Origin: Bacteroidota bacterium
GTDB lineage: Bacteria; Bacteroidota; Bacteroidia; Chitinophagales; Saprospiraceae
Reading direction: 5' to 3'
DNA: 64,000 nt
Assembly (NCBI GenBank): GCA_963169325.1
Contig: CAUJEY010000272.1
Coordinates: 1 to 64,000 of the forward strand
Shown: piece after piece, positions 1 through 64,000 of the stretch
Position numbering within the stretch: the first letter of the stretch is position 1
How the letters are laid out: each line of letters begins with the position of its first letter
Translations under genes and position numbers: made by a program
Notes under the pieces: model-generated
The model's database searches: none
What the model was told of the DNA's origin: nothing
The model's input: the letters and a program-made list of their open reading frames with translations, nothing else

Positions 1-100
1 AGATTTCTCGCTGCGCTCGAAATTAACACGGGAACACATGGCCTCACTGCGTTAGGAATGCCAGACGTATCCGGGAAATTTCGAGCGCAGCGAGAAATCT
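1..100. repeat. 24-bp perfect inverted repeat at window edge
   Basis: Bases 1-24 and 77-100 are exact reverse complements (core TTCTCGCTGCGCTCGAAATT) around a 52-base spacer. The left arm may continue beyond the window. No gene is seen between the arms. It could be a dispersed palindromic element or the end of one; no coding or tRNA signal supports another reading. Confidence 0.7.
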
Positions 101-185
101 GGGTATAAATTTGATTATCAACAGATTGTCATGTCGACCGAAGGGAGACATCTGATGCATCAATATGCGGATTTGTGGGTAATTG

Positions 186-258
186 ATAACCTTCAAACCC
201 TCAAACCAGAAACCTTCAAACCAGAAACCCTCAAACCTTCCAACCAGAAACCTTCACC
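186..258. repeat. Short-word tandem repeats upstream of pgk
   Basis: Variants of the words CTTCAAACC, CTCAAACC and AGAAAC repeat about nine times just before pgk. The copies are imperfect and not spaced like CRISPR repeats. They resemble the short-word repeats found in other intergenic gaps of this window. The rest of the 288-base leader holds no convincing ORF. Confidence 0.7.
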
Positions 259-288
259 CCAGCCGAAGCCCGCTTAAATTTTCAAAAT

Positions 289-1491
289 ATGAAACTCGAT
301 TTTAAAGACAAAAAAGCCCTTGTCCGGGTGGATTTCAATGTCCCCCTGGATAAACAATACAACATCACTGACGACACCCGTATCCGGGAAGCGCTGCCTA
401 CTATCCAGCATATTTTAGCGGAAGGCGGGGCGGTAATCCTGATGTCGCACCTGGGGCGTCCGTTGGAGAAACTGAATGCGGATGGCACGATCAACCGGGA
501 AAAGTTCACGCTCAACCACCTGGTCAAACACCTGCGCAAGAAATTGAAAACGAAGGTGCATTTCGCCGACGACTGCGTGGGCAAATCCGCCGTTAAGAAA
601 GCTGCGGCCCTGAAGCCGGGCGAGGTTTTGTTACTGGAAAACACCCGCTTTTACCCGGAAGAAGAAAAAGGCGATGCCGGATTTGCGCAAAAACTCGCTG
701 CACTGGCCGACGTTTACGTCAACGATGCATTCGGCACCGCGCACCGCGCACACGCCAGCACCACAATTGTGGCTAAATATTTTGATAAAAACCACAAGAG
801 CTTCGGCTTCCTGATGGAACGCGAGATCGAAAATGCCAACCGTGTGATGAGCAACCCCGAGCACCCGGTTACCTGTGTCGTCGGTGGCGCTAAAGTGAGT
901 GACAAGATTATTCTGCTGGAACGTTTCCTTGATTTTGCCGACAACATCATCGTGGGTGGCGCTATGGCCTACACGTTTATGCTGGCTAAAAAAGGAACCG
1001 TGGGTAATTCCCTGGTGGAACCCGACCGGGTGAAAGCCGCCAAAGAATTTATGAAAAAGGCGAAAGCCGCCGGCGTCAAAGTATTGTTGCCCAAAGACTC
1101 CGTCTGCGGCGATAAATTTGCTGCCGATGCCGCCGTTCAGGTACATCTCAGCCATCAGATACCCGACGGCTGGATGGGACTCGACATCGGTCCCTCGGCG
1201 ATTAAATCGTACAACCGGGTTATCCGCCTAAGCAAAACGATCATCTGGAACGGCCCCATGGGCGTTTTTGAGATGCCTGCTTTTGCCGAAGGCACCAAAT
1301 CTATAGCCAAGGCCGTGGCCCGCGCTACTAAAAACGGCGCATTCACGATGGTGGGCGGCGGCGATTCGGTAGCGGCCGTCAACCAGATGAAATTGGCCAA
1401 AAAAGTCAGCTTCGTCTCCACCGGCGGCGGCGCCATGCTGGAATATCTGGAAGGCAAGGAATTGCCGGGAATTAAGGCGATTACCGATTGA
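289..1491 (+). CDS. pgk: Phosphoglycerate kinase
   Basis: Cytosolic glycolytic enzyme that transfers the acyl phosphate of 1,3-bisphosphoglycerate to ADP. The 400-residue length is normal for bacterial PGK. Visible family motifs are RVDFNVPLD near residue 13, the substrate-binding region ILMSHLGRP near residue 50, NDAFGTAHR in the N-domain, and the nucleotide-site glycine loop GGGDSVAA near residue 356 followed by STGGGAMLEYLEG. The ATG at 289 gives the canonical N-terminus. No clear -7 box or Shine-Dalgarno is seen. A very long hairpin follows the stop codon and separates pgk from the convergent PI-PLC gene. Confidence 0.97.
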   Translation: MKLDFKDKKALVRVDFNVPLDKQYNITDDTRIREALPTIQHILAEGGAVILMSHLGRPLEKLNADGTINREKFTLNHLVKHLRKKLKTKVHFADDCVGKSAVKKAAALKPGEVLLLENTRFYPEEEKGDAGFAQKLAALADVYVNDAFGTAHRAHASTTIVAKYFDKNHKSFGFLMEREIENANRVMSNPEHPVTCVVGGAKVSDKIILLERFLDFADNIIVGGAMAYTFMLAKKGTVGNSLVEPDRVKAAKEFMKKAKAAGVKVLLPKDSVCGDKFAADAAVQVHLSHQIPDGWMGLDIGPSAIKSYNRVIRLSKTIIWNGPMGVFEMPAFAEGTKSIAKAVARATKNGAFTMVGGGDSVAAVNQMKLAKKVSFVSTGGGAMLEYLEGKELPGIKAITD

Positions 1492-1495
1492 CAAT

Positions 1496-1569
1496 TTACG
1501 ATTTACGATTTGTGTAGAGGGGCCCGTAGTGTAATCTACGGGCCCCTCTACACAAATCGTAAATCGTAA
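1496..1569. terminator. 34-bp perfect hairpin between convergent genes
   Basis: Arms 1496-1529 and 1536-1569 are exact reverse complements with a 6-base loop TGTAAT. The outer arm is made of the word TTACGATT, the inner part of GTAGAGGGGCCCGTAG. It lies 4 bases after the pgk stop and 21 bases from the stop of the convergent PI-PLC gene, so a bidirectional terminator is likely. It has no U-tract, and a mobile palindrome is an alternative. Confidence 0.75.
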
Positions 1570-1590
1570 GTCGTCAATCGTAAGTCGAAC

Positions 1591-2763
1591 TCATTCTTCA
1601 ATTTCACAATCCTTGGTATCATTCGGCGCAGTCACCGGGTTGGCCCGGGCGACACCCGCTGCCGGCAGTTTCACATAGTAACCAGTCCAGCCTGCCGTGG
1701 TGGCGCCACGCGGGTCGGGCCGGTAGTAATCGGTGGAAATGATTTGCGCACCGCATTCAAAAGCCGCATCCCGCCGACGGGTATCGCCGCTACGGGCTTC
1801 CTTGGTATCGGCATCCGCGCGAGTACGGACGATATAACCGGCTTCCACCCACCCTTTAATTTCGGAAATTAAATTGGTCGGGTCTTCGTATTTCAGGAAA
1901 GCAGCCTCCGGTTTGCCCGGTTCCGAAAAAACGAACATCACTCTCTCGTTCAGCGATGCATGTCCGTCGAGATAATCTGCAGTTTCTGTTCCCGAACCAT
2001 CCATTACAAACAAAACTTTTCCACGTGCTTCATGCATGTCCGGCCATCTGCTTTTGAGAATGGCTTCATTCAGCGTGGCAAATGCACCCCGCACCTCGTC
2101 GGGGGTAATTACCCCTTTAAGGTCTGACCCAAACACATCTTTTATTTCCTGATCAATGGTACCCAGGTTAGCCTTGCTAAAAGGAATCGTATTCGTGAAG
2201 GGCGCACCCAACATAGCGAAAGGATTATCCTCTTTCGGTTCAATCTGAATGACGATAGGTACGTGTTTTGAGTGTTGTTGCGACCACGACTTCACGGCAT
2301 TCAAGGCATCTTTAAACGTTAGAAAATGGGTGTTATAATCGAGGTCCGGGAAGTGCATTACTTTGAGCCCCGGTTGTAACAAAGATGGTTCACCGGATTC
2401 CGGCGACATGCCAAGTACAGCCAGCCCCATGCGGTTGTAAAACAGCCCGCCGGCCGGGTCGTCAAACACGTCCAACTCGATACTCCGCATGCCAAACGTG
2501 TTAAGTTGTGCATCCAGCGGTTCGTGCCCGTAGTCCCAGTCGTTGGGGTTGAATCCCTCCGGCAACATTTGTGGGTTATCGCGCATAAATTGCAGTATAG
2601 GACCATAAGTCATTTGGCGATAGCTGTTGTGACTTCCAACAACCTGTAATTGGTTTAGCCTGAGTTCCCCCACCCTTTCCGGGCAGCTCATGTCCTCTTT
2701 TTTACAAGATTCCAGGAATGGAACCACTAAGGCTAAAAGCAGAAACAATCGAAGGATTTTCAT
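1591..2763 (-). CDS. PI-PLC-like lipoprotein (calcium-dependent PLC-C1 type)
   Basis: Exported lipoprotein with a phosphatidylinositol-specific phospholipase C-like fold. The signal peptide ends in the lipobox LESC with Cys20 as the predicted lipidation site. The start of the barrel carries VVGSHNSYRQ (His45, likely first catalytic histidine), followed by KVMHFPDLDYNTH and the acidic strand IVIQIEPKE, which is the pattern of the calcium-dependent PLC-C1 family. The C-terminal part holds ISTDYYRPDPRG. It would hydrolyse a phosphodiester lipid or polyol substrate at the cell surface; the actual substrate is unknown. The gene is monocistronic and convergent with pgk. Confidence 0.85.
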   Translation of the reverse strand: MKILRLFLLLALVVPFLESCKKEDMSCPERVGELRLNQLQVVGSHNSYRQMTYGPILQFMRDNPQMLPEGFNPNDWDYGHEPLDAQLNTFGMRSIELDVFDDPAGGLFYNRMGLAVLGMSPESGEPSLLQPGLKVMHFPDLDYNTHFLTFKDALNAVKSWSQQHSKHVPIVIQIEPKEDNPFAMLGAPFTNTIPFSKANLGTIDQEIKDVFGSDLKGVITPDEVRGAFATLNEAILKSRWPDMHEARGKVLFVMDGSGTETADYLDGHASLNERVMFVFSEPGKPEAAFLKYEDPTNLISEIKGWVEAGYIVRTRADADTKEARSGDTRRRDAAFECGAQIISTDYYRPDPRGATTAGWTGYYVKLPAAGVARANPVTAPNDTKDCEIEE

Positions 2764-2874
2764 GATGTTTGGTTTTAGTCGTGTAAAAAATAAAAGAGCC
2801 TGTCAACGCGGCTATACGGCCGGGAATGACAGGCTCCTCTTTTAATTCAATTATATACGATTAACCGGCAAGGG

Positions 2875-3522
2875 TCACACCAATTCCTTTTTGGCTAAGT
2901 AGAAATCGACCATTTCCAAATTGGAAGCGAGACGTTCTTCCAGTTCGATCATCGTTTTAGGCGGCGGCACGATCACTTTTTCGCCTTTTTTCCAGTTCAG
3001 CGGCAGTGCTACTTTATACTCGTCGGCAGTCTGCATGGCTTCCAGTACACGTTTGATTTCCTCCATGTTGCGGCCAACATTGAGCGGATAATACATGATC
3101 AGCCGGATTTTTGCATTTGGATCGATGAAAAATACGGCGCGCACGGCAGCGGTTTCGCTGGCGTTAGGCTGCAACATGCCATACAGTTTCGCCACCTTCA
3201 TGTCAATATCGGCAATGATCGGAAAATGGAACAGTACGCCCGTTTTTTCCCGCACATTGTTCACCCACGCAATATGGGAATGAATACTGTCGATACTCAG
3301 ACCGATCAGTTTGGTATTGTGTTGTTCGAAGTAGTCTTTTTCTTTGGCAAAGCCAGTGAGTTCCGTCGTGCACACGGGGGTAAAGTCGGCCGGGTGGGAA
3401 AACAGAATCGTCCATTTACCTTTAATATAATCGGAAAATTTGAGTTTTCCGATGGTTGTCATGGCTTCAAAGTCGGGAGCCGGATCGCCGATAAGCGGCA
3501 TATTATACAATTGAGTATCCAT
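2875..3522 (-). CDS. 1-Cys peroxiredoxin (Prx6-like)
   Basis: Thiol peroxidase reducing hydrogen peroxide or organic hydroperoxides. The 215-residue protein has the AhpC/TSA motif PADFTPVC with peroxidatic Cys51 and no other cysteine, so it belongs to the 1-Cys class and needs an external thiol reductant. The C-terminal dimer region LPLNWKKGEKVIVPPP is typical of the Prx6 branch. An upstream in-frame ATG at 3558 would add 12 residues (with VHFNNYSI) absent from the usual N-terminus, so the ATG at 3522 (MDTQLYNM) is preferred. It stands alone between two lipoprotein genes, with no neighbouring reductase. Confidence 0.93.
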   Translation of the reverse strand: MDTQLYNMPLIGDPAPDFEAMTTIGKLKFSDYIKGKWTILFSHPADFTPVCTTELTGFAKEKDYFEQHNTKLIGLSIDSIHSHIAWVNNVREKTGVLFHFPIIADIDMKVAKLYGMLQPNASETAAVRAVFFIDPNAKIRLIMYYPLNVGRNMEEIKRVLEAMQTADEYKVALPLNWKKGEKVIVPPPKTMIELEERLASNLEMVDFYLAKKELV

Positions 3523-3704
3523 AATTGAATAATTGTTAAAGTGTACCTTAAAAGTCATTGAATTGGGTTATTCCAAACAAGAATGTTTGTCATTCCCACG
3601 GATGATCCCCGGCAAAACCGGTTCAAATCGTAGTGCAAAGGTGCTCACCTTGTATTGCGGATACTATGGCTAATTCGGGGTTGTTCCGGCACTTTTTACC
3701 TGTG

Positions 3705-4427
3705 CTATTTCTTGACCACACTTCCGGAGCCGGAAATATGTTCCTCCACCACCGGATTGCCTTTATATTGCACATGCCCACTGCCCGAAATATGCGCAAT
3801 TAATTTTTCAGATACCTGTACGCGTACCATCCCAGACCCGCTGACCCGTGTTTCAGCTATTTTAACCGGACACTGGAAGGCATCAATTTCGCCGCTCCCC
3901 GATAGATTGGCATCCAGTTCCTCCCCGCGTCCTTTTAACTCTAAGGTACCGCTGCCACTCACATGGGCGGCAATGTAAGCGTAATCCAGGTCGTTCATGT
4001 CCATTCTTCCCGAGCCCGACAAACTGAGGTTCATGGTAGCGCCAGTGAAGGCGCCGTGCGTATGCAGATGAGCGCTGCCGCTCATATCCACATTTTTTAG
4101 TTCCGGCATGGTAATTTCAATTTCTAAATCGTCAACGTCGCGCACGTTGTGAGAAAAATAGACGTGGAGATAGCCGTTTTTGACCTCTGTTTCCAGGTAC
4201 GGTAAAAGCGACTCCTCGGCGGTCACTTTTACGCTAAAGGTCTCCCCTTTGGTGATATGTATCTCTCCGGAGACGGAAGTTTCCAAGCTTTTAAATCCTT
4301 GCACATTTCGGTTTTCGGTCAAAATATCCCCTTCGCCTTTGATCGCAGTCGGATCGCAAGCAGTGAAAAGTAACAAGGCAGGCAAAGCCAACAGGGAAAT
4401 CGTTTTTACAATGGATTGGGTACGCAT
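3705..4427 (-). CDS. GIN-domain (DUF2807) lipoprotein
   Basis: Predicted surface or periplasmic lipoprotein of 240 residues. The N-terminus is a signal peptide with lipobox FTAC (Cys24). The body is a repetitive beta-solenoid-like sheet with many SGSG turns (LSGSGRMDM, VSGSGTLEL, LSGSGEIDA, VSGSGMVRV, ISGSGHV), the signature of the putative auto-transporter adhesin head GIN domain common in Bacteroidota. Its function is not established. It follows the DUF4403 lipoprotein on the same strand, but a long palindrome at 4520-4593 separates them, so co-transcription is doubtful. Confidence 0.9.
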   Translation of the reverse strand: MRTQSIVKTISLLALPALLLFTACDPTAIKGEGDILTENRNVQGFKSLETSVSGEIHITKGETFSVKVTAEESLLPYLETEVKNGYLHVYFSHNVRDVDDLEIEITMPELKNVDMSGSAHLHTHGAFTGATMNLSLSGSGRMDMNDLDYAYIAAHVSGSGTLELKGRGEELDANLSGSGEIDAFQCPVKIAETRVSGSGMVRVQVSEKLIAHISGSGHVQYKGNPVVEEHISGSGSVVKK

Positions 4428-4519
4428 AGCTTAAATTTTAAGTGTGTGAATCATTTACAGCTTGATTGACACCCTATGCGTCCGGTGAGGTTGCAGTTTA
4501 AGAAATGCTTAACCATTTA

Positions 4520-4593
4520 TGCTGTGGGGCGAATTTTTAATTCGCCTGATCTGAGGTGCGTATATCAGGCGAATTAAAATTCGCCCCACAGCA
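4520..4593. terminator. Palindromic repeat, GGGGCGAATT family, copy A
   Basis: Left arm 4520-4550 (TGCTGTGGGGCGAATT and on) pairs with right arm 4564-4593 with one bulged T, around a 13-base loop. It lies 6 bases after the stop of the DUF4403 gene and could terminate it. The same core recurs near 7424, 9875 and 55815, so it is also a dispersed repeat family. Confidence 0.75.
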
Positions 4594-4599
4594 CAGCCG

Positions 4600-5976
4600 T
4601 TAAAGGCCTTTAACATCCACGCTTAGCTTCCCTTTTGAGAAAAGATCCACCCGGATACCCGATGCGGTCACCTGTGTTTTTTCTACGGTAATGCTGTCTA
4701 CGGTACCGGTAAGCACCACGCCGGGCTGGATGGGGTAATAATTAAGGGTTTGCTGCACCGATTTTTTAAGTTCGCTGATATTTTCGTCCAATGGGAAAGT
4801 CATGGCTTCGCGCATCCGTTTTTTGATGGGGCCGGAGAACAACCAGGATGCCGATTTGAGCAAAAAACTACGTGTATCCGTATGAAAATCGAGGTCAGTT
4901 ACCTCAATTCTGTTTTTTTCCACGTTCATCACCGGTTTACCGATGAAATAAATATTGCCGTTGAAAGAGCCGCTGAGTTTGGAGTTGACCACGACACGGT
5001 CGTTGTTGCCCCAAAGTTGGATATCGTCTACGGTAACTTTATTATTGCCGGATTCGAATACCTGCCCCACCATCATGGTTTTAGCCAAACGCTCCGCTTC
5101 CGCAAACGGTACGTCGGTGGCAATACGCACCTGAAACTCCTCGGGCGCATCGTTGATATGAGTCAGATTTGGCAGGTTTGAATTTTCCCGAAAAGTAGGT
5201 TTTTCACCAAAAGTCACGTCGTTCAGGCAGTCCACGGCTATTTTGGCCCGGATGGTGGTCCAGTCCGAGACCAGGGGCGTCATGCCGATGGAGATCGGGG
5301 TGGTTTTGACCCACATCCTGTACTGTTCGTCGAGCAGCACGGGGGCCTGCAGGGCGTTCCAGGCTTCCTGTACGTAGGGTTTCAGGGTAAATTGCTGACT
5401 GATGGTGCGGTCCAGGGTCTGGCTCAGCGTTTTTTTGCTGCGGTTTAGGGCGAGGTTGGCAATCGTTTCGATACCCACATTGCCGAGCCCGGTTTTGAGT
5501 ACCGGTTTGGTCAGCCATTCATGGTATTCCACCTCGGTGTAGGTGTTCAGTGACCAGTCTGCATTCAGGGTATAGGTGGTTTTCAGGTTGAGCGCCAGTT
5601 CACCTTCCGCTTCCGCCGTCCCGATAAACATCTTCTGTTTGGCCCAGATTTTCACCGGTACCCGGTATTTCAGCGCGCCTCCCGTAAGCGACATGGTAAT
5701 CGGCTGGGTTTTGCTCACTTTCATCATCAGGTCGTCGTTTCCATTGTCGGTGTACGAGTTGTCTTCATACAAAACCCCTTGCAGCCGGGTGTTCAGGCTA
5801 TTGACCAGGTCGTTGACGGAAATATTCACCGGGATGGTGATCGTGGAGACCAGGGGCGGTTCGGCGACGGCGTTGTATTGTTCGCCCGGATTGGGGGCGC
5901 TTGCATTTTTAGTCGATTTACAAAAGGAGAAGAAACCCATGAGGGCTAAGATAAAAAGGAATGAAGTATGTTGCAT
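4600..5976 (-). CDS. DUF4403 family lipoprotein
   Basis: Secreted lipoprotein of 458 residues: hydrophobic leader with lipobox FSFC (Cys19), then a region matching DUF4403 proteins of Bacteroidota. Characteristic stretches are INISVNDLVNSLN-like near residue 53, a lipid-binding-like beta segment repeated twice (residues about 95-150 and 330-370), and IQPGVVLTGTVDSITVE near the C-terminus. The duplicated layout recalls tubular lipid-binding folds, but that is inference. Function unknown. A TATATTTG box lies about 95 bases upstream (6072-6079), implying a moderately long leader. Confidence 0.8.
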   Translation of the reverse strand: MQHTSFLFILALMGFFSFCKSTKNASAPNPGEQYNAVAEPPLVSTITIPVNISVNDLVNSLNTRLQGVLYEDNSYTDNGNDDLMMKVSKTQPITMSLTGGALKYRVPVKIWAKQKMFIGTAEAEGELALNLKTTYTLNADWSLNTYTEVEYHEWLTKPVLKTGLGNVGIETIANLALNRSKKTLSQTLDRTISQQFTLKPYVQEAWNALQAPVLLDEQYRMWVKTTPISIGMTPLVSDWTTIRAKIAVDCLNDVTFGEKPTFRENSNLPNLTHINDAPEEFQVRIATDVPFAEAERLAKTMMVGQVFESGNNKVTVDDIQLWGNNDRVVVNSKLSGSFNGNIYFIGKPVMNVEKNRIEVTDLDFHTDTRSFLLKSASWLFSGPIKKRMREAMTFPLDENISELKKSVQQTLNYYPIQPGVVLTGTVDSITVEKTQVTASGIRVDLFSKGKLSVDVKGL

Positions 5977-6071
5977 GGTTAAAGCTGAGATATCAGTTCC
6001 TCAATTGGTTCTTCCAGATTCATTTGGGAAACAGCAGTTTCAAAACGTTGGCGGTCAAAGTATTTTGACAA

Positions 6072-6079
6072 CAAATATA
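6072..6079 (-). promoter_or_regulatory. Candidate -7 box for the DUF4403 gene
   Basis: On the minus strand this reads TATATTTG, an exact TAnnTTTG match, about 95 bases before the DUF4403 start at 5976. No clear TTTG -33 element was found at 17-20 bases. Confidence 0.35.
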
Positions 6080-6110
6080 TGCGGATTTTCAGGGCTTATA
6101 CAAAACTGTA

Positions 6111-7388
6111 TCACCGAAGCCCGTTCAGCAGCCCCGACTTTTCCAAATGTTCCCGGCAGGGTTTGGCGCAAGGGCAGCGCCGGTTGGCTTTCCGGTTGCT
6201 GCCGTTGGCTTCAAATTCGTACACCAGCACTTCCACGAAATGCCGTTCGCTTACGGGCAGTTTGGCGATATCGTAAGGCAGCAGGGAGGTGGCGTTTTCG
6301 AGCCATTTTTGCGCCTCGGCGCGTTCGATGGTTTTGCCGTTCGAGCCGGCCGGTTGATCCGTTACGGCAAATACGAACACCCGGAAGTACCCTTTGTTGG
6401 GCACAAACATGGAAGATAAATAATCCATGATACCGCCGCTGCCTTCGCTCACCGGGTAGTCTACCCAGCGGTGTTGCTCGGGTTTGCTGGCGCCGTCGGC
6501 AGTGAATTGTTCGAGACGGGTTACCAGGGCGAATCCGTTGGGCAGGTAGTGGTAACTGCGCGACCAGTAGCGCCGGTTATCCAGGGCCTTTTGCAGCCAG
6601 TCGTCGACGGCGCCGAGGGTCTTGAAACGCCCCGCCATGTTGCGCTGCACGGTATACCGTTCGGCGCAAGTGGGCGGCGGCCAGGGAAAGGAGCGCAGGC
6701 CGGCTTGTTGCACCTTGTTTTCATCTTCGTAATATGCCAGGCTCCCGAGTCCCTGTATGGCGGCATCTGCGCGCGCCCAGCCCCGGGCGATAGCGGCCTG
6801 GCGCTCCTGGGCGGATACCGTGCCGTGCCCGGTAAATAAATAGGGTTTATTCCTGTTTTTTATCACCAAGGGCGCCGTACGCTGCCAACTGAACCCCTGT
6901 TCTGCATAGCGCCATTCTACCATCCGCAGCGCATTTTGCTCGTCGGTGAGGTGAGATTTAAACAGCACATAGCCCATAAACTGATCGGCGTCTAATTCTT
7001 CGTCGCGCCGGCAACAAGCCTCGAACCGGTGCCCGTTGAGCAAGTGGCCGATCTCGTGCGCCAGCAGCGCGTAGGCCTCCAGCGGTGTGGGCAGGTGGTA
7101 GAAAAAGTCCTGGCTGTAGAGCAGATAACGTTTGTCGCCGTCGAGGACTGCCGCCACGCTGGACACGTTGGTTTGCACCAATTCAAAATTGGCTTCCCGG
7201 CCGGCCCAGCCCAGGATTTTCCCGACGGCCTGCGGCACGCTTTCGTTGAGTTCGAAGCGGTAGAGCTCGTTTTCGATGGTATCGCCCCAGTATTGGCAGT
7301 AGTTTTTGGCGGAGAGATCGAGCAGGTCCTGGGCAGGAAGTGCGAAAGCGGGTAGTAAAAACAGGAGGAGAATGGAAATGCTGCGCAT
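6111..7388 (-). CDS. Secreted HEIGH-motif metallopeptidase
   Basis: Predicted exported zinc metallopeptidase of 425 residues. A signal peptide (residues 1-20, ending LPAQ) precedes an M48-like domain with LLAHEIGHLLNGH (HEIGH 111-115: two zinc histidines and the catalytic glutamate) and EELDADQF near 130-137, the usual third-ligand region. The C-terminal 250 residues are not recognised; the last 20 hold three cysteines. The N-terminal half is clearly paralogous to the next gene upstream (AVxDGKR-LYS-AHEIGH-LNGH pattern). The ATG at 7388 gives a clean signal peptide and lies 22 bases after a TACTTTTG box, so longer ORF versions are rejected. Confidence 0.85.
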   Translation of the reverse strand: MRSISILLLFLLPAFALPAQDLLDLSAKNYCQYWGDTIENELYRFELNESVPQAVGKILGWAGREANFELVQTNVSSVAAVLDGDKRYLLYSQDFFYHLPTPLEAYALLAHEIGHLLNGHRFEACCRRDEELDADQFMGYVLFKSHLTDEQNALRMVEWRYAEQGFSWQRTAPLVIKNRNKPYLFTGHGTVSAQERQAAIARGWARADAAIQGLGSLAYYEDENKVQQAGLRSFPWPPPTCAERYTVQRNMAGRFKTLGAVDDWLQKALDNRRYWSRSYHYLPNGFALVTRLEQFTADGASKPEQHRWVDYPVSEGSGGIMDYLSSMFVPNKGYFRVFVFAVTDQPAGSNGKTIERAEAQKWLENATSLLPYDIAKLPVSERHFVEVLVYEFEANGSNRKANRRCPCAKPCREHLEKSGLLNGLR

Positions 7389-7410
7389 GGCAAATGGTTT
7401 TGGTGGGGAG

Positions 7411-7418
7411 CAAAAGTA
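7411..7418 (-). promoter_or_regulatory. Candidate -7 box of the HEIGH peptidase gene
   Basis: Minus strand TACTTTTG, an exact TAnnTTTG match, 22 bases before the start at 7388. The bases beyond it belong to the GGGGCGAATT palindrome, so the -33 region has been replaced by or built from repeat sequence. The second peptidase gene has a near-identical context at 9860-9867, with TACTTTTA. Confidence 0.5.
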
Positions 7419-7835
7419 CGTGATGTGGGGCGAATTTTCAATTCGCCCACTCGCGAGCGGCAATTCTCGGTTTGTACGATCGACCCGGTTTTCGAGGTGT
7501 AGTCTGCGAGGCACGAGCAGGCGACATCTCGAAAACCATCTATGAATACACCATTTAAGGTTGAAAAGGGTGTCGTTTCAACTGTTTTTGAGATGTCGCC
7601 TGCTCGTGCCTCGCAGACTACACCTCAAAAACCAGATTAAGAATACCATTTAAGGTTGAAAAAGGTGTCGTTTCAACTTTTTTTGAGATGTCGCCTGCTC
7701 GTACCTCGCAGACGACACCTCAAAAACCGGCCATTTCCGATAAACTGAAAATCGTCCGCTCGCAAGTAGCAAATTGCAATTCGCCCGCTCGCGAGCAGGC
7801 GAATTAATCCCGAGAAATCGGGACGCCCCACACAA
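7419..7835. repeat. Nested palindromic repeat cluster between the two peptidases
   Basis: This gap of about 500 bases holds no gene. The outer halves are a broken GGGGCGAATT-family palindrome: GTGGGGCGAATTTTCAATTCGCC near 7426 (shortened here to its core GGGGCGAATTTTCAATTCGC) and the opposite arm, ending in CGCCCCACAC, near 7833. Inside lie three copies of a 50-base unit: 7487-7537, 7584-7633 and 7679-7728. The first is inverted relative to the others and is bounded by GGTTTTCGAG and CTCGAAAACC. The last two sit in a direct tandem of about 95 bases that also contains ACCATTTAAGGTTGAAAA. Confidence 0.8.
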
Positions 7836-7914
7836 CACGCCCGATGATTTAAAATGGTTCGCAACAACACTTTCAGCCCCCTTCCCAAAGGTAAAAAAGT
7901 AAAAATCCCAAATC

Positions 7915-9837
7915 TTACCCCCCACCCGCTGCCCTGGCGAGGCGGAAGCCAAAGTTCGCGTAGCGGTCCGACGGCGTATTGCTGCCCCGGCGCGCAGCCC
8001 GTGTGTAGACGGGGAGGTAGTACCAGGAGCCGCCGCGAAGGACACGGTACGATCCCGAACTTGCCCCACGGGGATTCGTTTGCGTGCCGGAAGCGTAATC
8101 GCCGTACCAGTCCCAACACCATTCCCACACGTTGCCGCTCATATCGTGCAAGCCCAGGCTGTTCGCCGTAAAACTGCCCACCGGCGTCGTTTTCCCACGA
8201 TACAGCCCGCTTACGGAGTACGGTTTTTTATAGTCGGCTCTCCCGTCAAAGTTGATTTCCGAAGGGTCGGCGATATCTTTTCCGTTGCCGAACCGGACTT
8301 TTTGGCCGCGCTGGCGTGCTGCGTATTCCCATTCCGCCTCGGTGGGCAAGCGGTAGCCGGTGGCGTTCCAGCTTGCCGTCACGTTGTCGCCGCTAATCGT
8401 GTACACCTTAGTCAGGTTTTGTTTTTCGCTCAGCCAGTTACAGTAGGCCACCGCGTCGTTCCAACTGACGTGAATCACCGGGTGGTTATCCGCCGTCCGT
8501 ACGTTGCCCTGTTCGTCGTGCCGCCAGTTGACACCCGATTTCGTTACCCAACTGCTGCCGTCGTAAATATAACTGTCGCCGCCTTTTTCCGCGTCGGTTT
8601 TGTAGCCCGTGGCATCTATGAACGCTTTGAATTCGCGCAGCGTCACTTCCGTTTTACCCAAATAGAAACTGCTCAGCGTCACCGAATGTACCGGCTTTTC
8701 GTTGTCGTATTCGTTGTCGCCCATCACGTCGCCCATGTCGAAGGCGCCGCCTTGTATCAGTTTCATCAGTTCCGGCGCGGGCGCCACCGTTTTCTCCGCG
8801 CACCCGCCCAGCGCGAACGTCCCTTTTTCGGTGGGGCATTTATCGTCGTGGTCGGGTATGCCGTCATCGTCGGAGTCGGGGCAGCCCTGCCAGTTGCGGG
8901 CGCCGGCCAGGTCGGGGCATTTATCGGCGGTGTCGGGCACGCCGTCGGCGTCGCGGTCGGCGGGCGGGCAGCCTTTGTTGGCGGGCAGGCCGGGGCTGTT
9001 GGGGCATTGGTCCTGGTGGTCGGGCAGGCCGTCGCCGTCGGAGTCGGGGCAGCCTTGCCATTTGGCGGGGCCTTTCTGGTATTTGCAGGCGTCGTCGCCG
9101 TCGGGTATGCCGTCGCCGTCGCCGTCGGGGCAGCCGCCGGTAGCGCTGGGGCCGTATTCGTCCGGACACTTGTCAGAGGTGTCCGACACGCCGTCGCCGT
9201 CGTGGTCGGTGGCGGTCACCGGGTTGCGGGTGGGGGTCACCACGCCGAGGGCTTTGAGGCGTTCGTCCTGGAGTTTCCAGCCCGAGGCCACGGCTTCGCG
9301 GCGGGCGCTGCCGGCGGGGTGGGTTTTGGTTTCGCCTTCGAGGGCGAATATTTCGGTGCCGGCCTTGGCGTCGTCTAAGGGCGCATTCAGCAGGCGCAGG
9401 GCGCTGCCGGAGAACTTGTCGGCCTGGAGTTCCATGGATTTGCGTTTGCCGGCGTCGGGCTCGTTGAAATTGTGGCCGTTCAGGTGGTGGCCGATCTCGT
9501 GGGCCATCACCGAGTAGGCCGCCCATTTGGTGCGGGTGTCGACCTTGAATTTTTCCAGAAACAGTGTGCTATACAGGATCACCCGTTTGCCGTCGGCCAT
9601 GGTGGCCACGGCGTTGCGCACGTTGGCGGATTTGATCACGAAGTTTTTATCCAGCCCCATGGCGTCGCAGATTTCCTGCACGATGCCGTCGGCCTCGGTG
9701 CTGGGCGCAAAGGAGTAATATTCGGTGGCGTTTTCTTCGCCGTCGTAGGAGCAGGAATGGGTGAGGCGGATGCGCTCCTGGGCGGGGAGTATGGAGGCAA
9801 AGAGCAGAGCGAGCAGCGGAAAGAGATGTTTCAGCAT
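7915..9837 (-). CDS. HEIGH metallopeptidase - TSP3 repeats - FGE-sulfatase-fold fusion
   Basis: Secreted 640-residue multidomain protein. Residues 1-20 are a signal peptide. Residues 40-190 are an M48-like peptidase with HEIGHHLNGH at 113 and ELQADKFSG at 136, paralogous to the downstream gene. Residues 210-346 hold about five thrombospondin type 3 calcium-binding repeats (DHDGDGVSDTSDKCPD and similar). Residues 356-636 form an FGE-sulfatase/C-type-lectin-like domain (GGAFDMGD, LPTEAEWEYAARQRG, GLHDMSGNVWEWCWDWYGD, RVLRGGSW, NFGFRLA). The two active-site cysteines of true formylglycine-generating enzyme are absent from its C-terminal segment, so this domain is probably for binding. The last 40 residues resemble a diversity-generating retroelement variable region. 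GldJ/GldK-type FGE-like proteins are an alternative relative for that domain only. Confidence 0.9.
   Translation of the reverse strand: MLKHLFPLLALLFASILPAQERIRLTHSCSYDGEENATEYYSFAPSTEADGIVQEICDAMGLDKNFVIKSANVRNAVATMADGKRVILYSTLFLEKFKVDTRTKWAAYSVMAHEIGHHLNGHNFNEPDAGKRKSMELQADKFSGSALRLLNAPLDDAKAGTEIFALEGETKTHPAGSARREAVASGWKLQDERLKALGVVTPTRNPVTATDHDGDGVSDTSDKCPDEYGPSATGGCPDGDGDGIPDGDDACKYQKGPAKWQGCPDSDGDGLPDHQDQCPNSPGLPANKGCPPADRDADGVPDTADKCPDLAGARNWQGCPDSDDDGIPDHDDKCPTEKGTFALGGCAEKTVAPAPELMKLIQGGAFDMGDVMGDNEYDNEKPVHSVTLSSFYLGKTEVTLREFKAFIDATGYKTDAEKGGDSYIYDGSSWVTKSGVNWRHDEQGNVRTADNHPVIHVSWNDAVAYCNWLSEKQNLTKVYTISGDNVTASWNATGYRLPTEAEWEYAARQRGQKVRFGNGKDIADPSEINFDGRADYKKPYSVSGLYRGKTTPVGSFTANSLGLHDMSGNVWEWCWDWYGDYASGTQTNPRGASSGSYRVLRGGSWYYLPVYTRAARRGSNTPSDRYANFGFRLARAAGGG
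7934..8040 (-). other. Candidate diversity-generating variable region (VR) in the FGE domain
   Basis: The stretch encodes the segment between RVLRGGSW and GFRLA, residues about 600-634. DGR target proteins with this fold vary here at codons that are AAC/AAT in the template. Many codons in the segment could arise from AAC by changing only adenines: TAC (four times), CTC, GTC, GGC and AGC. TTT before GGC TTC could come from ATT. No template repeat or reverse transcriptase is present in the window, so this is a hypothesis from codon pattern and fold. Confidence 0.4.
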
Positions 9838-9874
9838 GGTGTGGGTGGTTTAAGTGGGGGTAAAAGTACGTGTT

Positions 9875-9897
9875 GTGGGGCGAATTTTTAATTCGCC
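9875..9897. repeat. Palindromic repeat, GGGGCGAATT family, copy C (half site)
   Basis: Contains GGGGCGAATTTTTAATTCGC, identical in core to copies at 4520-4593 and 55811-55901, but no opposite arm is seen nearby. It sits about 40 bases upstream of the fusion peptidase gene, in the same place relative to the start as the repeat upstream of the other peptidase. Confidence 0.7.
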
Positions 9898-9961
9898 TGC
9901 ACTTGCTGCTCGAAGTCCGCTGTGATGTCCACCGTGATTGCTCACTGTGACTGCCCGCCGT

Positions 9962-10103
9962 GATAACAATGGAAACGCTGACGACGCGGATTGGGCGGAT
10001 CGACGCGGATTTGCCGTGCGGGATGGCGCCGGGATAACAATGGGAACGCTGACGACGCGGACTTTGCGGATCGACGCGGATTTGCCAGGCAAGATTACGC
10101 CGG
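9962..10103. repeat. 71-bp tandem duplication
   Basis: Two adjacent copies, 9962-10032 and 10033-10103, both start GATAACAATG and end GCCGGG or CGCCGGG. Each contains the internal word GACGCGGAT twice. They differ at roughly a dozen positions, so the duplication is not very recent. No coding role is seen. Confidence 0.8.
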
Positions 10104-10207
10104 GACTGGTTTTTTACAGAATATTGTTGGAAAACTTTGCAGAAAATGTTGACTGAGGAAAAGAAATCCAAACCCCAAGGATCAATTCCCGCTACAAAAA
10201 ACCGAAC

Positions 10208-10294
10208 CATAAATTTGGTACCGTCGGTTGCGTGGCGCTCGATGCGCAAGGCAATCTCGCTGCCGCCACCTCTACCGGCGAATTGGGGTTTTAG
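10208..10294 (+). pseudogene. Relic of isoaspartyl peptidase / type III L-asparaginase
   Basis: Translating from 10208 gives [20 protein letters not shown] followed by TSTGEL and a stop. This matches the autocleavage and catalytic threonine region of plant-type asparaginases (family pattern GTVGAVALD...GN-AAATSTGG). No start, N-terminal alpha subunit or downstream beta subunit is present; the reading ends just after the motif. It is therefore a short fragment of a destroyed or displaced gene. It is unrelated to the glycosylasparaginase at 40757, which has its own HDTIG motif. Confidence 0.7.
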
Positions 10295-10368
10295 TATTCG
10301 CAATCGGCACTAAAACACTGAAGTACCAAAACACCAAAACACGGAGGCACTAAAACACTTATTTCCCT

Positions 10369-10376
10369 TAATTTTG
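10369..10376 (+). promoter_or_regulatory. Candidate -7 box upstream of rarA
   Basis: TAATTTTG, an exact TAnnTTTG match. It would give a transcript with a leader of about 120 bases before the rarA start at 10502, containing a 29-codon ORF at 10399-10488 in another frame. Confidence 0.4.
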
Positions 10377-10501
10377 CAAAAAAATCAGCCGTCACGTTAT
10401 GAAAGAAGTCCCGCATAAAAAACGCATCTTCGGGCGATTGAAAACATTTTTGAGTGAAATAGCACGCGCCATAACTCATAACTCATAACTCATAACTCCC
10501 C

Positions 10502-11776
10502 TTGTCTCCACTCGCCGAACGCCTCCGCCCCCTAACGCTTGAAAAATTCGTCGGCCAGCAACATCTGGTGGGCGAAGGCGCCGTGTTGCGTCAGGCCATC
10601 GAGGCCGGGAAGATTCCGTCGTTTATTTTGTGGGGCCCGCCAGGCGTGGGCAAAACGACGCTGGCGCAGTTGATCGCGCGGATGTTGAAAAAACCGTTTT
10701 ATCAATTATCGGCGATCAATGCAGGCGTAAAAGACATCCGCGACGCCATTGAAAACGCGGAAAAAACGACGCTTTTTCAGGCAAAAGGCGCGATTTTGTT
10801 CATCGATGAAATTCACCGTTTCTCCAAAAGCCAACAAGACGCGCTACTCGGCGCCGTGGAAAAAGGGGTGGTGACACTTATCGGCGCGACGACCGAAAAC
10901 CCCTCGTTCGAGGTCATCCCGGCCTTGTTGTCGCGCTGTCAGGTGTATGTATTGCAACACCTGAGCAAGGATGAACTCGTCGGCCTGCTGCATCGCGCCC
11001 TGGAGGAAGACGAAGGATTGAAATCCATTGACCTGGAACTGGTGGAAACCGATGCATTGCTGCTCTACTCGGGCGGAGATGCCCGCCGCCTGTTGAACGC
11101 GCTCGAACTGGTATCCAACTACCGCGTGCCCGGTGAAACCTTGCGCATCACCAATGATTTGGTGCGGCAACGCATCCAGCAAAATATCGCCTTGTACGAC
11201 AAAGGCGGCGAACAACACTTCGACATTATCTCGGCTTTTATCAAAAGTATCCGCGGCAGTGACCCCAACGGCACCGTCTACTGGCTGGCGCGCATGCTCG
11301 ACGGCGGGGAAGATATTGAGTTTATTGCCCGCCGTCTGGTGATCCTGGCTGCCGAAGACATCGGTTTGGCCAACCCCAACGGCCTGCTTTTAGCCACCAC
11401 CACCATGGACGCCATCCGGATGATCGGTATGCCGGAGGCGCGTATTATCTTGTCGGAATGTGCCATTTACCTGGCCACCTCGCCTAAAAGCAATTCCGCC
11501 TATCTGGCGATCGATAAAGCGCTGGAGACCGTTCGAAACGCCGGTGGCCAGCCCGTGCCCCTGCACTTGCGCAACGCACCGACCAAACTCATGAAAGAAC
11601 TCGACTACGGCGCGGGCTACAAATACGCCCACGATTTTCCCGGGCATTTTGTGCAGCAGGACTTCCTGCCCGAAACCTTGAAAGGAAAAATTTTGTACGA
11701 CCCTGCGGCCAATCCGGCAGAAGACCGCGTCAAACAGAAATTAAAGGAAGATTGGAAGGGATGGTACCCGTATTGA
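10502..11776 (+). CDS. rarA: Replication-associated recombination protein A (RarA/MgsA)
   Basis: Clamp-loader-like AAA+ ATPase acting at stalled replication forks in the cytoplasm. The 424 residues start with [20 protein letters not shown], the canonical RarA N-terminus. Walker A is GPPGVGKTT near residue 44, Walker [10 protein letters not shown] near 100, and sensor/arginine-finger region [11 protein letters not shown] near 130. The C-terminal MgsA tetramerisation region contains [18 protein letters not shown] and [20 protein letters not shown]. The start is TTG at 10502; no ATG in the frame lies close upstream, because a run of ATAACTC repeats introduces stops. Confidence 0.95.
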
Positions 11777-11816
11777 AAGTCAAAAGTCAAAATGTAAAAG
11801 TCAAAATGTAAAAGTT
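11777..11816. repeat. Short-word tandem repeat after rarA
   Basis: The words AAAGTCAAA and AATGTAAAAGTC repeat four to five times directly after the rarA stop. No stable hairpin arm was found opposite them. Confidence 0.6.
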
Positions 11817-11944
11817 TGGAGCGGCTTTCTTGACTTTAAATGGAAAGTTAAAATTCTGTAGGGCGTTAAATCCATGCTAAAACCGCCCGCCCGTTTGCAA
11901 AAGCATCCTGTTAGACGCTACGTTTGCCGCAAAAAATTACTGCT

Positions 11945-12379
11945 ATGAAAAAATTACTGCTGCTGCCTTTTCTCACCCTCCTCTTCATATCCACCGGCTG
12001 CGACCGCGATCCGTATCCCCTGGATGTAGCCCGTTTTGATATTTTCTGGTTCGACGGCGACAACTCCGGTACCCGCACCCCGAATGACGAACTGGATTTT
12101 GACGTCAGCATCAACACAACCGACCCGGACCCGGACGACCAGTTTATCACGGAATGGGAGTTTTCCTACACCGCGAACGGGCAATTTGTTGGTGTGTTAC
12201 AGTCGGATCAAGGCCTGTCCACCAACAACCTGACGTTTACAGGCACCGTGGCCATCAAAAACCTGGCCCTGCCTTGGGCGGGCGGGTTGCTCCCGGGCGA
12301 CAAAATCGAGTTCCGTTTTTGGGCCAGAGATAACCGCGGCACGGTGGTAGAGCGATATCATTTGTTCACCCTGGAATAA
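11945..12379 (+). CDS. Small lipoprotein of unknown function
   Basis: 144-residue predicted lipoprotein: lysine start, hydrophobic leader and lipobox STGC with Cys19. The mature part is short, acidic and beta-rich (FDIFWFDGDNSG, DFDVSINTTDPDPDD, WEFSYTANGQF, FRFWARDNRGTVVERYHLF), suggesting a single Ig- or PKD-like sandwich. The repeated D-P-D residues could bind calcium, which is inference. The ATG at 11945 is chosen over a TTG 21 bases upstream because it gives a standard signal peptide. No family recognised. It precedes the bestrophin gene by about 95 bases, and no functional link is evident. Confidence 0.75.
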   Translation: MKKLLLLPFLTLLFISTGCDRDPYPLDVARFDIFWFDGDNSGTRTPNDELDFDVSINTTDPDPDDQFITEWEFSYTANGQFVGVLQSDQGLSTNNLTFTGTVAIKNLALPWAGGLLPGDKIEFRFWARDNRGTVVERYHLFTLE

Positions 12380-12472
12380 GCAGGCTGTTTTTGTTGTTTG
12401 ATATTCCAGTCGAACAAGTCTAATAATTGATTCATTTTTGCGCTTATTCCTCGCATTTGAAAAGCGCAATGA

Positions 12473-13351
12473 ATGATTAGTCACAACCCGAAAGAGTGGA
12501 TTTCCTTTCTGTTCCGTTTTCACCGGTCCGACACGGTGCGGCGTTTGTTTTTCCCGATTATTGCCATCAGCGTTTATGCCGCGCTGATAGCCTGGTTGGA
12601 AATGGAAGTATGGCGCCTGAATGAGAACAGCCAGGTGCGAAATGTAACCGTATTACACACGCTGTTGGGATTCGTTATCTCGTTTTTGCTGGTTTTTCGC
12701 ACCAATACGGCTTATGAGCGTTGGTGGGAGGGCCGCAAACAATGGGGCGCCCTGGTGAATACCAGCCGAAACCTGGCGATGAAACTGTCAGCACTCTTGC
12801 CGGCGGAACACGCTGCCCGGGCTTTTTTCCGGCAAATGATCCCGGCCTACGCGGAAACGCTTAAAAATCACCTGCGCTCCGAACAAACCAGGATCGCTTT
12901 GTTCGATAAATTGCCGCCGGATATGCAGCAGCGTTTGGACTCGGAAAAACACCGGCCCAACCAGATTGCGCTGATGATGTACCAACAGACGCATGCCTTG
13001 CAGAAAGAAGGAATTATTACCGGGGAGCATCTGCTTTTTCTAAATGCAGAGTTGTTATCGTTTACCGACATCTGTGGGGCCTGCGAGCGCATTCGCAACA
13101 CCCCGATCCCCTATTCGTACAGCGCTTTTATCAAAAAATTCATTTTCTTTTACATTATGACGCTACCGTTCGGGTTTGTTTTTACCCTGGGGTATTATGT
13201 CATTCCGATCGTGACCTTTATTTTTTATGTGCTGGCCAGTCTGGAAATCATTGCAGAAGAAATTGAGGAGCCTTTTGGCAGCGATGAAAACGATTTGCCG
13301 CTAACCAAGATGACGCACGATATTCAGGCGCATATCCACGAATTGATATAA
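12473..13351 (+). CDS. Bestrophin family ion channel
   Basis: Integral membrane protein of 292 residues in the bestrophin/UPF0187 family, pentameric channels that pass chloride or other ions. Hydrophobic segments lie near residues 23-42, 58-78, 210-235 and 240-255. The signature FRTNTAYERWWEGRKQWGAL, which lines the neck region, is near residue 82. The C-terminal part IEEPFGSDENDLPL matches the conserved acidic bestrophin motif (calcium-clasp region in animal homologues). It converges on the next gene with a 9-base gap. CATTTTTG at about 12434 is a one-mismatch -7 box. Confidence 0.92.
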   Translation: MISHNPKEWISFLFRFHRSDTVRRLFFPIIAISVYAALIAWLEMEVWRLNENSQVRNVTVLHTLLGFVISFLLVFRTNTAYERWWEGRKQWGALVNTSRNLAMKLSALLPAEHAARAFFRQMIPAYAETLKNHLRSEQTRIALFDKLPPDMQQRLDSEKHRPNQIALMMYQQTHALQKEGIITGEHLLFLNAELLSFTDICGACERIRNTPIPYSYSAFIKKFIFFYIMTLPFGFVFTLGYYVIPIVTFIFYVLASLEIIAEEIEEPFGSDENDLPLTKMTHDIQAHIHELI

Positions 13352-13360
13352 CCGGATTCT

Positions 13361-14413
13361 TTACTCGGTGATTATTTTCACACTCTGCTGTTTTTTCCGT
13401 TCCGCCACTAAGTCAATCACCTGTTCCTGCGCGCCGTCGAAAATCAGGACGCGGGCCGTGTTGGGTTCCGATTTGCCAAAACTTTCGGCGTAAACAGTAA
13501 GATAGTGTTCCTTTCCGGCCGGTAGTTGAAGATCAAACTCCTGCGGCTTGGAGCGCAAATAAAGGTTGTCGATCACCTTTTTATCACCCAAATAGATGGA
13601 GATAATATCGCCGTCTTCCACCTGACTATCCCAAATCTTCAGTTTGATCGTCCGGTTTTTAACCGCGATTGTTTTACCCACCACAACCTCCCGGCCACCA
13701 ATAGATGCCGGTTTATTGGTAAGCGGAACCGCAGGGTCTTTTATGGCTGCGGTTTCTTCAAGCGGTTTCGGCTTCGGTTTCGGCTTGGGCTTCTCCGCGA
13801 TTTGTTTGTCTTCATCGCAGGGAAGTTTGGCAGAACCGCTGAAACGAATGTTAAAGCCGGGCCCCCGGGAAGACACATTGCTGATAAGAATAACGTATTT
13901 TTCCCCGCTCACCACGCGCAGCGGCGCCAGCCAGGTATTGTCGCCGGGGTCGGAGCAGCCGGCATCTTCACTGGTATCTTTTTCGCCATCCCTAAGCCCG
14001 GTTTCGCCCATACAGGAACTGGTCAGGGCATTCGCGCCACTGTCGCCGGCAGCCATGCAGCGCACGATATTTGCCTGACTGAAATCTTCATTTTCAGGTA
14101 ATTTGTACACGACGAAGTCAATATCGTCATCAGCTTTTTGCGGCGTAATCGTGAAAGTCAGACTCCCGCTTTTTTCAATTTTAAACTTGATCCAGGTAGA
14201 ATTTTCCTCGGCTTGCCCGAAATTTTCCCCATTCATAAAACAGGCGATGAAATCCGCCTCATGGTTGTTGGCGCCTTCACCGCCTGTTCTATCAATACGG
14301 TACGACTGTTTTTTACAGATTTCCATGGCCGTGTTGAAGTCGGCATGGGCCTGAGCCATAAGTGTGGCTCCGGACGTGAGCATAAGGGTAATAAATAGTG
14401 TAAAACGCAGCAT
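13361..14413 (-). CDS. Secreted protein with PPC-like beta domain, unknown function
   Basis: 350 residues. A signal peptide (1-21) precedes a cysteine-containing beta sandwich (about 35-200) with WIKFKIEKSGSLTFTITPQ and VVYKLPENEDFSQANIVRC, similar to bacterial pre-peptidase C-terminal-type domains that Bacteroidota use as ligand-binding modules. A linker of Lys-Pro repeats (KPKPKPKPKP near residue 210) follows, then a second beta domain with KNRTIKLKIWDSQVEDGDI and LPAGKEHYLTVYAES, similar to domains found next to caspase-like peptidases. No T9SS tail is seen. Family-level identification is tentative and the function is unknown. Confidence 0.7.
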   Translation of the reverse strand: MLRFTLFITLMLTSGATLMAQAHADFNTAMEICKKQSYRIDRTGGEGANNHEADFIACFMNGENFGQAEENSTWIKFKIEKSGSLTFTITPQKADDDIDFVVYKLPENEDFSQANIVRCMAAGDSGANALTSSCMGETGLRDGEKDTSEDAGCSDPGDNTWLAPLRVVSGEKYVILISNVSSRGPGFNIRFSGSAKLPCDEDKQIAEKPKPKPKPKPLEETAAIKDPAVPLTNKPASIGGREVVVGKTIAVKNRTIKLKIWDSQVEDGDIISIYLGDKKVIDNLYLRSKPQEFDLQLPAGKEHYLTVYAESFGKSEPNTARVLIFDGAQEQVIDLVAERKKQQSVKIITE

Positions 14414-14541
14414 TTCTGGAAATTTACGGTTGATTCGCCAATGAAACGACTTTTTGAGTAAAATGTGTTTGCCAGCGACCGCAAATTTCGATGAATTATA
14501 TCGTTTGAACTACTTTAGTACTCCTTTGACCCGGTAGATTT

Positions 14542-16200
14542 TTATCTGATAACGCTCAGTTTAGCCACCCGCGCCAGTCCCGTTACCAGGTTTTCCAGGC
14601 GCACGATATACGCCCCCGGCGGCATGTTCATCACATCGAAATAGAACTGATTCTCGCCGGAAAACACCTGAACTTGCCGGTTGGATACCAGTTTCCCACC
14701 CATACTATGTACAGTGAGCCGTCCGGCAAACGATTCGGCGGTATCGAAGCTGATTTCCGTGGTAACCCGGGCCGGATTGGGAAATATCCGCAATTGTTTC
14801 AGTGTCTCGAAAGCAGAATCCGTGATCGTGACCGATCCGCCATAGTAGCATTCCGGATTCGCGGCATATACAGGACTGACCAGCGGCAATTTGGCATAAT
14901 TTTCAAACATGGTCTGTTCCATTACCCAATTATTGGCGCCTAGCCAGTCTTGCAGGAGCGTGGCAAAAACCTGCCGGTAGTCGTGTTGAATCCCTTGTAC
15001 CTGGTTGTCATTGGTTAAATTGTCGAGGTCGAGATTGGTACCGGAAACGCCCGGATTGGCTGTTTTACCAAAAATATACATCGGCGCCAGCGTACCGTGG
15101 TCGGTTCCGAAAGAGCCGTTTTCTTTGGCGCAACGGCCGAACTCGGAAAAAGTACAAGCCAGTGCCTGGTCGCCGATACCCATGGCCTCCAGGTCGTCTA
15201 AAAATGCTTTGACTGCTTCGGACAGGAGTTGGAGCAGTGCGGCGTGGTCGCCCATCGAAGTATCACCGGAATCGACCTGTGCGCTGTGTGTGTCAAATCC
15301 GCCGAGTTGGCAGAGATAAATTTTGGTTTTACAGCCGCCCCGGATCAACCGGGCCACTGTTTTGAGCTGATTGGCAAGGTTTGTTTGTGGATAGGTCCCC
15401 GCGTTGCTTCCGGCATTGAAAACGTCGGTAATCCGTTGGGAATATTTGTTTACGCTTTGTTCGACGGCCATGATAAAGTCCAGCTCGTGGCCGTGATCGG
15501 TATCGGGCACATTCAGGATGGGTGCGCCGCCAATGGTTTGGATGAGTGAAAAAAAGCCGGCGGGGTCTTGCCCCGTAAGGTTAATCACGTTTTGGTGGTC
15601 GGTGTCGGTATGGAAACCCAGCGAAGGATTGGAATCGCCCACCTGCATACCAAGCGGATCGGGCATGTCGGGCGTAGGCGCGCCTTCCACATCCGGGAAC
15701 AGTGCCTGCATGGAGCGGCCCATCCAGCCGGTTGAAATATTGAAGTTATCCGGCGTGCCGTCGCCGCCGGAAAGCCAAAGGTCGGTGCTTTTAAAGTGCG
15801 ACTGGTTCGGGCTTTGGTAACCGACCCCTTGAATAACATTCACCCAGCCTTTGTCATACATGGCTTTCACAGCCGTCATGGCGGGGTGGAGCCCGACACG
15901 TTTGCTGTCTTTCAGAGTGGTATCCAGGTCGATGTAAGCCCCAGCGCCGGTGTCCGGTATCCGGATGGTTTTGCGCAGATCGGCATACCGGTCGTATTGT
16001 GCAATCGGGATCAGGTTGTTGAGCCCGTCGTTGCCGCCTTTAAGTTGGATCAAAATCAGGGCCCGATCCCGGAGGCCGTCACAATCGCTGACGAGTTTAG
16101 CAATTTTAGTGTTGGCAAACGGGCGGAAGGCGAAACCGTTTACGGCAAAGGAAGAGACGCCCGCGGCGGGCAGTATTTTGAGAAAGTTACGACGTTTCAT
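14542..16200 (-). CDS. DUF1501 protein with Tat-like signal and T9SS type A tail
   Basis: 552-residue exported protein. The N-terminus MKRRNFLKILPAAG looks like a twin-arginine signal (RRxFLK), usual for DUF1501 proteins. The body has sulfatase/alkaline-phosphatase-fold features: LILIQLKGGNDGLN near residue 48, LGGFDTHSAQVDSGDTSMGDHAALL near 320 (quoted in part: GGFDTHSAQ), and ACTFSEFGRCAKENGSFGTD-like metal-site residues near 360. The last 85 residues (LRIFPNPARVTTEISFD... ending VAKLSVIR) form a type A T9SS sorting domain. It pairs with the upstream DUF1800 gene, the standard partner. Confidence 0.9.
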   Translation of the reverse strand: MKRRNFLKILPAAGVSSFAVNGFAFRPFANTKIAKLVSDCDGLRDRALILIQLKGGNDGLNNLIPIAQYDRYADLRKTIRIPDTGAGAYIDLDTTLKDSKRVGLHPAMTAVKAMYDKGWVNVIQGVGYQSPNQSHFKSTDLWLSGGDGTPDNFNISTGWMGRSMQALFPDVEGAPTPDMPDPLGMQVGDSNPSLGFHTDTDHQNVINLTGQDPAGFFSLIQTIGGAPILNVPDTDHGHELDFIMAVEQSVNKYSQRITDVFNAGSNAGTYPQTNLANQLKTVARLIRGGCKTKIYLCQLGGFDTHSAQVDSGDTSMGDHAALLQLLSEAVKAFLDDLEAMGIGDQALACTFSEFGRCAKENGSFGTDHGTLAPMYIFGKTANPGVSGTNLDLDNLTNDNQVQGIQHDYRQVFATLLQDWLGANNWVMEQTMFENYAKLPLVSPVYAANPECYYGGSVTITDSAFETLKQLRIFPNPARVTTEISFDTAESFAGRLTVHSMGGKLVSNRQVQVFSGENQFYFDVMNMPPGAYIVRLENLVTGLARVAKLSVIR

Positions 16201-16280
16201 TGCATGGAGTGATTGTAAAGTGATAGCATAAGAAGGAATAAATTGGGGACGGATAAACCCTTAAACCCCACGTAAACCTT

Positions 16281-17966
16281 TTAAAACGTTTGATATTCCG
16301 GCGAATACATGATGGCGTTGATCAGCCGCTCCAGCGGAATTTTAACTTCCGTCTGGTCGCCGGTATTCAGGTAATTCTGCCATTCGTAAGTCCAGTCGCC
16401 CGGCGGTAAATTGTCTAAAAAAACGTCGAGGTAAAAGTAATTGAAACGGTCGTTGTCTATTTGTTCCGGCAGCATATAATTCAGCAAATCCTGAACTAAA
16501 GCGTACGGATCGGAGGGGTCGCTGAAAAAACCGCTGTTTTGGGTCCAGGGCACGATGTTCAATTTTATGTAAATCGAACTGTTGGGGTTCGTGCCATAAC
16601 TTTGAACGCCGCTGAGCAGCATCTGCGGCAGTTTGTACCGGGCGATAATGGTGCTGGAATTGAACCATTGCCGGCTGTAATCCGGTTCCTGGTAGTAACC
16701 CGGGTAACCCGCCACATCGGAGGAGAAAAATATCGGCAGGCCGGCCGGCAGCAGGATGCGGTTGATGACGGCGTTGGAATAGAACTGCTGGTAATGCAGC
16801 CTCGGGTTAGCCGTCGGGCTCGGAATCGGCAGGTTGAAAAACGTAACCGATTGCAGGAATAATTCGAGCGGGGATTTGATCATGCCGCCGATGATTTCGT
16901 CGCTGTTGTCCGAATCGTCAGCATCGTAAAAATGCTGGCTCTCCAGCAGTTGTTGCAATACGGGCTTGATTTCATATTGGCCACTAATAAACGTATTTGC
17001 CAGCGGCTCGATAATGTCTGATTCAATTTCGGCAGTAATATTTTTACTGACAAACCAGCGGTACAGGCGGCGACAGAAATTGCGCGCTACCTGCGGCTGG
17101 TCAAAGACCATATCGACAAAGTCGTCCAGTTCGCGCAACATATCGGCAGCGCTGGTGGCGCCGGCGATTTTTGTTTTCTGGAACTTGTCGCTGAACGCTT
17201 TGAGTCCTGTGTCATGCTGGCCATATTGTACGTTGCAACGCGGAATACCTGTTTCCGGGTCTGAATAAATCCGGGTATCCGGATTCTGTTGTGGGTTGAG
17301 CGTGCGGAAACCTGTAAATACGCGAGCCGCCTGTACAATGTCGTCTTCGGTATAGTGGGTGTAATCGCCCGGACCGATTTGAGGCCCTTTGCCGATGGTG
17401 AATAATTCGAAATACTCACGGGCAAAATTTTCGTTGGGATTCACTACTGTATTTTGCTGGTTGTTCAGGTAGCGGACCATACAATTATCCATGACGATCT
17501 TGGTCGCCAACTTTTTAAAATTGCCAATCGCGCCCCAGCGCAACAGCGTCAGATAATCGAAAAAGTGGGCATTTCCGAAGGCGTTGGCAGCCACGATCAG
17601 GTGCTGGTGAAAAAAGAACGCCATTTTGTGTACGATACCCGGGTCGTGCAAGGCTTCATTTACCCACCAACTCATCACATACCGGCGCAAGGTTTGATCA
17701 TCGGCGCCACTGGGAAGGGGTAACCCGTTGGGCAGGAGCCATTTTTCGTTGGTCACCGGATCGCCCTGCGTAGTAGCATTGGGATCATATACCGGCTGGA
17801 TCAATTGCAGCGGATTGGAGACCAAAAGGGAGGCTGCCGCGGCTCCGGCGTTCATCGCGGCCAATTGATCTACTTTGGCTTTGGAATACCGGTAGCTGGC
17901 GCGGCGCAATAAATGTGCAGCCCGGCGATGTCCCAAGGTGCCTGGTAAGGGTGTCAGGGAAGCCAT
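16281..17966 (-). CDS. DUF1800 domain protein
   Basis: 561-residue protein of the DUF1800 family, almost always encoded beside DUF1501. Family features seen: GHRRAAHLLRRASYRYS near the N-terminus, VMSWWVNEALHDPGIVHKM with HKMAFFFHQHL near 120, NENFAREYFELFTIGKG near 178, YTEDDIVQAARVFTGFR near 210, and CRRLYRWFVSKNI near 300. No signal peptide is obvious from this start. Function unknown; a role with DUF1501 in handling an extracellular substrate is inferred only from pairing. The gap to the DUF1501 gene is 80 bases, so one transcript is likely, with DUF1800 first. Confidence 0.9.
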   Translation of the reverse strand: MASLTPLPGTLGHRRAAHLLRRASYRYSKAKVDQLAAMNAGAAAASLLVSNPLQLIQPVYDPNATTQGDPVTNEKWLLPNGLPLPSGADDQTLRRYVMSWWVNEALHDPGIVHKMAFFFHQHLIVAANAFGNAHFFDYLTLLRWGAIGNFKKLATKIVMDNCMVRYLNNQQNTVVNPNENFAREYFELFTIGKGPQIGPGDYTHYTEDDIVQAARVFTGFRTLNPQQNPDTRIYSDPETGIPRCNVQYGQHDTGLKAFSDKFQKTKIAGATSAADMLRELDDFVDMVFDQPQVARNFCRRLYRWFVSKNITAEIESDIIEPLANTFISGQYEIKPVLQQLLESQHFYDADDSDNSDEIIGGMIKSPLELFLQSVTFFNLPIPSPTANPRLHYQQFYSNAVINRILLPAGLPIFFSSDVAGYPGYYQEPDYSRQWFNSSTIIARYKLPQMLLSGVQSYGTNPNSSIYIKLNIVPWTQNSGFFSDPSDPYALVQDLLNYMLPEQIDNDRFNYFYLDVFLDNLPPGDWTYEWQNYLNTGDQTEVKIPLERLINAIMYSPEYQTF

Positions 17967-18156
17967 GTTGTCAGTTCAGTTTTCGTTAAAAATATGGTGC
18001 GTGAAACAAAAATCCGTGCTTGGACTGGTACGCCGCACGAAGGTTTAAATAAAAAGTTAATGCCTCAAAAAAAATAATCCGGCGCTCCGAAGATACCGGG
18101 TTGTGTAAAAATTTTACTGTTTTGATAAAATCAGACTTTTCATTTGATGAAGGAGT

Positions 18157-18164
18157 TATATTTG
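18157..18164 (+). promoter_or_regulatory. Candidate -7 box of the PA-domain gene
   Basis: TATATTTG, an exact TAnnTTTG match, 40 bases before the ATG at 18205. A TTTG occurs only 10 bases upstream, too close for a -33 element. Confidence 0.45.
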
Positions 18165-18204
18165 CCCCCGAACATATTCATGAATTCATTTAAACTTACG
18201 TGTT

Positions 18205-19935
18205 ATGAAAAGAAATTTTATGCAACTGGCCGGTACGGCCCTGGCAGCTTTTCTGCTCTTTTTTGTTTCCCAAACTAATGCACAAACTACGGATTCCGGA
18301 GTTATCATCCGGGTCAATATTGATGGGGTATCCTCTGACTATTATCAGGGGGTTTGCGGCTATGCCGGTGTGGCATGGGGCGGTGCTGTTACCGACGCAT
18401 TCTGTGCGCCGGGTAAAAAAGTAAATGATGTCAACAACAGCCCGATTGTGTGCGACTCCATTGCCGACGGTCTGCTGAACGGCAACATAGCAGTGGTTGA
18501 TCGGGGCGTCTGTGCCCTGAGCGATAAAGCACTGAACGCTCAAAAAGCAGGCGCCGTCGGCATTTTGATCATTCAGGCGGCTACCAATCCTGCCGATGAC
18601 TGCGTGGCGACGACCGCCGGTGCAGGCCCGGAGGCACCTTCTGTAACCATTCCGGTTTTCGTTGTATGCCGCAACATCGGCAACCAAATCACAACAGCCC
18701 TGACAGCAGGTAAAACGGTGGAAATTTGCTTCGTAAAACCCGACATCGACATCACCACCTACTTCTTCCCGGTGTCGCACGTTCAAACGCCCGTTACGCA
18801 AATTGCGAAGGACACCTTCGGTTTTAGCGCTACGCTTTCTAACCCAGGCACCGAAGCCCGTACCAATATCGAAGTAACGGCTAAAGTGCTGAAAAGCGAT
18901 GGAACGGAATTGTATTCCACGTCCGTTACTATTCCGGAACTTGCGCCCGGCGTAGTTGACAGCTTTATCGAAATTCCGGGTTTGTATGCACCCGAACTTC
19001 CGCTTGGCGCCTATCAGATATTGTACACAACGAAATCTGATGCAATTGGTGGCGTTACGCCGGTTCAGGACCGCGGCCTCGGTAATTTTTACGTAACGCA
19101 AAATCTTTTTGCCAACGATAACGGCGCGACGAACGGCTACCGTCCTGGCACTATTAGCGGCGACTGGGCAGTAGGCGCGGTGTATACCATGCAGGCAGGC
19201 GCCTTGGAGAAATATGAAGTTAAACAAGTGGAATTCGCTTTCGCGACCAACGCCACCGACTACCCGGTATCCGACGTGACAGCCACCTTGTATTTTTTCA
19301 AGATTAACGACGATGTACTGACCGATTATAGCAATTTCGACGACACCGAACTAATTTCAGGCAGTTTCGAGTGGTTAGGTCTCGCTACTTATGAAGCACC
19401 AGATAACATTACCAGCTATACGCTGCAAAAAGTGGATATGAACGACCTGGTCAGCGGTAATGTAGGTATTAAAGTAGATGCCGGTTCAAGGTATATGGTG
19501 GCAGCCCTTTATTCGGCGCCTACTAACCTGACCTTTAGTGCATTTAACCAAAATGTCGATTTGCCGGGTGTATCCACCGCTGTTTTCAATGAAACATGGT
19601 TCCTGGGCGGCTTCGGCGCCGGTATTGAATCCGTGATGCGTATGTACATCAGCCTGGTTGTAAAAACGGACGAAAAACCGCTCCCGCAATCGGTTATGCA
19701 AATTATGCCCAACCCCGTGCGCGACAACCTGAATCTGGCACTTCAATTCGACCAGCCCACCGATGCGACGATCACCATCGCCGATATCAACGGCCGTGTT
19801 GTTACTTTTGAAGACCGTCAGGGTCTGACCAATGAAACGCTGCGTTATCCTTTGCAAGTGGCTGCCGGCACCTACCTGGCTCGTATCGCTACCAAAGAAG
19901 GCACGCTGACGAAGCAATTTGTTGTAGTGAAGTAA
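18205..19935 (+). CDS. PA-domain secreted protein with T9SS type A tail
   Basis: 576-residue T9SS cargo. A signal peptide (1-26, ending TNAQ) is followed by a protease-associated (PA) domain at about 40-175, with IAVVDRGVCALSDKALNAQK and GAVGILIIQA, normally a protein- or substrate-binding insert. Residues about 185-300 look like an Ig/CARDB-like sandwich (FGFSATLSNPGTEARTNIEV). Residues 300-490 form an unrecognised beta region. The C-terminal MQIMPNPVRDNLNLALQFD to KQFVVVK is a type A sorting domain. No peptidase catalytic motif is visible, so it is an adhesin or binding protein rather than a PA peptidase (inference). Confidence 0.88.
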   Translation: MKRNFMQLAGTALAAFLLFFVSQTNAQTTDSGVIIRVNIDGVSSDYYQGVCGYAGVAWGGAVTDAFCAPGKKVNDVNNSPIVCDSIADGLLNGNIAVVDRGVCALSDKALNAQKAGAVGILIIQAATNPADDCVATTAGAGPEAPSVTIPVFVVCRNIGNQITTALTAGKTVEICFVKPDIDITTYFFPVSHVQTPVTQIAKDTFGFSATLSNPGTEARTNIEVTAKVLKSDGTELYSTSVTIPELAPGVVDSFIEIPGLYAPELPLGAYQILYTTKSDAIGGVTPVQDRGLGNFYVTQNLFANDNGATNGYRPGTISGDWAVGAVYTMQAGALEKYEVKQVEFAFATNATDYPVSDVTATLYFFKINDDVLTDYSNFDDTELISGSFEWLGLATYEAPDNITSYTLQKVDMNDLVSGNVGIKVDAGSRYMVAALYSAPTNLTFSAFNQNVDLPGVSTAVFNETWFLGGFGAGIESVMRMYISLVVKTDEKPLPQSVMQIMPNPVRDNLNLALQFDQPTDATITIADINGRVVTFEDRQGLTNETLRYPLQVAAGTYLARIATKEGTLTKQFVVVK

Positions 19936-19943
19936 TTGATTAG

Positions 19944-20031
19944 AGGGTTTATATAAAAGTTTAGAGGGTTTAGAATGTTTAGGCTAATACGTCTAAATCT
20001 TCTAAACCCTCTAAACTTTTATATAAACCCT
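19944..20031. terminator. 32-bp perfect inverted repeat after the PA-domain gene
   Basis: Arms 19944-19975 and 20000-20031 are exact reverse complements around a 24-base loop. They are made from the words AGGGTTTA and AAAGTTTAG. The element lies between convergent genes, 8 bases after one stop and 12 before the other, fitting a bidirectional terminator. Confidence 0.75.
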
Positions 20032-20043
20032 ACTCCTAGCCCT

Positions 20044-21768
20044 TCACTCCCCTGGAATAGCCCCAATCAATTTCCGCACGTAGTCGTTCGAAGACATTTC
20101 AAATAAATCTTCCGGAAACCCGATCTCTTCCATTTTCCCTTGGTTCATCACCAACAATCTGTCGCACATCTGTTTAATCACGCTCAGATCGTGCGAAATA
20201 AACAGGTAAGTCAGGCCGAAACGCTCTTGCAGATCGAAGAGCAGGTTGAGTACGGTGGCCTGTACCGACACATCGAGTGCAGAAACAATCTCGTCACAAA
20301 TCAACAGTTTGGGTTGCAAGGCCAGCGCGCGGGCGAGGCATATCCGTTGTCGCTGTCCACCGGAAAATTCGCGCGGGTACCGGCTGGCATGATCCGATTC
20401 CAAACCCACCGTTTCCAATAATTCAATCACTTTTTCCCGGCGTTGCCGGTTGTTCGCATACAAATGGTGCGCTTCCATGGGCTCCTGCAGGGCCTGCCCG
20501 ATGGTCATACGTGGATTGAGTGAAGCATAAGGGTCCTGGAAAACCATTTGAATTTCCCGGCGCAGGGGCCTGAATTCCTGTTCTGAAAGACTACTTATGT
20601 CAAGGCCGCGGTATTTAATTGTGCCCCCATGCAGCGGGACAAACCGGCTTATTGTACGTCCTAAGGTTGTTTTGCCACAACCCGATTCGCCTGCCAGGCC
20701 GAAAATTTCTCCGGGAAATATGTTAAAACTCAAATCATCAACAGCCGTAACCCAGTCTACCGGGCGGCCAAGCCAGTTTTTTCGGCCGGGATAACGAACG
20801 GCGCCGTTTTTCACTTCCAGCAACGGTGTTTTTTGGTATAGCGTCGAACGTCGTTTCGAGGTTTCTTCATCCCGGACTACCCGAGGCACAAAGTGTTTGT
20901 TGTCCAGAAAATCGGAAATAGTCGGCAGGCGATGTAGTTTCCGCCGGAGGGATGGCCGGCACGCGACCAGACCCTGGGTGTAGGGGTGCTGCGGCCGGTT
21001 TATGATTTGATCAACCGGCCCCGTTTCCACAATTTCGCCCGCCTGCATCACTACTACCCTATCGGCAATTTCAGAGATAACGCCCAAATCGTGGCTGATG
21101 AATAACATACTCAATCCAGCCTCGTCGCGCCACTCGCGCATCAGGTTTATAACAGACTTTTGTACCGTCACATCGAGCGCCGTAGTCGGTTCATCTGCAA
21201 GAAGTAGCGCAGGTCGGCCCGACATGGCCATAGCGATCATGATGCGCTGTTTTTGCCCGCCGCTGAGTTCGTGCGGATAAGCATTAAACATCCGTTTCGG
21301 CTCGGGTAATTGCACGCGCTCAAACAACACCATCGTTTCCGCAACGGCCTCCGGGTGGGAAAGTTTCCGGTGCAGCTGAATAGCCTCTACCACCTGATGC
21401 CCGCAACGAATTACGGGGTTGAGCGAAGTCATGGGCTCTTGAAAAATCATCGCTATTTCACGCCCGCGGATATGTTGCAGGCGGGATGCCGGCAACTGCA
21501 ACAAGTCGATGGCGGTAGTGGGGCGTGATTGGATACCTTGGTTGGGGGCGGCAGAAACAGCAGGCGTATAAATTATTTCACCGCCGACATTTGCCGAAGA
21601 CAATAACCGCATAATGGATAGGGCGGTAACCGACTTTCCCGAGCCGGATTCCCCGACCACACCCAGTGTTTCACCGGACGAAACGTTCAGCGACAGGTTT
21701 TTGACCGCGTGAACGGCGGTGTCACCGGAATTGAAATAAATATTTAAGTCTTTAATTTCCAGCAACAT
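20044..21768 (-). CDS. Double ABC ATPase of an oligopeptide-type importer
   Basis: 574-residue cytoplasmic ATPase with two fused ABC domains, like GsiA/YejF or a DppD-DppF fusion, powering uptake of peptides or a related solute. The first domain has Walker A GESGSGKS at 39-46 and signature LSGGQKQR; the second has Walker A GESGCGKT and signature FSGGQRQR, each followed by Walker B and SHDLGVI or SHDLSVI. Each domain has the oligopeptide-family tail region (RPQHPYTQGL). No permease or binding protein is next to it, so partners must be elsewhere. It lies 15 bases downstream of rnd on the same strand. Confidence 0.93.
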   Translation of the reverse strand: MLLEIKDLNIYFNSGDTAVHAVKNLSLNVSSGETLGVVGESGSGKSVTALSIMRLLSSANVGGEIIYTPAVSAAPNQGIQSRPTTAIDLLQLPASRLQHIRGREIAMIFQEPMTSLNPVIRCGHQVVEAIQLHRKLSHPEAVAETMVLFERVQLPEPKRMFNAYPHELSGGQKQRIMIAMAMSGRPALLLADEPTTALDVTVQKSVINLMREWRDEAGLSMLFISHDLGVISEIADRVVVMQAGEIVETGPVDQIINRPQHPYTQGLVACRPSLRRKLHRLPTISDFLDNKHFVPRVVRDEETSKRRSTLYQKTPLLEVKNGAVRYPGRKNWLGRPVDWVTAVDDLSFNIFPGEIFGLAGESGCGKTTLGRTISRFVPLHGGTIKYRGLDISSLSEQEFRPLRREIQMVFQDPYASLNPRMTIGQALQEPMEAHHLYANNRQRREKVIELLETVGLESDHASRYPREFSGGQRQRICLARALALQPKLLICDEIVSALDVSVQATVLNLLFDLQERFGLTYLFISHDLSVIKQMCDRLLVMNQGKMEEIGFPEDLFEMSSNDYVRKLIGAIPGE

Positions 21769-21783
21769 GACATGACTTTAATC

Positions 21784-22962
21784 CTAAATAGAATCATCCA
21801 TGCGCAAAATACAGTCCTTGCCTTCCCAGACTACTTTTACCGCATTGCGCTCCTGTAGCCATTGTACGAGATTTTTGCCTAACAATTCCGCGCGCCATCC
21901 GTCCAGTAAGGAATCATCAGGATCGACGGTCCCGGCTTTTAGTTTATTAAAATCACCTTTGGGTAACAGCAATGCTGCGCTGATTTCATTTTCCATACAT
22001 TGTAGTTTCACAAAATGGTATAACAACTCCATAGACCATTCATGTTCGGGATCATCGGGCGCCGGCGCCGGCAGGGCATTCAGCCAGGCGCGTTCCGCAT
22101 CGCTTGCTTTGGTCTCCCAAATCGTTTGCCACTCCGGCAGGTATTTCCGCCATACGCCTTCCGGCATGGTGCGGTTGGAGCGGAAGGCATTCGGCCCGCC
22201 TTTGGTGGCCCGTAGCACCGTACTGATATGCCGGTTTTGCAAAACGGTTTCCTTTGGAATATTGTATTCCAACGCCTTTTGGCGACGCCATTGATAAATC
22301 CGCATCAAAAAAACTTTTTCGCGAAAGTCCAATTGGTGAATATAATCGTTTGCCAGCGCCTCTTTAAAGGGGTCGACGTGGTAAAACTGTGCGGATTCCC
22401 ACTTCCGGTTTTCCTCCCTTGCCCAGGGCTCGCGTTGCAAACGCCGGAGTTTGTGGGTCAACTTATGGTGCAGGGCCGGCAGGTATTTGACATCCTCCAC
22501 CGCATAATCCAACGCCTTGGGATCCAGCGGGCGCGTCTCCCAATCCGCCACAGTGTGACTTTTGGCTAAAGTAACACTCAATTCGCGTTCCACGATTTTG
22601 CCAAAACCGGCGGGATAGTTGTAGCCGACGAATCCTGCCGCGATTTGTGTATCAAACGTGTTTTTCGGTACCGTTCCGTACAAAGTGTTCAACAATCGGT
22701 AATCGTTGTCGCCGGCATGCGTGATTTTTAAAATTTCCGGCTTGGAAATCAGATCCAGAAAACGCTGCAAGTCCTTAATCCGCAAGGGGTCAACCAGGTA
22801 GATATTCTGCTCGGCGACTACCTGTATCAGGCACAACACCGGGATGTAGGTTTTCTCTCCAACGAATTCGGTGTCGAAGCCGATCCAGTGGGCACTGAGC
22901 AGTTCGCCCATCACTTCGTCGAACGTTTTTTGCTCGTCTAAAAAATGTACACGATAATTCAT
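21784..22962 (-). CDS. rnd: Ribonuclease D
   Basis: 392-residue 3'-5' exoribonuclease that trims tRNA and other structured RNA ends. The DEDDy site is visible: IGFDTEFVGE near residue 28 (first Asp and Glu), THAGDNDYRLL near 80, and LDYAVEDVKYL near 168 with the catalytic Tyr-x3-Asp. The HRDC domain follows (KVFLMRIYQWRRQKALEYNIPKE near 215, given here in part as WRRQKALEYNIPKE), with VLQNRHISTVLRATKGG. The ATG at 22962 lies only 4 bases after a TACTTTTG box, so the mRNA may be leaderless. It is probably co-transcribed with the ABC ATPase 15 bases downstream. Confidence 0.93.
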   Translation of the reverse strand: MNYRVHFLDEQKTFDEVMGELLSAHWIGFDTEFVGEKTYIPVLCLIQVVAEQNIYLVDPLRIKDLQRFLDLISKPEILKITHAGDNDYRLLNTLYGTVPKNTFDTQIAAGFVGYNYPAGFGKIVERELSVTLAKSHTVADWETRPLDPKALDYAVEDVKYLPALHHKLTHKLRRLQREPWAREENRKWESAQFYHVDPFKEALANDYIHQLDFREKVFLMRIYQWRRQKALEYNIPKETVLQNRHISTVLRATKGGPNAFRSNRTMPEGVWRKYLPEWQTIWETKASDAERAWLNALPAPAPDDPEHEWSMELLYHFVKLQCMENEISAALLLPKGDFNKLKAGTVDPDDSLLDGWRAELLGKNLVQWLQERNAVKVVWEGKDCILRMDDSI

Positions 22963-22966
22963 GCGC

Positions 22967-22974
22967 CAAAAGTA
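22967..22974 (-). promoter_or_regulatory. Candidate -7 box of rnd, implying a leaderless mRNA
   Basis: Minus strand TACTTTTG, exact TAnnTTTG, followed by four bases and the rnd ATG. With transcription starting a few bases after the box, the message would begin at or next to the start codon. The same TTTG-4-ATG spacing occurs at 29083-29097. Confidence 0.5.
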
Positions 22975-23070
22975 GGAATCATCCGTTTATGTAAACGGAA
23001 ACTACGGCGCATCTTTGCAGCCGTTTAACAATAAAATTACTTCGCACCGAAAACGGGTCATTTGATTCGT

Positions 23071-23078
23071 TATTTTTG
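23071..23078 (+). promoter_or_regulatory. Candidate -7 box of the AsmA-like gene
   Basis: TATTTTTG, exact TAnnTTTG, 21 bases before the ATG at 23100. It rules out the TTG at 23076 as the real start, because that codon lies inside the box. Confidence 0.5.
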
Positions 23079-23099
23079 CGGATTATATACCAACGTACC

Positions 23100-26000
23100 A
23101 TGAAAAAGATTCTATTTGGCATCGCCATCGTTATCGTATTGCTCCTTGGGGCATTAATTGCACTGCCTTATTTATTTAAAGATGAAATTATTGCCCAGGT
23201 AAAAAGTGCCGCAAATGAAAGTCTGACCGCTAAAATCGACTTTAAAGACGTCAGCCTATCTGTTTTCCGGCATTTTCCAGAACTCGCCATCGGCCTGCAG
23301 GACCTCGAGGTAACCGGCACCGGCCAGTTCGACGGCGTTAAACTCATGCAATGCGAACAACTGGACGTGGCGATTGACCTTTGGTCGGCTCTTTTCGGGG
23401 ATGAAATTACCATTAAGGGTTTGTATCTAAGGAAACCGGATATCCGGGTTTATATTTTACAAGACGGTAGCGCCAACTACGACATTACAAAGCCCGAACC
23501 AGCGGCCGAAACAGCCTCCGGAGGCGGCACAACCAAACTGGAACGTTATGCCATTACGGACGGAAAAATTTTGTACGATGACCGTTCGCTCAATATGCGC
23601 GCTGAATTGGAGGGCCTAAACCACGAGGGTTCCGGCGAATTTACAGCCGATATCTACGATTTGGTTACAAAAACGGCGGTGCAAAAACTTTCTGTCAATT
23701 ACGAAGGCATGCAGTACCTGCGCAACGCCCGGGCCGACTGGAACGCAACCCTAAATGTCGACATGGATAAGATGAAATTTACCTTCATCGACAATGATAT
23801 GCAGGTAAATGCCCTGCAAGTGATGCTCGACGGCTGGTTTCAAATGCCCAATGAGACGGATTACCTGATGGACCTGAAATTCGGAACCCCGCAGAATACC
23901 TTTAAAAGCCTGCTTTCCATTATTCCAGGCGCCTATACCCAGGATTTCGATGGGGTGAAAGCAGACGGCACCGTGCAGTTTGCCGGCATGGTAAAAGGCA
24001 AATACAACGAAACGACCTATCCGGCTTTTAAAATTGACATGAAAGTAGCAAACGGCAATGTCAAATATCCCAGTCTGCCGCTGGGTATCAGCGGTATCAA
24101 TGTGGATGCTTCGGTCAACAGCCCGTCCAGCACCCTGAATGCGATGACCGTCAATATTCCAAAATTCGCGCTGAAAATCGGCTCCAATCCGCTGGAGGGC
24201 TACTTTCACCTGAAAACGCCGGAAACCAACCCAACGGTAGATACTAAAATTACCGGCACGCTCAACATGGGCGAACTCTCCAAAGCCTTTCCGATGGAGG
24301 GAGTAAAAGAACTCAACGGCATAATCAAAGCCAATGTAACCGCTAAAGCGTCGATGCGCCAAATTGATGCACAGCAATATGATCAGGTACAAATGGCCGG
24401 CAACTTCAATATCCAAAACCTGACTTACAAGGCCGCCGACATGCCTGCTGTGAAGATCAACTCCCTGATTACCAGCCTTTCTCCTCAAAAAGTTGATATT
24501 CAGACTTTTGACGCGCGCCTGGGCAAAAGCGATATCCGCGCATCAGGGAAAATCGACAACATCCTGGCTTATTTCTCCACCAACAAAACCATGCGCGGCA
24601 ACCTGACGATGCGCTCTTCCTTTTTTGATGCGAATGAGTGGATGGAAGAGCCGGCCGACGAAACAGCGCCTCCTGGCAAAGTACCCACCGCCAGCGCGGC
24701 GGCTACCGAAAAGGTGTTCGACCAGTGGGATTTTACGGTAGACGGGGAGATCGGTAAACTGGTTTACGAGGATTACAAGATTTCCGACATGAGTCTGAAA
24801 GGAAATTTTACCCCGAACAAAATGACGATCGATAATTTTGGTATGAAAATCGGCGAAAGCGACTTGCGCGGAAACGGCCGTATTCTGAATGCCTGGGACT
24901 ACCTGTTCGACAACCGGACCGTGTCGGGAGTGGTTAATTTACAATCCGGCTTTTTCGATCTCAATCCATTTATGACGGAAGAAACCAGCAGCAGCACAAC
25001 TGCCCCGGCAGAATCGGTGATGTTGGTTCCGGAAAATATAGATATGGCGATAAACGCCGACTTTGCCAAGGTGCGCTACACCAACCTGGACCTGCAAAAT
25101 CTGGATGGGCAAGTGGTGGTTAAAAACGGCGCTGCCAAACTGAAAGATTTTACCGCCAATGTTTTGGGCGGACAAATCGCCATAGCCGGCGAATACAACA
25201 CGCAAGACCCGGCAAAACCGGCTTTTGATGTTGACCTGGCGCTACAAAACATGGGTTTCCGCGACGCGTTCCAAAATTTTGCCACGGTGAAAGCCATAGC
25301 CCCCATCATGCAACTCATCGAAGGCAAGTTCAACACCACGCTTTCCATGAGCGGTCTGCTGGGCAAGGATATGACGCCCGATCTGAATACCGTTTCGGCG
25401 GCAGGTTTTCTGGAAACGATTAATGCCATTGTCAATAATTTCAAACCGCTGTCGGAGATCAGTTCAAAATTGAACGTGAGCTATCTGAGCAAATTGGAGT
25501 TGAAAAATACAAAAAACTGGTTTGAGATCAAAAATGGCACCCTGATCGTAAAACCCTTTAATACCCAAATGCGCGATGTGGCGATGCAAATTGGCGGTTC
25601 ACATAGCCTGACCAATGAGATGAATTACCAGGTACTGACTAAAGTACCGCGTAAAGCGCTGGAAAAAAATGCCGTCGGCAGCGCCGCCAATAGCGGCCTG
25701 AAATGGTTGTCCGGCGAGGCCTCCAAATTTGGCGTTAACGTAGCGCAGGGTGAATTTATCAATGTACGTTTCGACCTGACCGGCAGCATGGCGAATCCGA
25801 AGGTGGGGGTAAAAATTTTACCGAGCGACGGCGAAAAGACCATCGAGGAGGAAGCCAAAACCGCCGGCAAAGCGGCCCTTGATCAAGCACAGGACTCCAT
25901 CCGCAATGTAGCCAGTAAAGAACTTGAAAAAGCGAAAGAGAAAGCGATCTCCACCGCAGAGAAGGCTGCCGACTCGCTGAAAAATGTGGCTTCCAAAAAA

Positions 26001-26186
26001 GTGGAAGAAGCTAAAGACAAGGCCGTACAGGAAGCCGGGAAGGTGCTGGGGGAAGAAGTATCGAAAAAAGTAGGCGACGAAGCCGGTAAAAAGGCTGAAG
26101 AAATCCTGAAACAGGATAAAAATACCGAAGAGGTGAAAAAGAAACTGGAAGAGTGGAACCCGCTCAAGAAGAAGAAAAACAACTGA
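23100..26186 (+). CDS. Large AsmA-like protein with C-terminal amphipathic repeats
   Basis: 1028-residue envelope protein of the AsmA/TamB superfamily, thought to act as bridges or channels for lipid transport. One N-terminal membrane helix (residues 4-25) is followed by the AsmA start LFKDEIIAQVKSAANESL and LSVFRHFPELAIGLQDLEV, a pattern shared by many Bacteroidota homologues. Long beta-rich groove-like repeats follow (for example MDMKVANGNVKYPSLPLGIS in part, DIRASGKIDN, DLRGNGRI). AsmA C-terminal motifs lie near 740-930. The last 110 residues are alanine- and lysine-rich helix or coiled coil (NVASKELEKAKEKA, NVASKKVEEAKDKA). The stop overlaps the next start. Confidence 0.85.
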   Translation: MKKILFGIAIVIVLLLGALIALPYLFKDEIIAQVKSAANESLTAKIDFKDVSLSVFRHFPELAIGLQDLEVTGTGQFDGVKLMQCEQLDVAIDLWSALFGDEITIKGLYLRKPDIRVYILQDGSANYDITKPEPAAETASGGGTTKLERYAITDGKILYDDRSLNMRAELEGLNHEGSGEFTADIYDLVTKTAVQKLSVNYEGMQYLRNARADWNATLNVDMDKMKFTFIDNDMQVNALQVMLDGWFQMPNETDYLMDLKFGTPQNTFKSLLSIIPGAYTQDFDGVKADGTVQFAGMVKGKYNETTYPAFKIDMKVANGNVKYPSLPLGISGINVDASVNSPSSTLNAMTVNIPKFALKIGSNPLEGYFHLKTPETNPTVDTKITGTLNMGELSKAFPMEGVKELNGIIKANVTAKASMRQIDAQQYDQVQMAGNFNIQNLTYKAADMPAVKINSLITSLSPQKVDIQTFDARLGKSDIRASGKIDNILAYFSTNKTMRGNLTMRSSFFDANEWMEEPADETAPPGKVPTASAAATEKVFDQWDFTVDGEIGKLVYEDYKISDMSLKGNFTPNKMTIDNFGMKIGESDLRGNGRILNAWDYLFDNRTVSGVVNLQSGFFDLNPFMTEETSSSTTAPAESVMLVPENIDMAINADFAKVRYTNLDLQNLDGQVVVKNGAAKLKDFTANVLGGQIAIAGEYNTQDPAKPAFDVDLALQNMGFRDAFQNFATVKAIAPIMQLIEGKFNTTLSMSGLLGKDMTPDLNTVSAAGFLETINAIVNNFKPLSEISSKLNVSYLSKLELKNTKNWFEIKNGTLIVKPFNTQMRDVAMQIGGSHSLTNEMNYQVLTKVPRKALEKNAVGSAANSGLKWLSGEASKFGVNVAQGEFINVRFDLTGSMANPKVGVKILPSDGEKTIEEEAKTAGKAALDQAQDSIRNVASKELEKAKEKAISTAEKAADSLKNVASKKVEEAKDKAVQEAGKVLGEEVSKKVGDEAGKKAEEILKQDKNTEEVKKKLEEWNPLKKKKNN

Positions 26187-26845
26187 TGCATATCCCCTTG
26201 TGGAAAAAATGGGTCTCGCATGTCGTGCCCCTCACGCTGGAAACGGCCGCCTCCGAACAGAATCCTGAACTCACGGTAATGCTCGACCGGGGGCGGTTGC
26301 AGCTGTTGAGTGGCAATGCGATTTATTCGTGGGATGACCTCTATCACAACTTCACCATTGCCTTCGGCACGCTCGATATTGAAGAACGCGGCTTTCAGGA
26401 CGTATTGATTTTGGGGCTCGGTCTGGGCAGCGTACCCTATATTCTGGAAAAAATTTACGAGCAGTCTTACGAATACACCGCCGTAGAATGGGATGAAACG
26501 GTAGCCGCACTGGCCGCCAAATACACTTTATCGCGCCTGAATAGTCCGGTGAATATTGTAACTGCCGATGCCGGCATTTTCCTCGAAGTAACGGAGGAAC
26601 AATTCGATATGATCGTGGTCGATATTTTTGAAGACGACCGCACGCCCGATCAGTTTGAATCCGTCGATTTTCTCGAAATCTGCGCCGAGCACCTGAAACC
26701 CAAGGGTATCATTTTATACAACCGCCTCCACAACACCCCTCGAAACATTATCGCCACCCAGCGTTTTTTTGAGGATAAATTCAAAACCGTTTTCCCCGCA
26801 GCGGGGAAAATTGATACGGGAGGGAACTGGATATTGGTGAGTTAG
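26186..26845 (+). CDS. Spermidine synthase-like methyltransferase-fold protein
   Basis: 219-residue cytosolic protein with the Rossmann fold of polyamine aminopropyltransferases. Motifs: LQLLSGNAIYSWDDLYHN near residue 35, the nucleotide loop VLILGLGLGSVPYIL near 74, the acidic strand YTAVEWDE near 97, and the DxxxxD-like MIVVDIFEDDRTPD near 142 at the active site. It lacks the standard tetramer N-domain, so a true spermidine synthase activity is uncertain. The ATG at 26186 overlaps the TGA of the AsmA gene (TGATG), which implies translational coupling; a longer version starting inside the AsmA frame is rejected. Confidence 0.8.
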   Translation: MHIPLWKKWVSHVVPLTLETAASEQNPELTVMLDRGRLQLLSGNAIYSWDDLYHNFTIAFGTLDIEERGFQDVLILGLGLGSVPYILEKIYEQSYEYTAVEWDETVAALAAKYTLSRLNSPVNIVTADAGIFLEVTEEQFDMIVVDIFEDDRTPDQFESVDFLEICAEHLKPKGIILYNRLHNTPRNIIATQRFFEDKFKTVFPAAGKIDTGGNWILVS

Positions 26846-26854
26846 GTTAATTGC

Positions 26855-26922
26855 GTCATTGGTCGTCATTGCGTCATTAGTCGTCATTGCAATGACCTAA
26901 TGACGCAATGACGACTAATGAC
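26855..26922. terminator. Word-based inverted repeat between convergent genes
   Basis: Arms 26855-26878 and 26899-26922 pair over 24 bases with one mismatch. The repeated word is GTCATTGGTC / GCGTCATT. It lies 9 bases after one stop and 4 before the other, fitting a bidirectional terminator. Confidence 0.7.
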
Positions 26923-26926
26923 ATTA

Positions 26927-27520
26927 TTAAACCACATGCTTCCCCCCCGTCCAGCCATGTTCGCCCAGATATTGCCGGCCGCTGCCAAACGCGGGTGTTT
27001 CCAGTGAAGTACCCATACTATCATTCCAGCGGTTGAGGTAGCCGAATAAGGCGATGACACCGAGAATTTCCACAATTTCACCTTCATCCCAGTGACGGTG
27101 CAGATTTTCAGAGATGACCTCATCCACACTATTGGGCACGGCAGAGGCGGCCACGGCAAAATTCAGCGCAGCGCGTTCCGCCTCGCTGAATGCCGGATGC
27201 GAGCGATAGTCCCAGATATGATCCAGTTTATCCGTACTGGCCCCGTAACGTTCGGCAGCGCGAATGGTATGCGCCTGGCAATACTGACAGCCGGCCGTCA
27301 GGCTGGCCAGGTAGCCGATCAACCGTTTCAGGTCGCTGGTCACGCGGCCGTTATTTTCCATCACTGCCTTGTTTAGTTGAATAAACGCCTTGGCAATGGC
27401 CGGGCGGCGTTGCATGGTCAACACGCTGTTAGGGCAAAACCCCAACGTTTCGTTGAAAAATTGAGCCAGTTCGGCAACTTCGGTATCATGATCCGGAGGA
27501 AGTGGTGTGATCAGTGGCAT
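26927..27520 (-). CDS. Carboxymuconolactone decarboxylase / AhpD-like protein
   Basis: 197-residue all-helical protein of the CMD/AhpD superfamily. The redox motif TAGCQYCQAHT (CxxC followed by His three residues later) near residue 80 matches the AhpD active site, so a peroxidase-related alkylhydroperoxidase role is plausible. WDYRSHPAFSEAERAALNF and the C-terminal GYLNRWNDSMG match the peroxidase-related subgroup. The ATG at 27520 gives the family N-terminus MPLITPLPPD; the 56 upstream in-frame residues are compositionally odd and rejected. No AhpC neighbour is present; the peroxiredoxin at 2875 is far away. Confidence 0.88.
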   Translation of the reverse strand: MPLITPLPPDHDTEVAELAQFFNETLGFCPNSVLTMQRRPAIAKAFIQLNKAVMENNGRVTSDLKRLIGYLASLTAGCQYCQAHTIRAAERYGASTDKLDHIWDYRSHPAFSEAERAALNFAVAASAVPNSVDEVISENLHRHWDEGEIVEILGVIALFGYLNRWNDSMGTSLETPAFGSGRQYLGEHGWTGGKHVV

Positions 27521-27634
27521 AATAAAGGATATTGTGATTGTAGATATTGTTTTTTTGTTTACTGCAAAGAAGGTAGTTTTACTTGCAAATCGCACTATAG
27601 AAATTAGTATGATCACAACAATACAGGAGAGATC

Positions 27635-27811
27635 ATGAACCCAGCCATCGTTTATGGACAAGTCTCTAATGATAAAGAGATTCAGCAAATTCTCGATTTA
27701 CAGGCGCAAAACCTGTCTGCCGTCCTGTCGCCCGAGGTGATCGCTTCTCAGGAATTTCTCACCGTGCGACACGATCCGGCAGTTTTGCAGCGCATGAACC
27801 AGGCCGGATGA
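27635..27811 (+). pseudogene. Truncated GNAT acetyltransferase N-terminus
   Basis: A 58-codon ORF starting MNPAIVYGQV. The stretches EIQQILDLQAQNL and SPEVIASQEFLTVRHD, then LQRMN, match from memory the N-terminal 60 residues of a GNAT acetyltransferase group common in Bacteroidota. The acetyl-CoA-binding core that should follow is missing; after the TGA the sequence does not resume it in an obvious frame. It could be a relic, or less likely an independent small protein. The surrounding 27521-27917 holds nothing else coding. Confidence 0.5.
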
Positions 27812-27917
27812 AACAACAGGCGAGATTTGGCATGTAATTGTTTGGCGATTTTGAGCCGGCGATGCTGAATCCTGGCCATGCTGGCTGTGCCACCTCTGAA
27901 CCTTTCCCCTACGCCAA

Positions 27918-27948
27918 TTGTTCGTTGGCCATTGTTACTTTATTTTTG
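27918..27948 (+). promoter_or_regulatory. Candidate promoter of the vWA gene
   Basis: TATTTTTG at 27941-27948 is an exact -7 box. TTG at 27918-27920 lies 20 bases upstream, in range for a -33 element. The gene start at 27990 is 41 bases downstream, which also argues against the TTG at 27918 as a start codon. Confidence 0.5.
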
Positions 27949-27989
27949 TCGTTATTCCCCCGCACCATTCAACGAACAACGCGCTGCAC

Positions 27990-29078
27990 ATGCTTGGCTT
28001 TCGATTTTCCGAATACAAACCCGACCCCAACCAATCCACCTTTGACCGGCTTTTTAAAATATTTCAGGAGTTGCTGCTGTACACCTCGGGCGACGTAGGC
28101 GAAGCCCTGTCCTGGTTGACGGAATTGGACAAAGAGTACAAACTCAGCACACCCGATTACGGCATCGGCGATTTTATCCGCGAACTGGAAGAACGCGGTT
28201 ATCTCCGCCGCGATGGCGACGGACAAGGCAATGTGGGGCTTACCGCCAAAATGGAAATCAGCCTGCGGCAAAAAAGCCTCGACGATATTTTCGGCGACCT
28301 GAAAAAAGCTAAAAGCGGCAAACATAACACTGGATTTATCGGTCGCGGCGATGAGTTTACTTCCGACGTCAAACCGTATGAATTTGGCGACAGCCTCGAC
28401 AATCTCGCCGTCACCAACTCCCTGCGCAACGCCTATATAAACCACGGCATCGACGATTTCCAACTCACCCAGGATGACCTGGAAATCCACGAATCCTATT
28501 ACCAAAGCCAAATGTCGTCCGTGTTGATGATCGACATTTCACACTCCATGATCCTGTATGGCGAGGACCGCATCACCCCGGCTAAAAAAGTGGCCATGGC
28601 GCTGGCTGAATTTATACAGACCCGTTATCCAAAGGACACCCTCGACATTATCGTGTTTGGAGACGATGCCTGGACGATCGAGCTGAAAGACATTCCATAC
28701 CTTCAGGTTGGCCCCTACCATACCAATACAGTAGCCGGACTGGAGCTGGCCATGGACATCCTGAAGCGCCGGCGGAATCCCAACAAACAAATTTTCATGA
28801 TCACCGACGGCAAGCCTACCTGCATTAAAATAGGTAAAAACTACTACAAAAATTCTTTCGGACTGGATCGGAAGATCATCAACCGTTGTCTCAATTTAGC
28901 CCTGCGTTGCCGAAAATTAGACGTGCCCATCACTACTTTTATGATTGCGCACGATCCGTATTTGGTTCGTTTTGTAGAGAACTTTACCCAGGCCAACGAC
29001 GGCAAAGCCTTTTACTCTTCGCTTCAGGGCCTGGGTTCATTCGTGTTGGAAAATTACAAAAAACGGAAACGCAAGTAG
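27990..29078 (+). CDS. vWA domain protein
   Basis: 362-residue cytosolic protein with a C-terminal von Willebrand factor A domain. The MIDAS motif is MIDISHSM (DxSxS) near residue 178; metal-site partners are likely in HTNTVAGLE and MITDGKPT near 245-275. The N-terminal 150 residues are mainly helical, with [31 protein letters not shown] and a short-helix region [15 protein letters not shown]. This layout resembles stand-alone vWA proteins that work with MoxR-type AAA+ ATPases, but none is next to it. The start at 27990 follows a good promoter. Role unknown. Confidence 0.8.
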
Positions 29079-29082
29079 CGCC

Positions 29083-29090
29083 TATCTTTG
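29083..29090 (+). promoter_or_regulatory. Candidate -7 box of the small membrane protein gene
   Basis: TATCTTTG, exact TAnnTTTG, then CCGC and the ATG at 29095. The mRNA would be leaderless or nearly so. It starts 4 bases after the preceding stop, so the downstream genes may have their own transcript in addition to read-through. Confidence 0.5.
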
Positions 29091-29094
29091 CCGC

Positions 29095-29394
29095 ATGTAC
29101 GTGCTACTTGTTTCCATCATTATCGGCCTGTTCGTGGCCATGCTATTCGTCAATCTGTATTTTCGGGCAAAAGTGCTGAAAGTATACGGCGTATTGGTGC
29201 GCAACCGGGTACAATTCGGCGCGGCGCATCTTTTTGACCGGCAAAAGTTGGAAGAAGAGGTGTTGTCCCGGTATCCGCAATTTCGCGGCGAGATTGAATC
29301 ATTTATCCGCCATATACGCTACTCCATCAAGATGGCCACTGTTCTGATTGTACTCATCACGGCCTTTGGCGCCGTATTGATGTATTTCAGATAA
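29095..29394 (+). CDS. Small membrane protein, unknown function
   Basis: 99 residues with two predicted membrane helices: residues 2-22 (LLVSIIIGLFVAMLFVNLYF) and about 78-97 (ATVLIVLITAFGAVLMYF). The loop between is charged, with HLFDRQKLEEEVLSRYPQ. No family recognised. It lies between the vWA gene (16-base gap) and the oxidoreductase gene (15-base gap) on the same strand, so it is probably co-transcribed with them. Its composition matches its neighbours, and both spacing and promoter support it as a real gene. Confidence 0.65.
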   Translation: MYVLLVSIIIGLFVAMLFVNLYFRAKVLKVYGVLVRNRVQFGAAHLFDRQKLEEEVLSRYPQFRGEIESFIRHIRYSIKMATVLIVLITAFGAVLMYFR

Positions 29395-29409
29395 ATTCCG
29401 TGCTTAATC

Positions 29410-30423
29410 ATGAAAAAACTCAAAATCGGTCTGCTGGGGGCCGGCCATCTCGGCAAAATCCACCTGAAATGTATCCTGGCAACGGAACAATGGGAACTCG
29501 CTGGTTTTTATGAGCCCGAAGAGCGCAATGCGGCATCGGCTATAGCGCAGTATTCCGCCAGGCGTTTTCAAACTGTAGACGAATTATTAAACGCGGTAGA
29601 CGCCGTTGATATCGTCACGCCAACGCCGAGTCATTACGCCCTGGCAGCCAAAGCCATCCGGGCCGGCAAACACGTATTTATCGAAAAGCCGGTTACACAA
29701 ACGCTTCATCAGGGAAGGGAACTGCTACGGCTGGCCGACCTCCACCAGGTGAAGGTACAAGTGGGACATGTGGAGCGCTTCAATCCGGCTTATCTGGCAC
29801 TGCGCGACATGATGTTGCAGCCGATGTTTATCGAAAGTCATCGCTTAGCCGCTTTTCAGCCCCGGGGCACGGAAGTGTCGGTCATTCTTGATTTGATGAT
29901 TCACGACCTGGACCTGGTTTTACACCTGGTGCAATCGCCGGTCCAGCGCGTCAGCGCAAGCGGGGTAGCCGTGCTGAGCAACACGCCGGACATCGCTAAT
30001 GCCCGCGTGGAATTTGCCAATGGCTGTGTTGCCAACCTGACGGCCAGCCGTATTTCCCTCAAGCAGATGCGAAAAATGCGGCTCTTCCAACGCGATGCCT
30101 ATATCAGCCTGGATTTTCTGGAAAAAAATGCTCAAATCGTGCGGCTGTTCGACCGCGATGCAGTGAATCTGCCGCCCGAAGATCAACTAATGGAATTTGA
30201 TACGCCGGCTGCCGGCAAAAAATGGCTGCACCTGCAAATGCCGGAAACCGTTCCGGTGAATGCGATACAACAGGAGCTGGAGACTTTTGCCGAAAGTATT
30301 TTACAGGATACGACGCCACCTGTTTCGCTGAATGACGGCTACGAAGCGCTGCGGTTGGCGCACCGAATTCTGAAAGAAATAGATAAAAGAAAGGCAAAAA
30401 CGCTTGATAACGCGTCTTTTTAA
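29410..30423 (+). CDS. Gfo/Idh/MocA family oxidoreductase
   Basis: 337-residue NAD(P)-dependent oxidoreductase acting on a sugar or sugar-like substrate. The Rossmann motif is GLLGAGHLGKIHLK at the N-terminus; VDIVTPTPSHYALAAKAI and KHVFIEKPVTQT carry the conserved Glu-Lys-Pro of the family, and VGHVERFNPAY with DLMIHDLDLVLHL covers the catalytic region. Similar proteins in Bacteroidota sit in lipid A or nucleotide-sugar contexts, but no such partners are here, so the substrate is unknown. It is the last gene in the run from the vWA protein. Confidence 0.9.
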   Translation: MKKLKIGLLGAGHLGKIHLKCILATEQWELAGFYEPEERNAASAIAQYSARRFQTVDELLNAVDAVDIVTPTPSHYALAAKAIRAGKHVFIEKPVTQTLHQGRELLRLADLHQVKVQVGHVERFNPAYLALRDMMLQPMFIESHRLAAFQPRGTEVSVILDLMIHDLDLVLHLVQSPVQRVSASGVAVLSNTPDIANARVEFANGCVANLTASRISLKQMRKMRLFQRDAYISLDFLEKNAQIVRLFDRDAVNLPPEDQLMEFDTPAAGKKWLHLQMPETVPVNAIQQELETFAESILQDTTPPVSLNDGYEALRLAHRILKEIDKRKAKTLDNASF

Positions 30424-30637
30424 AGGATTAAGCGAGAATTAAGTCAATTTTTATTCATTCCTTACCCGTTGTTTATCTAAAATTAAGACCTGCCCCTGCA
30501 TACTTGTGGCATGATTCAGCACGGCCAATACCCTCCATGTTTTGGTCCCTAAAAATCAACCTATCATAAACCCACAAGAAAAGCCGGGTTAGTTGCTGAA
30601 TCCTGGTCCGGCCGACCTTGTTGAAACCATCCACATC

Positions 30638-31102
30638 ATGCCAGCATTTTCAAATGTTCAGGTCATCAGCAGCCCTCCGTTTAGCCTGAGAGGAAGCGCT
30701 AATTTTTTCACGGAAACTGCGGATGTTACCCCGCTTTTCACAGAACCCGCCGGCCCAACCAATCAGATCATCACCCGCGACCAGCAGATCAACATCAAAG
30801 TTGACTGGACCGCTACCGGATGGACGTGCATGCTCATGAACAACCATCAGTACGTGTGCAAAATCTTTCTGGAGTGCATGGGACCACTCGAAGCGGTTCC
30901 GGGTGAAGTGACCGCAATCGTGAACCACATCCCGGTATTCACGAACAACTACTCCACGTTGATCGCCACACCGCCGAACCTTCCCGCCGGGTTGTACAAA
31001 GTCGTGTTTACCCTGAGCCTGCGGCAAACATCGCCCGCGCTCAGCATCCCGACCGGCGCCTTCGTAGAATTGGGCTACATCCAGGTCCTGGAAGATTTCT
31101 AA
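30638..31102 (+). CDS. Unknown beta-rich protein, 154 aa
   Basis: No family recognised. The ATG at 30638 gives MPAFSNVQVIS; a TTG start 45 bases upstream is possible but less likely. There is no signal peptide or membrane helix. The sequence looks beta-sandwich-like: ITRDQQINIKVDWTATGW, YVCKIFLECMGPLE and LPAGLYKVVFTLSLRQTSP. It has two cysteines near the middle, which are probably reduced if the protein is cytosolic. It has its own 210-base upstream gap with no clear -7 box. Neighbours give no functional hint. Confidence 0.65.
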   Translation: MPAFSNVQVISSPPFSLRGSANFFTETADVTPLFTEPAGPTNQIITRDQQINIKVDWTATGWTCMLMNNHQYVCKIFLECMGPLEAVPGEVTAIVNHIPVFTNNYSTLIATPPNLPAGLYKVVFTLSLRQTSPALSIPTGAFVELGYIQVLEDF

Positions 31103-31234
31103 GCAGGAAATCAGGTAATAGCGGGCGACTCCAGGCATGTAGCCGGGAGCCGCCCGTTTTTGTTTTTCTGAGATAAATGGCAATGCCGGTAAGGTCCGTG
31201 CAGGAAAGCACGCTCTATAAGCTGCAAAACCGGA

Positions 31235-31376
31235 GAGGACGACCACACTACTGGACATTTTTTAACACATAGGCACATAGGACACATAGTTTTTTGATTA
31301 TCAAAGGTTTAAAATCTATGTGATCTATGTGCCTATGTGTTAAAATTAATAATGTCCAGTAGTGTGGAGGACGACC
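31235..31376. mobile_element. MITE-like inverted-repeat element with apparent 10-bp target duplication
   Basis: Terminal arms CACACTACTGGACATT (31244-31259) and its complement (31351-31366) enclose a second pair of arms, 31264-31280 and 31325-31341 (word CACATAGG). The direct repeat GAGGACGACC flanks the unit at 31235-31244 and 31367-31376, the arrangement left by transposase-catalysed insertion. There is no coding sequence inside. It ends 2 bases from the stop of the small CPHC protein. A simple terminator hairpin is the alternative. Confidence 0.6.
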
Positions 31377-31378
31377 CA

Positions 31379-31618
31379 CTAATTAGGCAGCGAATATCCT
31401 CCGTGTGCTTCCGTGTCCAATCCTGGCGGCACAAAGACGCCCTCATGTAAAATGAATGGGTCCTCGCCGGGCCGGGAGGTCATTTTTCCATTGCGTAAAT
31501 TTAGCCGGCGTTCATACCCTTCACAATGCGGACAGGTAAAAACGGCCCAATCTCCATCATGGCGCACAACGCACTGGTGACGCGATGATTCATCGTTTAA
31601 CCGAAAATTGATTTGCAT
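31379..31618 (-). CDS. Small CPHC-motif protein, unknown function
   Basis: 79 residues, no signal peptide. WAVFTCPHCEGYERRLNLRNG contains a CxxC knuckle (quoted motif CPHC near residue 29) and Cys16 lies upstream, so one half of a zinc ribbon is possible. The C-terminus is proline- and glycine-rich (VFVPPGLDTEAHGGYSLPN). No family recognised. A MITE-like element abuts its 3' end, and the divergent BTAD regulator starts about 130 bases upstream. It has good codon use for this genome but remains a modest-confidence gene. Confidence 0.6.
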   Translation of the reverse strand: MQINFRLNDESSRHQCVVRHDGDWAVFTCPHCEGYERRLNLRNGKMTSRPGEDPFILHEGVFVPPGLDTEAHGGYSLPN

Positions 31619-31695
31619 GGGTTAAATATCGCAGTTTTTTAGCACTGCTTTAAATTAATTAACCAAATAAATTCATATCATATAATAAAATGGGT

Positions 31696-31703
31696 TAATT
31701 TTG
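31696..31703 (+). promoter_or_regulatory. Candidate -7 box of the BTAD regulator
   Basis: TAATTTTG, exact TAnnTTTG, 48 bases before the ATG at 31752. It overlaps the TTG at 31701, so that codon is not the translation start. The region upstream is very AT-rich. Confidence 0.5.
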
Positions 31704-31751
31704 TCGCGTTGTTTTTTAATAAATATCCAATTTACCAACCACCCAACTACC

Positions 31752-32936
31752 ATGATCCCCCCTAAAATTGTCGTTTTCGGCAATACCAGTGTGCCGGCAG
31801 AACAATTCACTGCACTATCCTCCCGTCACATTGAAGTAATGCCCATTCCGGATACCTATCCGGCAGATTGCCTGCAATTCCTGGCGCCATTTCACCTGAT
31901 CGTATTTAATTCTGCTTCCGAATCGGAAGAAAACCTCGAACGGATCCGGACCCTGCGACGCGCCTATCGCTCCGTGCCGGTGATCATGGCGTCGGTCAAT
32001 CCATCCATTGTTTACCTGGTAGAGGCATACCGGTATGGCATAACGGATTGTCTGCTGGCCCCATTCAGCCAGGAGAAACTGGCATCGTTGGTTTCCACCC
32101 ATCTGCAGCCCGAAAAAATGCCGGATAACACCGTGGAGGAGCAGATACCGGAGCATAACCTCCCGGCTCCGTTGTTATCCCATACCCGTGAAGCCGACCT
32201 TCATGTTCAATTTCTGGGAACACTTCGCCTCAACCAACATGGAAGTCTGCTGGATTTGCCAGGCGGTGCGCGGCAGCGGTCGCTGCTCGCGTATTTGCTG
32301 TATCATACCAAAACCCAGGTTCCACGCGACCGTATTTTGCAATATTTCTGGCCGGATCATGACCCGGATTGTGCTAAAAACAATTTGAACGTGAGCATGC
32401 ACAGCCTGCGCCGGCATTTAAGTGCATATATAAAAGAGGAGACGATTTGTTACCGCAACGACTCCTTTTTTATCAATCCGAACCTTAACATTTACAGCGA
32501 CTTAGACGAATTTTTACATAGCTATCATCTGGGGAAAACCGCTGAAAGACACGGTAAAGTACCGGAGGCTATAAGCCGGTATCTGGCAGTGGTTCAAATG
32601 GGCTACGGTTTTCTGGACGAATTCGGGCAGGAGGAATGGACGATACGCCTAAGAGAAGAATTTATCGAAAAACATCTTCACGCCCTGGGCTATATCAGCG
32701 CCAATCAGCAACAAACGGGAAACTTCGATGCCGCAATCGAATCGTATCGACAAATGTTATCCATCGATGGGTGCCTCGAATCGGTTCACCGTGGAATTAT
32801 GGTGTGTTACCTGGCCCTGGGTAAAAAAGAAAAAGCCGTGCGGCAGTTTTTGGAATGTGAACGTGTACTTCAGGAAGAATTAGATATGCGCCCATCTGCC
32901 GAAACACAGGCCTTGTACCAGGAAGCCAAAGGTTAA
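31752..32936 (+). CDS. BTAD (SARP-like) transcriptional regulator with receiver-like N-domain
   Basis: 394-residue DNA-binding protein. Residues 1-115 look like a response-regulator receiver fold (KIVVFGNTS, LIVFNSASESEENLERIRTL, SVPVIMASVN, YGITDCLLAPFSQEKL), but the phosphoacceptor strand reads LIVFNSA with no clear aspartate, so it may not be phosphorylated. Residues 150-245 form the OmpR-type winged helix seen in SARP proteins (LQFLGTLRLN-like start, LLAYLLYHTKTQVPRDRI, KNNLNVSMHSLRRHLSAY). Residues 250-394 are a bacterial transcriptional activation domain of TPR-like helices (EFIEKHLHALGYISANQQQTG, here in part). Target genes unknown; it stands alone. Confidence 0.85.
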   Translation: MIPPKIVVFGNTSVPAEQFTALSSRHIEVMPIPDTYPADCLQFLAPFHLIVFNSASESEENLERIRTLRRAYRSVPVIMASVNPSIVYLVEAYRYGITDCLLAPFSQEKLASLVSTHLQPEKMPDNTVEEQIPEHNLPAPLLSHTREADLHVQFLGTLRLNQHGSLLDLPGGARQRSLLAYLLYHTKTQVPRDRILQYFWPDHDPDCAKNNLNVSMHSLRRHLSAYIKEETICYRNDSFFINPNLNIYSDLDEFLHSYHLGKTAERHGKVPEAISRYLAVVQMGYGFLDEFGQEEWTIRLREEFIEKHLHALGYISANQQQTGNFDAAIESYRQMLSIDGCLESVHRGIMVCYLALGKKEKAVRQFLECERVLQEELDMRPSAETQALYQEAKG

Positions 32937-32942
32937 AAATGT

Positions 32943-32977
32943 AGAAGGTTTCCGGTTGCAGTAACCGGAAACCTTCT
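32943..32977. terminator. Hairpin between convergent genes
   Basis: Perfect 15-bp arms AGAAGGTTTCCGGTT and its complement around the loop GCAGT, 6 bases after the BTAD regulator stop. It is followed by a partial repeat of the word AACCTTCTAA. Likely a terminator. Confidence 0.7.
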
Positions 32978-33006
32978 AACCAAAAAACCTTCTAATCCTT
33001 CAGTTA

Positions 33007-33387
33007 TTAAACATTCGGGATAGTCAACACTTGTCCGGGATGAATGACATCCGGGTCATTGAGGATATCGCGGTTTGCTTCGAAGATGGCCTTATACTTC
33101 ATCATATCCTTGTAATAGTGCTTGGCGATTTTGCTCAGGCTTTCTCCTTTTTCTACCGTGTGTATGGCATAAACGCCGGGGTTAGACACCTGGATGTCAG
33201 CAGCAATATCCGAAGGATTTGAACCGCCGATTTCTTTAATGGCGTCCCAAATTTGGTCTTTTTCGTGTTGTGTTTGCACAGTGCCCCATACGCGGAGAAC
33301 GCCGTCGGCTTCTTCAACTTTGCCGTTTTGAACGTTCAGGTTTTCGCCGAGGGTGAGCACGCTTTGGTACTTTTCTTTTACTGCCAT
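33007..33387 (-). CDS. BON-LysM protein (Kbp/YgaU-like)
   Basis: 126-residue protein with a BON-like N-domain (about 15-70: GENLNVQNGKVEEADGVLRV, then IKEIGG) and a C-terminal LysM domain (about 76-125: HTVEKGESLSKIAKHYY through DPDVIHPGQVLTIP). This two-domain order matches Kbp/YgaU, a cytoplasmic potassium-binding protein in E. coli, and it lacks a signal peptide, consistent with a cytosolic location. It could act as a stress- or ion-responsive protein; that is inferred from the family. It is convergent with the BTAD gene. Confidence 0.9.
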   Translation of the reverse strand: MAVKEKYQSVLTLGENLNVQNGKVEEADGVLRVWGTVQTQHEKDQIWDAIKEIGGSNPSDIAADIQVSNPGVYAIHTVEKGESLSKIAKHYYKDMMKYKAIFEANRDILNDPDVIHPGQVLTIPNV

Positions 33388-33521
33388 AGTAGTATGGTGT
33401 TTGAGTTTTGATGAAAAAATTAATGGTGCAAAAATAAGCTATTCTCCCGAATCAGGGGGGAACTGCCCATAAAACAAGCGTTTTAAAACGGGAACGTTTA
33501 TACGAAAGTTTGGTACAAGCG

Positions 33522-34832
33522 TCACCGGAAATGCCGGGAAAAAAATTCTACGACCTGCTCATCTGTGATGACATCCTGTTGGCGGATGGGCTGGCGCAGC
33601 ACAATACCCTCCAGGGTACGGCAGCGGCTGAGGGCAACATAGAGTTGTCCATGTTCGAATGCCCCGCTGCCAAGATCGACCAGTATCCGGTCGAATGTTT
33701 TACCCTGGCTTTTGTGAATCGTGATGGCCCAGGCAAGTTTCAGTGGGTATTGCCGGAACGAGCCGACCGTTTCCGTACCTATTTCGCCGCTGGGCTCCGA
33801 CTTGTACCGGATAATTTCCCATTCGGCGGGCGCAACGTCGATCTTCCTTTTTTTCCCGTTTTCTTCTTCTACCAATACGGTTATCTTTTCAGAACCCAAT
33901 TGGATAACTTTTCCAATGGTGCCGTTCACGAATTGTTTTTCCAGATCATTTTTCACAAACATCACCTGGGCGCCTTCGCGCAACCGCAGCAGCGCCTCCG
34001 TCGGAAAATTCCCCGGATCAAACTGACCTTTAACCTCGGCCAGAAAAGTCATTTCCCTGCCGGGCAGGCGTTCAAGCGCAGTTCTGTTGATCTTGTCCGC
34101 AGTCGCATTGCGCGCACTGAGGGTGATATAACCTTCCGGCGTTTCAAAATCGGGTGTCCAACGTACATTCAGGTCTTGCAGATCATCATGATCGAGATTA
34201 TTGATCCGAATGGCTTCCAGCAAGCGAAGGAAATGGCGCGATTCCTGCCGGTACACCTTGCGCAGTTCAAGCATTTCAAGGTTAAAATCCGGTTCCTCAA
34301 ATACTTTTGCGGAAAAAAAATAGGGGGTTTCGTAATAATCGCGAAAATAGCCGACTTCTACCGGATCGTTGGTAACAACCGGAGGCAACTGAAAGGGGTC
34401 GCCAAAAAACACGACCTGTACACCGCCAAACGGACTGATATTTTCCCGGTTGATTTGAAGAAAGCGGTTAATACCATCCAGAATATCGGCGCGAACCATA
34501 GAGATTTCATCAATGATCAAAACCTCGAGGTTTTGATAAAGGCGTTTCAGGTCTTTGCGCGACACTTTTCGCGACGCCTCCTGTGGGGTGACGATACGCG
34601 GCGGGAAACCAAAAAAGGAGTGAATCGTTTGGCCCTGCACATTCAGGGCTGCCACGCCGGTGGGCGCCAGAACGGCTGTTTTTTTTCGGGTAGTGCGGCG
34701 AAACAACTGCAATAAGGTACTTTTCCCGGTGCCCGCCCGCCCGGTAACAAACATACTTTTACCGTCCTTCTCCAGCGTATCAAGTACGTAGCGAAAATCG
34801 TCATTCAATACCAGCGGCGAGTGCTCCAACAT
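33522..34832 (-). CDS. Pif1/RecD-like DNA helicase
   Basis: 436-residue superfamily 1B helicase, 5'-3' direction expected from the family. Walker A is VTGRAGTGKSTLL near residue 30; motif Ia APTGVAALNVQGQTIHSFF near 55; Walker B LIIDEISMV near 104; motif III FFGDPFQLPPVV near 140; and the C-terminal motif VI region AWAITIHKSQGKTFDRILV with VALSRCRTLEGIVLRQPI near 375-410. No extra domain beyond the core is seen. The ATG at 34832 (MLEHSPLV) is preferred over an ATG 39 bases upstream because it gives the shorter family N-terminus, but either is possible. Confidence 0.9.
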   Translation of the reverse strand: MLEHSPLVLNDDFRYVLDTLEKDGKSMFVTGRAGTGKSTLLQLFRRTTRKKTAVLAPTGVAALNVQGQTIHSFFGFPPRIVTPQEASRKVSRKDLKRLYQNLEVLIIDEISMVRADILDGINRFLQINRENISPFGGVQVVFFGDPFQLPPVVTNDPVEVGYFRDYYETPYFFSAKVFEEPDFNLEMLELRKVYRQESRHFLRLLEAIRINNLDHDDLQDLNVRWTPDFETPEGYITLSARNATADKINRTALERLPGREMTFLAEVKGQFDPGNFPTEALLRLREGAQVMFVKNDLEKQFVNGTIGKVIQLGSEKITVLVEEENGKKRKIDVAPAEWEIIRYKSEPSGEIGTETVGSFRQYPLKLAWAITIHKSQGKTFDRILVDLGSGAFEHGQLYVALSRCRTLEGIVLRQPIRQQDVITDEQVVEFFSRHFR

Positions 34833-34900
34833 CACAGGAAGTGGTTTTGCGCGAAGATAGCAGTAATTCAACAGCCAATTGGAGGAGAAAAGATAAACAA

Positions 34901-34931
34901 GGGGAGTAGCGAATCTTTATTCGCACTCCCC
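34901..34931. terminator. Small hairpin of the word GGGGAGT
   Basis: GGGGAGTAGCGAAT at 34901-34914 pairs with 34919-34931 with one bulge, around a 4-base loop. It lies in the 270-base gap between the helicase start and the histidine kinase stop. The rest of that gap holds no gene or other clear signal. A weak terminator for plus-strand transcription or a repeat fragment. Confidence 0.45.
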
Positions 34932-35103
34932 TGCTACATACACGGACCCACTAACTGGGTCCAACATCCGTGTTCCGTTATTTTAAGCACATTTGCATTT
35001 ATAGAGATACCATTCCTGGTGGGAACGGACAAAGCAAAGGTGGTAGCGATCCATACAAACCGCCATTAAACTGCCATTAAAAGATAATTAAAGCGGTGAC
35101 CCG

Positions 35104-36480
35104 TCAGGCACAATTTGGAAAAGAGACAAAAAACAAACTACCTTTTCCAGGGGCGGAATCCAGCCGGATAGTACCGCCGTGCAATTGCACGATCCGGTGA
35201 CACAAGGACAGCCCGATGCCATACCCTTTTATGGAAGCGGGCATTTCGGAGGCCCGGAAAAAGGGGTCGAATATTTTGTTTTGCGCACCGGAGGGAATCC
35301 CAGGGCCGCGATCGCCAATACAAATCTCAATCGTTGCCGGTCCGGGGAAGGACACGGTTACCTGAACCGAATGATCGGGAGAGAATTTGCACGCATTGTC
35401 CATAAAATTCAGGAAAGCCGTTTTGAGCAACTGTTCTATTCCCAAGATTTTCAGCGCATTATCATCCTCCGGGAATACACTGTACCCGATTTGAAAATGG
35501 TATTGGGGAAAATTTTTGGCCAACTCCATTTGGGCGGTAAAAATTACCTCATCGACCCGGACCGGTTGAAAATAATTCCGCTGGTTTTCTATTCCCGACT
35601 GTGCCAATACTAACAAACCGTTGGTGAGATCTACCAGGCTATGGGTGTCATCAAAAATGGATTTTAATACTTCCTGGTATTCCTCCGTCGTACGCGGTTT
35701 GCTCAGAGTGGCCTGCAATTGGCTGCTGATGGCGGCCAATGGATTTCGCAGTTCGTGGGAAGCGTTGGTGACGAACTGTTGCTGAATGGCAAAAGCCGCT
35801 TCCAAGCGCTCCAGCATCAGGTTAAAATTGTGCGCCAATTGGGCAATTTCATCGTTATTGACGCCCTCCTCTACCCGCTGATTCAGGCTTCCTGCCGAAA
35901 TTGTAGCAATTTCTGTGTTCATCCGGGCTAAGGGGCGCAGTGCCTGCTGGGCAAAAATGCGGCCGGACATGACAATAATTCCGATGCCGAGAATCAGGCC
36001 GGCGAGCAGTACCTGGCCGAGATTTTTTAACTTACTGCGCCCGTAACGGTCATAAGCAGAAGAAATGATAACCAGATCGGCGTTTGCTTCCGTAAAATGA
36101 ATTCCGACTACCTCCCTGTCATTATCTGTATATTCGACTTCCTTTTTTTGACGGATTTCATTGACCAATTTAGCGGTATAAGTGATCGGAAAATCGTCAA
36201 GACTATTGTAAATCAACTTGTTATTAGCATCAAACACTAATACCTTTTCTTCAAACAATGCATGAATAGAGTTCTGATCGATAATCCGCAACAGGTTCAT
36301 ATCCACCTCGTTCACTTTTACAATCAGACGCCCTGTCGTGATCGCCCGGCTTACCAGCCGGTTGTAAAACTCTTCCCGGCGGTAATTGTCTGACAACAAA
36401 TAGACTGCTAACGAAAAGAGGATCAGAATGCTGGCCACGATCACCGAAAACCGAAGGGTAAGTCTCGCCCGAATGTTCAT
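35104..36480 (-). CDS. Sensor histidine kinase (two TM, HAMP)
   Basis: 458-residue inner-membrane sensor. TM1 is near residues 10-30 (FSVIVASILILFSLAVYLL), a periplasmic sensor region spans 31-160, and TM2 is near 163-183 (LLAGLILGIGIIVMSGRIF). HAMP follows, then the H box FVTNASHELRNPLAAI near 240, N box NFMDNACKFSPDH, G boxes GDRGPGIP and GYGIGLSL. It is encoded 13 bases after the OmpR-type regulator on the same strand and is its cognate partner. The architecture resembles Bacteroidota kinases such as RprX. The stimulus is unknown. Confidence 0.93.
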   Translation of the reverse strand: MNIRARLTLRFSVIVASILILFSLAVYLLSDNYRREEFYNRLVSRAITTGRLIVKVNEVDMNLLRIIDQNSIHALFEEKVLVFDANNKLIYNSLDDFPITYTAKLVNEIRQKKEVEYTDNDREVVGIHFTEANADLVIISSAYDRYGRSKLKNLGQVLLAGLILGIGIIVMSGRIFAQQALRPLARMNTEIATISAGSLNQRVEEGVNNDEIAQLAHNFNLMLERLEAAFAIQQQFVTNASHELRNPLAAISSQLQATLSKPRTTEEYQEVLKSIFDDTHSLVDLTNGLLVLAQSGIENQRNYFQPVRVDEVIFTAQMELAKNFPQYHFQIGYSVFPEDDNALKILGIEQLLKTAFLNFMDNACKFSPDHSVQVTVSFPGPATIEICIGDRGPGIPSGAQNKIFDPFFRASEMPASIKGYGIGLSLCHRIVQLHGGTIRLDSAPGKGSLFFVSFPNCA

Positions 36481-36493
36481 GATCGTCGGTTGG

Positions 36494-37186
36494 TTAAAGC
36501 AGTTTGAGGTAGTAACCCATCCCTTGTTTCGTATGAATTAGTTTGGGTTCAAAATTGCGGTCGATTTTACGGCGCAAAAAATTGATGTACACATCCACGA
36601 CATTCGTTCCTGTATCAAAATTAACATCCCAAACATGTTCGGAAATCTCACTTCGTGAAGCGACCCGACCGTTTCGCCGGACCAAATATTCCAGTAAGGC
36701 GTATTCTTTAGCGGTTAATTCTATCAATTGTCCGGCCCTGCTGACGGTTTTATAGGCCGTATTTACCTCCAGATCGGCTACCTGCAACACTTCGTCGTCC
36801 GGCTCCCCGGTGGCCGGGACATTTCGTTTCAACTGGGCCCGGATGCGCACCAATAATTCTCTAAAATCAAATGGTTTGACTAAATAGTCATCGGCGCCAA
36901 GGTCGAAGCCGGCCAGTTTTTTTTCAATACTGCTCAAGGCGGTAAGAATAATAATGGGCATCTGCGGATGATGCTCGCGAATGCTTCGGCAAACCTCATA
37001 CCCATCCACATAAGGCAAATTCAAATCTAACAGCACCAGGTCATATTCATGCGACAGTGCCAGGTGACGTCCGACCGCTCCGTCCGGCGCTATCTCCACG
37101 AGCAACTGTTGCTCCTCCAGCCAGTTTTTAATGGAAGCGGCCACCTTGGGCTCGTCTTCCACCAAAAGGATTTTAATTTGCTTCAT
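36494..37186 (-). CDS. OmpR-type response regulator
   Basis: 230-residue two-component regulator. The receiver domain (1-120) has acidic pocket VEDEP at 9-13, phosphoacceptor Asp54 in LVLLDLNLP, Thr in IIILTALS and Lys in DDYLVKPFDF. The C-terminal winged helix (about 130-228) has ELTAKEYALLEYLVRRNGRV and TNVVDVYINFLRRKID. It is phosphorylated by the kinase 13 bases downstream. It sits 19 bases after the biotin carboxylase gene, so it may share that transcript, which is unusual company for accC. Confidence 0.95.
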   Translation of the reverse strand: MKQIKILLVEDEPKVAASIKNWLEEQQLLVEIAPDGAVGRHLALSHEYDLVLLDLNLPYVDGYEVCRSIREHHPQMPIIILTALSSIEKKLAGFDLGADDYLVKPFDFRELLVRIRAQLKRNVPATGEPDDEVLQVADLEVNTAYKTVSRAGQLIELTAKEYALLEYLVRRNGRVASRSEISEHVWDVNFDTGTNVVDVYINFLRRKIDRNFEPKLIHTKQGMGYYLKLL

Positions 37187-37205
37187 GTTCTTAAAAATTC
37201 CGTGC

Positions 37206-38678
<1,473 letters not shown>

Positions 38679-38695
38679 AAATAAAATCTTATAAA

Positions 38696-39529
38696 CTACA
38701 ATAAACTGTCATAAGCTTTCAAAAATACTTCCTCAAAAAGCGTTTTTGATTTGAAATTTTTCAACGGCCGGCCGGCAAAAAGGTATACCGGCAGAAGGCC
38801 GCGAATCGCATTGGTCAAAAAAATCTCATCTGCGCTTTGGAGCGCTGCGAAAGTAACGGGTTTCTCCTGAATGACAAAGCCTGCCGCCGCTGCGGCTGCC
38901 AGTAGCAAAGCCCGTTGCACCCCCGCAACACATCCTTCCGACAGCGGAACGGTACACAACAAATCCTTTTCCCACCAGAATACGTTGCTGGAAGTGGCTT
39001 CACATATCCGGTCGTGCGAATTCAGGATCAAAGCGTCGTCCCATGCCCGTTTTTTCGCCTCCAGAGCAGCCACTACATACCGGACAGCATTCAGGGTTTT
39101 GAAACTGGAAAACGTATCGATCGGCAAACGTACGTCATCGGATACGCCCAGGGTAATTCCCGGCTCCTGCCATTCAAACGAATTGGACGCCAGGGGTTGT
39201 GCCGTAATCAGGAATTGCGGCATATCGTCTTGCGGCAAATAAAAACCGCCGGGCGACCGCCATACGCTGAGGCGGACGCGGGCATTGGGCGGGCAAATTT
39301 TTGATATTTCTTTCTGAAAAAACGGGACGCCCCACGCCTCCGGCACGTCAAATCCAAGGGCCGACAATCCAGCCGACAACCGGGCCCAATGGCGGTCCAG
39401 CAGCGGTATCTGACCGTCAAAAACCCGGAGCGTTTCAAAAAGTGTATCGCCGTACAACAACGCCCTTTGGGTTTGTGTGAGCGCTTCCGGCAAATTTTCG
39501 CTGAGATGGGTATTAAAATTGACAGACAT
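38696..39529 (-). CDS. Class IV PLP aminotransferase (PabC/IlvE-like)
   Basis: 277-residue fold-type IV PLP enzyme, either 4-amino-4-deoxychorismate lyase or a branched-chain or D-amino-acid aminotransferase. Features: LLYGDTLFETLRVFDGQIPL near residue 27, RVRLSVWRSPGGFY near 100, FKTLNAVRYVVAALEAKKR near 143 with the PLP lysine candidate, and DRICEATSSNVFWWEKDLL near 175, giving the conserved E-x-T/S-x-S-N loop. Its short length and weak substrate-loop identity favour PabC-like but do not prove it. It is the first gene of a tight run with accC and the two-component pair. Confidence 0.85.
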   Translation of the reverse strand: MSVNFNTHLSENLPEALTQTQRALLYGDTLFETLRVFDGQIPLLDRHWARLSAGLSALGFDVPEAWGVPFFQKEISKICPPNARVRLSVWRSPGGFYLPQDDMPQFLITAQPLASNSFEWQEPGITLGVSDDVRLPIDTFSSFKTLNAVRYVVAALEAKKRAWDDALILNSHDRICEATSSNVFWWEKDLLCTVPLSEGCVAGVQRALLLAAAAAAGFVIQEKPVTFAALQSADEIFLTNAIRGLLPVYLFAGRPLKNFKSKTLFEEVFLKAYDSLL

Positions 39530-39614
39530 AATATCTGGAATAGTTTTTGATTTGCTCTTGTAATCGAGAGATTTCTGTTCTTTGCACCGGTTTTATCATA
39601 ACTGCTTTTGTGAA

Positions 39615-40748
39615 ATGCGAGACGACATGCCTGATAACCGAGCAATTTTTTTCCCGGGGTTAAATGGATTACGTGCCATTGCTGCTTTGGCCGTAGTACT
39701 CTCACACACCACGGTGTACCTGGGGGAATTCAATCTGAACCCGCATATTATCGGAACACTAGCCAACGGCAATCCAAAAGGTATTGACCTCTCGGATTTC
39801 GCAGTGAGTATATTTTTCGCGCTGAGTGGATTTTTAATTACTTACCTGCTGCTTGTTGAAGATCGTGCAGGCGAAATAAATATAAAGAATTTTTACGTCA
39901 GAAGAATACTTCGGATCTGGCCGTTATATTATCTATATTTTATTATCGCGCTATTCTTTATAAACATCTGGGGAATACATCATCCCAATTACACCAATTA
40001 CTTCTATATTTTCTTTACGGCAAATGTACCCAAAATATTGCAGGAAAAATCCGACCTGCTTGGGCACTACTGGTCATTAGGTGTCGAGGAACAGTTTTAT
40101 CTGTTTTGGCCGTGGGTGGTAAAAACCTGGGTAAAAAAATTAAATACTATCGCTATTCTATTAATTATTGTTTTAATTGCAATAAAAACTATTGCACATT
40201 TGAACTTCCCTGAAACTTATTTTGAAGAAACCATGTATACCAACAGATTTGACTGCATGCTGATTGGAGCGATGGGCGCTTTATTATTTTTTCAGAATAA
40301 TGAATTATTTATCAAATTTTCCACACATATTTTAACTCAGATTGCAGCATGGGCAGCCATCTTTTTGGCCCTGATAAATAAATTTCATATTGCTAATATA
40401 CTCAATCACGAGTTTATGAGCATCGCCACTGTATTGTTAATTATCGGTCAGATCAAATCAAAAAACAAGATCATCAATCTGGACAGAGGCATTTTCGAGT
40501 TTCTGGGTAAAATCTCTTACGGGATCTATGTAATACACCCATTGATCATTTTCGGCCTTGCCCGGGTTTTTCTACTTTTTCTCGGCGAACCAACGGTATT
40601 ACATTATATACTTGCCTATACCGGTGTGACGGGGTTAACCATTTTAGTCTCCCATGTTTCTTATCGATATATGGAAAAACCATTTTTAAAATTAAAGAGT
40701 CGGTTTACCACAGTAAAAAGTATGTCGTCCAAACAAAATGGAATATAA
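39615..40748 (+). CDS. Acyltransferase 3 family membrane protein (OafA-like)
   Basis: 377-residue integral membrane O-acyltransferase, usually adding acetyl groups to surface sugars. The family start FFPGLNGLRAIAALAVVLSHTT carries the conserved Arg and catalytic His; about ten hydrophobic helices follow. FFALSGFLITYLLLVEDRAG and NFYVRRILRIWPLYYL (the R-x-x-R-I-x-P motif) and LGHYWSLGVEEQFYLFWPW are classic. The gene is visibly AT-richer than its neighbours, with many Ile, Asn and Lys codons ending in A/T, hinting at transfer. ATG at 39615 or 39627; the former is chosen. Confidence 0.9.
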   Translation: MRDDMPDNRAIFFPGLNGLRAIAALAVVLSHTTVYLGEFNLNPHIIGTLANGNPKGIDLSDFAVSIFFALSGFLITYLLLVEDRAGEINIKNFYVRRILRIWPLYYLYFIIALFFINIWGIHHPNYTNYFYIFFTANVPKILQEKSDLLGHYWSLGVEEQFYLFWPWVVKTWVKKLNTIAILLIIVLIAIKTIAHLNFPETYFEETMYTNRFDCMLIGAMGALLFFQNNELFIKFSTHILTQIAAWAAIFLALINKFHIANILNHEFMSIATVLLIIGQIKSKNKIINLDRGIFEFLGKISYGIYVIHPLIIFGLARVFLLFLGEPTVLHYILAYTGVTGLTILVSHVSYRYMEKPFLKLKSRFTTVKSMSSKQNGI

Positions 40749-40756
40749 AACTGCAT

Positions 40757-41740
40757 TTATTTCAAAAACAAACTGCCGGCTTCCTTAACAATGTTTTCAT
40801 CGCGTTGAAAAATAGCATAATTGAAACCCGGGTGCAGGCTGTAGGCGCCATGCCTGCCTCTTTTATCCAATACGACATACCCAATTTGATTGTCAGCAGC
40901 ATCCTTCGGGTATTTGCGGGCCAGCCGGCGGATCACTTCTTCGGCTGCTTTTTGCGGATGTTTACCGCGGCGCATTTCTTCGACAATTAAAAAACTGCCC
41001 AGGGTTTTCAGCACGAGTTCGCCCAAGCCCGTTGCCGCGGCGGCACCCACTTCATTGTCGGCAAACATACCTGCGCCGATAATCGGGCTATCCCCTATCC
41101 TTCCGCGCATTTTGAAGGCCATACCACTGGTCGTACAGGCCCCGGCGATACGTTGCCTGGCATCCATCGCCACTATTCCAATAGTATCATGCCGTTCAAT
41201 GTTGATAACGGGTTTATATTCGGATTTTACCTTCCACTCCTCCCAGGCTTTTCGGGCCGTTTCGGTAAGCATATTTTCTTTTTGAAATCCCTCGCTCAGG
41301 GCAAATTGCAAGGCGCCTTCTCCGGCAAGCATCACATGCGGCGTTTTTTCCATGACCCGGCGGGCAACGCTGATTGGGTGCATGATATGTTCCAGGAAAC
41401 CGACCGAACCGGCATTGCCAAATTCATCCATAATGCAGGCATCAAGCGTGACATGGCCGTCGCGATCCGGAAAACCGCCATAACCGACACTGGTATCATC
41501 CGGATCGGCTTCCGGGATACGCGCCCCGGCTTCTACGGCATCCAATGCCCGGCCGCCGTTTGATAAAATTTGCCAGGCCGCAGCTGTTGCTTCCCGGTTG
41601 TCCCAGGTAGCGATCACTACCGGGAGGGCACCCTTTTCTGGACGTTCAAAAAATCCGGCTGTTTTGGCCCATAAATCGCCGGAGCCGGCAACCATGGCGC
41701 CGAGTAAGGAATTTTGGAGAAACTGACGACGTGTTTTCAT
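40757..41740 (-). CDS. N4-(beta-N-acetylglucosaminyl)-L-asparaginase
   Basis: 327-residue Ntn hydrolase that removes asparagine from GlcNAc-Asn. The Tat-like signal MKTRRQFLQNSLLGAMVAG at the N-terminus implies folded export. The self-cleavage site is HDTIGIVAMD with nucleophile Thr186, followed by TTSGMAFKMRGRIGDSPIIG (Arg and Asp substrate ligands) and GLGELVLKTLG. The alpha-subunit shows DAVEAGARIPEADP and SVGYGGFPD. The ATG at 41740 replaces a longer ORF with 28 unlikely residues. It probably degrades glycoprotein fragments in the periplasm, with export inferred from the signal. Confidence 0.93.
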   Translation of the reverse strand: MKTRRQFLQNSLLGAMVAGSGDLWAKTAGFFERPEKGALPVVIATWDNREATAAAWQILSNGGRALDAVEAGARIPEADPDDTSVGYGGFPDRDGHVTLDACIMDEFGNAGSVGFLEHIMHPISVARRVMEKTPHVMLAGEGALQFALSEGFQKENMLTETARKAWEEWKVKSEYKPVINIERHDTIGIVAMDARQRIAGACTTSGMAFKMRGRIGDSPIIGAGMFADNEVGAAAATGLGELVLKTLGSFLIVEEMRRGKHPQKAAEEVIRRLARKYPKDAADNQIGYVVLDKRGRHGAYSLHPGFNYAIFQRDENIVKEAGSLFLK

Positions 41741-41790
41741 CAATATAATTTCGTTTGAAAAGGAAAAAAAAGAGAACGGGCGCCAATGCC

Positions 41791-41798
41791 TATTTTTG
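41791..41798 (+). promoter_or_regulatory. Candidate -7 box of the small lipoprotein gene
   Basis: TATTTTTG, exact TAnnTTTG, 18 bases before the ATG at 41817. It overlaps the earliest TTG candidate start, which is therefore rejected. Confidence 0.5.
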
Positions 41799-41816
41799 CA
41801 AAAAATCGGTTCAAAA

Positions 41817-42224
41817 ATGAGCAATACCCACTCAATATCATTTAGAATTGTTGTTTTGCTATGGACTTGCTCCTTACTTTCAGGGGCTTGTCAAAGAAAA
41901 AGTCAGGTAGAAGACCCCGGAGTTTGGAAAAAAATCAGCCTTGATTTCAAGCGGATTGATCCTGATGGACTGGCCGGGCCAAGCGGCGGCAAGGTAGCAG
42001 TACACTACGAATTTTGCCTGCCTATGGATGAAAAGTATTGGAAAAAGGTTCAAAAAATTGACAAAACCGCTCAAAAAAATGCCGGCTCCGCCGGGCGTAT
42101 TGGCTGCAGGAAAGATCAATGGCTTATTATTGGATCTACTCATCAGTCCAATTACCTGCGCGTGCTGTACGAACTGGCATCACAACCCTACATCGAAAAA
42201 ATTCAGGAAACCTTTTGGGAGTAA
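41817..42224 (+). CDS. Small lipoprotein, unknown function
   Basis: 135 residues. A signal peptide with lipobox LSGAC (Cys25) precedes a basic mature part. VAVHYEFCLPMDEKYWKKVQ and ECFxx-free region CRKDQWLIIGSTHQSNYLRV are the most distinctive pieces; two further cysteines (in YEFCLP and RIGCRK) could form a disulfide. No family recognised. The stop lies 5 bases before the CDF transporter start, so the two genes are very probably co-transcribed. A link to metal transport is possible but rests on position only. Confidence 0.7.
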   Translation: MSNTHSISFRIVVLLWTCSLLSGACQRKSQVEDPGVWKKISLDFKRIDPDGLAGPSGGKVAVHYEFCLPMDEKYWKKVQKIDKTAQKNAGSAGRIGCRKDQWLIIGSTHQSNYLRVLYELASQPYIEKIQETFWE

Positions 42225-42229
42225 ACACC

Positions 42230-43267
42230 ATGACAAACCCTACCGCTTTAGTCAATATCCGGGTACAAACGCTGGTCGTTATCATTTCCTGCCTGCTGTT
42301 CGGCATCAAATTACTCGCATATTTTCTCACGGAGTCTGTAGCCGTTCTTACCGATGCACTGGAAAGCACCGTGAATGTAGTGACCGGTTTTACAGGACTA
42401 TACAGTCTGAAAATCGCCGCCCGCCCGCGCGATGAAAATCATCCGTACGGCCACGGAAAAGTGGAACTTATATCGGCTTCTTTTGAAGGCATTCTTATCC
42501 TGGTTGCCGGGTTGATCATCATCTACGAAGCAATTGCCAACCTGCTGCACCCGCATGCGCTCCGTGATCTGGATTATGGCATCGCGCTCATTCTGATCAC
42601 AGCCATTGCCAACTATGTGCTCGGGTGGCATTGCCTTCGCATTGGCAAAAAAAATCATTCGGTCGCCCTGCAGGCAAGCGGAAAACACTTGCAAACGGAT
42701 ACCTGGAGCACCCTGGGGATTGTGGTCGGTTTGGTGCTGATCCAGTGGACCCAACTGAGCTGGATTGACAGTATGGTGGCTATCCTGTTCGGTATTTTAG
42801 TTATTGTGGAAGGGGCTAAAATTATACGGCAAACCATAGCTGGTATCATGGATGAGGCCGACATGGATTTGTTGCAAGAGGTAATCCGGGTATTGAATAC
42901 CTCCAAACCGGATAACTGGATAGATTTGCATAACCTACGTATTATCAAATACGGTGCTATTTTACACCTCGATTGCCACCTGACCGTTCCCTGGTATTTT
43001 AACGTGAACCAGGCCCATGACGAGGTAGACCACCTGGACCGTATCATTCGCGCGCATTTTCCCAGATCGCTGGAAATGTTCGTTCATATCGACGGCTGTG
43101 TACCGCCGGTCTCCTGCCGGGTATGCCCGGTGGCCAATTGCGCGGTGCGGCAAAAACCGTTTGAAAACCGGCTGGAATGGACCTTTGAAAACCTCACGCT
43201 GAATCAGAAGCACGGATTGCCGGATTCGCCGGAAGAGCAGCACGGGCAACGAACAGGTAATAATTGA
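42230..43267 (+). CDS. Cation diffusion facilitator with Cys-rich C-terminus
   Basis: 345-residue inner-membrane metal/proton antiporter. Six helices are expected; the metal site is suggested by ESVAVLTDALESTVN in TM2 and ALQASGKHLQTDTWSTLG in TM5, and DENHPYGHGKVELISA is the family loop. The cytosolic C-domain has LRIIKYGAILHLDCHLTVPW and then an unusual extension with CVPPVSCRVCPVANC (four cysteines in 15 residues) that may sense or bind metal. Substrate not predictable; zinc, iron or manganese are usual. The ATG at 42230 follows the small lipoprotein by 5 bases. The 3' end overlaps the convergent methyltransferase by 74 bases. Confidence 0.9.
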   Translation: MTNPTALVNIRVQTLVVIISCLLFGIKLLAYFLTESVAVLTDALESTVNVVTGFTGLYSLKIAARPRDENHPYGHGKVELISASFEGILILVAGLIIIYEAIANLLHPHALRDLDYGIALILITAIANYVLGWHCLRIGKKNHSVALQASGKHLQTDTWSTLGIVVGLVLIQWTQLSWIDSMVAILFGILVIVEGAKIIRQTIAGIMDEADMDLLQEVIRVLNTSKPDNWIDLHNLRIIKYGAILHLDCHLTVPWYFNVNQAHDEVDHLDRIIRAHFPRSLEMFVHIDGCVPPVSCRVCPVANCAVRQKPFENRLEWTFENLTLNQKHGLPDSPEEQHGQRTGNN

Positions 43268-43871
43268 ATATACCGGACTTTTTGATCAAAATCGTTCGTT
43301 CGATCCCCAACCCGCGAGTCGTCAGCATTTTTGCATATTCTGCACAGGTAAACTGATGCGGGTGAAGAATATCTGCGGGTAGCCGTTGGAATAAATACCT
43401 AATCCAGTGATAATTATGCGCATCAACGGAGAGCAACAAATAGCCCCCGGGCTGAACCAGCGCCACAAGCCGGTCGAGGCTGCCCTCCAAATTGGCAACA
43501 TGATTGATGGCATTTTGCCAAAAACCCACATCGCACCGTTTTGCCGTAAAAAACGACTCCAACGTCTGGCTGAAAAACCGCACGTAAGGATAGTCGGCCG
43601 GCTGGAAATGTGGCAACATACCGGCATACTGATCAAGCAAAGGGTCAACTGCATCCACCTTGTAATCGTGCAGGATCGTAAAAATGCCCGCCGGGCCGCA
43701 ACCGGCGTCCAGCACCCCGGCCCCCGGCGATAACCGGAGCCCGCTATTTTTCAGAAAATCAAGCCAATACGTCTTTTTCCAACGGAGATATTCAGATTTA
43801 TCGCGGGAGTTCAGGTAGTTTTTCCACCAGCGCAGTTCGAAAAATTGGGCACAACGCCATCGCAAGTTCAT
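43194..43871 (-). CDS. Class I SAM-dependent methyltransferase
   Basis: 225-residue cytosolic methyltransferase. Motif I is GVLDAGCGPAGIFTIL, motif II VDAVDPLLDQY, followed by CDVGFWQNAINHV (acidic/aromatic motif similar to post-I regions) and VQPGGYLLLSVDAHNY in motif III. The final third has an HDxxH-like PADILHPHQFTCAEY. The substrate is not predictable. The start is set at 43871 because a TATCTTTG box lies 26 bases upstream; 57 extra residues in the open frame are rejected. The last 74 bases overlap the CDF gene on the other strand. Confidence 0.8.
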   Translation of the reverse strand: MNLRWRCAQFFELRWWKNYLNSRDKSEYLRWKKTYWLDFLKNSGLRLSPGAGVLDAGCGPAGIFTILHDYKVDAVDPLLDQYAGMLPHFQPADYPYVRFFSQTLESFFTAKRCDVGFWQNAINHVANLEGSLDRLVALVQPGGYLLLSVDAHNYHWIRYLFQRLPADILHPHQFTCAEYAKMLTTRGLGIERTILIKKSGIFNYYLFVARAALPANPAIRASDSA

Positions 43872-43897
43872 GGATAAGATGTTAATGTTGGTGGGGG

Positions 43898-43905
43898 CAA
43901 AGATA
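43898..43905 (-). promoter_or_regulatory. Candidate -7 box of the methyltransferase gene
   Basis: Minus strand TATCTTTG, exact TAnnTTTG, 26 bases before the ATG at 43871. It sits in the 100-base gap between divergent starts. Confidence 0.5.
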
Positions 43906-43973
43906 ATTTCACTACCTTCGGGTTTCGTAAAATCGAATGCTCTTCCGGTTTTTGCCAAATTAATTTGAATTTT

Positions 43974-44753
43974 ATGAACGGCCTCCGTCCATTTGTTCTG
44001 CCAGTGGCGGTACTTTTTTTCGCCCAGGCACTTGTCGCACAAAATGACATCCGGGTGTTTGTGGAGGAAATACTCACACCTACTTCGATTTCAGAAGGCG
44101 CCACGGTAACGTATTTCATTCGTTTTCAGAATACGGAAGACGATACGGTGTACCAGGTAATTCTGCGCGATACACTGGATCCCCGCTTGGATATCAATAC
44201 TTTTTCAATGGTAGATTGCAGTCATACCTGCCAATTGGTGCGAGACGGCAGCAATATCATTCGATGGTATTTTGATGATATATATTTGCCGGACAGTGCC
44301 AGCGCCGGCCCCAATTCTGTGGGTTATGTCATTTTCACCGTACAACCCAAACCCTTTCTCGCGCCCGGCCAAACTATCCTCAACCGCGCCTGTGCCACTT
44401 TCGACCAAACCGTTTCCATCTGTACAAATGAAGCGATCATCCGGATCGAATATGAGGCAGCCAATGTCGATCAACCCGGCGATGAATTTTCCTTAAAAAT
44501 TATTCCAAATCCTAATCACGGATTTTTCGAAGTGCGTTCCTCTACCGACACCGGCAATCAGCCAAATCACACCCTGGCTGCCGAGTGGTGGATATCTGAC
44601 ATTACCGGCAGAGTCGTTTGGGACGGCAGAGCCGAAAATATAGCGGCGGTAAGCAACCAGGTCTTACTGGAACGCCCCGCGCCGGGGCTTTATCTCTTAT
44701 GGGTGAAAGAAGCGGGCAGGCTCCAGGTGAAAGAATTCGCTATAATTCGTTAG
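43974..44753 (+). CDS. Small T9SS cargo with DUF11/DUF7619-like domain
   Basis: 259-residue secreted protein. A signal peptide (1-23, ending LVAQ) is followed by a conserved-repeat (DUF11-like) beta sandwich at about 28-160, with GATVTYFIRFQNTEDDTVYQ and VILRDTLDPRLDINTFSMVD in part, and two cysteines in DCSHTCQL. The C-terminal 90 residues (LKIIPNPNHGFFEV to KEFAIIR) are a T9SS type A sorting domain. It is probably attached to the cell surface or released. ATG at 43974 is used. Divergent from the methyltransferase gene. Confidence 0.85.
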   Translation: MNGLRPFVLPVAVLFFAQALVAQNDIRVFVEEILTPTSISEGATVTYFIRFQNTEDDTVYQVILRDTLDPRLDINTFSMVDCSHTCQLVRDGSNIIRWYFDDIYLPDSASAGPNSVGYVIFTVQPKPFLAPGQTILNRACATFDQTVSICTNEAIIRIEYEAANVDQPGDEFSLKIIPNPNHGFFEVRSSTDTGNQPNHTLAAEWWISDITGRVVWDGRAENIAAVSNQVLLERPAPGLYLLWVKEAGRLQVKEFAIIR

Positions 44754-44780
44754 TGTTATTGTTCACCCGTTTCGGAGCAA

Positions 44781-46025
44781 TCAGGAGGCATGTTCCTCCT
44801 GTTCCGCATGTGTTTTGAACGGATGCCGTGGCATCCATTCTTCCACCGGCTTCAGGTAATCAAGTATGGTTCCGGAGAATTTGTTCATCAATTGATTTTG
44901 GTGCCGCAGGTAACAATACAAATCATGGGCCTCCGCGCCGACCGAACTTTTTATTTCCAGCGCCGTACGGGCAAAAACCACAGTATGACAACCTGACTCA
45001 ATGCCGAGTCGTACAATATCGTACAGGACATTCAGATACAGTTGATAGTCATGATTAATCTCCTTGTCGTAGCCCAGAAAATGGGCTTCCAGTTCCTTTC
45101 CGTTCTGTATTGTGGTAAAAAAGGCAACCAGCCGGTTGTCGAGGTAATAACCAAAAAGGCGAAAATGTGCCGGCAAATCCTGCTTGAGGGCAGGTAGATA
45201 TTGCTCGTTGAGGTCTACCATGTTGAAGCCGGCGTTGTTGGCAATTTCGCGATACAAGGCGTACATCCTGGGTAATTCGCGTTGAATATCAGCCAATGCC
45301 AATTCTTTTTTAACGATCCCGTCGGCTTTTTTAAAAGCGCGTTTCACCCGGGTCCGGTATTTAGTGGACATCGCGCCGAGGTATTCGTCAAAATTATGGA
45401 AGGGCAATTGCAAGACCATATTCGGTTGAATGACAAACTCGAAAAAGCCCTTATTCACCAGAATTTTCCCCTGCTCCCGGTGTTCGGGGGCGATATCTTT
45501 AACCAGAATGACCGGCATTTTTATCCCGTCTCTTTCCGCCGTTCGCGCCACTTCGTTCAGGGCCTGTTCCAGCATAAGAGCAGCCTTTTCGGCAGTAATT
45601 TTCTGGTAATCAAACCAGTATCCATGTTCGCCGGTGAGGAGCATATTCCCACAAATCAAAATATCGGCGGCCATTTTGCCGGCTACCCAACGTTTGAACC
45701 ACTTTGCCAAACCGCCGAAAAAACAAGGCTCTTTTGCCGGCTGCTCCAACTCGTTGATATTGTCATCTCCTTTAAAAAACTTGATCTGACACAACGCAAC
45801 ACCAACTGGGGCGTCGCCCCGGTAAAAAACCAAATATCCGAACCGCATACCTACCGGCGGATTACTTTCCAGGATAGCCAGGTATTCGCGTTGCAGAAAA
45901 ATATCATGCGCCGGCGCAGCTATATCCCAATCGCGGCCGGCGGCCTCAATGGAGCGAAAATAGCAGTGCCGGTAGGCCGCATTTACGGTGGAAACATCCG
46001 TTACCTTCAGGGTGAAATCGGGCAT
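44781..46025 (-). CDS. FemAB-like / BioF2-like GNAT acyltransferase
   Basis: 414-residue cytosolic protein with two GNAT folds in tandem, similar to the peptidoglycan-interpeptide and PF04339-type families. Features: LQREYLAILESNPPVGM near residue 45, YRTRVKRAFKKADGIVKKEL near 232, RLFGYYLDNRLVAFFTTIQNG near 300, and HFLGYDKEINHDYQLYLNVL near 330, a site that usually positions the acyl donor. The reaction is unknown; transfer of an amino acid or acyl group to a cell-wall or lipid precursor is plausible. It is monocistronic between a convergent T9SS cargo and ppa. Confidence 0.8.
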   Translation of the reverse strand: MPDFTLKVTDVSTVNAAYRHCYFRSIEAAGRDWDIAAPAHDIFLQREYLAILESNPPVGMRFGYLVFYRGDAPVGVALCQIKFFKGDDNINELEQPAKEPCFFGGLAKWFKRWVAGKMAADILICGNMLLTGEHGYWFDYQKITAEKAALMLEQALNEVARTAERDGIKMPVILVKDIAPEHREQGKILVNKGFFEFVIQPNMVLQLPFHNFDEYLGAMSTKYRTRVKRAFKKADGIVKKELALADIQRELPRMYALYREIANNAGFNMVDLNEQYLPALKQDLPAHFRLFGYYLDNRLVAFFTTIQNGKELEAHFLGYDKEINHDYQLYLNVLYDIVRLGIESGCHTVVFARTALEIKSSVGAEAHDLYCYLRHQNQLMNKFSGTILDYLKPVEEWMPRHPFKTHAEQEEHAS

Positions 46026-46090
46026 ATATTAAAATCGACAATAGTGAACTTACGGCAAAGAAAAACAGGAACCCGGATAAATGGTTGCCG

Positions 46091-46633
46091 CTAATCCGTT
46101 AATTGCCATTTTTTAATCTCTTCGATGGCCGCCCGTTCATCAGCCCAGCCCATTACTTTCATCACGCCCAAACCATCGTAATACATAAAATACAACTCCA
46201 AAATATGGCGAATAGTACTATACTGCTGTTGAAAATCATGCCAATTGTCGGCCCGGATAATCCGGAGCGCCGGATCGGTCGGAATCGCCAGCACTTTATT
46301 GTCGGCCTCGCCTCCATCTTCAAGCATCAATAAACCGATCGGAATTACCTCCAGCACCGTACCCGCAGGCTTCGACTCTGCAAGCACCAGCACATCCAGC
46401 GGATCGCCATCACCGCCGCGAATCTGGTCCATTTTGGTAGATGGAATGAATCCATAATTGACCGGATAAGATAAAAAATCGATCATCCTCGGCTTGCCAT
46501 CGCGAAGGTCGGGCCGGATATGGCCTGATTCCTTGTCGATTTCAAACTTCCGGTTGGTGCCGGCTGCAATTTCAATGACCGCATTTAAGTGTCCGGATTC
46601 GGAAAAGGTCGGGTGATGCAGGAGATTGGGCAT
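46091..46633 (-). CDS. ppa: Inorganic pyrophosphatase (family I)
   Basis: 180-residue soluble enzyme hydrolysing pyrophosphate to phosphate, pulling biosynthetic reactions forward. The hallmark GGDGDPLDVLVLAESK (Asp-rich metal site DGDPLDV) and YPVNYGFIPSTK are clear, as is DPALRIIRADNWHDF, which matches the longer subgroup. The ATG at 46633 gives MPNLLHHP; 30 upstream in-frame residues consist of repeats of the word TTGATTGGTTATTGG and are rejected. Essential housekeeping gene; no operon partner evident. Confidence 0.93.
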   Translation of the reverse strand: MPNLLHHPTFSESGHLNAVIEIAAGTNRKFEIDKESGHIRPDLRDGKPRMIDFLSYPVNYGFIPSTKMDQIRGGDGDPLDVLVLAESKPAGTVLEVIPIGLLMLEDGGEADNKVLAIPTDPALRIIRADNWHDFQQQYSTIRHILELYFMYYDGLGVMKVMGWADERAAIEEIKKWQLTD

Positions 46634-46649
46634 TGATTTGTTGATTCGT

Positions 46650-46757
46650 TGATTTGGTGATTGGTTATTGGTTATTGGTTGATTGGTTATTGGTTGATTC
46701 GTAGCTGACATCTTGGTAACCATTCAACCAATAACCAATCAACCAATAACCAATCAA
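46650..46757. repeat. Word-based repeat upstream of ppa
   Basis: The word ATTGGTTATTGGTTG repeats several times on one side and its complement (AACCAATAACCAATC) on the other, making a loose inverted repeat in the gap between ppa and the trans-sulfuration gene. The right arm ends at the stop of the latter, so it may act as its terminator. Confidence 0.65.
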
Positions 46758-47917
46758 AGCGCCTCAAGGGCTTGTTCTAAATCCTCCCATAGCCAGTCCG
46801 GGTCTTCCAGGCCGATATAAAAGCGGCAAAAAGTCCAGGGCAGTGACGGTTCCGGCTTGCCGGGGATATGATAAAAACCGATGCTCGGCATGATCAGCGA
46901 TTCGTGTCCGCCCCAGGAAACGGCCATCAAAAAACGTTTCAGGCGGTGTACAAAGTTTTCCATCTGTTCAGCGGATTCCGTTTTGAACTGCACGGAAAAC
47001 AAGCCGCCACAACCTCGCATTTGTTTTTTCGCCAGTTCCAATTGCGGAAAACTGTGGTGAAACGGGTGCCAAATTTGCGCCACTTTGGGATGATGCTCCA
47101 GTTTTTCAATCAACGCCCGGGCGCTTTCGTCAGAACGTTGTAACCGCAGGGGCAAGGTGCGCAGGCCGCGGATCACAAGTGCTGCGTCATGCGGGCCGAG
47201 TATACCGCCCAGGGTCATCAGTTCCGATTCGAAAATCTTCTTTACCATCTGTTTGCTCGCACACAATACCCCAACTACCACGTCCGAATGTCCGTTGAGA
47301 TATTTCGTGCCGGAATGAACCACAATATCGATTCCGAAGGCTGCCGGATTTTGATAAATGGGAGAACAGTATGAATTGTCGATAATCGTAACCAGGTCAT
47401 TCTCCTTTGCCAGCGCGGCGCAGGCGGCCAAATCCTGGCAGTCAAAAGTCATGGTATTCGGACTTTCCAAAAACAACACCCGGGTGTTTGGACGGATGGC
47501 AGCACGAATATTATCTACGTCCGTACCATCCACAAAGGTATGCTCCACGCCAAAACGGGTCAGAAATTTGCGCAGCAGGGCTGTTGTCCAGGAGTAAGGC
47601 GATTTCTGACACACGATGTGGTCGCCCGCCTGAACATTACCGATCACTGCGGCAGCGATGGCGCCCGCGCCGCTGGAGAACACAAGCGCGTCTTCGGTAC
47701 CCTCCAGGGCCGCCAGTTTTTTGCGCAAAATTTCTACCGTCGGGTTATTGCCCCTGCTGTACACATGGTTTTGCAGTTCATCGGCAAATACCTTTCGAAA
47801 GGCAACCAGATCGGGAAAAACGAAATTGCTCGATTGGATCACCGGCGGGGCCACCGCCTGGAAATATTGCTCCCGGTCTTCACCGAGATGGGTCAGGATA
47901 TCGCTGAGTGAAGGCAT
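46754..47917 (-). CDS. Trans-sulfuration PLP enzyme (Cys/Met metabolism)
   Basis: 387-residue fold-type I PLP enzyme of the cystathionine gamma-synthase/lyase family. Motifs: HVYSRGNNPTVEILRKKLAAL near residue 55, ALVFSSGAGAIAAAV near 85, VTIIDNSYCSPIYQNP near 170 (PLP-ring contact), and the Schiff-base lysine in VVHSGTKYLNGHSDVVVG near 200. The C-domain shows LLSVQF-like GCGGLFSVQFKTES and SLIMPSIGFY. It could be cystathionine synthase, lyase or methionine gamma-lyase; sequence alone does not decide. The ATG at 47917 (MPSLSDIL) is used. Confidence 0.9.
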   Translation of the reverse strand: MPSLSDILTHLGEDREQYFQAVAPPVIQSSNFVFPDLVAFRKVFADELQNHVYSRGNNPTVEILRKKLAALEGTEDALVFSSGAGAIAAAVIGNVQAGDHIVCQKSPYSWTTALLRKFLTRFGVEHTFVDGTDVDNIRAAIRPNTRVLFLESPNTMTFDCQDLAACAALAKENDLVTIIDNSYCSPIYQNPAAFGIDIVVHSGTKYLNGHSDVVVGVLCASKQMVKKIFESELMTLGGILGPHDAALVIRGLRTLPLRLQRSDESARALIEKLEHHPKVAQIWHPFHHSFPQLELAKKQMRGCGGLFSVQFKTESAEQMENFVHRLKRFLMAVSWGGHESLIMPSIGFYHIPGKPEPSLPWTFCRFYIGLEDPDWLWEDLEQALEAL

Positions 47918-47918
47918 T

Positions 47919-48078
47919 TTTTTGAATGTGGTCAATTTTTGAATGTGGTCAATGTGGTCAATGGGAACAATGTGGTCAATATTTTAATGTGGTTCAATGT
48001 GGTCAATGTGGTGTGTACTCTCTGCTAGCCCTATTGACCACATTGTTCTCATTGACCACATTAGAAAATTGACCACAT
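47919..48078. repeat. Word-based inverted repeat (GTGGTCAAT)
   Basis: The word AATGTGGTC occurs about eight times between 47925 and 48025, and its complement GACCACATT three times at 48042-48078, so the region can fold into long, partly alternative hairpins. It lies in the gap upstream of the trans-sulfuration gene and downstream of the S46 peptidase gene, and probably terminates the latter. Confidence 0.7.
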
Positions 48079-48083
48079 TTATT

Positions 48084-50234
48084 TCATTTTTTCACCACCT
48101 TCATCTCCTCAATCAGGCGGGTTGCGCCGGCGTATTTGTCGATGATAAATAAAATATAACGGCTATCCACCATGATATTCCGGCAAATAGCCGGGTCGTA
48201 GTTCAGGTCGCTCATGGTGCCTTCCCATACCCGGTCGAAGTTGAGGCCGATCAGGTTGCCGCGGGCATCCAGTGCCGGGCTGCCGGAATTGCCGCCGGTG
48301 GTGTGGTTGGAGCCGAGGAAACAAACCGGCAAGCGACCGTCGGACGTAGCGTAACGACCATAATCCTTGGTTTTCCAGAGGTCGATGAGTTTTTGGGGCA
48401 CATCAAACTCATAGTCGCCGGGAATATATTTTTCCATCACGCCATCCAGGTAGGTCCGAAAATCATAGATGACGGCGTCTTTAGGGCTGTAACCGCGCAC
48501 CTTGCCATACGTCAACCGCAGGGTGCTGTTGGCATCGGGGAAGAAGCGTTTTTCTTTAAATACTTCCAATTGAGCAGCCATATACTGGCGTTGCAGAAGA
48601 TTGGCCGTCGATTGAAGTTCCTGCAATTTTGGAACGACACCGGCCTGATACGGATTACTTGCGCCCCGCCAAAAGACGACGGCCGGGTCGTTTTTCAAGG
48701 CTTCGCCCAAATTTTTAGGATCGCCGGCAACCAGCGCTTCCCACTTATTTCGGTCTGCCAATATGCTGTTTTGAAAAATATAGGCGGCCAATTTATCGTA
48801 GCCGCCCCGGTTTGTCGCTTCGGATTTTACAAATCCAGCCCCCCAATCTTCTTTTACATGTTGGGCATACAGCTCAACCAGCGCCGCAAAAACAGCCTGA
48901 TCCACTTCCGGACGATAGTCTTTATAAAAGCCGTCTAAACGGGATTTGGCATCCTTTAGTTTGCCTGAAAAAGCCGAAACGCCACCTTCTTCGTAAGATT
49001 TGATCCAGCTATTCAGCGAAGCAACCATACCCAGCAATTCGGAGTTGCGCACAAATATTTCCAAATAATTGTCGCGGGCGTGCGCGTAGGGCTCCATCTC
49101 CTTATAGGTTTGCTCCAGGCGGGGCAACAAATTGCCATACTTGAATTTCCAACCGGGATTTTGTTGAACACGACGGGTAAACTCCGCTTCGTAATCGCGC
49201 TTTTTATCCAGCGCTTTATATGTCTTCAGCCCTTGCATTTCACCCAGCCATTTTTTCCAGGCATTGGCGATACTTGCATAACGGGCGATGTAGGCAATTT
49301 TTACCCCGGGGTCTTTGCGCATAAAAGCGTCCATGATTTTCAGCGCGCGGTCGCGGATATTCACTTTGGCAGGATTGAGCACTTCGCCGGTTTGCTGCAC
49401 GGCAATGGCCGGCAAATACTCGTCGGTGCGCCCGGGAAACCCATAAATCATGGTAAAATCGCCTTCTTTGACGCCGCTGATGGAGACGGGTAAAAAATGT
49501 TTGGGGTTAAGCGGCTTGTTGTCCGGTGAATAATCTGCCGGCAGGTTGTCCTTGTTGGCGTACACCCGGAACATGGAAAAATCGCCGGTGTGTCGCGGCC
49601 AAACCCAGTTGTCGGTGTCGGCGCCGAATTTGCCAATGCTACTGGGCGGCGCCCCTACGAGGCGTACATCAGTATATGTAACCGTGACGAACAAAAAATA
49701 CTGGTTGCCATTGTAAAACGGGCGAATGAGTATCTCCTCCCATTTTTCCTTTTTCGTGCTCACCCGGATTTGCGCCAGGTTTTTATCAATCTGCGACTGC
49801 CGGTCGCGCTCGTTCATTGATTCGGTCACGTTTTGTAAGGCCAGGGCCGTCACATCCTCCATTCGACTGATAAACATGGCGGTTTCGCCCGGGGACGGCA
49901 GTTCTTCGGACTGGGTTTTTGCCCAAAAACCCTCCTCTACATAGTTATGCTCGAGCGTAGAATGGGTCTGTATGGCATCAAAGCCGCAGTGGTGATTGGT
50001 GAGTAGCAGCCCTTGCGACGATACCATTGCGCCGGTGCAGCCCCCGCTAAACTGGCAGATTGCGTCTTTCACGCTGGGGCGATTGGGTGCGTACAAGTCG
50101 TCGGCGTCGAGTTTAAAACCCAAGGCCTTCATGTCTTTTTCGTTTTGTTTTTCCAGGTGCATGGGCAGCCACATACCTCCCTGGGCAGCGAGCAGGGCCG
50201 GCAACAAGAAAAACAACAAGAATAATTTTTTCAT
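48084..50234 (-). CDS. S46 dipeptidyl-peptidase, DPP11-type S1 residue
   Basis: 716-residue periplasmic serine peptidase releasing dipeptides from peptide N-termini. A signal peptide (1-18) leads into GGMWLPMHL, the S46 N-terminus. The triad is likely His82 in LLTNHHCGF, Asp in RHTGDFSMFRVYA (about 225) and Ser650 in GGNSGSPALD. The residue 18 after the serine is Arg668 (LNFDRVWEG), the position that is Arg in DPP11 (Asp/Glu at P1) and Gly in DPP7, so acidic-residue preference is likely. The family feeds amino-acid-using Bacteroidota. Monocistronic. Confidence 0.93.
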   Translation of the reverse strand: MKKLFLLFFLLPALLAAQGGMWLPMHLEKQNEKDMKALGFKLDADDLYAPNRPSVKDAICQFSGGCTGAMVSSQGLLLTNHHCGFDAIQTHSTLEHNYVEEGFWAKTQSEELPSPGETAMFISRMEDVTALALQNVTESMNERDRQSQIDKNLAQIRVSTKKEKWEEILIRPFYNGNQYFLFVTVTYTDVRLVGAPPSSIGKFGADTDNWVWPRHTGDFSMFRVYANKDNLPADYSPDNKPLNPKHFLPVSISGVKEGDFTMIYGFPGRTDEYLPAIAVQQTGEVLNPAKVNIRDRALKIMDAFMRKDPGVKIAYIARYASIANAWKKWLGEMQGLKTYKALDKKRDYEAEFTRRVQQNPGWKFKYGNLLPRLEQTYKEMEPYAHARDNYLEIFVRNSELLGMVASLNSWIKSYEEGGVSAFSGKLKDAKSRLDGFYKDYRPEVDQAVFAALVELYAQHVKEDWGAGFVKSEATNRGGYDKLAAYIFQNSILADRNKWEALVAGDPKNLGEALKNDPAVVFWRGASNPYQAGVVPKLQELQSTANLLQRQYMAAQLEVFKEKRFFPDANSTLRLTYGKVRGYSPKDAVIYDFRTYLDGVMEKYIPGDYEFDVPQKLIDLWKTKDYGRYATSDGRLPVCFLGSNHTTGGNSGSPALDARGNLIGLNFDRVWEGTMSDLNYDPAICRNIMVDSRYILFIIDKYAGATRLIEEMKVVKK

Positions 50235-50279
50235 AAACAGTAGTTTTTACTGCGGCGAAGGTAAGACAAGTACCTGCAA

Positions 50280-50401
50280 TCTGATCTATTGATCGTCATT
50301 GATCGACGTTGGTGGTCATTGGTGGTCATTGGTCGTCATTGATCGTCATTGGTCGTCATTGACCACATTGATCTCATTTAAAACACATTGACCACATTAA
50401 A
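50280..50401. repeat. Word-based repeats (GGTCGTCATT) between peptidase and receptor genes
   Basis: The word GGTCGTCATTGATC and variants repeat at least six times, then words of the GACCACATT type appear. No stable long hairpin was worked out, though the last part can pair with the neighbouring GTGGTCAAT words. It lies between the S46 start and the receptor stop. Confidence 0.6.
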
Positions 50402-50460
50402 ACAGCGCCGCCCCGGCATTCCCGGAGCGGCGCTGCGCAAGTATATTTAAGACAAAGAGA

Positions 50461-53400
50461 TTAGTTAAAAATGTAGCGGATGCCGATTTGTGCCTGCCAA
50501 ACGTTGTCGAGGTTCACACTTTTCACAAAAGCATCACGCAGCAACTCGACAGAACCATCAATCGACTGGGTAGCCAGGCGGTAAGACGGTACGCCTTCAG
50601 CGCTGATACTGGCTACGCTCAAAGGATTGGCCGTGGTGGTCTGATTGCCTACGCCCCAGGCGTTGTTGAGCAGGTTGCCGAAGTTGAGGAAGTCTGCGCG
50701 AACCTGGATCACGTTTTTCTTTTGGTTCGGGCCGACTTTCAGGTGCAGTTCCTGCATGACGGTAAAATCAAAACGGGTCAACCACGGGAACACGGCGCCG
50801 TTGCGTTCGGCATACTGACCGCGGCGGTTTTTCAGGTAGGGGTTGGCGTCGATATATTTGTCGAAAGCCGTTGCCTGCTCTTCCGGAGAGAAGGTTTTGC
50901 CGCCGGCGGTGAGCGAAGCGAAGGTAAGATCGGCGGCTCGGAGGGGTACGAAGATCAGGTCGTTGTTTTGAGCATCGCCGTTCAGGTCGTTTGCGCCGCC
51001 AGTGGGGAAAGTATAAGAGAAATTGCCGCCGCTGTTGGAAACACAACCCAAAGTAAATTCGGTGCCACCGCCAAATCTTCCGCCGTAATTGATCCGGTAG
51101 TTGACATAGCCTACGATACGATGGCGCAAGTCGTTATCGGACCAGGATGTGGTCAGGTAGTTTTGGCCGGCCACGGTGGGAATATTTGCCAATACGGTAC
51201 TGGCCACCGACTGAAGGTCATAAGCCGCGCCGTAGGTATAACCCAGCATACCGCCGAACCCTTTGGTATTCGGCAGTTCTACTTTGCCGGTAAACGAGTA
51301 GGAGTAACCTTCTTTCGTATTAGCCAATACAAAGGCGTTGGAAATTTTCGGGTTGATAAAGCGCGCGGCGGCAACTTGTGCGCTCGGCAAGCCGGAGGCC
51401 GGATAGCGGTCGCGGTTGTCAGGGCCGGCAAACGTGCGATCCGGGCCTTTCAGGTTGGCGTCGATATAGCGGAGTGCCTGAATATTTTTGTTATAAATGG
51501 CTTCAATCGTACCGATCAGGCCAAACGGCAGTTTCTGGTCAATAGCGATGTTGCTTTTCCAGATCACCGGGTATTTCAGGTCATCCACAGAGGCATTGAT
51601 CACGTACGGCGGCAACGCTTCGATGTCTGTATTTGCCGGACGGAAGCGCCCCGGATCAAGCGAGAACGGATAAGCCGTGGTGTTGGTGACGTTGATGATG
51701 GCGGTGTTCACACCATTGTTACCCAATTGGTTGGAAACCAATACCTGGGGAATACGCGATACGAAGTAACCGGTACCACCCCGGATCTGTGTGTTCTTTT
51801 TCCCGTTTACATCCCAGTTGAAGCCCAGACGGGGGGACAACAGGAGGCGCGAGGAGGGGAACTCACTGGTATTGATTTTGAGGTCTTCACCGTTTTCATC
51901 CTTGAAGGTCAGACCTGCCACCACGGGGTTAAAGAAATCTTCTGCCGTGGAGTTGTCGTAAACAAAAACATCGCCGCGTAAGCCGGCGGTCAGTTTGAAG
52001 TTGTTCGTGATTTGAAACTCATCCTGTGCATAGAGGCTGAACGTATTGGTTTTCAGCACTTGCAGCGGTTCGGCGCCACCAGGCAGCAAGGAGTAGCGCA
52101 GATTGTAGCGGCCCACTGTTACCGGCGAAACTGTGTTATTCGGGTCGTTTATCGACTGAAGTGCTGCCGTTTTGAAGTCTTCAATAGAGTTATAAACGTA
52201 TGAGCCGTTCGAGGTCGGGAAGAACACATTGTTTGAGGTAAAATACTCATACGCTGCGCCGAAGGTCAAAAAGTGTTTGTTCAGAAACACGCTGAAGTTA
52301 TTGGTAACATTCAGCGTGCTGTAATTCAACTGGTTGTTCGGCGTGAACGGGTCAAATCCGATAGAGGTGTAAGTGCTGCCGTCTTTCAGGATGTCAACCG
52401 TAGGAAACAGGTCTGTTTTATAACGGCGGTCTTCTAATTGCTTGTTGTACGTGGCAATGAAGCTGTTCGATAATTTGCTACCGAAAACGGAGTTTAACTC
52501 GAATGCAATCGAGCGGGTGTTATCTTCGATGATGTACCCGGTGTTCTCCGGTGAGATAGCATTTGCCCGGTTGGTACGGTTGCCCGCGCCGGCGGTGTTG
52601 CTGCTGTTGCTATCGCTGATGCGTTGTCCCGAATCGGAGTTATGGTGCGAGTAGCGCAGCGATGCTTTATGGTTCTGGTTAATGTTGTAATCCAGGCGAA
52701 TCAACCCTTTTAAACTGTTCACCTTGTTATTGAAGTTGTCAAAAGCGCCAAGGTCGCGGTTGAAGTTGGTCTTCAAAAAACTGGACAAATCCTCCATATC
52801 GGCCAGGGTCACCCGTGATACGTTGCCCGTTGCGCCGGGGCGATCAATCACCCAGTCCAAAGCAGGCTGGGTGCTGTTGAAATATTCGCCGTTCACGAAA
52901 AAGAACAGTTTGTCTTTAATGATCGGGCCGCCAAAACGCATACCATATACTTTTTCGTCAATGTTAACCGGGGGCAAATCTCTACCGTCGGCTTTGGAGC
53001 CGGCCAGGTCGCTGTTGCGGAAAAGGGTGTAAGCGGAGCCGGAAAACTCGTTGGTACCGGAACGCGTGACAGCGTTGATGCCGGCGCCGGCAAATCCGGA
53101 CTGGCGTACATCGAACGGCGCGATATTCAACTGGATTTCCTGAATGGCATCCAGCGAGATAGCCGTCGTGTTGGTACGACCGCCGGCTTGTGCCGAGGAA
53201 CCCAGACCGAAACCATTGTTAAATACAGAGCCGTCAATCGTAAAGCTATTCAACCGGCTATCCTGACCGGCAAAGGAACGCCCGTTACTGTAAGCATTGT
53301 ACTTTGTAATGTCATTGACAGTACGACCGATCGTAGGCAGGGAATTGATGGATTGCACCCCATAGGAAGCCGCAGCCCCCGTACGATCCGACGAAAAAAT

Positions 53401-53799
53401 GTCGTTGCGATTGGCCAAAATGGTCACCTCGCTCACAGGCGTACCTGCTTCTTCCAGCGAAAAGTTCACATTTGTAGCCGTGCCGAGGTTCGTGTACACG
53501 TTTTCGCGGGTTTGCGATTCAAATCCGGTGTAGGACACGACCACTGAAAAGGGCCCGCCTACCCGCACAGCCGGCAAGGTAAAGCGACCCGAGGCATTGG
53601 TAGCCGTACCGTAACGGGTACCGGAAGGCACGTGCGTAGCGACCACGGTGGCGCCGACAAGGGCTTCGCCTTTGGTATCGGCCACAACGCCCGCAATGGT
53701 GGAGGTGGTCACCTGTGCATGAGCAGTGATGCCGCATAAAAGAATGGCCAGCAGCATAATCACCCTGCCTGCCATGTTGCGAAAGTTAAAAGAATTCAT
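50461..53799 (-). CDS. Oar-like TonB-dependent receptor
   Basis: 1112-residue outer-membrane receptor. A signal peptide (1-29) is followed by a carboxypeptidase-regulatory-like beta domain ([20 protein letters not shown] to SLEEAG, about 32-120), a plug region ([20 protein letters not shown] near 150), and a long beta barrel ending [16 protein letters not shown] with the aromatic C-terminal residues of outer-membrane barrels. The family (Oar/TonB) moves large substrates or exports proteases in Myxobacteria; in Bacteroidota the substrate is usually unknown. No SusD partner lies next to it. Its own promoter region has no clear -7 box. Confidence 0.93.
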
Positions 53800-54106
53800 A
53801 CGTAAACGGATTTAGTGAAACGAGAATGTAATTCGACGGCGAAATTAAGCTCGTCGTGTTAAATTCCGATTAAGTTTTCCGGTTTATCGACATATAGTTT
53901 TCCGTACAATATTTCCCGGGAGGGGAGATAATAGCCTGACTTTAAAATTTAATTTCCTTCAGCCTAAACCAAAAAGAATTATCACCACCCCTTCTCCTAA
54001 TTGACCATACCATCGCCCGAAAATGTCCGGAGGCAGCAGGGCTCCCGGCTTTTCCCTACTTTTGGCCCCTCATCATATTGCAAACAAGCAAACCCATCTG
54101 CTGCAC
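53800..54106. other. Intergenic gap between divergent receptor and lamin-tail genes
   Basis: About 300 bases with no convincing gene, repeat or hairpin. The only signal found is a TACTTTTG box (54057-54064) for the plus-strand gene. Confidence 0.6.
54057..54064 (+). promoter_or_regulatory. Candidate -7 box of the lamin-tail gene
   Basis: TACTTTTG, exact TAnnTTTG, 42 bases before the ATG at 54107. It lies within the open frame that extends upstream of that ATG, supporting the shorter protein. Confidence 0.45.
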
Positions 54107-55798
54107 ATGAAAAAACTTGCTTTCACACTGCTCTGCGCATTTGCGCTCGCCCTGACCACCCAGGCCCAAATCGTTATCACCGAAATCATGTACAACCCGC
54201 CGGAGGCCAATACGGACTCCTTAGAGTACATCGAAATTTACAATAACGGAAATACAACGGTCGATCTGGAAAACTGGAGCCTTTACGGGGTAACTTTTAT
54301 ATTCCCTGCCACGACGCTGGCGCCAAACCAGTATCTCGTTACTGCGGTGAATGCAGCCGCTTTTCAAAATCAATTTGGCGTAACGGCGCTCCAATGGGCC
54401 GGCGGCGCACTTAGTAATGGCGGCGAAACGCTGCTGTTGCTCAATGCTGTCGGCGATACCATCGACAAGGTCGCCTATACCAATATGTTGCCATGGCCCA
54501 CCGAGGCCAACGGAAACGGCTCTTCGCTAGTGCTTTGCAACCCCAGCTCCGACAATACCCTGCCCGCCAGCTGGCAGGCCGCCACTACACCGACGGGCGT
54601 TACCATAAACGGAAAAGCCGTTTTGGCCAATCCGGGAGCAACCTCCGGCTGTCTGACCACCGTGGGGGCCAATCCGGACCAGTTTATCGCCGCCGCCGGT
54701 CAATCCAGCACGTACAATGTGCTGCTCAACGATGTGCTGCCAGGCCAGGCCGGCGCAGTTGTCACTATCGCAACAGCGCCTAAAAACGGCACGGCATCGG
54801 TTAATCCCGATAATTCGATCACTTACACCCCCGGCGCCGGGTTTGCAGGCGCCGATTCGCTGGTTTACCAGGTTTGTGAAAATTCAGATTGCGACCAGGC
54901 GCAGGTCAATATTACCGTTCGCAGCTATCCCAAATATTCTATCGATCAAATCAACGGCGTAAATGCCGACGGCGTGGCCGACTCCATGGGCGTTTACTGC
55001 GAACTGACAGCAACCGTTTACGGTGTCAACCTGCGCCCGCTGGGTTTGCAATTCACCCTCATCGACGATACCAACAACGGCATCACCGTGCTGAACTTCA
55101 CAGGCAGCCTGGGCTACACGGTAAAAGAAAAAGATAAAATTACCGTACGCGGACAGGTCAACCAATTCAACGGGCTGCTCCAGATGTTCCCGGATGCCGT
55201 GATTAAAGTATCGGAAAATAACAGCCTGGTCACTGCTACTGATGTAACCGTACACGGTGAAGACACGGAGTCCAAACTCATCCGGATCAAAAACCTGCGC
55301 TATGTAGATGTCGCGCAATGGGCCACCGGTATCGGCACAGGTTTCAGTGTATATATGGTGTCGGACGCTAATCCGCTCGATACCATTCAGGTTCGTATCG
55401 ACAACGATGTCAACCTGTTCAACGAACCGGCGCCGCCCGCCCCGTTCGACCTGACCGGTATCGGCGGGCAATTTGATTCCAGTACGCCTTATACCGAAGG
55501 ATATCAGATCGCCCCGCGGTACATAGCCGATGTGAGCTCGCTGGTAAAAACAAAAACGGTTGATTTCAGCGACAGGGTGCAAATCAGCCCGAACCCGGCT
55601 ACTGAATTCCTGCGCATTCAAACGGACCTGGATTTCGATTTTGTGCAAATATTCAACACGGCAGGCCAGCTGCTCCAAACCCTGGCGACACCAGGCCGGC
55701 AGGAGCAAGTTTCCATCCGCGATTACGCCCCGGGGGTATATTTTATTCGTTTCCAAAAAGAAAACGCCGCCTGGACCACACGTTTTGTAAAACAGTAA
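54107..55798 (+). CDS. Lamin-tail-domain T9SS cargo
   Basis: 563-residue secreted protein. A signal peptide (1-20, ending TTQAQ) leads into a lamin-tail domain (about 22-160: IVITEIMYNPPEANTDSLEY, then FPATTLAPNQYLV). A cadherin/Ig-like module follows at about 195-280 (YNVLLNDVLPGQAGAVVTI, TYTPGAGFAGADSLVYQVCE in part), then an OB-like region (TATVYGVNLRPLGLQFTLID in part). The C-terminal VQISPNPATEFLRIQTDLD to TTRFVKQ is a type A T9SS sorting domain. LTD modules occur beside extracellular nucleases and phosphatases; no catalytic domain is present here, so a surface adhesin or scaffold is likely. A GGGGCGAATT palindrome follows the stop. Confidence 0.88.
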   Translation: MKKLAFTLLCAFALALTTQAQIVITEIMYNPPEANTDSLEYIEIYNNGNTTVDLENWSLYGVTFIFPATTLAPNQYLVTAVNAAAFQNQFGVTALQWAGGALSNGGETLLLLNAVGDTIDKVAYTNMLPWPTEANGNGSSLVLCNPSSDNTLPASWQAATTPTGVTINGKAVLANPGATSGCLTTVGANPDQFIAAAGQSSTYNVLLNDVLPGQAGAVVTIATAPKNGTASVNPDNSITYTPGAGFAGADSLVYQVCENSDCDQAQVNITVRSYPKYSIDQINGVNADGVADSMGVYCELTATVYGVNLRPLGLQFTLIDDTNNGITVLNFTGSLGYTVKEKDKITVRGQVNQFNGLLQMFPDAVIKVSENNSLVTATDVTVHGEDTESKLIRIKNLRYVDVAQWATGIGTGFSVYMVSDANPLDTIQVRIDNDVNLFNEPAPPAPFDLTGIGGQFDSSTPYTEGYQIAPRYIADVSSLVKTKTVDFSDRVQISPNPATEFLRIQTDLDFDFVQIFNTAGQLLQTLATPGRQEQVSIRDYAPGVYFIRFQKENAAWTTRFVKQ

Positions 55799-55810
55799 TT
55801 TCCCCTGACG

Positions 55811-55901
55811 TGATGTGGGGCGAATTTTTAATTCGCCCATGATTCAGGCGAATTTTTAATTCGCCCATGATTCAGGCGAATTAAAAATTCGCCCCACATC
55901 A
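55811..55901. terminator. Palindromic repeat, GGGGCGAATT family, copy D
   Basis: Arms 55811-55837 and 55875-55901 are exact 27-bp complements (TGATGTGGGGCGAATTTTTA at the start). The middle holds an internal duplication of about 28 bases (CATGATTCAGGCGAATT twice), so alternative foldings are possible. It starts 13 bases after the lamin-tail stop and can serve as a terminator. Confidence 0.8.
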
Positions 55902-55984
55902 TGGCAGGAAAAATTCGGTACACCTTTTGCTTTGCTGGCTCTTGCCCCCATTACCAATCACAATACCTTTAACTACTGAAGTCT

Positions 55985-56875
55985 ATGTCATCCTGCCGGC
56001 CAAACGGTTACCGTTGGTTTATCATCCTGTTTTTTGTTCCTCAAATTATTTTTGCCCAAAAACTACCTTCCCGCCGGTCCGGCCTGCCGTTTGCCATCCG
56101 GGAGGTGTCTGGTATGGCGCGCACGCCCGACGGGCAATTGTGGCTGCTAAACGACAGCCGAAATCCCTCCGAACTGTTCCGCATTGATCCTTACACCGGC
56201 CATTTGCTTGAAACCCGTAACCTGCCCGTTCCGAACCGCGATTGGGAAGACATCACATCCGACAGTTCCGGCAATCTGTATATCGGCGATTTTGGGAACA
56301 ACGGAAATGCCCGCCGGAACCTCTGCATCTTCCGCTATCACCCGGCCACCGGCGCATTAGACTCCATTCGTTTTCGATACCCCGACCAGAATGCCTGGCC
56401 ACCCACCGATGCGCGCGCCTGGAATTTCAATTGTGAGGCGATGGTTTTCTTTCACGACAGCCTGCACCTGTTTTCCAAAAATGTATTCAAAGGAAATTTT
56501 GTCACCAAACACTATGTTTTACCCGCCAGACCCGGGGAATATGTCGCTGAATTGCGCGATAGTATAATCCTGCCCAACCGGGTTATCACCGGCGCAGCGC
56601 TCAGTCCGGATGGCAAAACGCTGGCGATAACCAGTTATATCATCGGTAAAAAATTAGGCTTCATTCCGCACACAAAAGCCACCGCGTATTTTTTTACGGA
56701 TTTTAGTGGCAGCCGGTTTTTACGCGGAAAGCGTGCTGCCACCCGACTGCCCAAGTGTTTTATTGCCCGGCAATTCGAATCAATCGTATGGTGGGATAAA
56801 AACCACTGGCTTATTGCCAATGAACGTCGCAAACCGCAAAAACAAGCCCTATGGCGCATCCGTAACGGCAAATGA
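55985..56875 (+). CDS. Secreted beta-propeller-like protein, conserved in Bacteroidota
   Basis: 296-residue exported protein of unknown function. A signal peptide (about 1-24, ending IFAQ) precedes repeated blade-like segments: REVSGMARTPDGQLWLLND, NRDWEDITSDSSGNLYIGDF, CEAMVFFHDSLHLFSKN, ITGAALSPDGKTLAITSY and QFESIVWWDKNHWLIANERR. The pattern (E-V-S-G..NDS.NP.E and DWED.....G.LYIGDFGNN) recurs in many Bacteroidota proteins and resembles SdiA-regulated/NHL-like propellers. It has no sorting tail, so it is periplasmic or outer-membrane associated. Confidence 0.75.
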   Translation: MSSCRPNGYRWFIILFFVPQIIFAQKLPSRRSGLPFAIREVSGMARTPDGQLWLLNDSRNPSELFRIDPYTGHLLETRNLPVPNRDWEDITSDSSGNLYIGDFGNNGNARRNLCIFRYHPATGALDSIRFRYPDQNAWPPTDARAWNFNCEAMVFFHDSLHLFSKNVFKGNFVTKHYVLPARPGEYVAELRDSIILPNRVITGAALSPDGKTLAITSYIIGKKLGFIPHTKATAYFFTDFSGSRFLRGKRAATRLPKCFIARQFESIVWWDKNHWLIANERRKPQKQALWRIRNGK

Positions 56876-56918
56876 AGTTTTGTTGATGAATTTGAGGCGC
56901 CGGGTAAAAGAGAGTGAT

Positions 56919-56926
56919 TATTTTTG
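56919..56926 (+). promoter_or_regulatory. Candidate -7 box of the PAS kinase gene
   Basis: TATTTTTG, exact TAnnTTTG, 17 bases before the ATG at 56944. It overlaps the extended ORF, supporting the shorter start. Confidence 0.5.
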
Positions 56927-56943
56927 GCGCAAACCCACTCGAC

Positions 56944-58509
56944 ATGGCTTTAAAATTCAGTTTACGGAATTCCCCAATGGTTTTGGTTTGGTTATTCATG
57001 GGAGGTATTTTCGTCCTGGATGCCTGGCTGGTACATGAAAGCAATATTTCCTTTACCTATTTGCTCGTCATCATACTAGGCGTGTTTTTCCGGGAACGAA
57101 ACGATGTGATCCTGATGGGTATTGCCGCCACGGTACTGACCATTTTAGCCGTGTTTATTCAATATGAAAACGCTACCACGGCGCCATTTGATCAATTGTT
57201 GTTCTCCCGGATTATCAGCATTGCCGGAATTTGGGCCGGTTGTTTCTTAGTGATCACTATCCTGACTATGCGCCAGGATGAAGAGCTCCAGGATGAACAA
57301 TTCCACGCTTTATTCCGCTATGCTACGAGCGGCATTCTGGTTTCAAACAATCGCGGCCAAATCGTTCGGTTAAACCCGGCAGCAGAAACATTATTCGGGT
57401 ATACTGTCGATGAATTGTTAGGAAAACAGGTGGAGGTACTCATTCCCCGTAAACTGGCACGGCAACATGAACAACACCGGAGCGATTACCGGTCCAACCC
57501 ACGTCCGAGGGCGATGGGCATCGGCTATGATTTATTGGCCGTCCGGAAAGATGGTAGTGAATTCCCGGTGGAAATAAGCCTCAGCCCGTTCCGTACTGCG
57601 CAAGGGGATTTCGTCATGGCCTTTGTGGTAGACAATACTATCCGAAAAGAAAACGAACAACGCATCGTGCGTCAAAATCAAAAGCTGGAACAGTTGGCCG
57701 CTGCCCTTCAAGACCTCAACGAAGGGTTGGAGGAAAAGGTGCGCGACCGCACCAAAGCGCTCGAGGAGACCCGAAACGATCTGGCACAGGCGTTGGACAA
57801 GGAGCGTGAACTCGGCGAACTCAAAAGCCGCTTTGTGTCGATGGCGTCGCATGAGTTTCGGACCCCGCTCAGTACGGTGCTCTCCTCGGCGGCGCTTGTA
57901 AGCACTTATGCGGACCGGCAGGACTTTGAGAATGTAAAAAAGCATAGCGCACGCATCAAAACCGCTGTAAATAACCTGAATACCATTCTGACAGAGTTCT
58001 TATCCCTGGGCAAACTGGAGGAAGGTAAAACGGAAACCAATTTGCGCGAAACCAATCTGCGCGAACTTGTGGAAGAAGTGGCCGGAGAAATTAAACCCCT
58101 CTTCCAGAAAGATCAAACCTTTGAATATCAACACGAAGGCCAGGAGTTGGCCATGATCGATCCCGCTCTTTTCAAACATATCCTGATTAATCTTTTTTCC
58201 AACGCCATTAAATATTCGCCGGAAAGCGCCCCTATTCGGGTCATTACCGTGGTCAATTCGGGCGATATCCTGATCCGGGTAATCGACCGCGGAATAGGTA
58301 TCCCCGAGGCCGATCAAAAACACCTGTTTTCCCGCTTTTTCCGGGCCACTAACGCCACCAATATTCAAGGGACCGGCCTGGGTTTGTACATCGTCAAACG
58401 TTATGTAGAACTGATGAACGGCGAGATCGGCTTTACCAGCGTTTATGGCGAAGGCACGGAATTTTGGGTAAGTATAAAACCGGGAAAGCATGACCAGGAA
58501 AAAATGTAA
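56944..58509 (+). CDS. PAS-domain sensor histidine kinase (orphan)
   Basis: 521-residue membrane kinase. Helices near residues 10-30, 35-55, 58-75 and 88-110 form the sensor. A PAS domain follows at about 120-240 (FRYATSGILVSNNRGQIVRL, FGYTVDELLGKQVEVL), then a coiled coil (EEKVRDRTKALEETRNDLAQ), the H box FVSMASHEFRTPLSTVLSS near 302, N box LFSNAIKYSPESAPI, and G boxes DRGIGIPEADQ and GTGLGLYIVKRYVE. No response regulator is adjacent, so it is an orphan in this window. The ATG at 56944 follows a -7 box by 17 bases. Confidence 0.92.
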   Translation: MALKFSLRNSPMVLVWLFMGGIFVLDAWLVHESNISFTYLLVIILGVFFRERNDVILMGIAATVLTILAVFIQYENATTAPFDQLLFSRIISIAGIWAGCFLVITILTMRQDEELQDEQFHALFRYATSGILVSNNRGQIVRLNPAAETLFGYTVDELLGKQVEVLIPRKLARQHEQHRSDYRSNPRPRAMGIGYDLLAVRKDGSEFPVEISLSPFRTAQGDFVMAFVVDNTIRKENEQRIVRQNQKLEQLAAALQDLNEGLEEKVRDRTKALEETRNDLAQALDKERELGELKSRFVSMASHEFRTPLSTVLSSAALVSTYADRQDFENVKKHSARIKTAVNNLNTILTEFLSLGKLEEGKTETNLRETNLRELVEEVAGEIKPLFQKDQTFEYQHEGQELAMIDPALFKHILINLFSNAIKYSPESAPIRVITVVNSGDILIRVIDRGIGIPEADQKHLFSRFFRATNATNIQGTGLGLYIVKRYVELMNGEIGFTSVYGEGTEFWVSIKPGKHDQEKM

Positions 58510-58588
58510 ATCCGCCATCGACAACTACGCAGGTACTTTACCCGCCTTCAACAATCTTATCCTGTAACTAAATCAAACAATCCACAGA

Positions 58589-59179
58589 ATGGCAAATGTA
58601 AAAGACGCAAACCTCGCCCTCATTTTTAAATGGGAAGGCGGACTAAGTAAAAACAAAAAGGATGCTGCCGCCAATTTTCCCCGCCCGGCCGGACTGGAAT
58701 TCCATACCAACAAAGGCATTACCTGGGAGACATTCTCCACTAACGCCCAAAAACTGGGATATGCCGCCGATCCGGCTTTATTCATCAAAATGCCGGACGA
58801 TGTCTGGTTAAAAATTTATAAAAAACTGTTTTGGGACGGTATTAAGGGGGATGACATCAAGAGCCAGGCCATAGCGGAATTTATGACCGAATGGGCATGG
58901 GGAAGTGGCCCGGGAACTGCGGGAAAAAAACTTCAGGAGTACCTGAATACCCACCGGACGGAAAACCTGTTAAAAGTGGATGGAAAAATAGGTACCAAGA
59001 CACTGGATGCACTGCATGAACTCATCAAGCAAAAAGGAGAACGAATCGTGTTTGAAGACCTCGACCGCATGAAAAGAAATTTCCTGAACCAACTGAGCAG
59101 TATCAACACTTTCGGTGTAGGATGGTACCACCGGATGGATGATTTCCGGAATTATGCCGTAAAAATTATTTCAAAATAA
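58589..59179 (+). CDS. GH108 N-acetylmuramidase
   Basis: 196-residue peptidoglycan hydrolase of glycosyl hydrolase family 108 (phage-type endolysin fold) with its C-terminal peptidoglycan-binding domain. The catalytic Glu16 lies in LIFKWEGGLS, followed by NKGITWETFSTNAQKLGY and LYWDxxx-like KLFWDGIKGDDI. The C-domain has KVDGKIGTKTLDALHELIKQ. There is no classical signal peptide, so export must use a holin or another route, or the enzyme is a type VI or phage-tail effector; neighbours show no phage genes. It stands alone between the kinase and YtxH genes. Confidence 0.85.
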   Translation: MANVKDANLALIFKWEGGLSKNKKDAAANFPRPAGLEFHTNKGITWETFSTNAQKLGYAADPALFIKMPDDVWLKIYKKLFWDGIKGDDIKSQAIAEFMTEWAWGSGPGTAGKKLQEYLNTHRTENLLKVDGKIGTKTLDALHELIKQKGERIVFEDLDRMKRNFLNQLSSINTFGVGWYHRMDDFRNYAVKIISK

Positions 59180-59278
59180 TTTTACACAAAAAACCGGATT
59201 TTTAAAAAACAATTATTATGGAAAATGCGTTTCTATAAGCAACGAAAATTATTTACTCACCATAAAATTGTTGTAATT

Positions 59279-59548
59279 ATGAAATCTGGAAAAGTATTGC
59301 TAGGCATTTTTGGAGGACTTGCTGCCGGCGCGTTGCTGGGTATTTTGCTTGCTCCCGATAAGGGTGAAAACACCCGCAAAAAAATCATTAAAAGGGGAGA
59401 AGATTATGTGGATAATGCCAAAGTACGGCTGGATGAAATTGTAGAAGGCGTAAACGGAAAAATCCAAAACCTCGTTCAGGAAGCCACTAATCTGGCACGG
59501 AGGGGAAAAGAAAAAGCCAATTCCGTTAAAGAAGAAGCCATACTGTAA
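59279..59548 (+). CDS. YtxH domain protein
   Basis: 89-residue small membrane protein. The N-terminal helix VLLGIFGGLAAGALLGILLA (residues about 5-24) with APDKGENTRKKI after it is the YtxH pattern. The rest is an amphipathic helix with many lysines and glutamates (EGVNGKIQNLVQEATNLARR), typical of membrane-stress-associated proteins. Function poorly known; often induced by general stress. The ATG at 59279 is used instead of the upstream 18-residue open extension. Confidence 0.85.
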   Translation: MKSGKVLLGIFGGLAAGALLGILLAPDKGENTRKKIIKRGEDYVDNAKVRLDEIVEGVNGKIQNLVQEATNLARRGKEKANSVKEEAIL

Positions 59549-59572
59549 GTCTCCGTTTTGACAACCCGGTAT

Positions 59573-59618
59573 AAAAAACTTGAGCCATTCCAATACTTTG
59601 GGATGGCTCAAGTTTTTT
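59573..59618 (+). terminator. Intrinsic terminator after YtxH gene
   Basis: Perfect 16-bp arms AAAAAACTTGAGCCAT and complement, extended by CC/GG pairs, around a short loop and ending in TTTTTT. The stem starts 24 bases after the YtxH stop. The A-tract and T-tract make it a good terminator on both strands, so it would also end the convergent hemE transcript. Confidence 0.85.
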
Positions 59619-59635
59619 ATATGTCATTGGGAACC

Positions 59636-60679
59636 TTAGCCGTGCGCATACCGCCAGGCTTTCACCGCCCCGACAAACGCCCTGACACCTTCCAGCGGCG
59701 TATCCGGATACACGCCGTGCCCGAGATTGGCAATATGCCGCCGGCCAAACTGCCGCAACATTTCTTTTGTTCCCGCTTCAATGGTTTCCGCATCGGCATA
59801 AAGACAACAGGGGTCAAGATTACCTTGCAAAATTTTGCTTTCGCCTACCCGGGCCCGGGCGAAGGCAGGCGGCGTGTTCCAGTCCAGCCCGATCACTTCG
59901 CAAGGCAATTCCCCCAGGTCCTCCAGGGCAAACCAGGCGCTTTTGGCAAAAACCGTCTTCGGTACACCGGGCAGGGCTTCACATATTTGCCGCAGGTACG
60001 GTACGGCAAATGCGCGGTAGTGTGCCGGCGGCAGTTCGCCCGCCCAGGAGTCGAACAGTTGAAGCAGGTTGGCGCCGGCGGCTACCTGGCCGGTCAAATA
60101 AGCGATGGTCGTATCGGTAATTTTTTGAAGCAGTGTATGTGCCAGTACCGGGTTGGTATACAACATGCGGCGGGCTTTGGAAAAGGTTTTGCTACCGCTT
60201 CCTTCCACCATATAAGCCAGAATGGTCCAGGGCGCGCCGGCAAAACCGATGAGCGGCACGCGTCCGGCGAGCGTCCGCTTGGTCAGGCGCAGGGCATCAT
60301 ATACGTATCCGAGATGTTCTGCCGCATTTTCGCCGGATAAAAGCGCATCAACACCAGCCTGATTTTCAATAACTTCCGGGAACCGGGGGCCTCTGGCTTC
60401 CAACATTTCATAGTTCAGGCCCATGGCTTCCGGCACTACCAGAATATCGGAAAAAATGATGGCAGCGTCCACGCCAAGTTCGTCCACCGGTTGCACGGTG
60501 GCTTCGGCCGCGGCTTCGGGGGTTTTTACAAAAGTTTTAAAATCCGGAAAATTTGCCCGCAGGGCACGGTATTGGGGCAGGATGCGGCCGGCCTGTCGCA
60601 TCAGCCATACGGGTGGACGATCTACCGTTTCGCCGCGGGCAGCGCGCAGGAACAAGTCGTTTTGAAAAATATCAGGCAA
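59636..60679 (-). CDS. hemE: Uroporphyrinogen decarboxylase
   Basis: Cytosolic heme-pathway enzyme that decarboxylates uroporphyrinogen III to coproporphyrinogen III. The substrate-binding N-terminus [20 protein letters not shown] with [15 protein letters not shown] (catalytic Arg and Asp region) and [15 protein letters not shown] is unmistakable; [16 protein letters not shown] and the C-terminal [15 protein letters not shown] complete it. The longest ORF begins with TTG at 60703, but that codon lies inside a TATCTTTG -7 box, so a TTG at 60679 (residue 9 of the long form, 347 residues) is preferred; a TTG at 60655 is also possible. Confidence 0.93.
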
Positions 60680-60700
60680 TGGAAGCGGAGTTTTGTTTCG

Positions 60701-60708
60701 CAAAGATA
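60701..60708 (-). promoter_or_regulatory. Candidate -7 box of hemE
   Basis: Minus strand TATCTTTG, exact TAnnTTTG, 21 bases before the preferred TTG start at 60679 and overlapping the longest ORF start. Confidence 0.5.
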
Positions 60709-60773
60709 GTTTGATTGGACGTCAGGAATGGCAAAATGGCGGCAGCCTGACCGAAAATTGACATGCCGCTGTC

Positions 60774-62132
60774 TCAATCAAACTTATACGATACGCCTGC
60801 CCGGATAAACACGGCATCAGAAACCGGCCCATTGGAAGCCTGGCCTTTAGAATAATCAGCCCAAACGCCTGCTACCCATCGCGGGGTTTCAAACTCCAAG
60901 CCGGCGCCGACACGCCAATGGTTCGATACCCATTCCGATTCCGATTTTACAGGTTCAAATTCCGGCTTGGATGGGCCGGGTGGAAAATGTGGCGGTTTTT
61001 TATCAAAACGGAGACTATAAATGGCCGGCGATAAATGCGTCCAGGTATGCGCGATTCGTACTGCCGGTTTTACCGGAAAATGAAGCGGTATGGTGTACGC
61101 AATACCCAGCGAATATTGTTGGCTGCGCCTGCTGCCTTCAATTTGTGTCAGATTGTGGCCGGGCTTGGGTTTAGGTGGATATTGAGGAAAATGACGGGGG
61201 CCCAAAAGGGTATCGGCATTGATGTCATTTCGCAACCAATCTGCGGAAACGCCGAGGCGAAGGTTGCGCCAAAAGGCATATTCAGCGCTGACGCCTGCAC
61301 CAATAAACGGAGAAACGCCCTTTTCACGCGGCGAGGGCAGGCCGACCGACGCTTGAACGCCGGCTCTGAACGTCGAAAAATGGTGCGAAACCGGTTTGAT
61401 CACCGGCGTATTCACAGGCACCGTTTTTATCGCCGCAACCGTTGCCGTTACCGGTTTGAGTGCCGCTATGTTTACCGGCAAAAGCGCCAACTGATCCATA
61501 CCGCGTTGCGGATGTGCTAAACCATTTTTTGTTTGGTCGGTTGTTTGCCCGTCCACAGGCTGCGGTTGACCGGCAGATTGTTCCGGGGAGTTCATGTTGG
61601 CTAAGTCGTCGACGGCTATTGGGTTTGGCTGTGTTACATTTTGCTCCGCTTGGTTTTGCTTTTCCGCGGTCGATTTCGTTTTTTTCGAAGAGAAACGTCG
61701 TGATAAATTTTCCGGCATGGACGCAGTAGTACCGTTTTCCGTTCTTTCCGATTGTGGCTTTGGCCATGCGGTCAAATCCTGCTGCACAACGTCCACAGGC
61801 GCCAGCACTGGTGTAGTTTCTTTTTGCGGCGCATTAACGTCAGCACTCGAATGTGTTTCCGATCCGGCGCTGTTTTTCTGCAGGTTGGCGATTTGTTCGC
61901 GCAACCCGGTATTTTCCCGGTGCATCCGGTACACTTTTCCAAACAACACGCTCACCGCAATTATGGACGCCGCGGCAGCTGCCTGCCAGTAGCGCATACG
62001 CGACGAACGCCCGCTGATACCGGCATCGAAGGCTTCAAGGCGTTTGGATACCGCCTTCCAGTTCTTTTCCCTGCGCGGAAACTGACCTTCTTCATCGAGC
62101 CTCTCGGCAAAATATTTGTCAAAATCGCTCAT
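60774..62132 (-). CDS. Probable anti-sigma factor with outer-membrane-barrel-like C-domain
   Basis: 452 residues. The cytosolic N-terminus MSDFDKYFAERLDEEGQFPR with NWKAVSKRLE is typical of Bacteroidota proteins encoded after ECF sigma genes. One membrane helix lies near residues 48-65 (YWQAAAAASIIAVSVLFG). A long low-complexity Gln/Thr/Pro linker (about 75-240) is periplasmic. The last 180 residues (SVGLPSPREKGVSPFIGAGV in part, YAFWRNLRLGVSADWLRND, ending FIRAGVSYKFD) look like the strands of an outer-membrane barrel. It overlaps the sigma gene by 4 bases (ATGA). Confidence 0.75.
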   Translation of the reverse strand: MSDFDKYFAERLDEEGQFPRREKNWKAVSKRLEAFDAGISGRSSRMRYWQAAAAASIIAVSVLFGKVYRMHRENTGLREQIANLQKNSAGSETHSSADVNAPQKETTPVLAPVDVVQQDLTAWPKPQSERTENGTTASMPENLSRRFSSKKTKSTAEKQNQAEQNVTQPNPIAVDDLANMNSPEQSAGQPQPVDGQTTDQTKNGLAHPQRGMDQLALLPVNIAALKPVTATVAAIKTVPVNTPVIKPVSHHFSTFRAGVQASVGLPSPREKGVSPFIGAGVSAEYAFWRNLRLGVSADWLRNDINADTLLGPRHFPQYPPKPKPGHNLTQIEGSRRSQQYSLGIAYTIPLHFPVKPAVRIAHTWTHLSPAIYSLRFDKKPPHFPPGPSKPEFEPVKSESEWVSNHWRVGAGLEFETPRWVAGVWADYSKGQASNGPVSDAVFIRAGVSYKFD

Positions 62133-62695
62133 ATCTTCCTTGAAAATTCAAAGTCTTCATAAAATATGGTTTTCAAATGTTGCCGCGCCCGCGCCAGGTT
62201 GGATTTAGAAGTCCCGACACTGATCTGTAAAGCCTGCGCAATTTCTTCATGCGAAAATCCATCTACGGTAAACAAGTTAAACACCGCCCGGTAGGCCGGG
62301 GAAAGGCGATCAATCATCGCTAATACCTGTTCGCGAGTCAGGTCTTCCACAATGCCGGATTCGGCTTCTACATCATGCCAGGCTTGCAGTTCCGTATGCG
62401 GGAGGTCGCCAATTTGAGCACGAAACCGGTCGATCGCAGTATTAATAACAATACGCCGCAACCACAGGCGAAAGGGTTGTTCGCCAGAGAGGTAATGAAT
62501 TTTGGTAAATACCTTAAAAAAAGCGTCGTTCACAACCTCCTCTGCCGTTTCCGTATTGCCGCTATAGCGGCGGGCTACCGTCATGGCATAGTTGTAAAAC
62601 ACGGCAAACAGCCGCTCCTGACTGGACCGCTTGTTCTGGCGGCACCCTTCTATTATTTTACCGAGTTCGATATCGTTCACTGTATCAGACTTCAC
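62129..62695 (-). CDS. ECF-type RNA polymerase sigma factor
   Basis: 188-residue sigma-70 family protein with regions 2 and 4 only. Region 2 spans about 25-90 (FAVFYNYAMTVARRYSGNTE, EVVNDAFFKVFTKIHYLSGE, FRLWLRRIVINTAIDRFR); region 4 about 125-180 (MIDRLSPAYRAVFNLFTVDG, SHEEIAQALQISVGTSKSNL). The start is GTG at 62695, overlapping the stop of the upstream HExxH gene by 11 bases. It is probably released or held by the anti-sigma protein encoded by the next, overlapping gene. The controlled genes are unknown. Confidence 0.93.
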   Translation of the reverse strand: MKSDTVNDIELGKIIEGCRQNKRSSQERLFAVFYNYAMTVARRYSGNTETAEEVVNDAFFKVFTKIHYLSGEQPFRLWLRRIVINTAIDRFRAQIGDLPHTELQAWHDVEAESGIVEDLTREQVLAMIDRLSPAYRAVFNLFTVDGFSHEEIAQALQISVGTSKSNLARARQHLKTIFYEDFEFSRKI

Positions 62696-63314
62696 GGGAA
62701 AAGTTGGAGGTGGGTTGCGTGAAGGTTTGAAGTTCTTTCAGAATAACTTCAAAAACGGGGAGATACACCGGATTGGCAGGGCACCAGCGCGGTTTTATTC
62801 CGTTTTTTAAACAGAAATAATCGGCAACGATGTCGCCTTGTTGTTCATAGTTAAAATCTAAAAAACCCCTCCCCTCCTCTACTGCCCGGCGCAAATGCTC
62901 AACTCCGCCATAGTTGTAGCCTTCTACCGTACGCTGCGCCCAAAGCGCCCGGGGAATGTACACCGGCCCCAGGTGCTGGTATTGCCAAACGTGCACCATT
63001 TCATGAATAAAGTGGGCATCGGAAAGTTTTCCCCAACAATTGATCACATTGAAACCGACATAAGCGAAATGGTACTGCCGGCAACCGATGTGGGAGCGCT
63101 CGTCCACCCGCACTTTGCGATAGTCGACAGCGTCGCTAAAAACGGAGCGGGCCAGTGCAATTTCATGGAGGGTGAGCCGGCGGGTTCCGTGTTTAAATAT
63201 GCGGTTGAGCAACAGGAGAAATTCCGGGATAAATAGCAGGCCGGCGAGATGAAATCCACCTTCCAGTAATTTCCACGGCAGGGTGGCCGGATATGGAAGG
63301 AATTTTTTGTTCAT
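62685..63314 (-). CDS. Membrane-anchored HExxH protein (putative metallopeptidase)
   Basis: 209 residues. A hydrophobic N-terminal segment (about 18-38: LEGGFHLAGLLFIPEFLLLL) is followed by FIHEMVHVWQYQHLGPVYI with HEMVH at 104-108, a zinc HExxH motif in a DUF4157-like context. YNYGGVEHLRRAVEEGRGFLDFNYEQQG follows (quoted in part: GFLDFNYEQQGDIVADYF), whose Asp/Glu residues may hold the third ligand. Substrate unknown. It overlaps the FtsX gene by 4 bases upstream and the sigma gene by 11 bases downstream, so all are translationally coupled. Could process an envelope protein that signals to the sigma pair (inference). Confidence 0.75.
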   Translation of the reverse strand: MNKKFLPYPATLPWKLLEGGFHLAGLLFIPEFLLLLNRIFKHGTRRLTLHEIALARSVFSDAVDYRKVRVDERSHIGCRQYHFAYVGFNVINCWGKLSDAHFIHEMVHVWQYQHLGPVYIPRALWAQRTVEGYNYGGVEHLRRAVEEGRGFLDFNYEQQGDIVADYFCLKNGIKPRWCPANPVYLPVFEVILKELQTFTQPTSNFSREV

Positions 63315-64000
63315 GAAAAGCGGATGGCCCGAACCGGTGAAATTTTTGACACGACGTACGAGGGCACCAGCAGAAATACCAGCGTAATGGCCAGCGTGCC
63401 GAGATTGATCACCAGCCAGGGCGCCAAATTCAACTCCACAGGCGCATACGCCAGGTAGTAGTCGGCTTCATTGAGCCGGATGAGGTGAAATTTATCTTGC
63501 AGCACACAAAAGCCGACGCCCAGGAGGTTGCCCCAAAACATCCCGGTAATTGTGATCACCGCCGCATGATACAAAAACACCTGCCGGATACGCCCGTTCG
63601 TTTCGCCGAGCGCCTTCAACACGCCGATCATCGTGCTGCGCTCGAGCACCAGCACCAACAGTGCCGTAATCATATTGACGATAGCAACGGCCAACATCAA
63701 ACCTAAAATCACGATTTCGTTATAATCCTGCAATTGCAGCCACTCGAAGATGGCCGGAAATTTATCCCGAATGCTGACGCTGAGCAAATCCGTGTCCAGT
63801 ATCTCGTTGTAGATATACTCGTTATAGAGGTCCAGATCGCGCATATCGTCGAGCCAGACTTCAAATCCGGCTACCTGGTGGTCGTTCCAGCCCAGGAGTT
63901 GTTGTACCTGGCGGATATCGCACAAGGCAATTTTTCTGTCGTATTCTTCCAGACCCGTTTTGTAAATACCGCACACCTGAAACAGGCGCCGGATCTGGTC
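63311..64000 (-). CDS. FtsX-type ABC transporter permease (partial, cut by window end)
   Basis: C-terminal 229 residues of an integral membrane permease of the MacB/LolE/FtsX family; the reading frame runs open to the window edge, so the start lies outside. Three helices of the FtsX domain are visible: ILGLMLAVAIVNMITALLVL, VFLYHAAVITITGMFWGNLL (both starting after YNEIVIL), and WLVINLGTLAITLVFLLVP. The ERSTMIGVLKALGETNGRI segment between the first two is characteristic of LolE-type permeases. It is the most upstream visible gene of an operon with the HExxH protein, sigma and anti-sigma genes. Confidence 0.88.
   Translation of the reverse strand, partial: DQIRRLFQVCGIYKTGLEEYDRKIALCDIRQVQQLLGWNDHQVAGFEVWLDDMRDLDLYNEYIYNEILDTDLLSVSIRDKFPAIFEWLQLQDYNEIVILGLMLAVAIVNMITALLVLVLERSTMIGVLKALGETNGRIRQVFLYHAAVITITGMFWGNLLGVGFCVLQDKFHLIRLNEADYYLAYAPVELNLAPWLVINLGTLAITLVFLLVPSYVVSKISPVRAIRFS

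Follow-up and report, generated by a model that had tools for sequence, protein, structure and literature searches.

A peptidase with a probably orphaned DGR-type variable tail in a Saprospiraceae bacterium

The variable protein TvpA of Treponema denticola (2y3c) belongs to a diversity-generating retroelement (DGR) and has an FGE/C-type-lectin fold. The same fold closes a protein that we describe here from a 64,000-nucleotide stretch of a Saprospiraceae genome (the whole stretch is called the window below). When solved relatives of its FGE-fold domain are sought in the PDB by sequence, FGE enzymes lead (best E 6e-40) and TvpA is among them at E 2e-26, a match that covers the tail-bearing part. 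We take the variable residues of TvpA to be located in the part that matches the window's tail. TvpA presumably carries neither a peptidase nor TSP3 repeats. Searches of the window's genome, for their part, yielded no DGR. The sulfatase-modifying enzyme FGE (SUMF1) shares the fold family as well, but the window's tail has no cysteine and is fused to a peptidase.

Peptidases with a diversified C-type-lectin (CLec) domain are already in print. Passages of Vallota-Eastman 2020 (PMC7517822) describe cyanobacterial DGR variable proteins with orthocaspase domains, placed N-terminal to the diversified CLec domain as the peptidase is here, and they also describe remote targets. According to these passages, the cyanobacterial proteins are of caspase type and mostly predicted to be cytosolic, whereas the window protein has a zinc-metallopeptidase domain, TSP3 repeats and a signal-like N-terminus. 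Passages of Dore 2024 (PMC10907252) present putative DGR antigen sensors of multicellular bacteria, in which FGE-type CLec targets occur with STAND, TIR, CHAT and EAD domains; the target of DGR 5 is there thought to be secreted or exposed at the surface. The window's genus likewise has targets with STAND, TIR and caspase domains. The peptidases named in the main text of PMC10907252 are trypsin-, caspase- and S8-type, and "M48" is absent from it. The main text of PMC8144416 has neither "peptidase" nor "protease", and PMC10053308 has "protease" once, in its discussion. No zinc metallopeptidase that combines TSP3 repeats with DGR diversification was found in the main texts and passages searched, and papers may mention one elsewhere. 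Because passages of PMC7517822 and PMC10907252 report orthocaspase DGR proteins and FGE/CLec targets with STAND, TIR and CHAT, the "new kind of system" of the initial annotation is too strong a term. Judged from sequence, what would be added to the caspase-type targets is an M48-TSP3-FGE target, seen with a DGR in a relative (genome G034) and probably as an orphan in the window.

The window protein and its neighbour

The features are collected in Table 1. The reading frame starts with ATG, and its N-terminus resembles a signal peptide by eye. The Peptidase_M48 match scores 32.2 bits against a Pfam cut-off of 20.3 bits, and the ELQAD motif presumably supplies the third zinc ligand, so that HExxH and a downstream Glu ligand would both be present as expected of an M48 peptidase. 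The composition proposed initially, a HEIGH peptidase, about five TSP3 repeats and an FGE fold in one secreted protein of 640 residues, is thus borne out by Pfam matches and motifs, and secretion is suggested by the look of the N-terminus. The same holds for its remark that FGE active-site cysteines are lacking after RVLRGGSW: residues 598-640 hold no cysteine. The active-site pair of FGE would, we assume, sit in this region, and both of its cysteines are then missing because the tail has none; an FGE enzyme with the cysteine pair in its tail is therefore not what we see.

Table 1. Coordinates of the features in the window
Feature	Position	Strand	Basis
M48-type peptidase + five TSP3 cores + FGE-fold (C-type-lectin-like) C-terminal domain protein	7915..9837	-	ORF (640 aa), Pfam, motif reading; signal-like N-terminus by eye
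Peptidase_M48 match, residues 53-124	9466..9681	-	Pfam E 1.2e-7
HEIGHH, residue 113	9484-9501	-	motif reading
ELQAD, residue 136, just beyond the Peptidase_M48 match	9418-9432	-	motif reading
Five TSP3 calcium-loop cores, residues 211-329	8851..9207	-	TSP_3 Pfam E 4.9e-11 + motif reading
FGE-sulfatase-fold domain, residues 358-635	7933..8766	-	Pfam FGE-sulfatase E 3.8e-70
24-residue variable-region-like tail, residues 606-629, between GGSW and GFR	7951..8022	-	alignment to genus DGR templates
467-aa second HEIGH protein, weakly M48-like (under Pfam cut-off), directly downstream of 7915-9837	6111..7514	-	ORF, Pfam

The best six named matches of the whole protein are from Saprospirales or Saprospiraceae metagenome-assembled genomes, and the lower-ranked named ones include Treponema, Ignavibacteriaceae and others. 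Residues 1-205 have no PDB relatives by sequence at E<=1, and neither of the two proteins in Table 1 is matched by a PADLOC model at E<=0.001.

Homologues of the two genes share one stretch in the window's own genome (contig C145) and in the same-genus genomes G029, G031 and G034. The first gene of the pair has TPRs, not FGE, in C145 and G031; in G034 the pair brackets a DGR. The stretch 7463-7752 between the window's two genes holds an 84-nt direct repeat (95%) with copies at 7550 and 7645, as well as a 50-nt inverted pair (96%), and upstream of the peptidase gene there is a 71-nt tandem duplication (85%) at 9956-10097.

Seven proteins with M48 and FGE were seen: the window's and those at loci L083, L084, L144, L146, L148 and L283. 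A DGR adjoins one of the seven (L083) in the fetched stretch. At the columns that vary in DGR targets (defined below), codons ending in C or T number 5/12 in L144 and 7/12 in L146, both unlike a variable region, with L084 in between at 10/12; the tail of L148 has 25 residues and is rich in E and K. In L283, from another genus of the same family (G109, C56), HExxH and the frame of an FGE tail are present, and its tail was left out of the scoring. Among named genome contigs, a motif scan of 80 loci retained from 535 relatives gave no further fusion of M48 with FGE.

DGR parts in the genome and in the genus

The window's own assembly (G000) is a draft of 8.07 Mb in 349 contigs, 96.7% complete. 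The initial annotation saw no reverse transcriptase (RT) or template repeat in the window, and this extends to the whole assembly. With the RVT_1 profile and a DGR-RT query, no DGR RT was found in the 8.07 Mb. The profile finds four RTs, two of group II introns and two retron-like, and the DGR query matched nothing but the two group II RTs (29 and 21% identity); as DGR RTs all four were rejected. One of the retron-like RTs (L004 on contig C344) directly follows ORFs that resemble Cas1 and Cas2 by eye and is perhaps a CRISPR-adaptation-associated RT. The Avd family PF22296 had no match in G000, and in the same search all seven DGR-bearing relatives that were included matched. The copy of the tail differing only at adenines that the initial annotation had proposed to look for was also not found: used as a DNA query against its own assembly, the tail matched itself and then nothing better than E 0.096, so neither a template repeat nor a sister variable region was seen. 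At the same genome size, the partner in 27 of 27 pairs of variable region (VR) and template repeat (TR) from the genus scores E<=2e-13; these pairs had been picked beforehand for similarity, and a far more degenerate template could escape. With neither a DGR RT nor a template found in the assembly, one half of what the initial annotation had named as speaking against its reading is in fact observed.

In the genus, DGR RTs occur at E<=1e-40 in 18 of 42 genomes, and a repeat scan of the fetched loci gave adenine-biased repeats at 22 of 28 RT loci and at none of the 17 loci without RT. In twenty-seven TR/VR pairs, 492 mismatches fall on adenines of the template and 43 on other bases, a ratio (492/535) that is partly due to selection, as the scan requires 90% adenine mismatches. 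The pairs derive from 32 raw rows, of which five were omitted (L083 1292/7321, L120 3646/3716, L122 2997/3067, L130 12439/162 and L134 4567/11403, which pairs two VRs). Pfam searches covered 20 of the 27 target frames, that of L083 and 19 of the 26 others. All 19 of these others match the FGE family, and their partner domains include nSTAND1, TIR, caspase C14 with TSP3, and TSP3 alone. Among the DGR targets, those of L139 (G024, C12) and L141 (G032, C117) have TSP3 and FGE, and L139 additionally has a caspase C14 domain and a start that looks signal-like by eye.

The case that matters most is L083 on contig C29 of G034. Its target (L083:5366-7192, minus strand) has the same layout of M48, TSP3 and FGE and is 47% identical to the window protein over residues 8-408. 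The RT alongside is 36% identical to brt of Bordetella phage BPP-1 over query residues 18-386 of 386 (96%) and contains LPMGNLTSQ, a motif that we take as counting toward a DGR-type RT. An Avd is recognized by bAvd (E 3e-22) and by the PHROG "Avd protein of DGR" (E 5e-25), and the PF22296 search matched G034 too. The TR is AAC-rich and differs from the VR at 12 of 28 adenines and at 1 of 68 other bases over 96 ungapped nt; after the aligned part the tail has an 8-nt gap against its template and is out of frame as assembled. With RT, Avd and an adenine-specific TR/VR pair all present, the locus qualifies as a DGR. It also holds a homologue (33%) of the window's downstream gene and an ORF with the effector-associated domain EAD11. 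Remote targets of the G034 template were considered and rejected: only its own VR matched strongly, and two weaker matches adjoin other RTs of G034.

Imprint in the tails

No gap is needed to align the window's tail with the DGR templates of the genus. The 12 tail columns at which most of these templates have an Asn codon are called variable columns here. In the window's tail, codons ending in C or T occupy 11 of the 12 variable columns and 5 of the 12 others (hypergeometric p=0.014). The single exception is GCG at 7957-7959, which is not derivable from AAC. Of the fourfold codons at the variable columns, 3/4 end in C or T. The initial annotation had pointed to many codons reachable from AAC by adenine changes. 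The codons that it listed are there (TAC four times, CTC, GTC, GGC, AGC), yet an enrichment over the whole tail does not hold: the share of NNC codons is 0.50 in the tail and 0.53 in the whole ORF, and we rejected it as evidence for a DGR. The signal is confined to the template-Asn columns.

Divergence was compared with the nearest paralogue in the same genome, a TIR and FGE protein on contig C190 (L087). The bodies agree at 182 of 233 residues (78%) and the variable columns at 2 of 12 (p=2e-5); the fixed columns have diverged too (5/12), and 2/12 against 5/12 is not decisive. For comparison, the conserved-tail orthologues L066, L071 and L072 (body 75-88%) keep 6, 6 and 12 of the 12 variable columns, a control of three proteins only that are themselves 10/12 NNY, and the DGR-served L139 and L141 keep 3/12 at 96% body identity. 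Of 18 TRs from relatives, the best-matching one differs from the window's tail at 21 of 32 adenines and 24 of 79 other positions (p=7e-4 uncorrected, about 0.01 when corrected for the number of templates). Each of these measures, codons, C190 and TR comparison, would by itself be modest evidence. Some variable regions have a hairpin nearby; none was found 3' of the window's tail (z -0.05), and this mark was dropped for the window. In the window protein and its C190 paralogue, one kind of sensor domain is thus joined to two kinds of effector head.

The imprint is clearer over the whole genome. Twenty FGE tails of the own genome have the standard length and were considered; those without exactly 24 residues from GGxW to GFR (e.g. 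L038, L040, L044) were excluded. Frames under 200 aa were omitted from the fourfold-codon comparison, and frames under 240 aa or with fewer than 205 residues before the tail from body/tail comparisons of the C190 type. Tails were split by the presence of K, E, Q, M or W at variable columns; this replaced a split by A/G-ending codons, rejected as circular for its "hi" class. Twelve of the 20 tails, the window's included, have none of these residues. In the twelve, fourfold codons end in C or T at 39/43 of variable and 46/88 of fixed columns (p=1e-5), and in the bodies 717/1307 do so. The bias is absent from the remaining eight (14/29). Known VRs of the same class have 53/64 at variable against 68/119 at fixed columns. 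Eighteen tails from relatives, not linked to a DGR in this analysis and taken from genomes with and without RT, give 52/62 against 76/130. In the relatives without RT, the cassette may have been lost or missed by the drafts, or the bias may partly have another cause.

A second trace is found in two own genes on contig C34. At variable columns, L043 and L045 have the same base at 12 of 12 third positions and at 6 of 24 first and second positions, while 29 of 36 fixed-column bases agree. By this pattern they look like sister copies from one lost template. When one of the two was used as a DNA query, no such template came up in the assembly, only other FGE-gene tails and short matches of at most 39 bases (E 0.06-0.7). 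From the codon bias in the twelve tails together with the L043/L045 pattern, it is therefore very probable that a DGR wrote the tails of this lineage in the recent past. Four FGE genes on three own contigs (L158 on C34, L161 on C130, L160 on C134) have the 3' end of the tail in common, and a conserved stretch continues beyond the stop codon, as an initiation-of-homing site might show.

Readings and proposed mechanism

We suggest that the window gene probably encodes an orphaned DGR variable protein: an exported M48-like peptidase, a TSP3 spacer and an FGE-fold tail that was once DGR-written. The proposal of a diversified peptidase tail would thereby stand in part. No DGR RT, Avd or template is seen in the own assembly, the tail has diverged from that of C190, and in G034 a DGR targets a homologue built in the same way. 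The kind of system envisaged would thus exist in a relative, and as far as the assembly shows the window holds at most an orphan of it.

The alternative that survives better, though we hold it unlikely, is an ordinary FGE-fold protein with no DGR ever involved, the tail being a normal ligand or scaffold loop whose Tyr, Ser, Asn and Gly surfaces use NNC codons in a GC-rich genome. The missing DGR parts, an NNC share that equals that of the ORF, M48 and FGE relatives with ordinary-looking tails (L144, L146, L148) and the C/T bias in tails of relatives for which no DGR link was seen would all suit it. Against it speak the column-specificity of the fourfold-codon bias over twelve own tails, the steep divergence of the tail from the C190 paralogue and the DGR-target status of the same-layout homologue. 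Still less probable, we believe, is an active target served in trans from a cassette in the unassembled few percent or an unbinned replicon: the assembly is an incomplete draft in hundreds of contigs, L043 and L045 agree as sister copies would and passages of PMC7517822 describe remote variable proteins, but the window's tail has no sister in the assembly, the nearest template differs at 24/79 non-A positions, and neither RT, Avd nor TR, whole or partial, was found genome-wide. Frozen orphan and cassette in unassembled DNA would be the two fates of a DGR-written tail, and we prefer the first.

If the gene is such an orphan, the following mechanism can be imagined. The M48-like zinc metallopeptidase would be exported, and the calcium-stiffened TSP3 spacer would join it to the FGE-fold recognition domain. 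The last 24 residues ahead of GFRLA would be the DGR variable region. In the past, RT and Avd would have copied an AAC-rich template into the window's own tail with random changes at adenines, and lineages would thereby carry proteases with different binding faces. With the writer now missing, the tail would be orphaned and frozen. Binding of a ligand by the tail may position or trigger proteolysis, and what is recognized would most likely lie outside the cytoplasm, be it phages, prey or other cells. The EAD11 ORF at the G034 locus, together with the STAND and TIR partners of sister targets, would by analogy point to recognition of hostile agents, as passages of PMC10907252 put forward for other multicellular bacteria.

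More tentatively, and with the odds somewhat against it, the picture may be extended to these Saprospirales bacteria as a group. They would then export a repertoire of calcium-dependent proteases, drawn from two or more unrelated families (M48 here and in G034, caspase-type C14 with TSP3 in G024) and equipped with DGR-written recognition tails; lineages could lose the writer and keep the tails, leaving a frozen repertoire of about a dozen genes that includes the window's.

If our assumptions are true, targeted hypermutation acts on an exported protease, and extracellular cutting or triggering could shift within a population. The own genome, with tails that look DGR-written and no writer in the assembly, would moreover allow the decay of a frozen receptor repertoire to be followed after the loss of a DGR.
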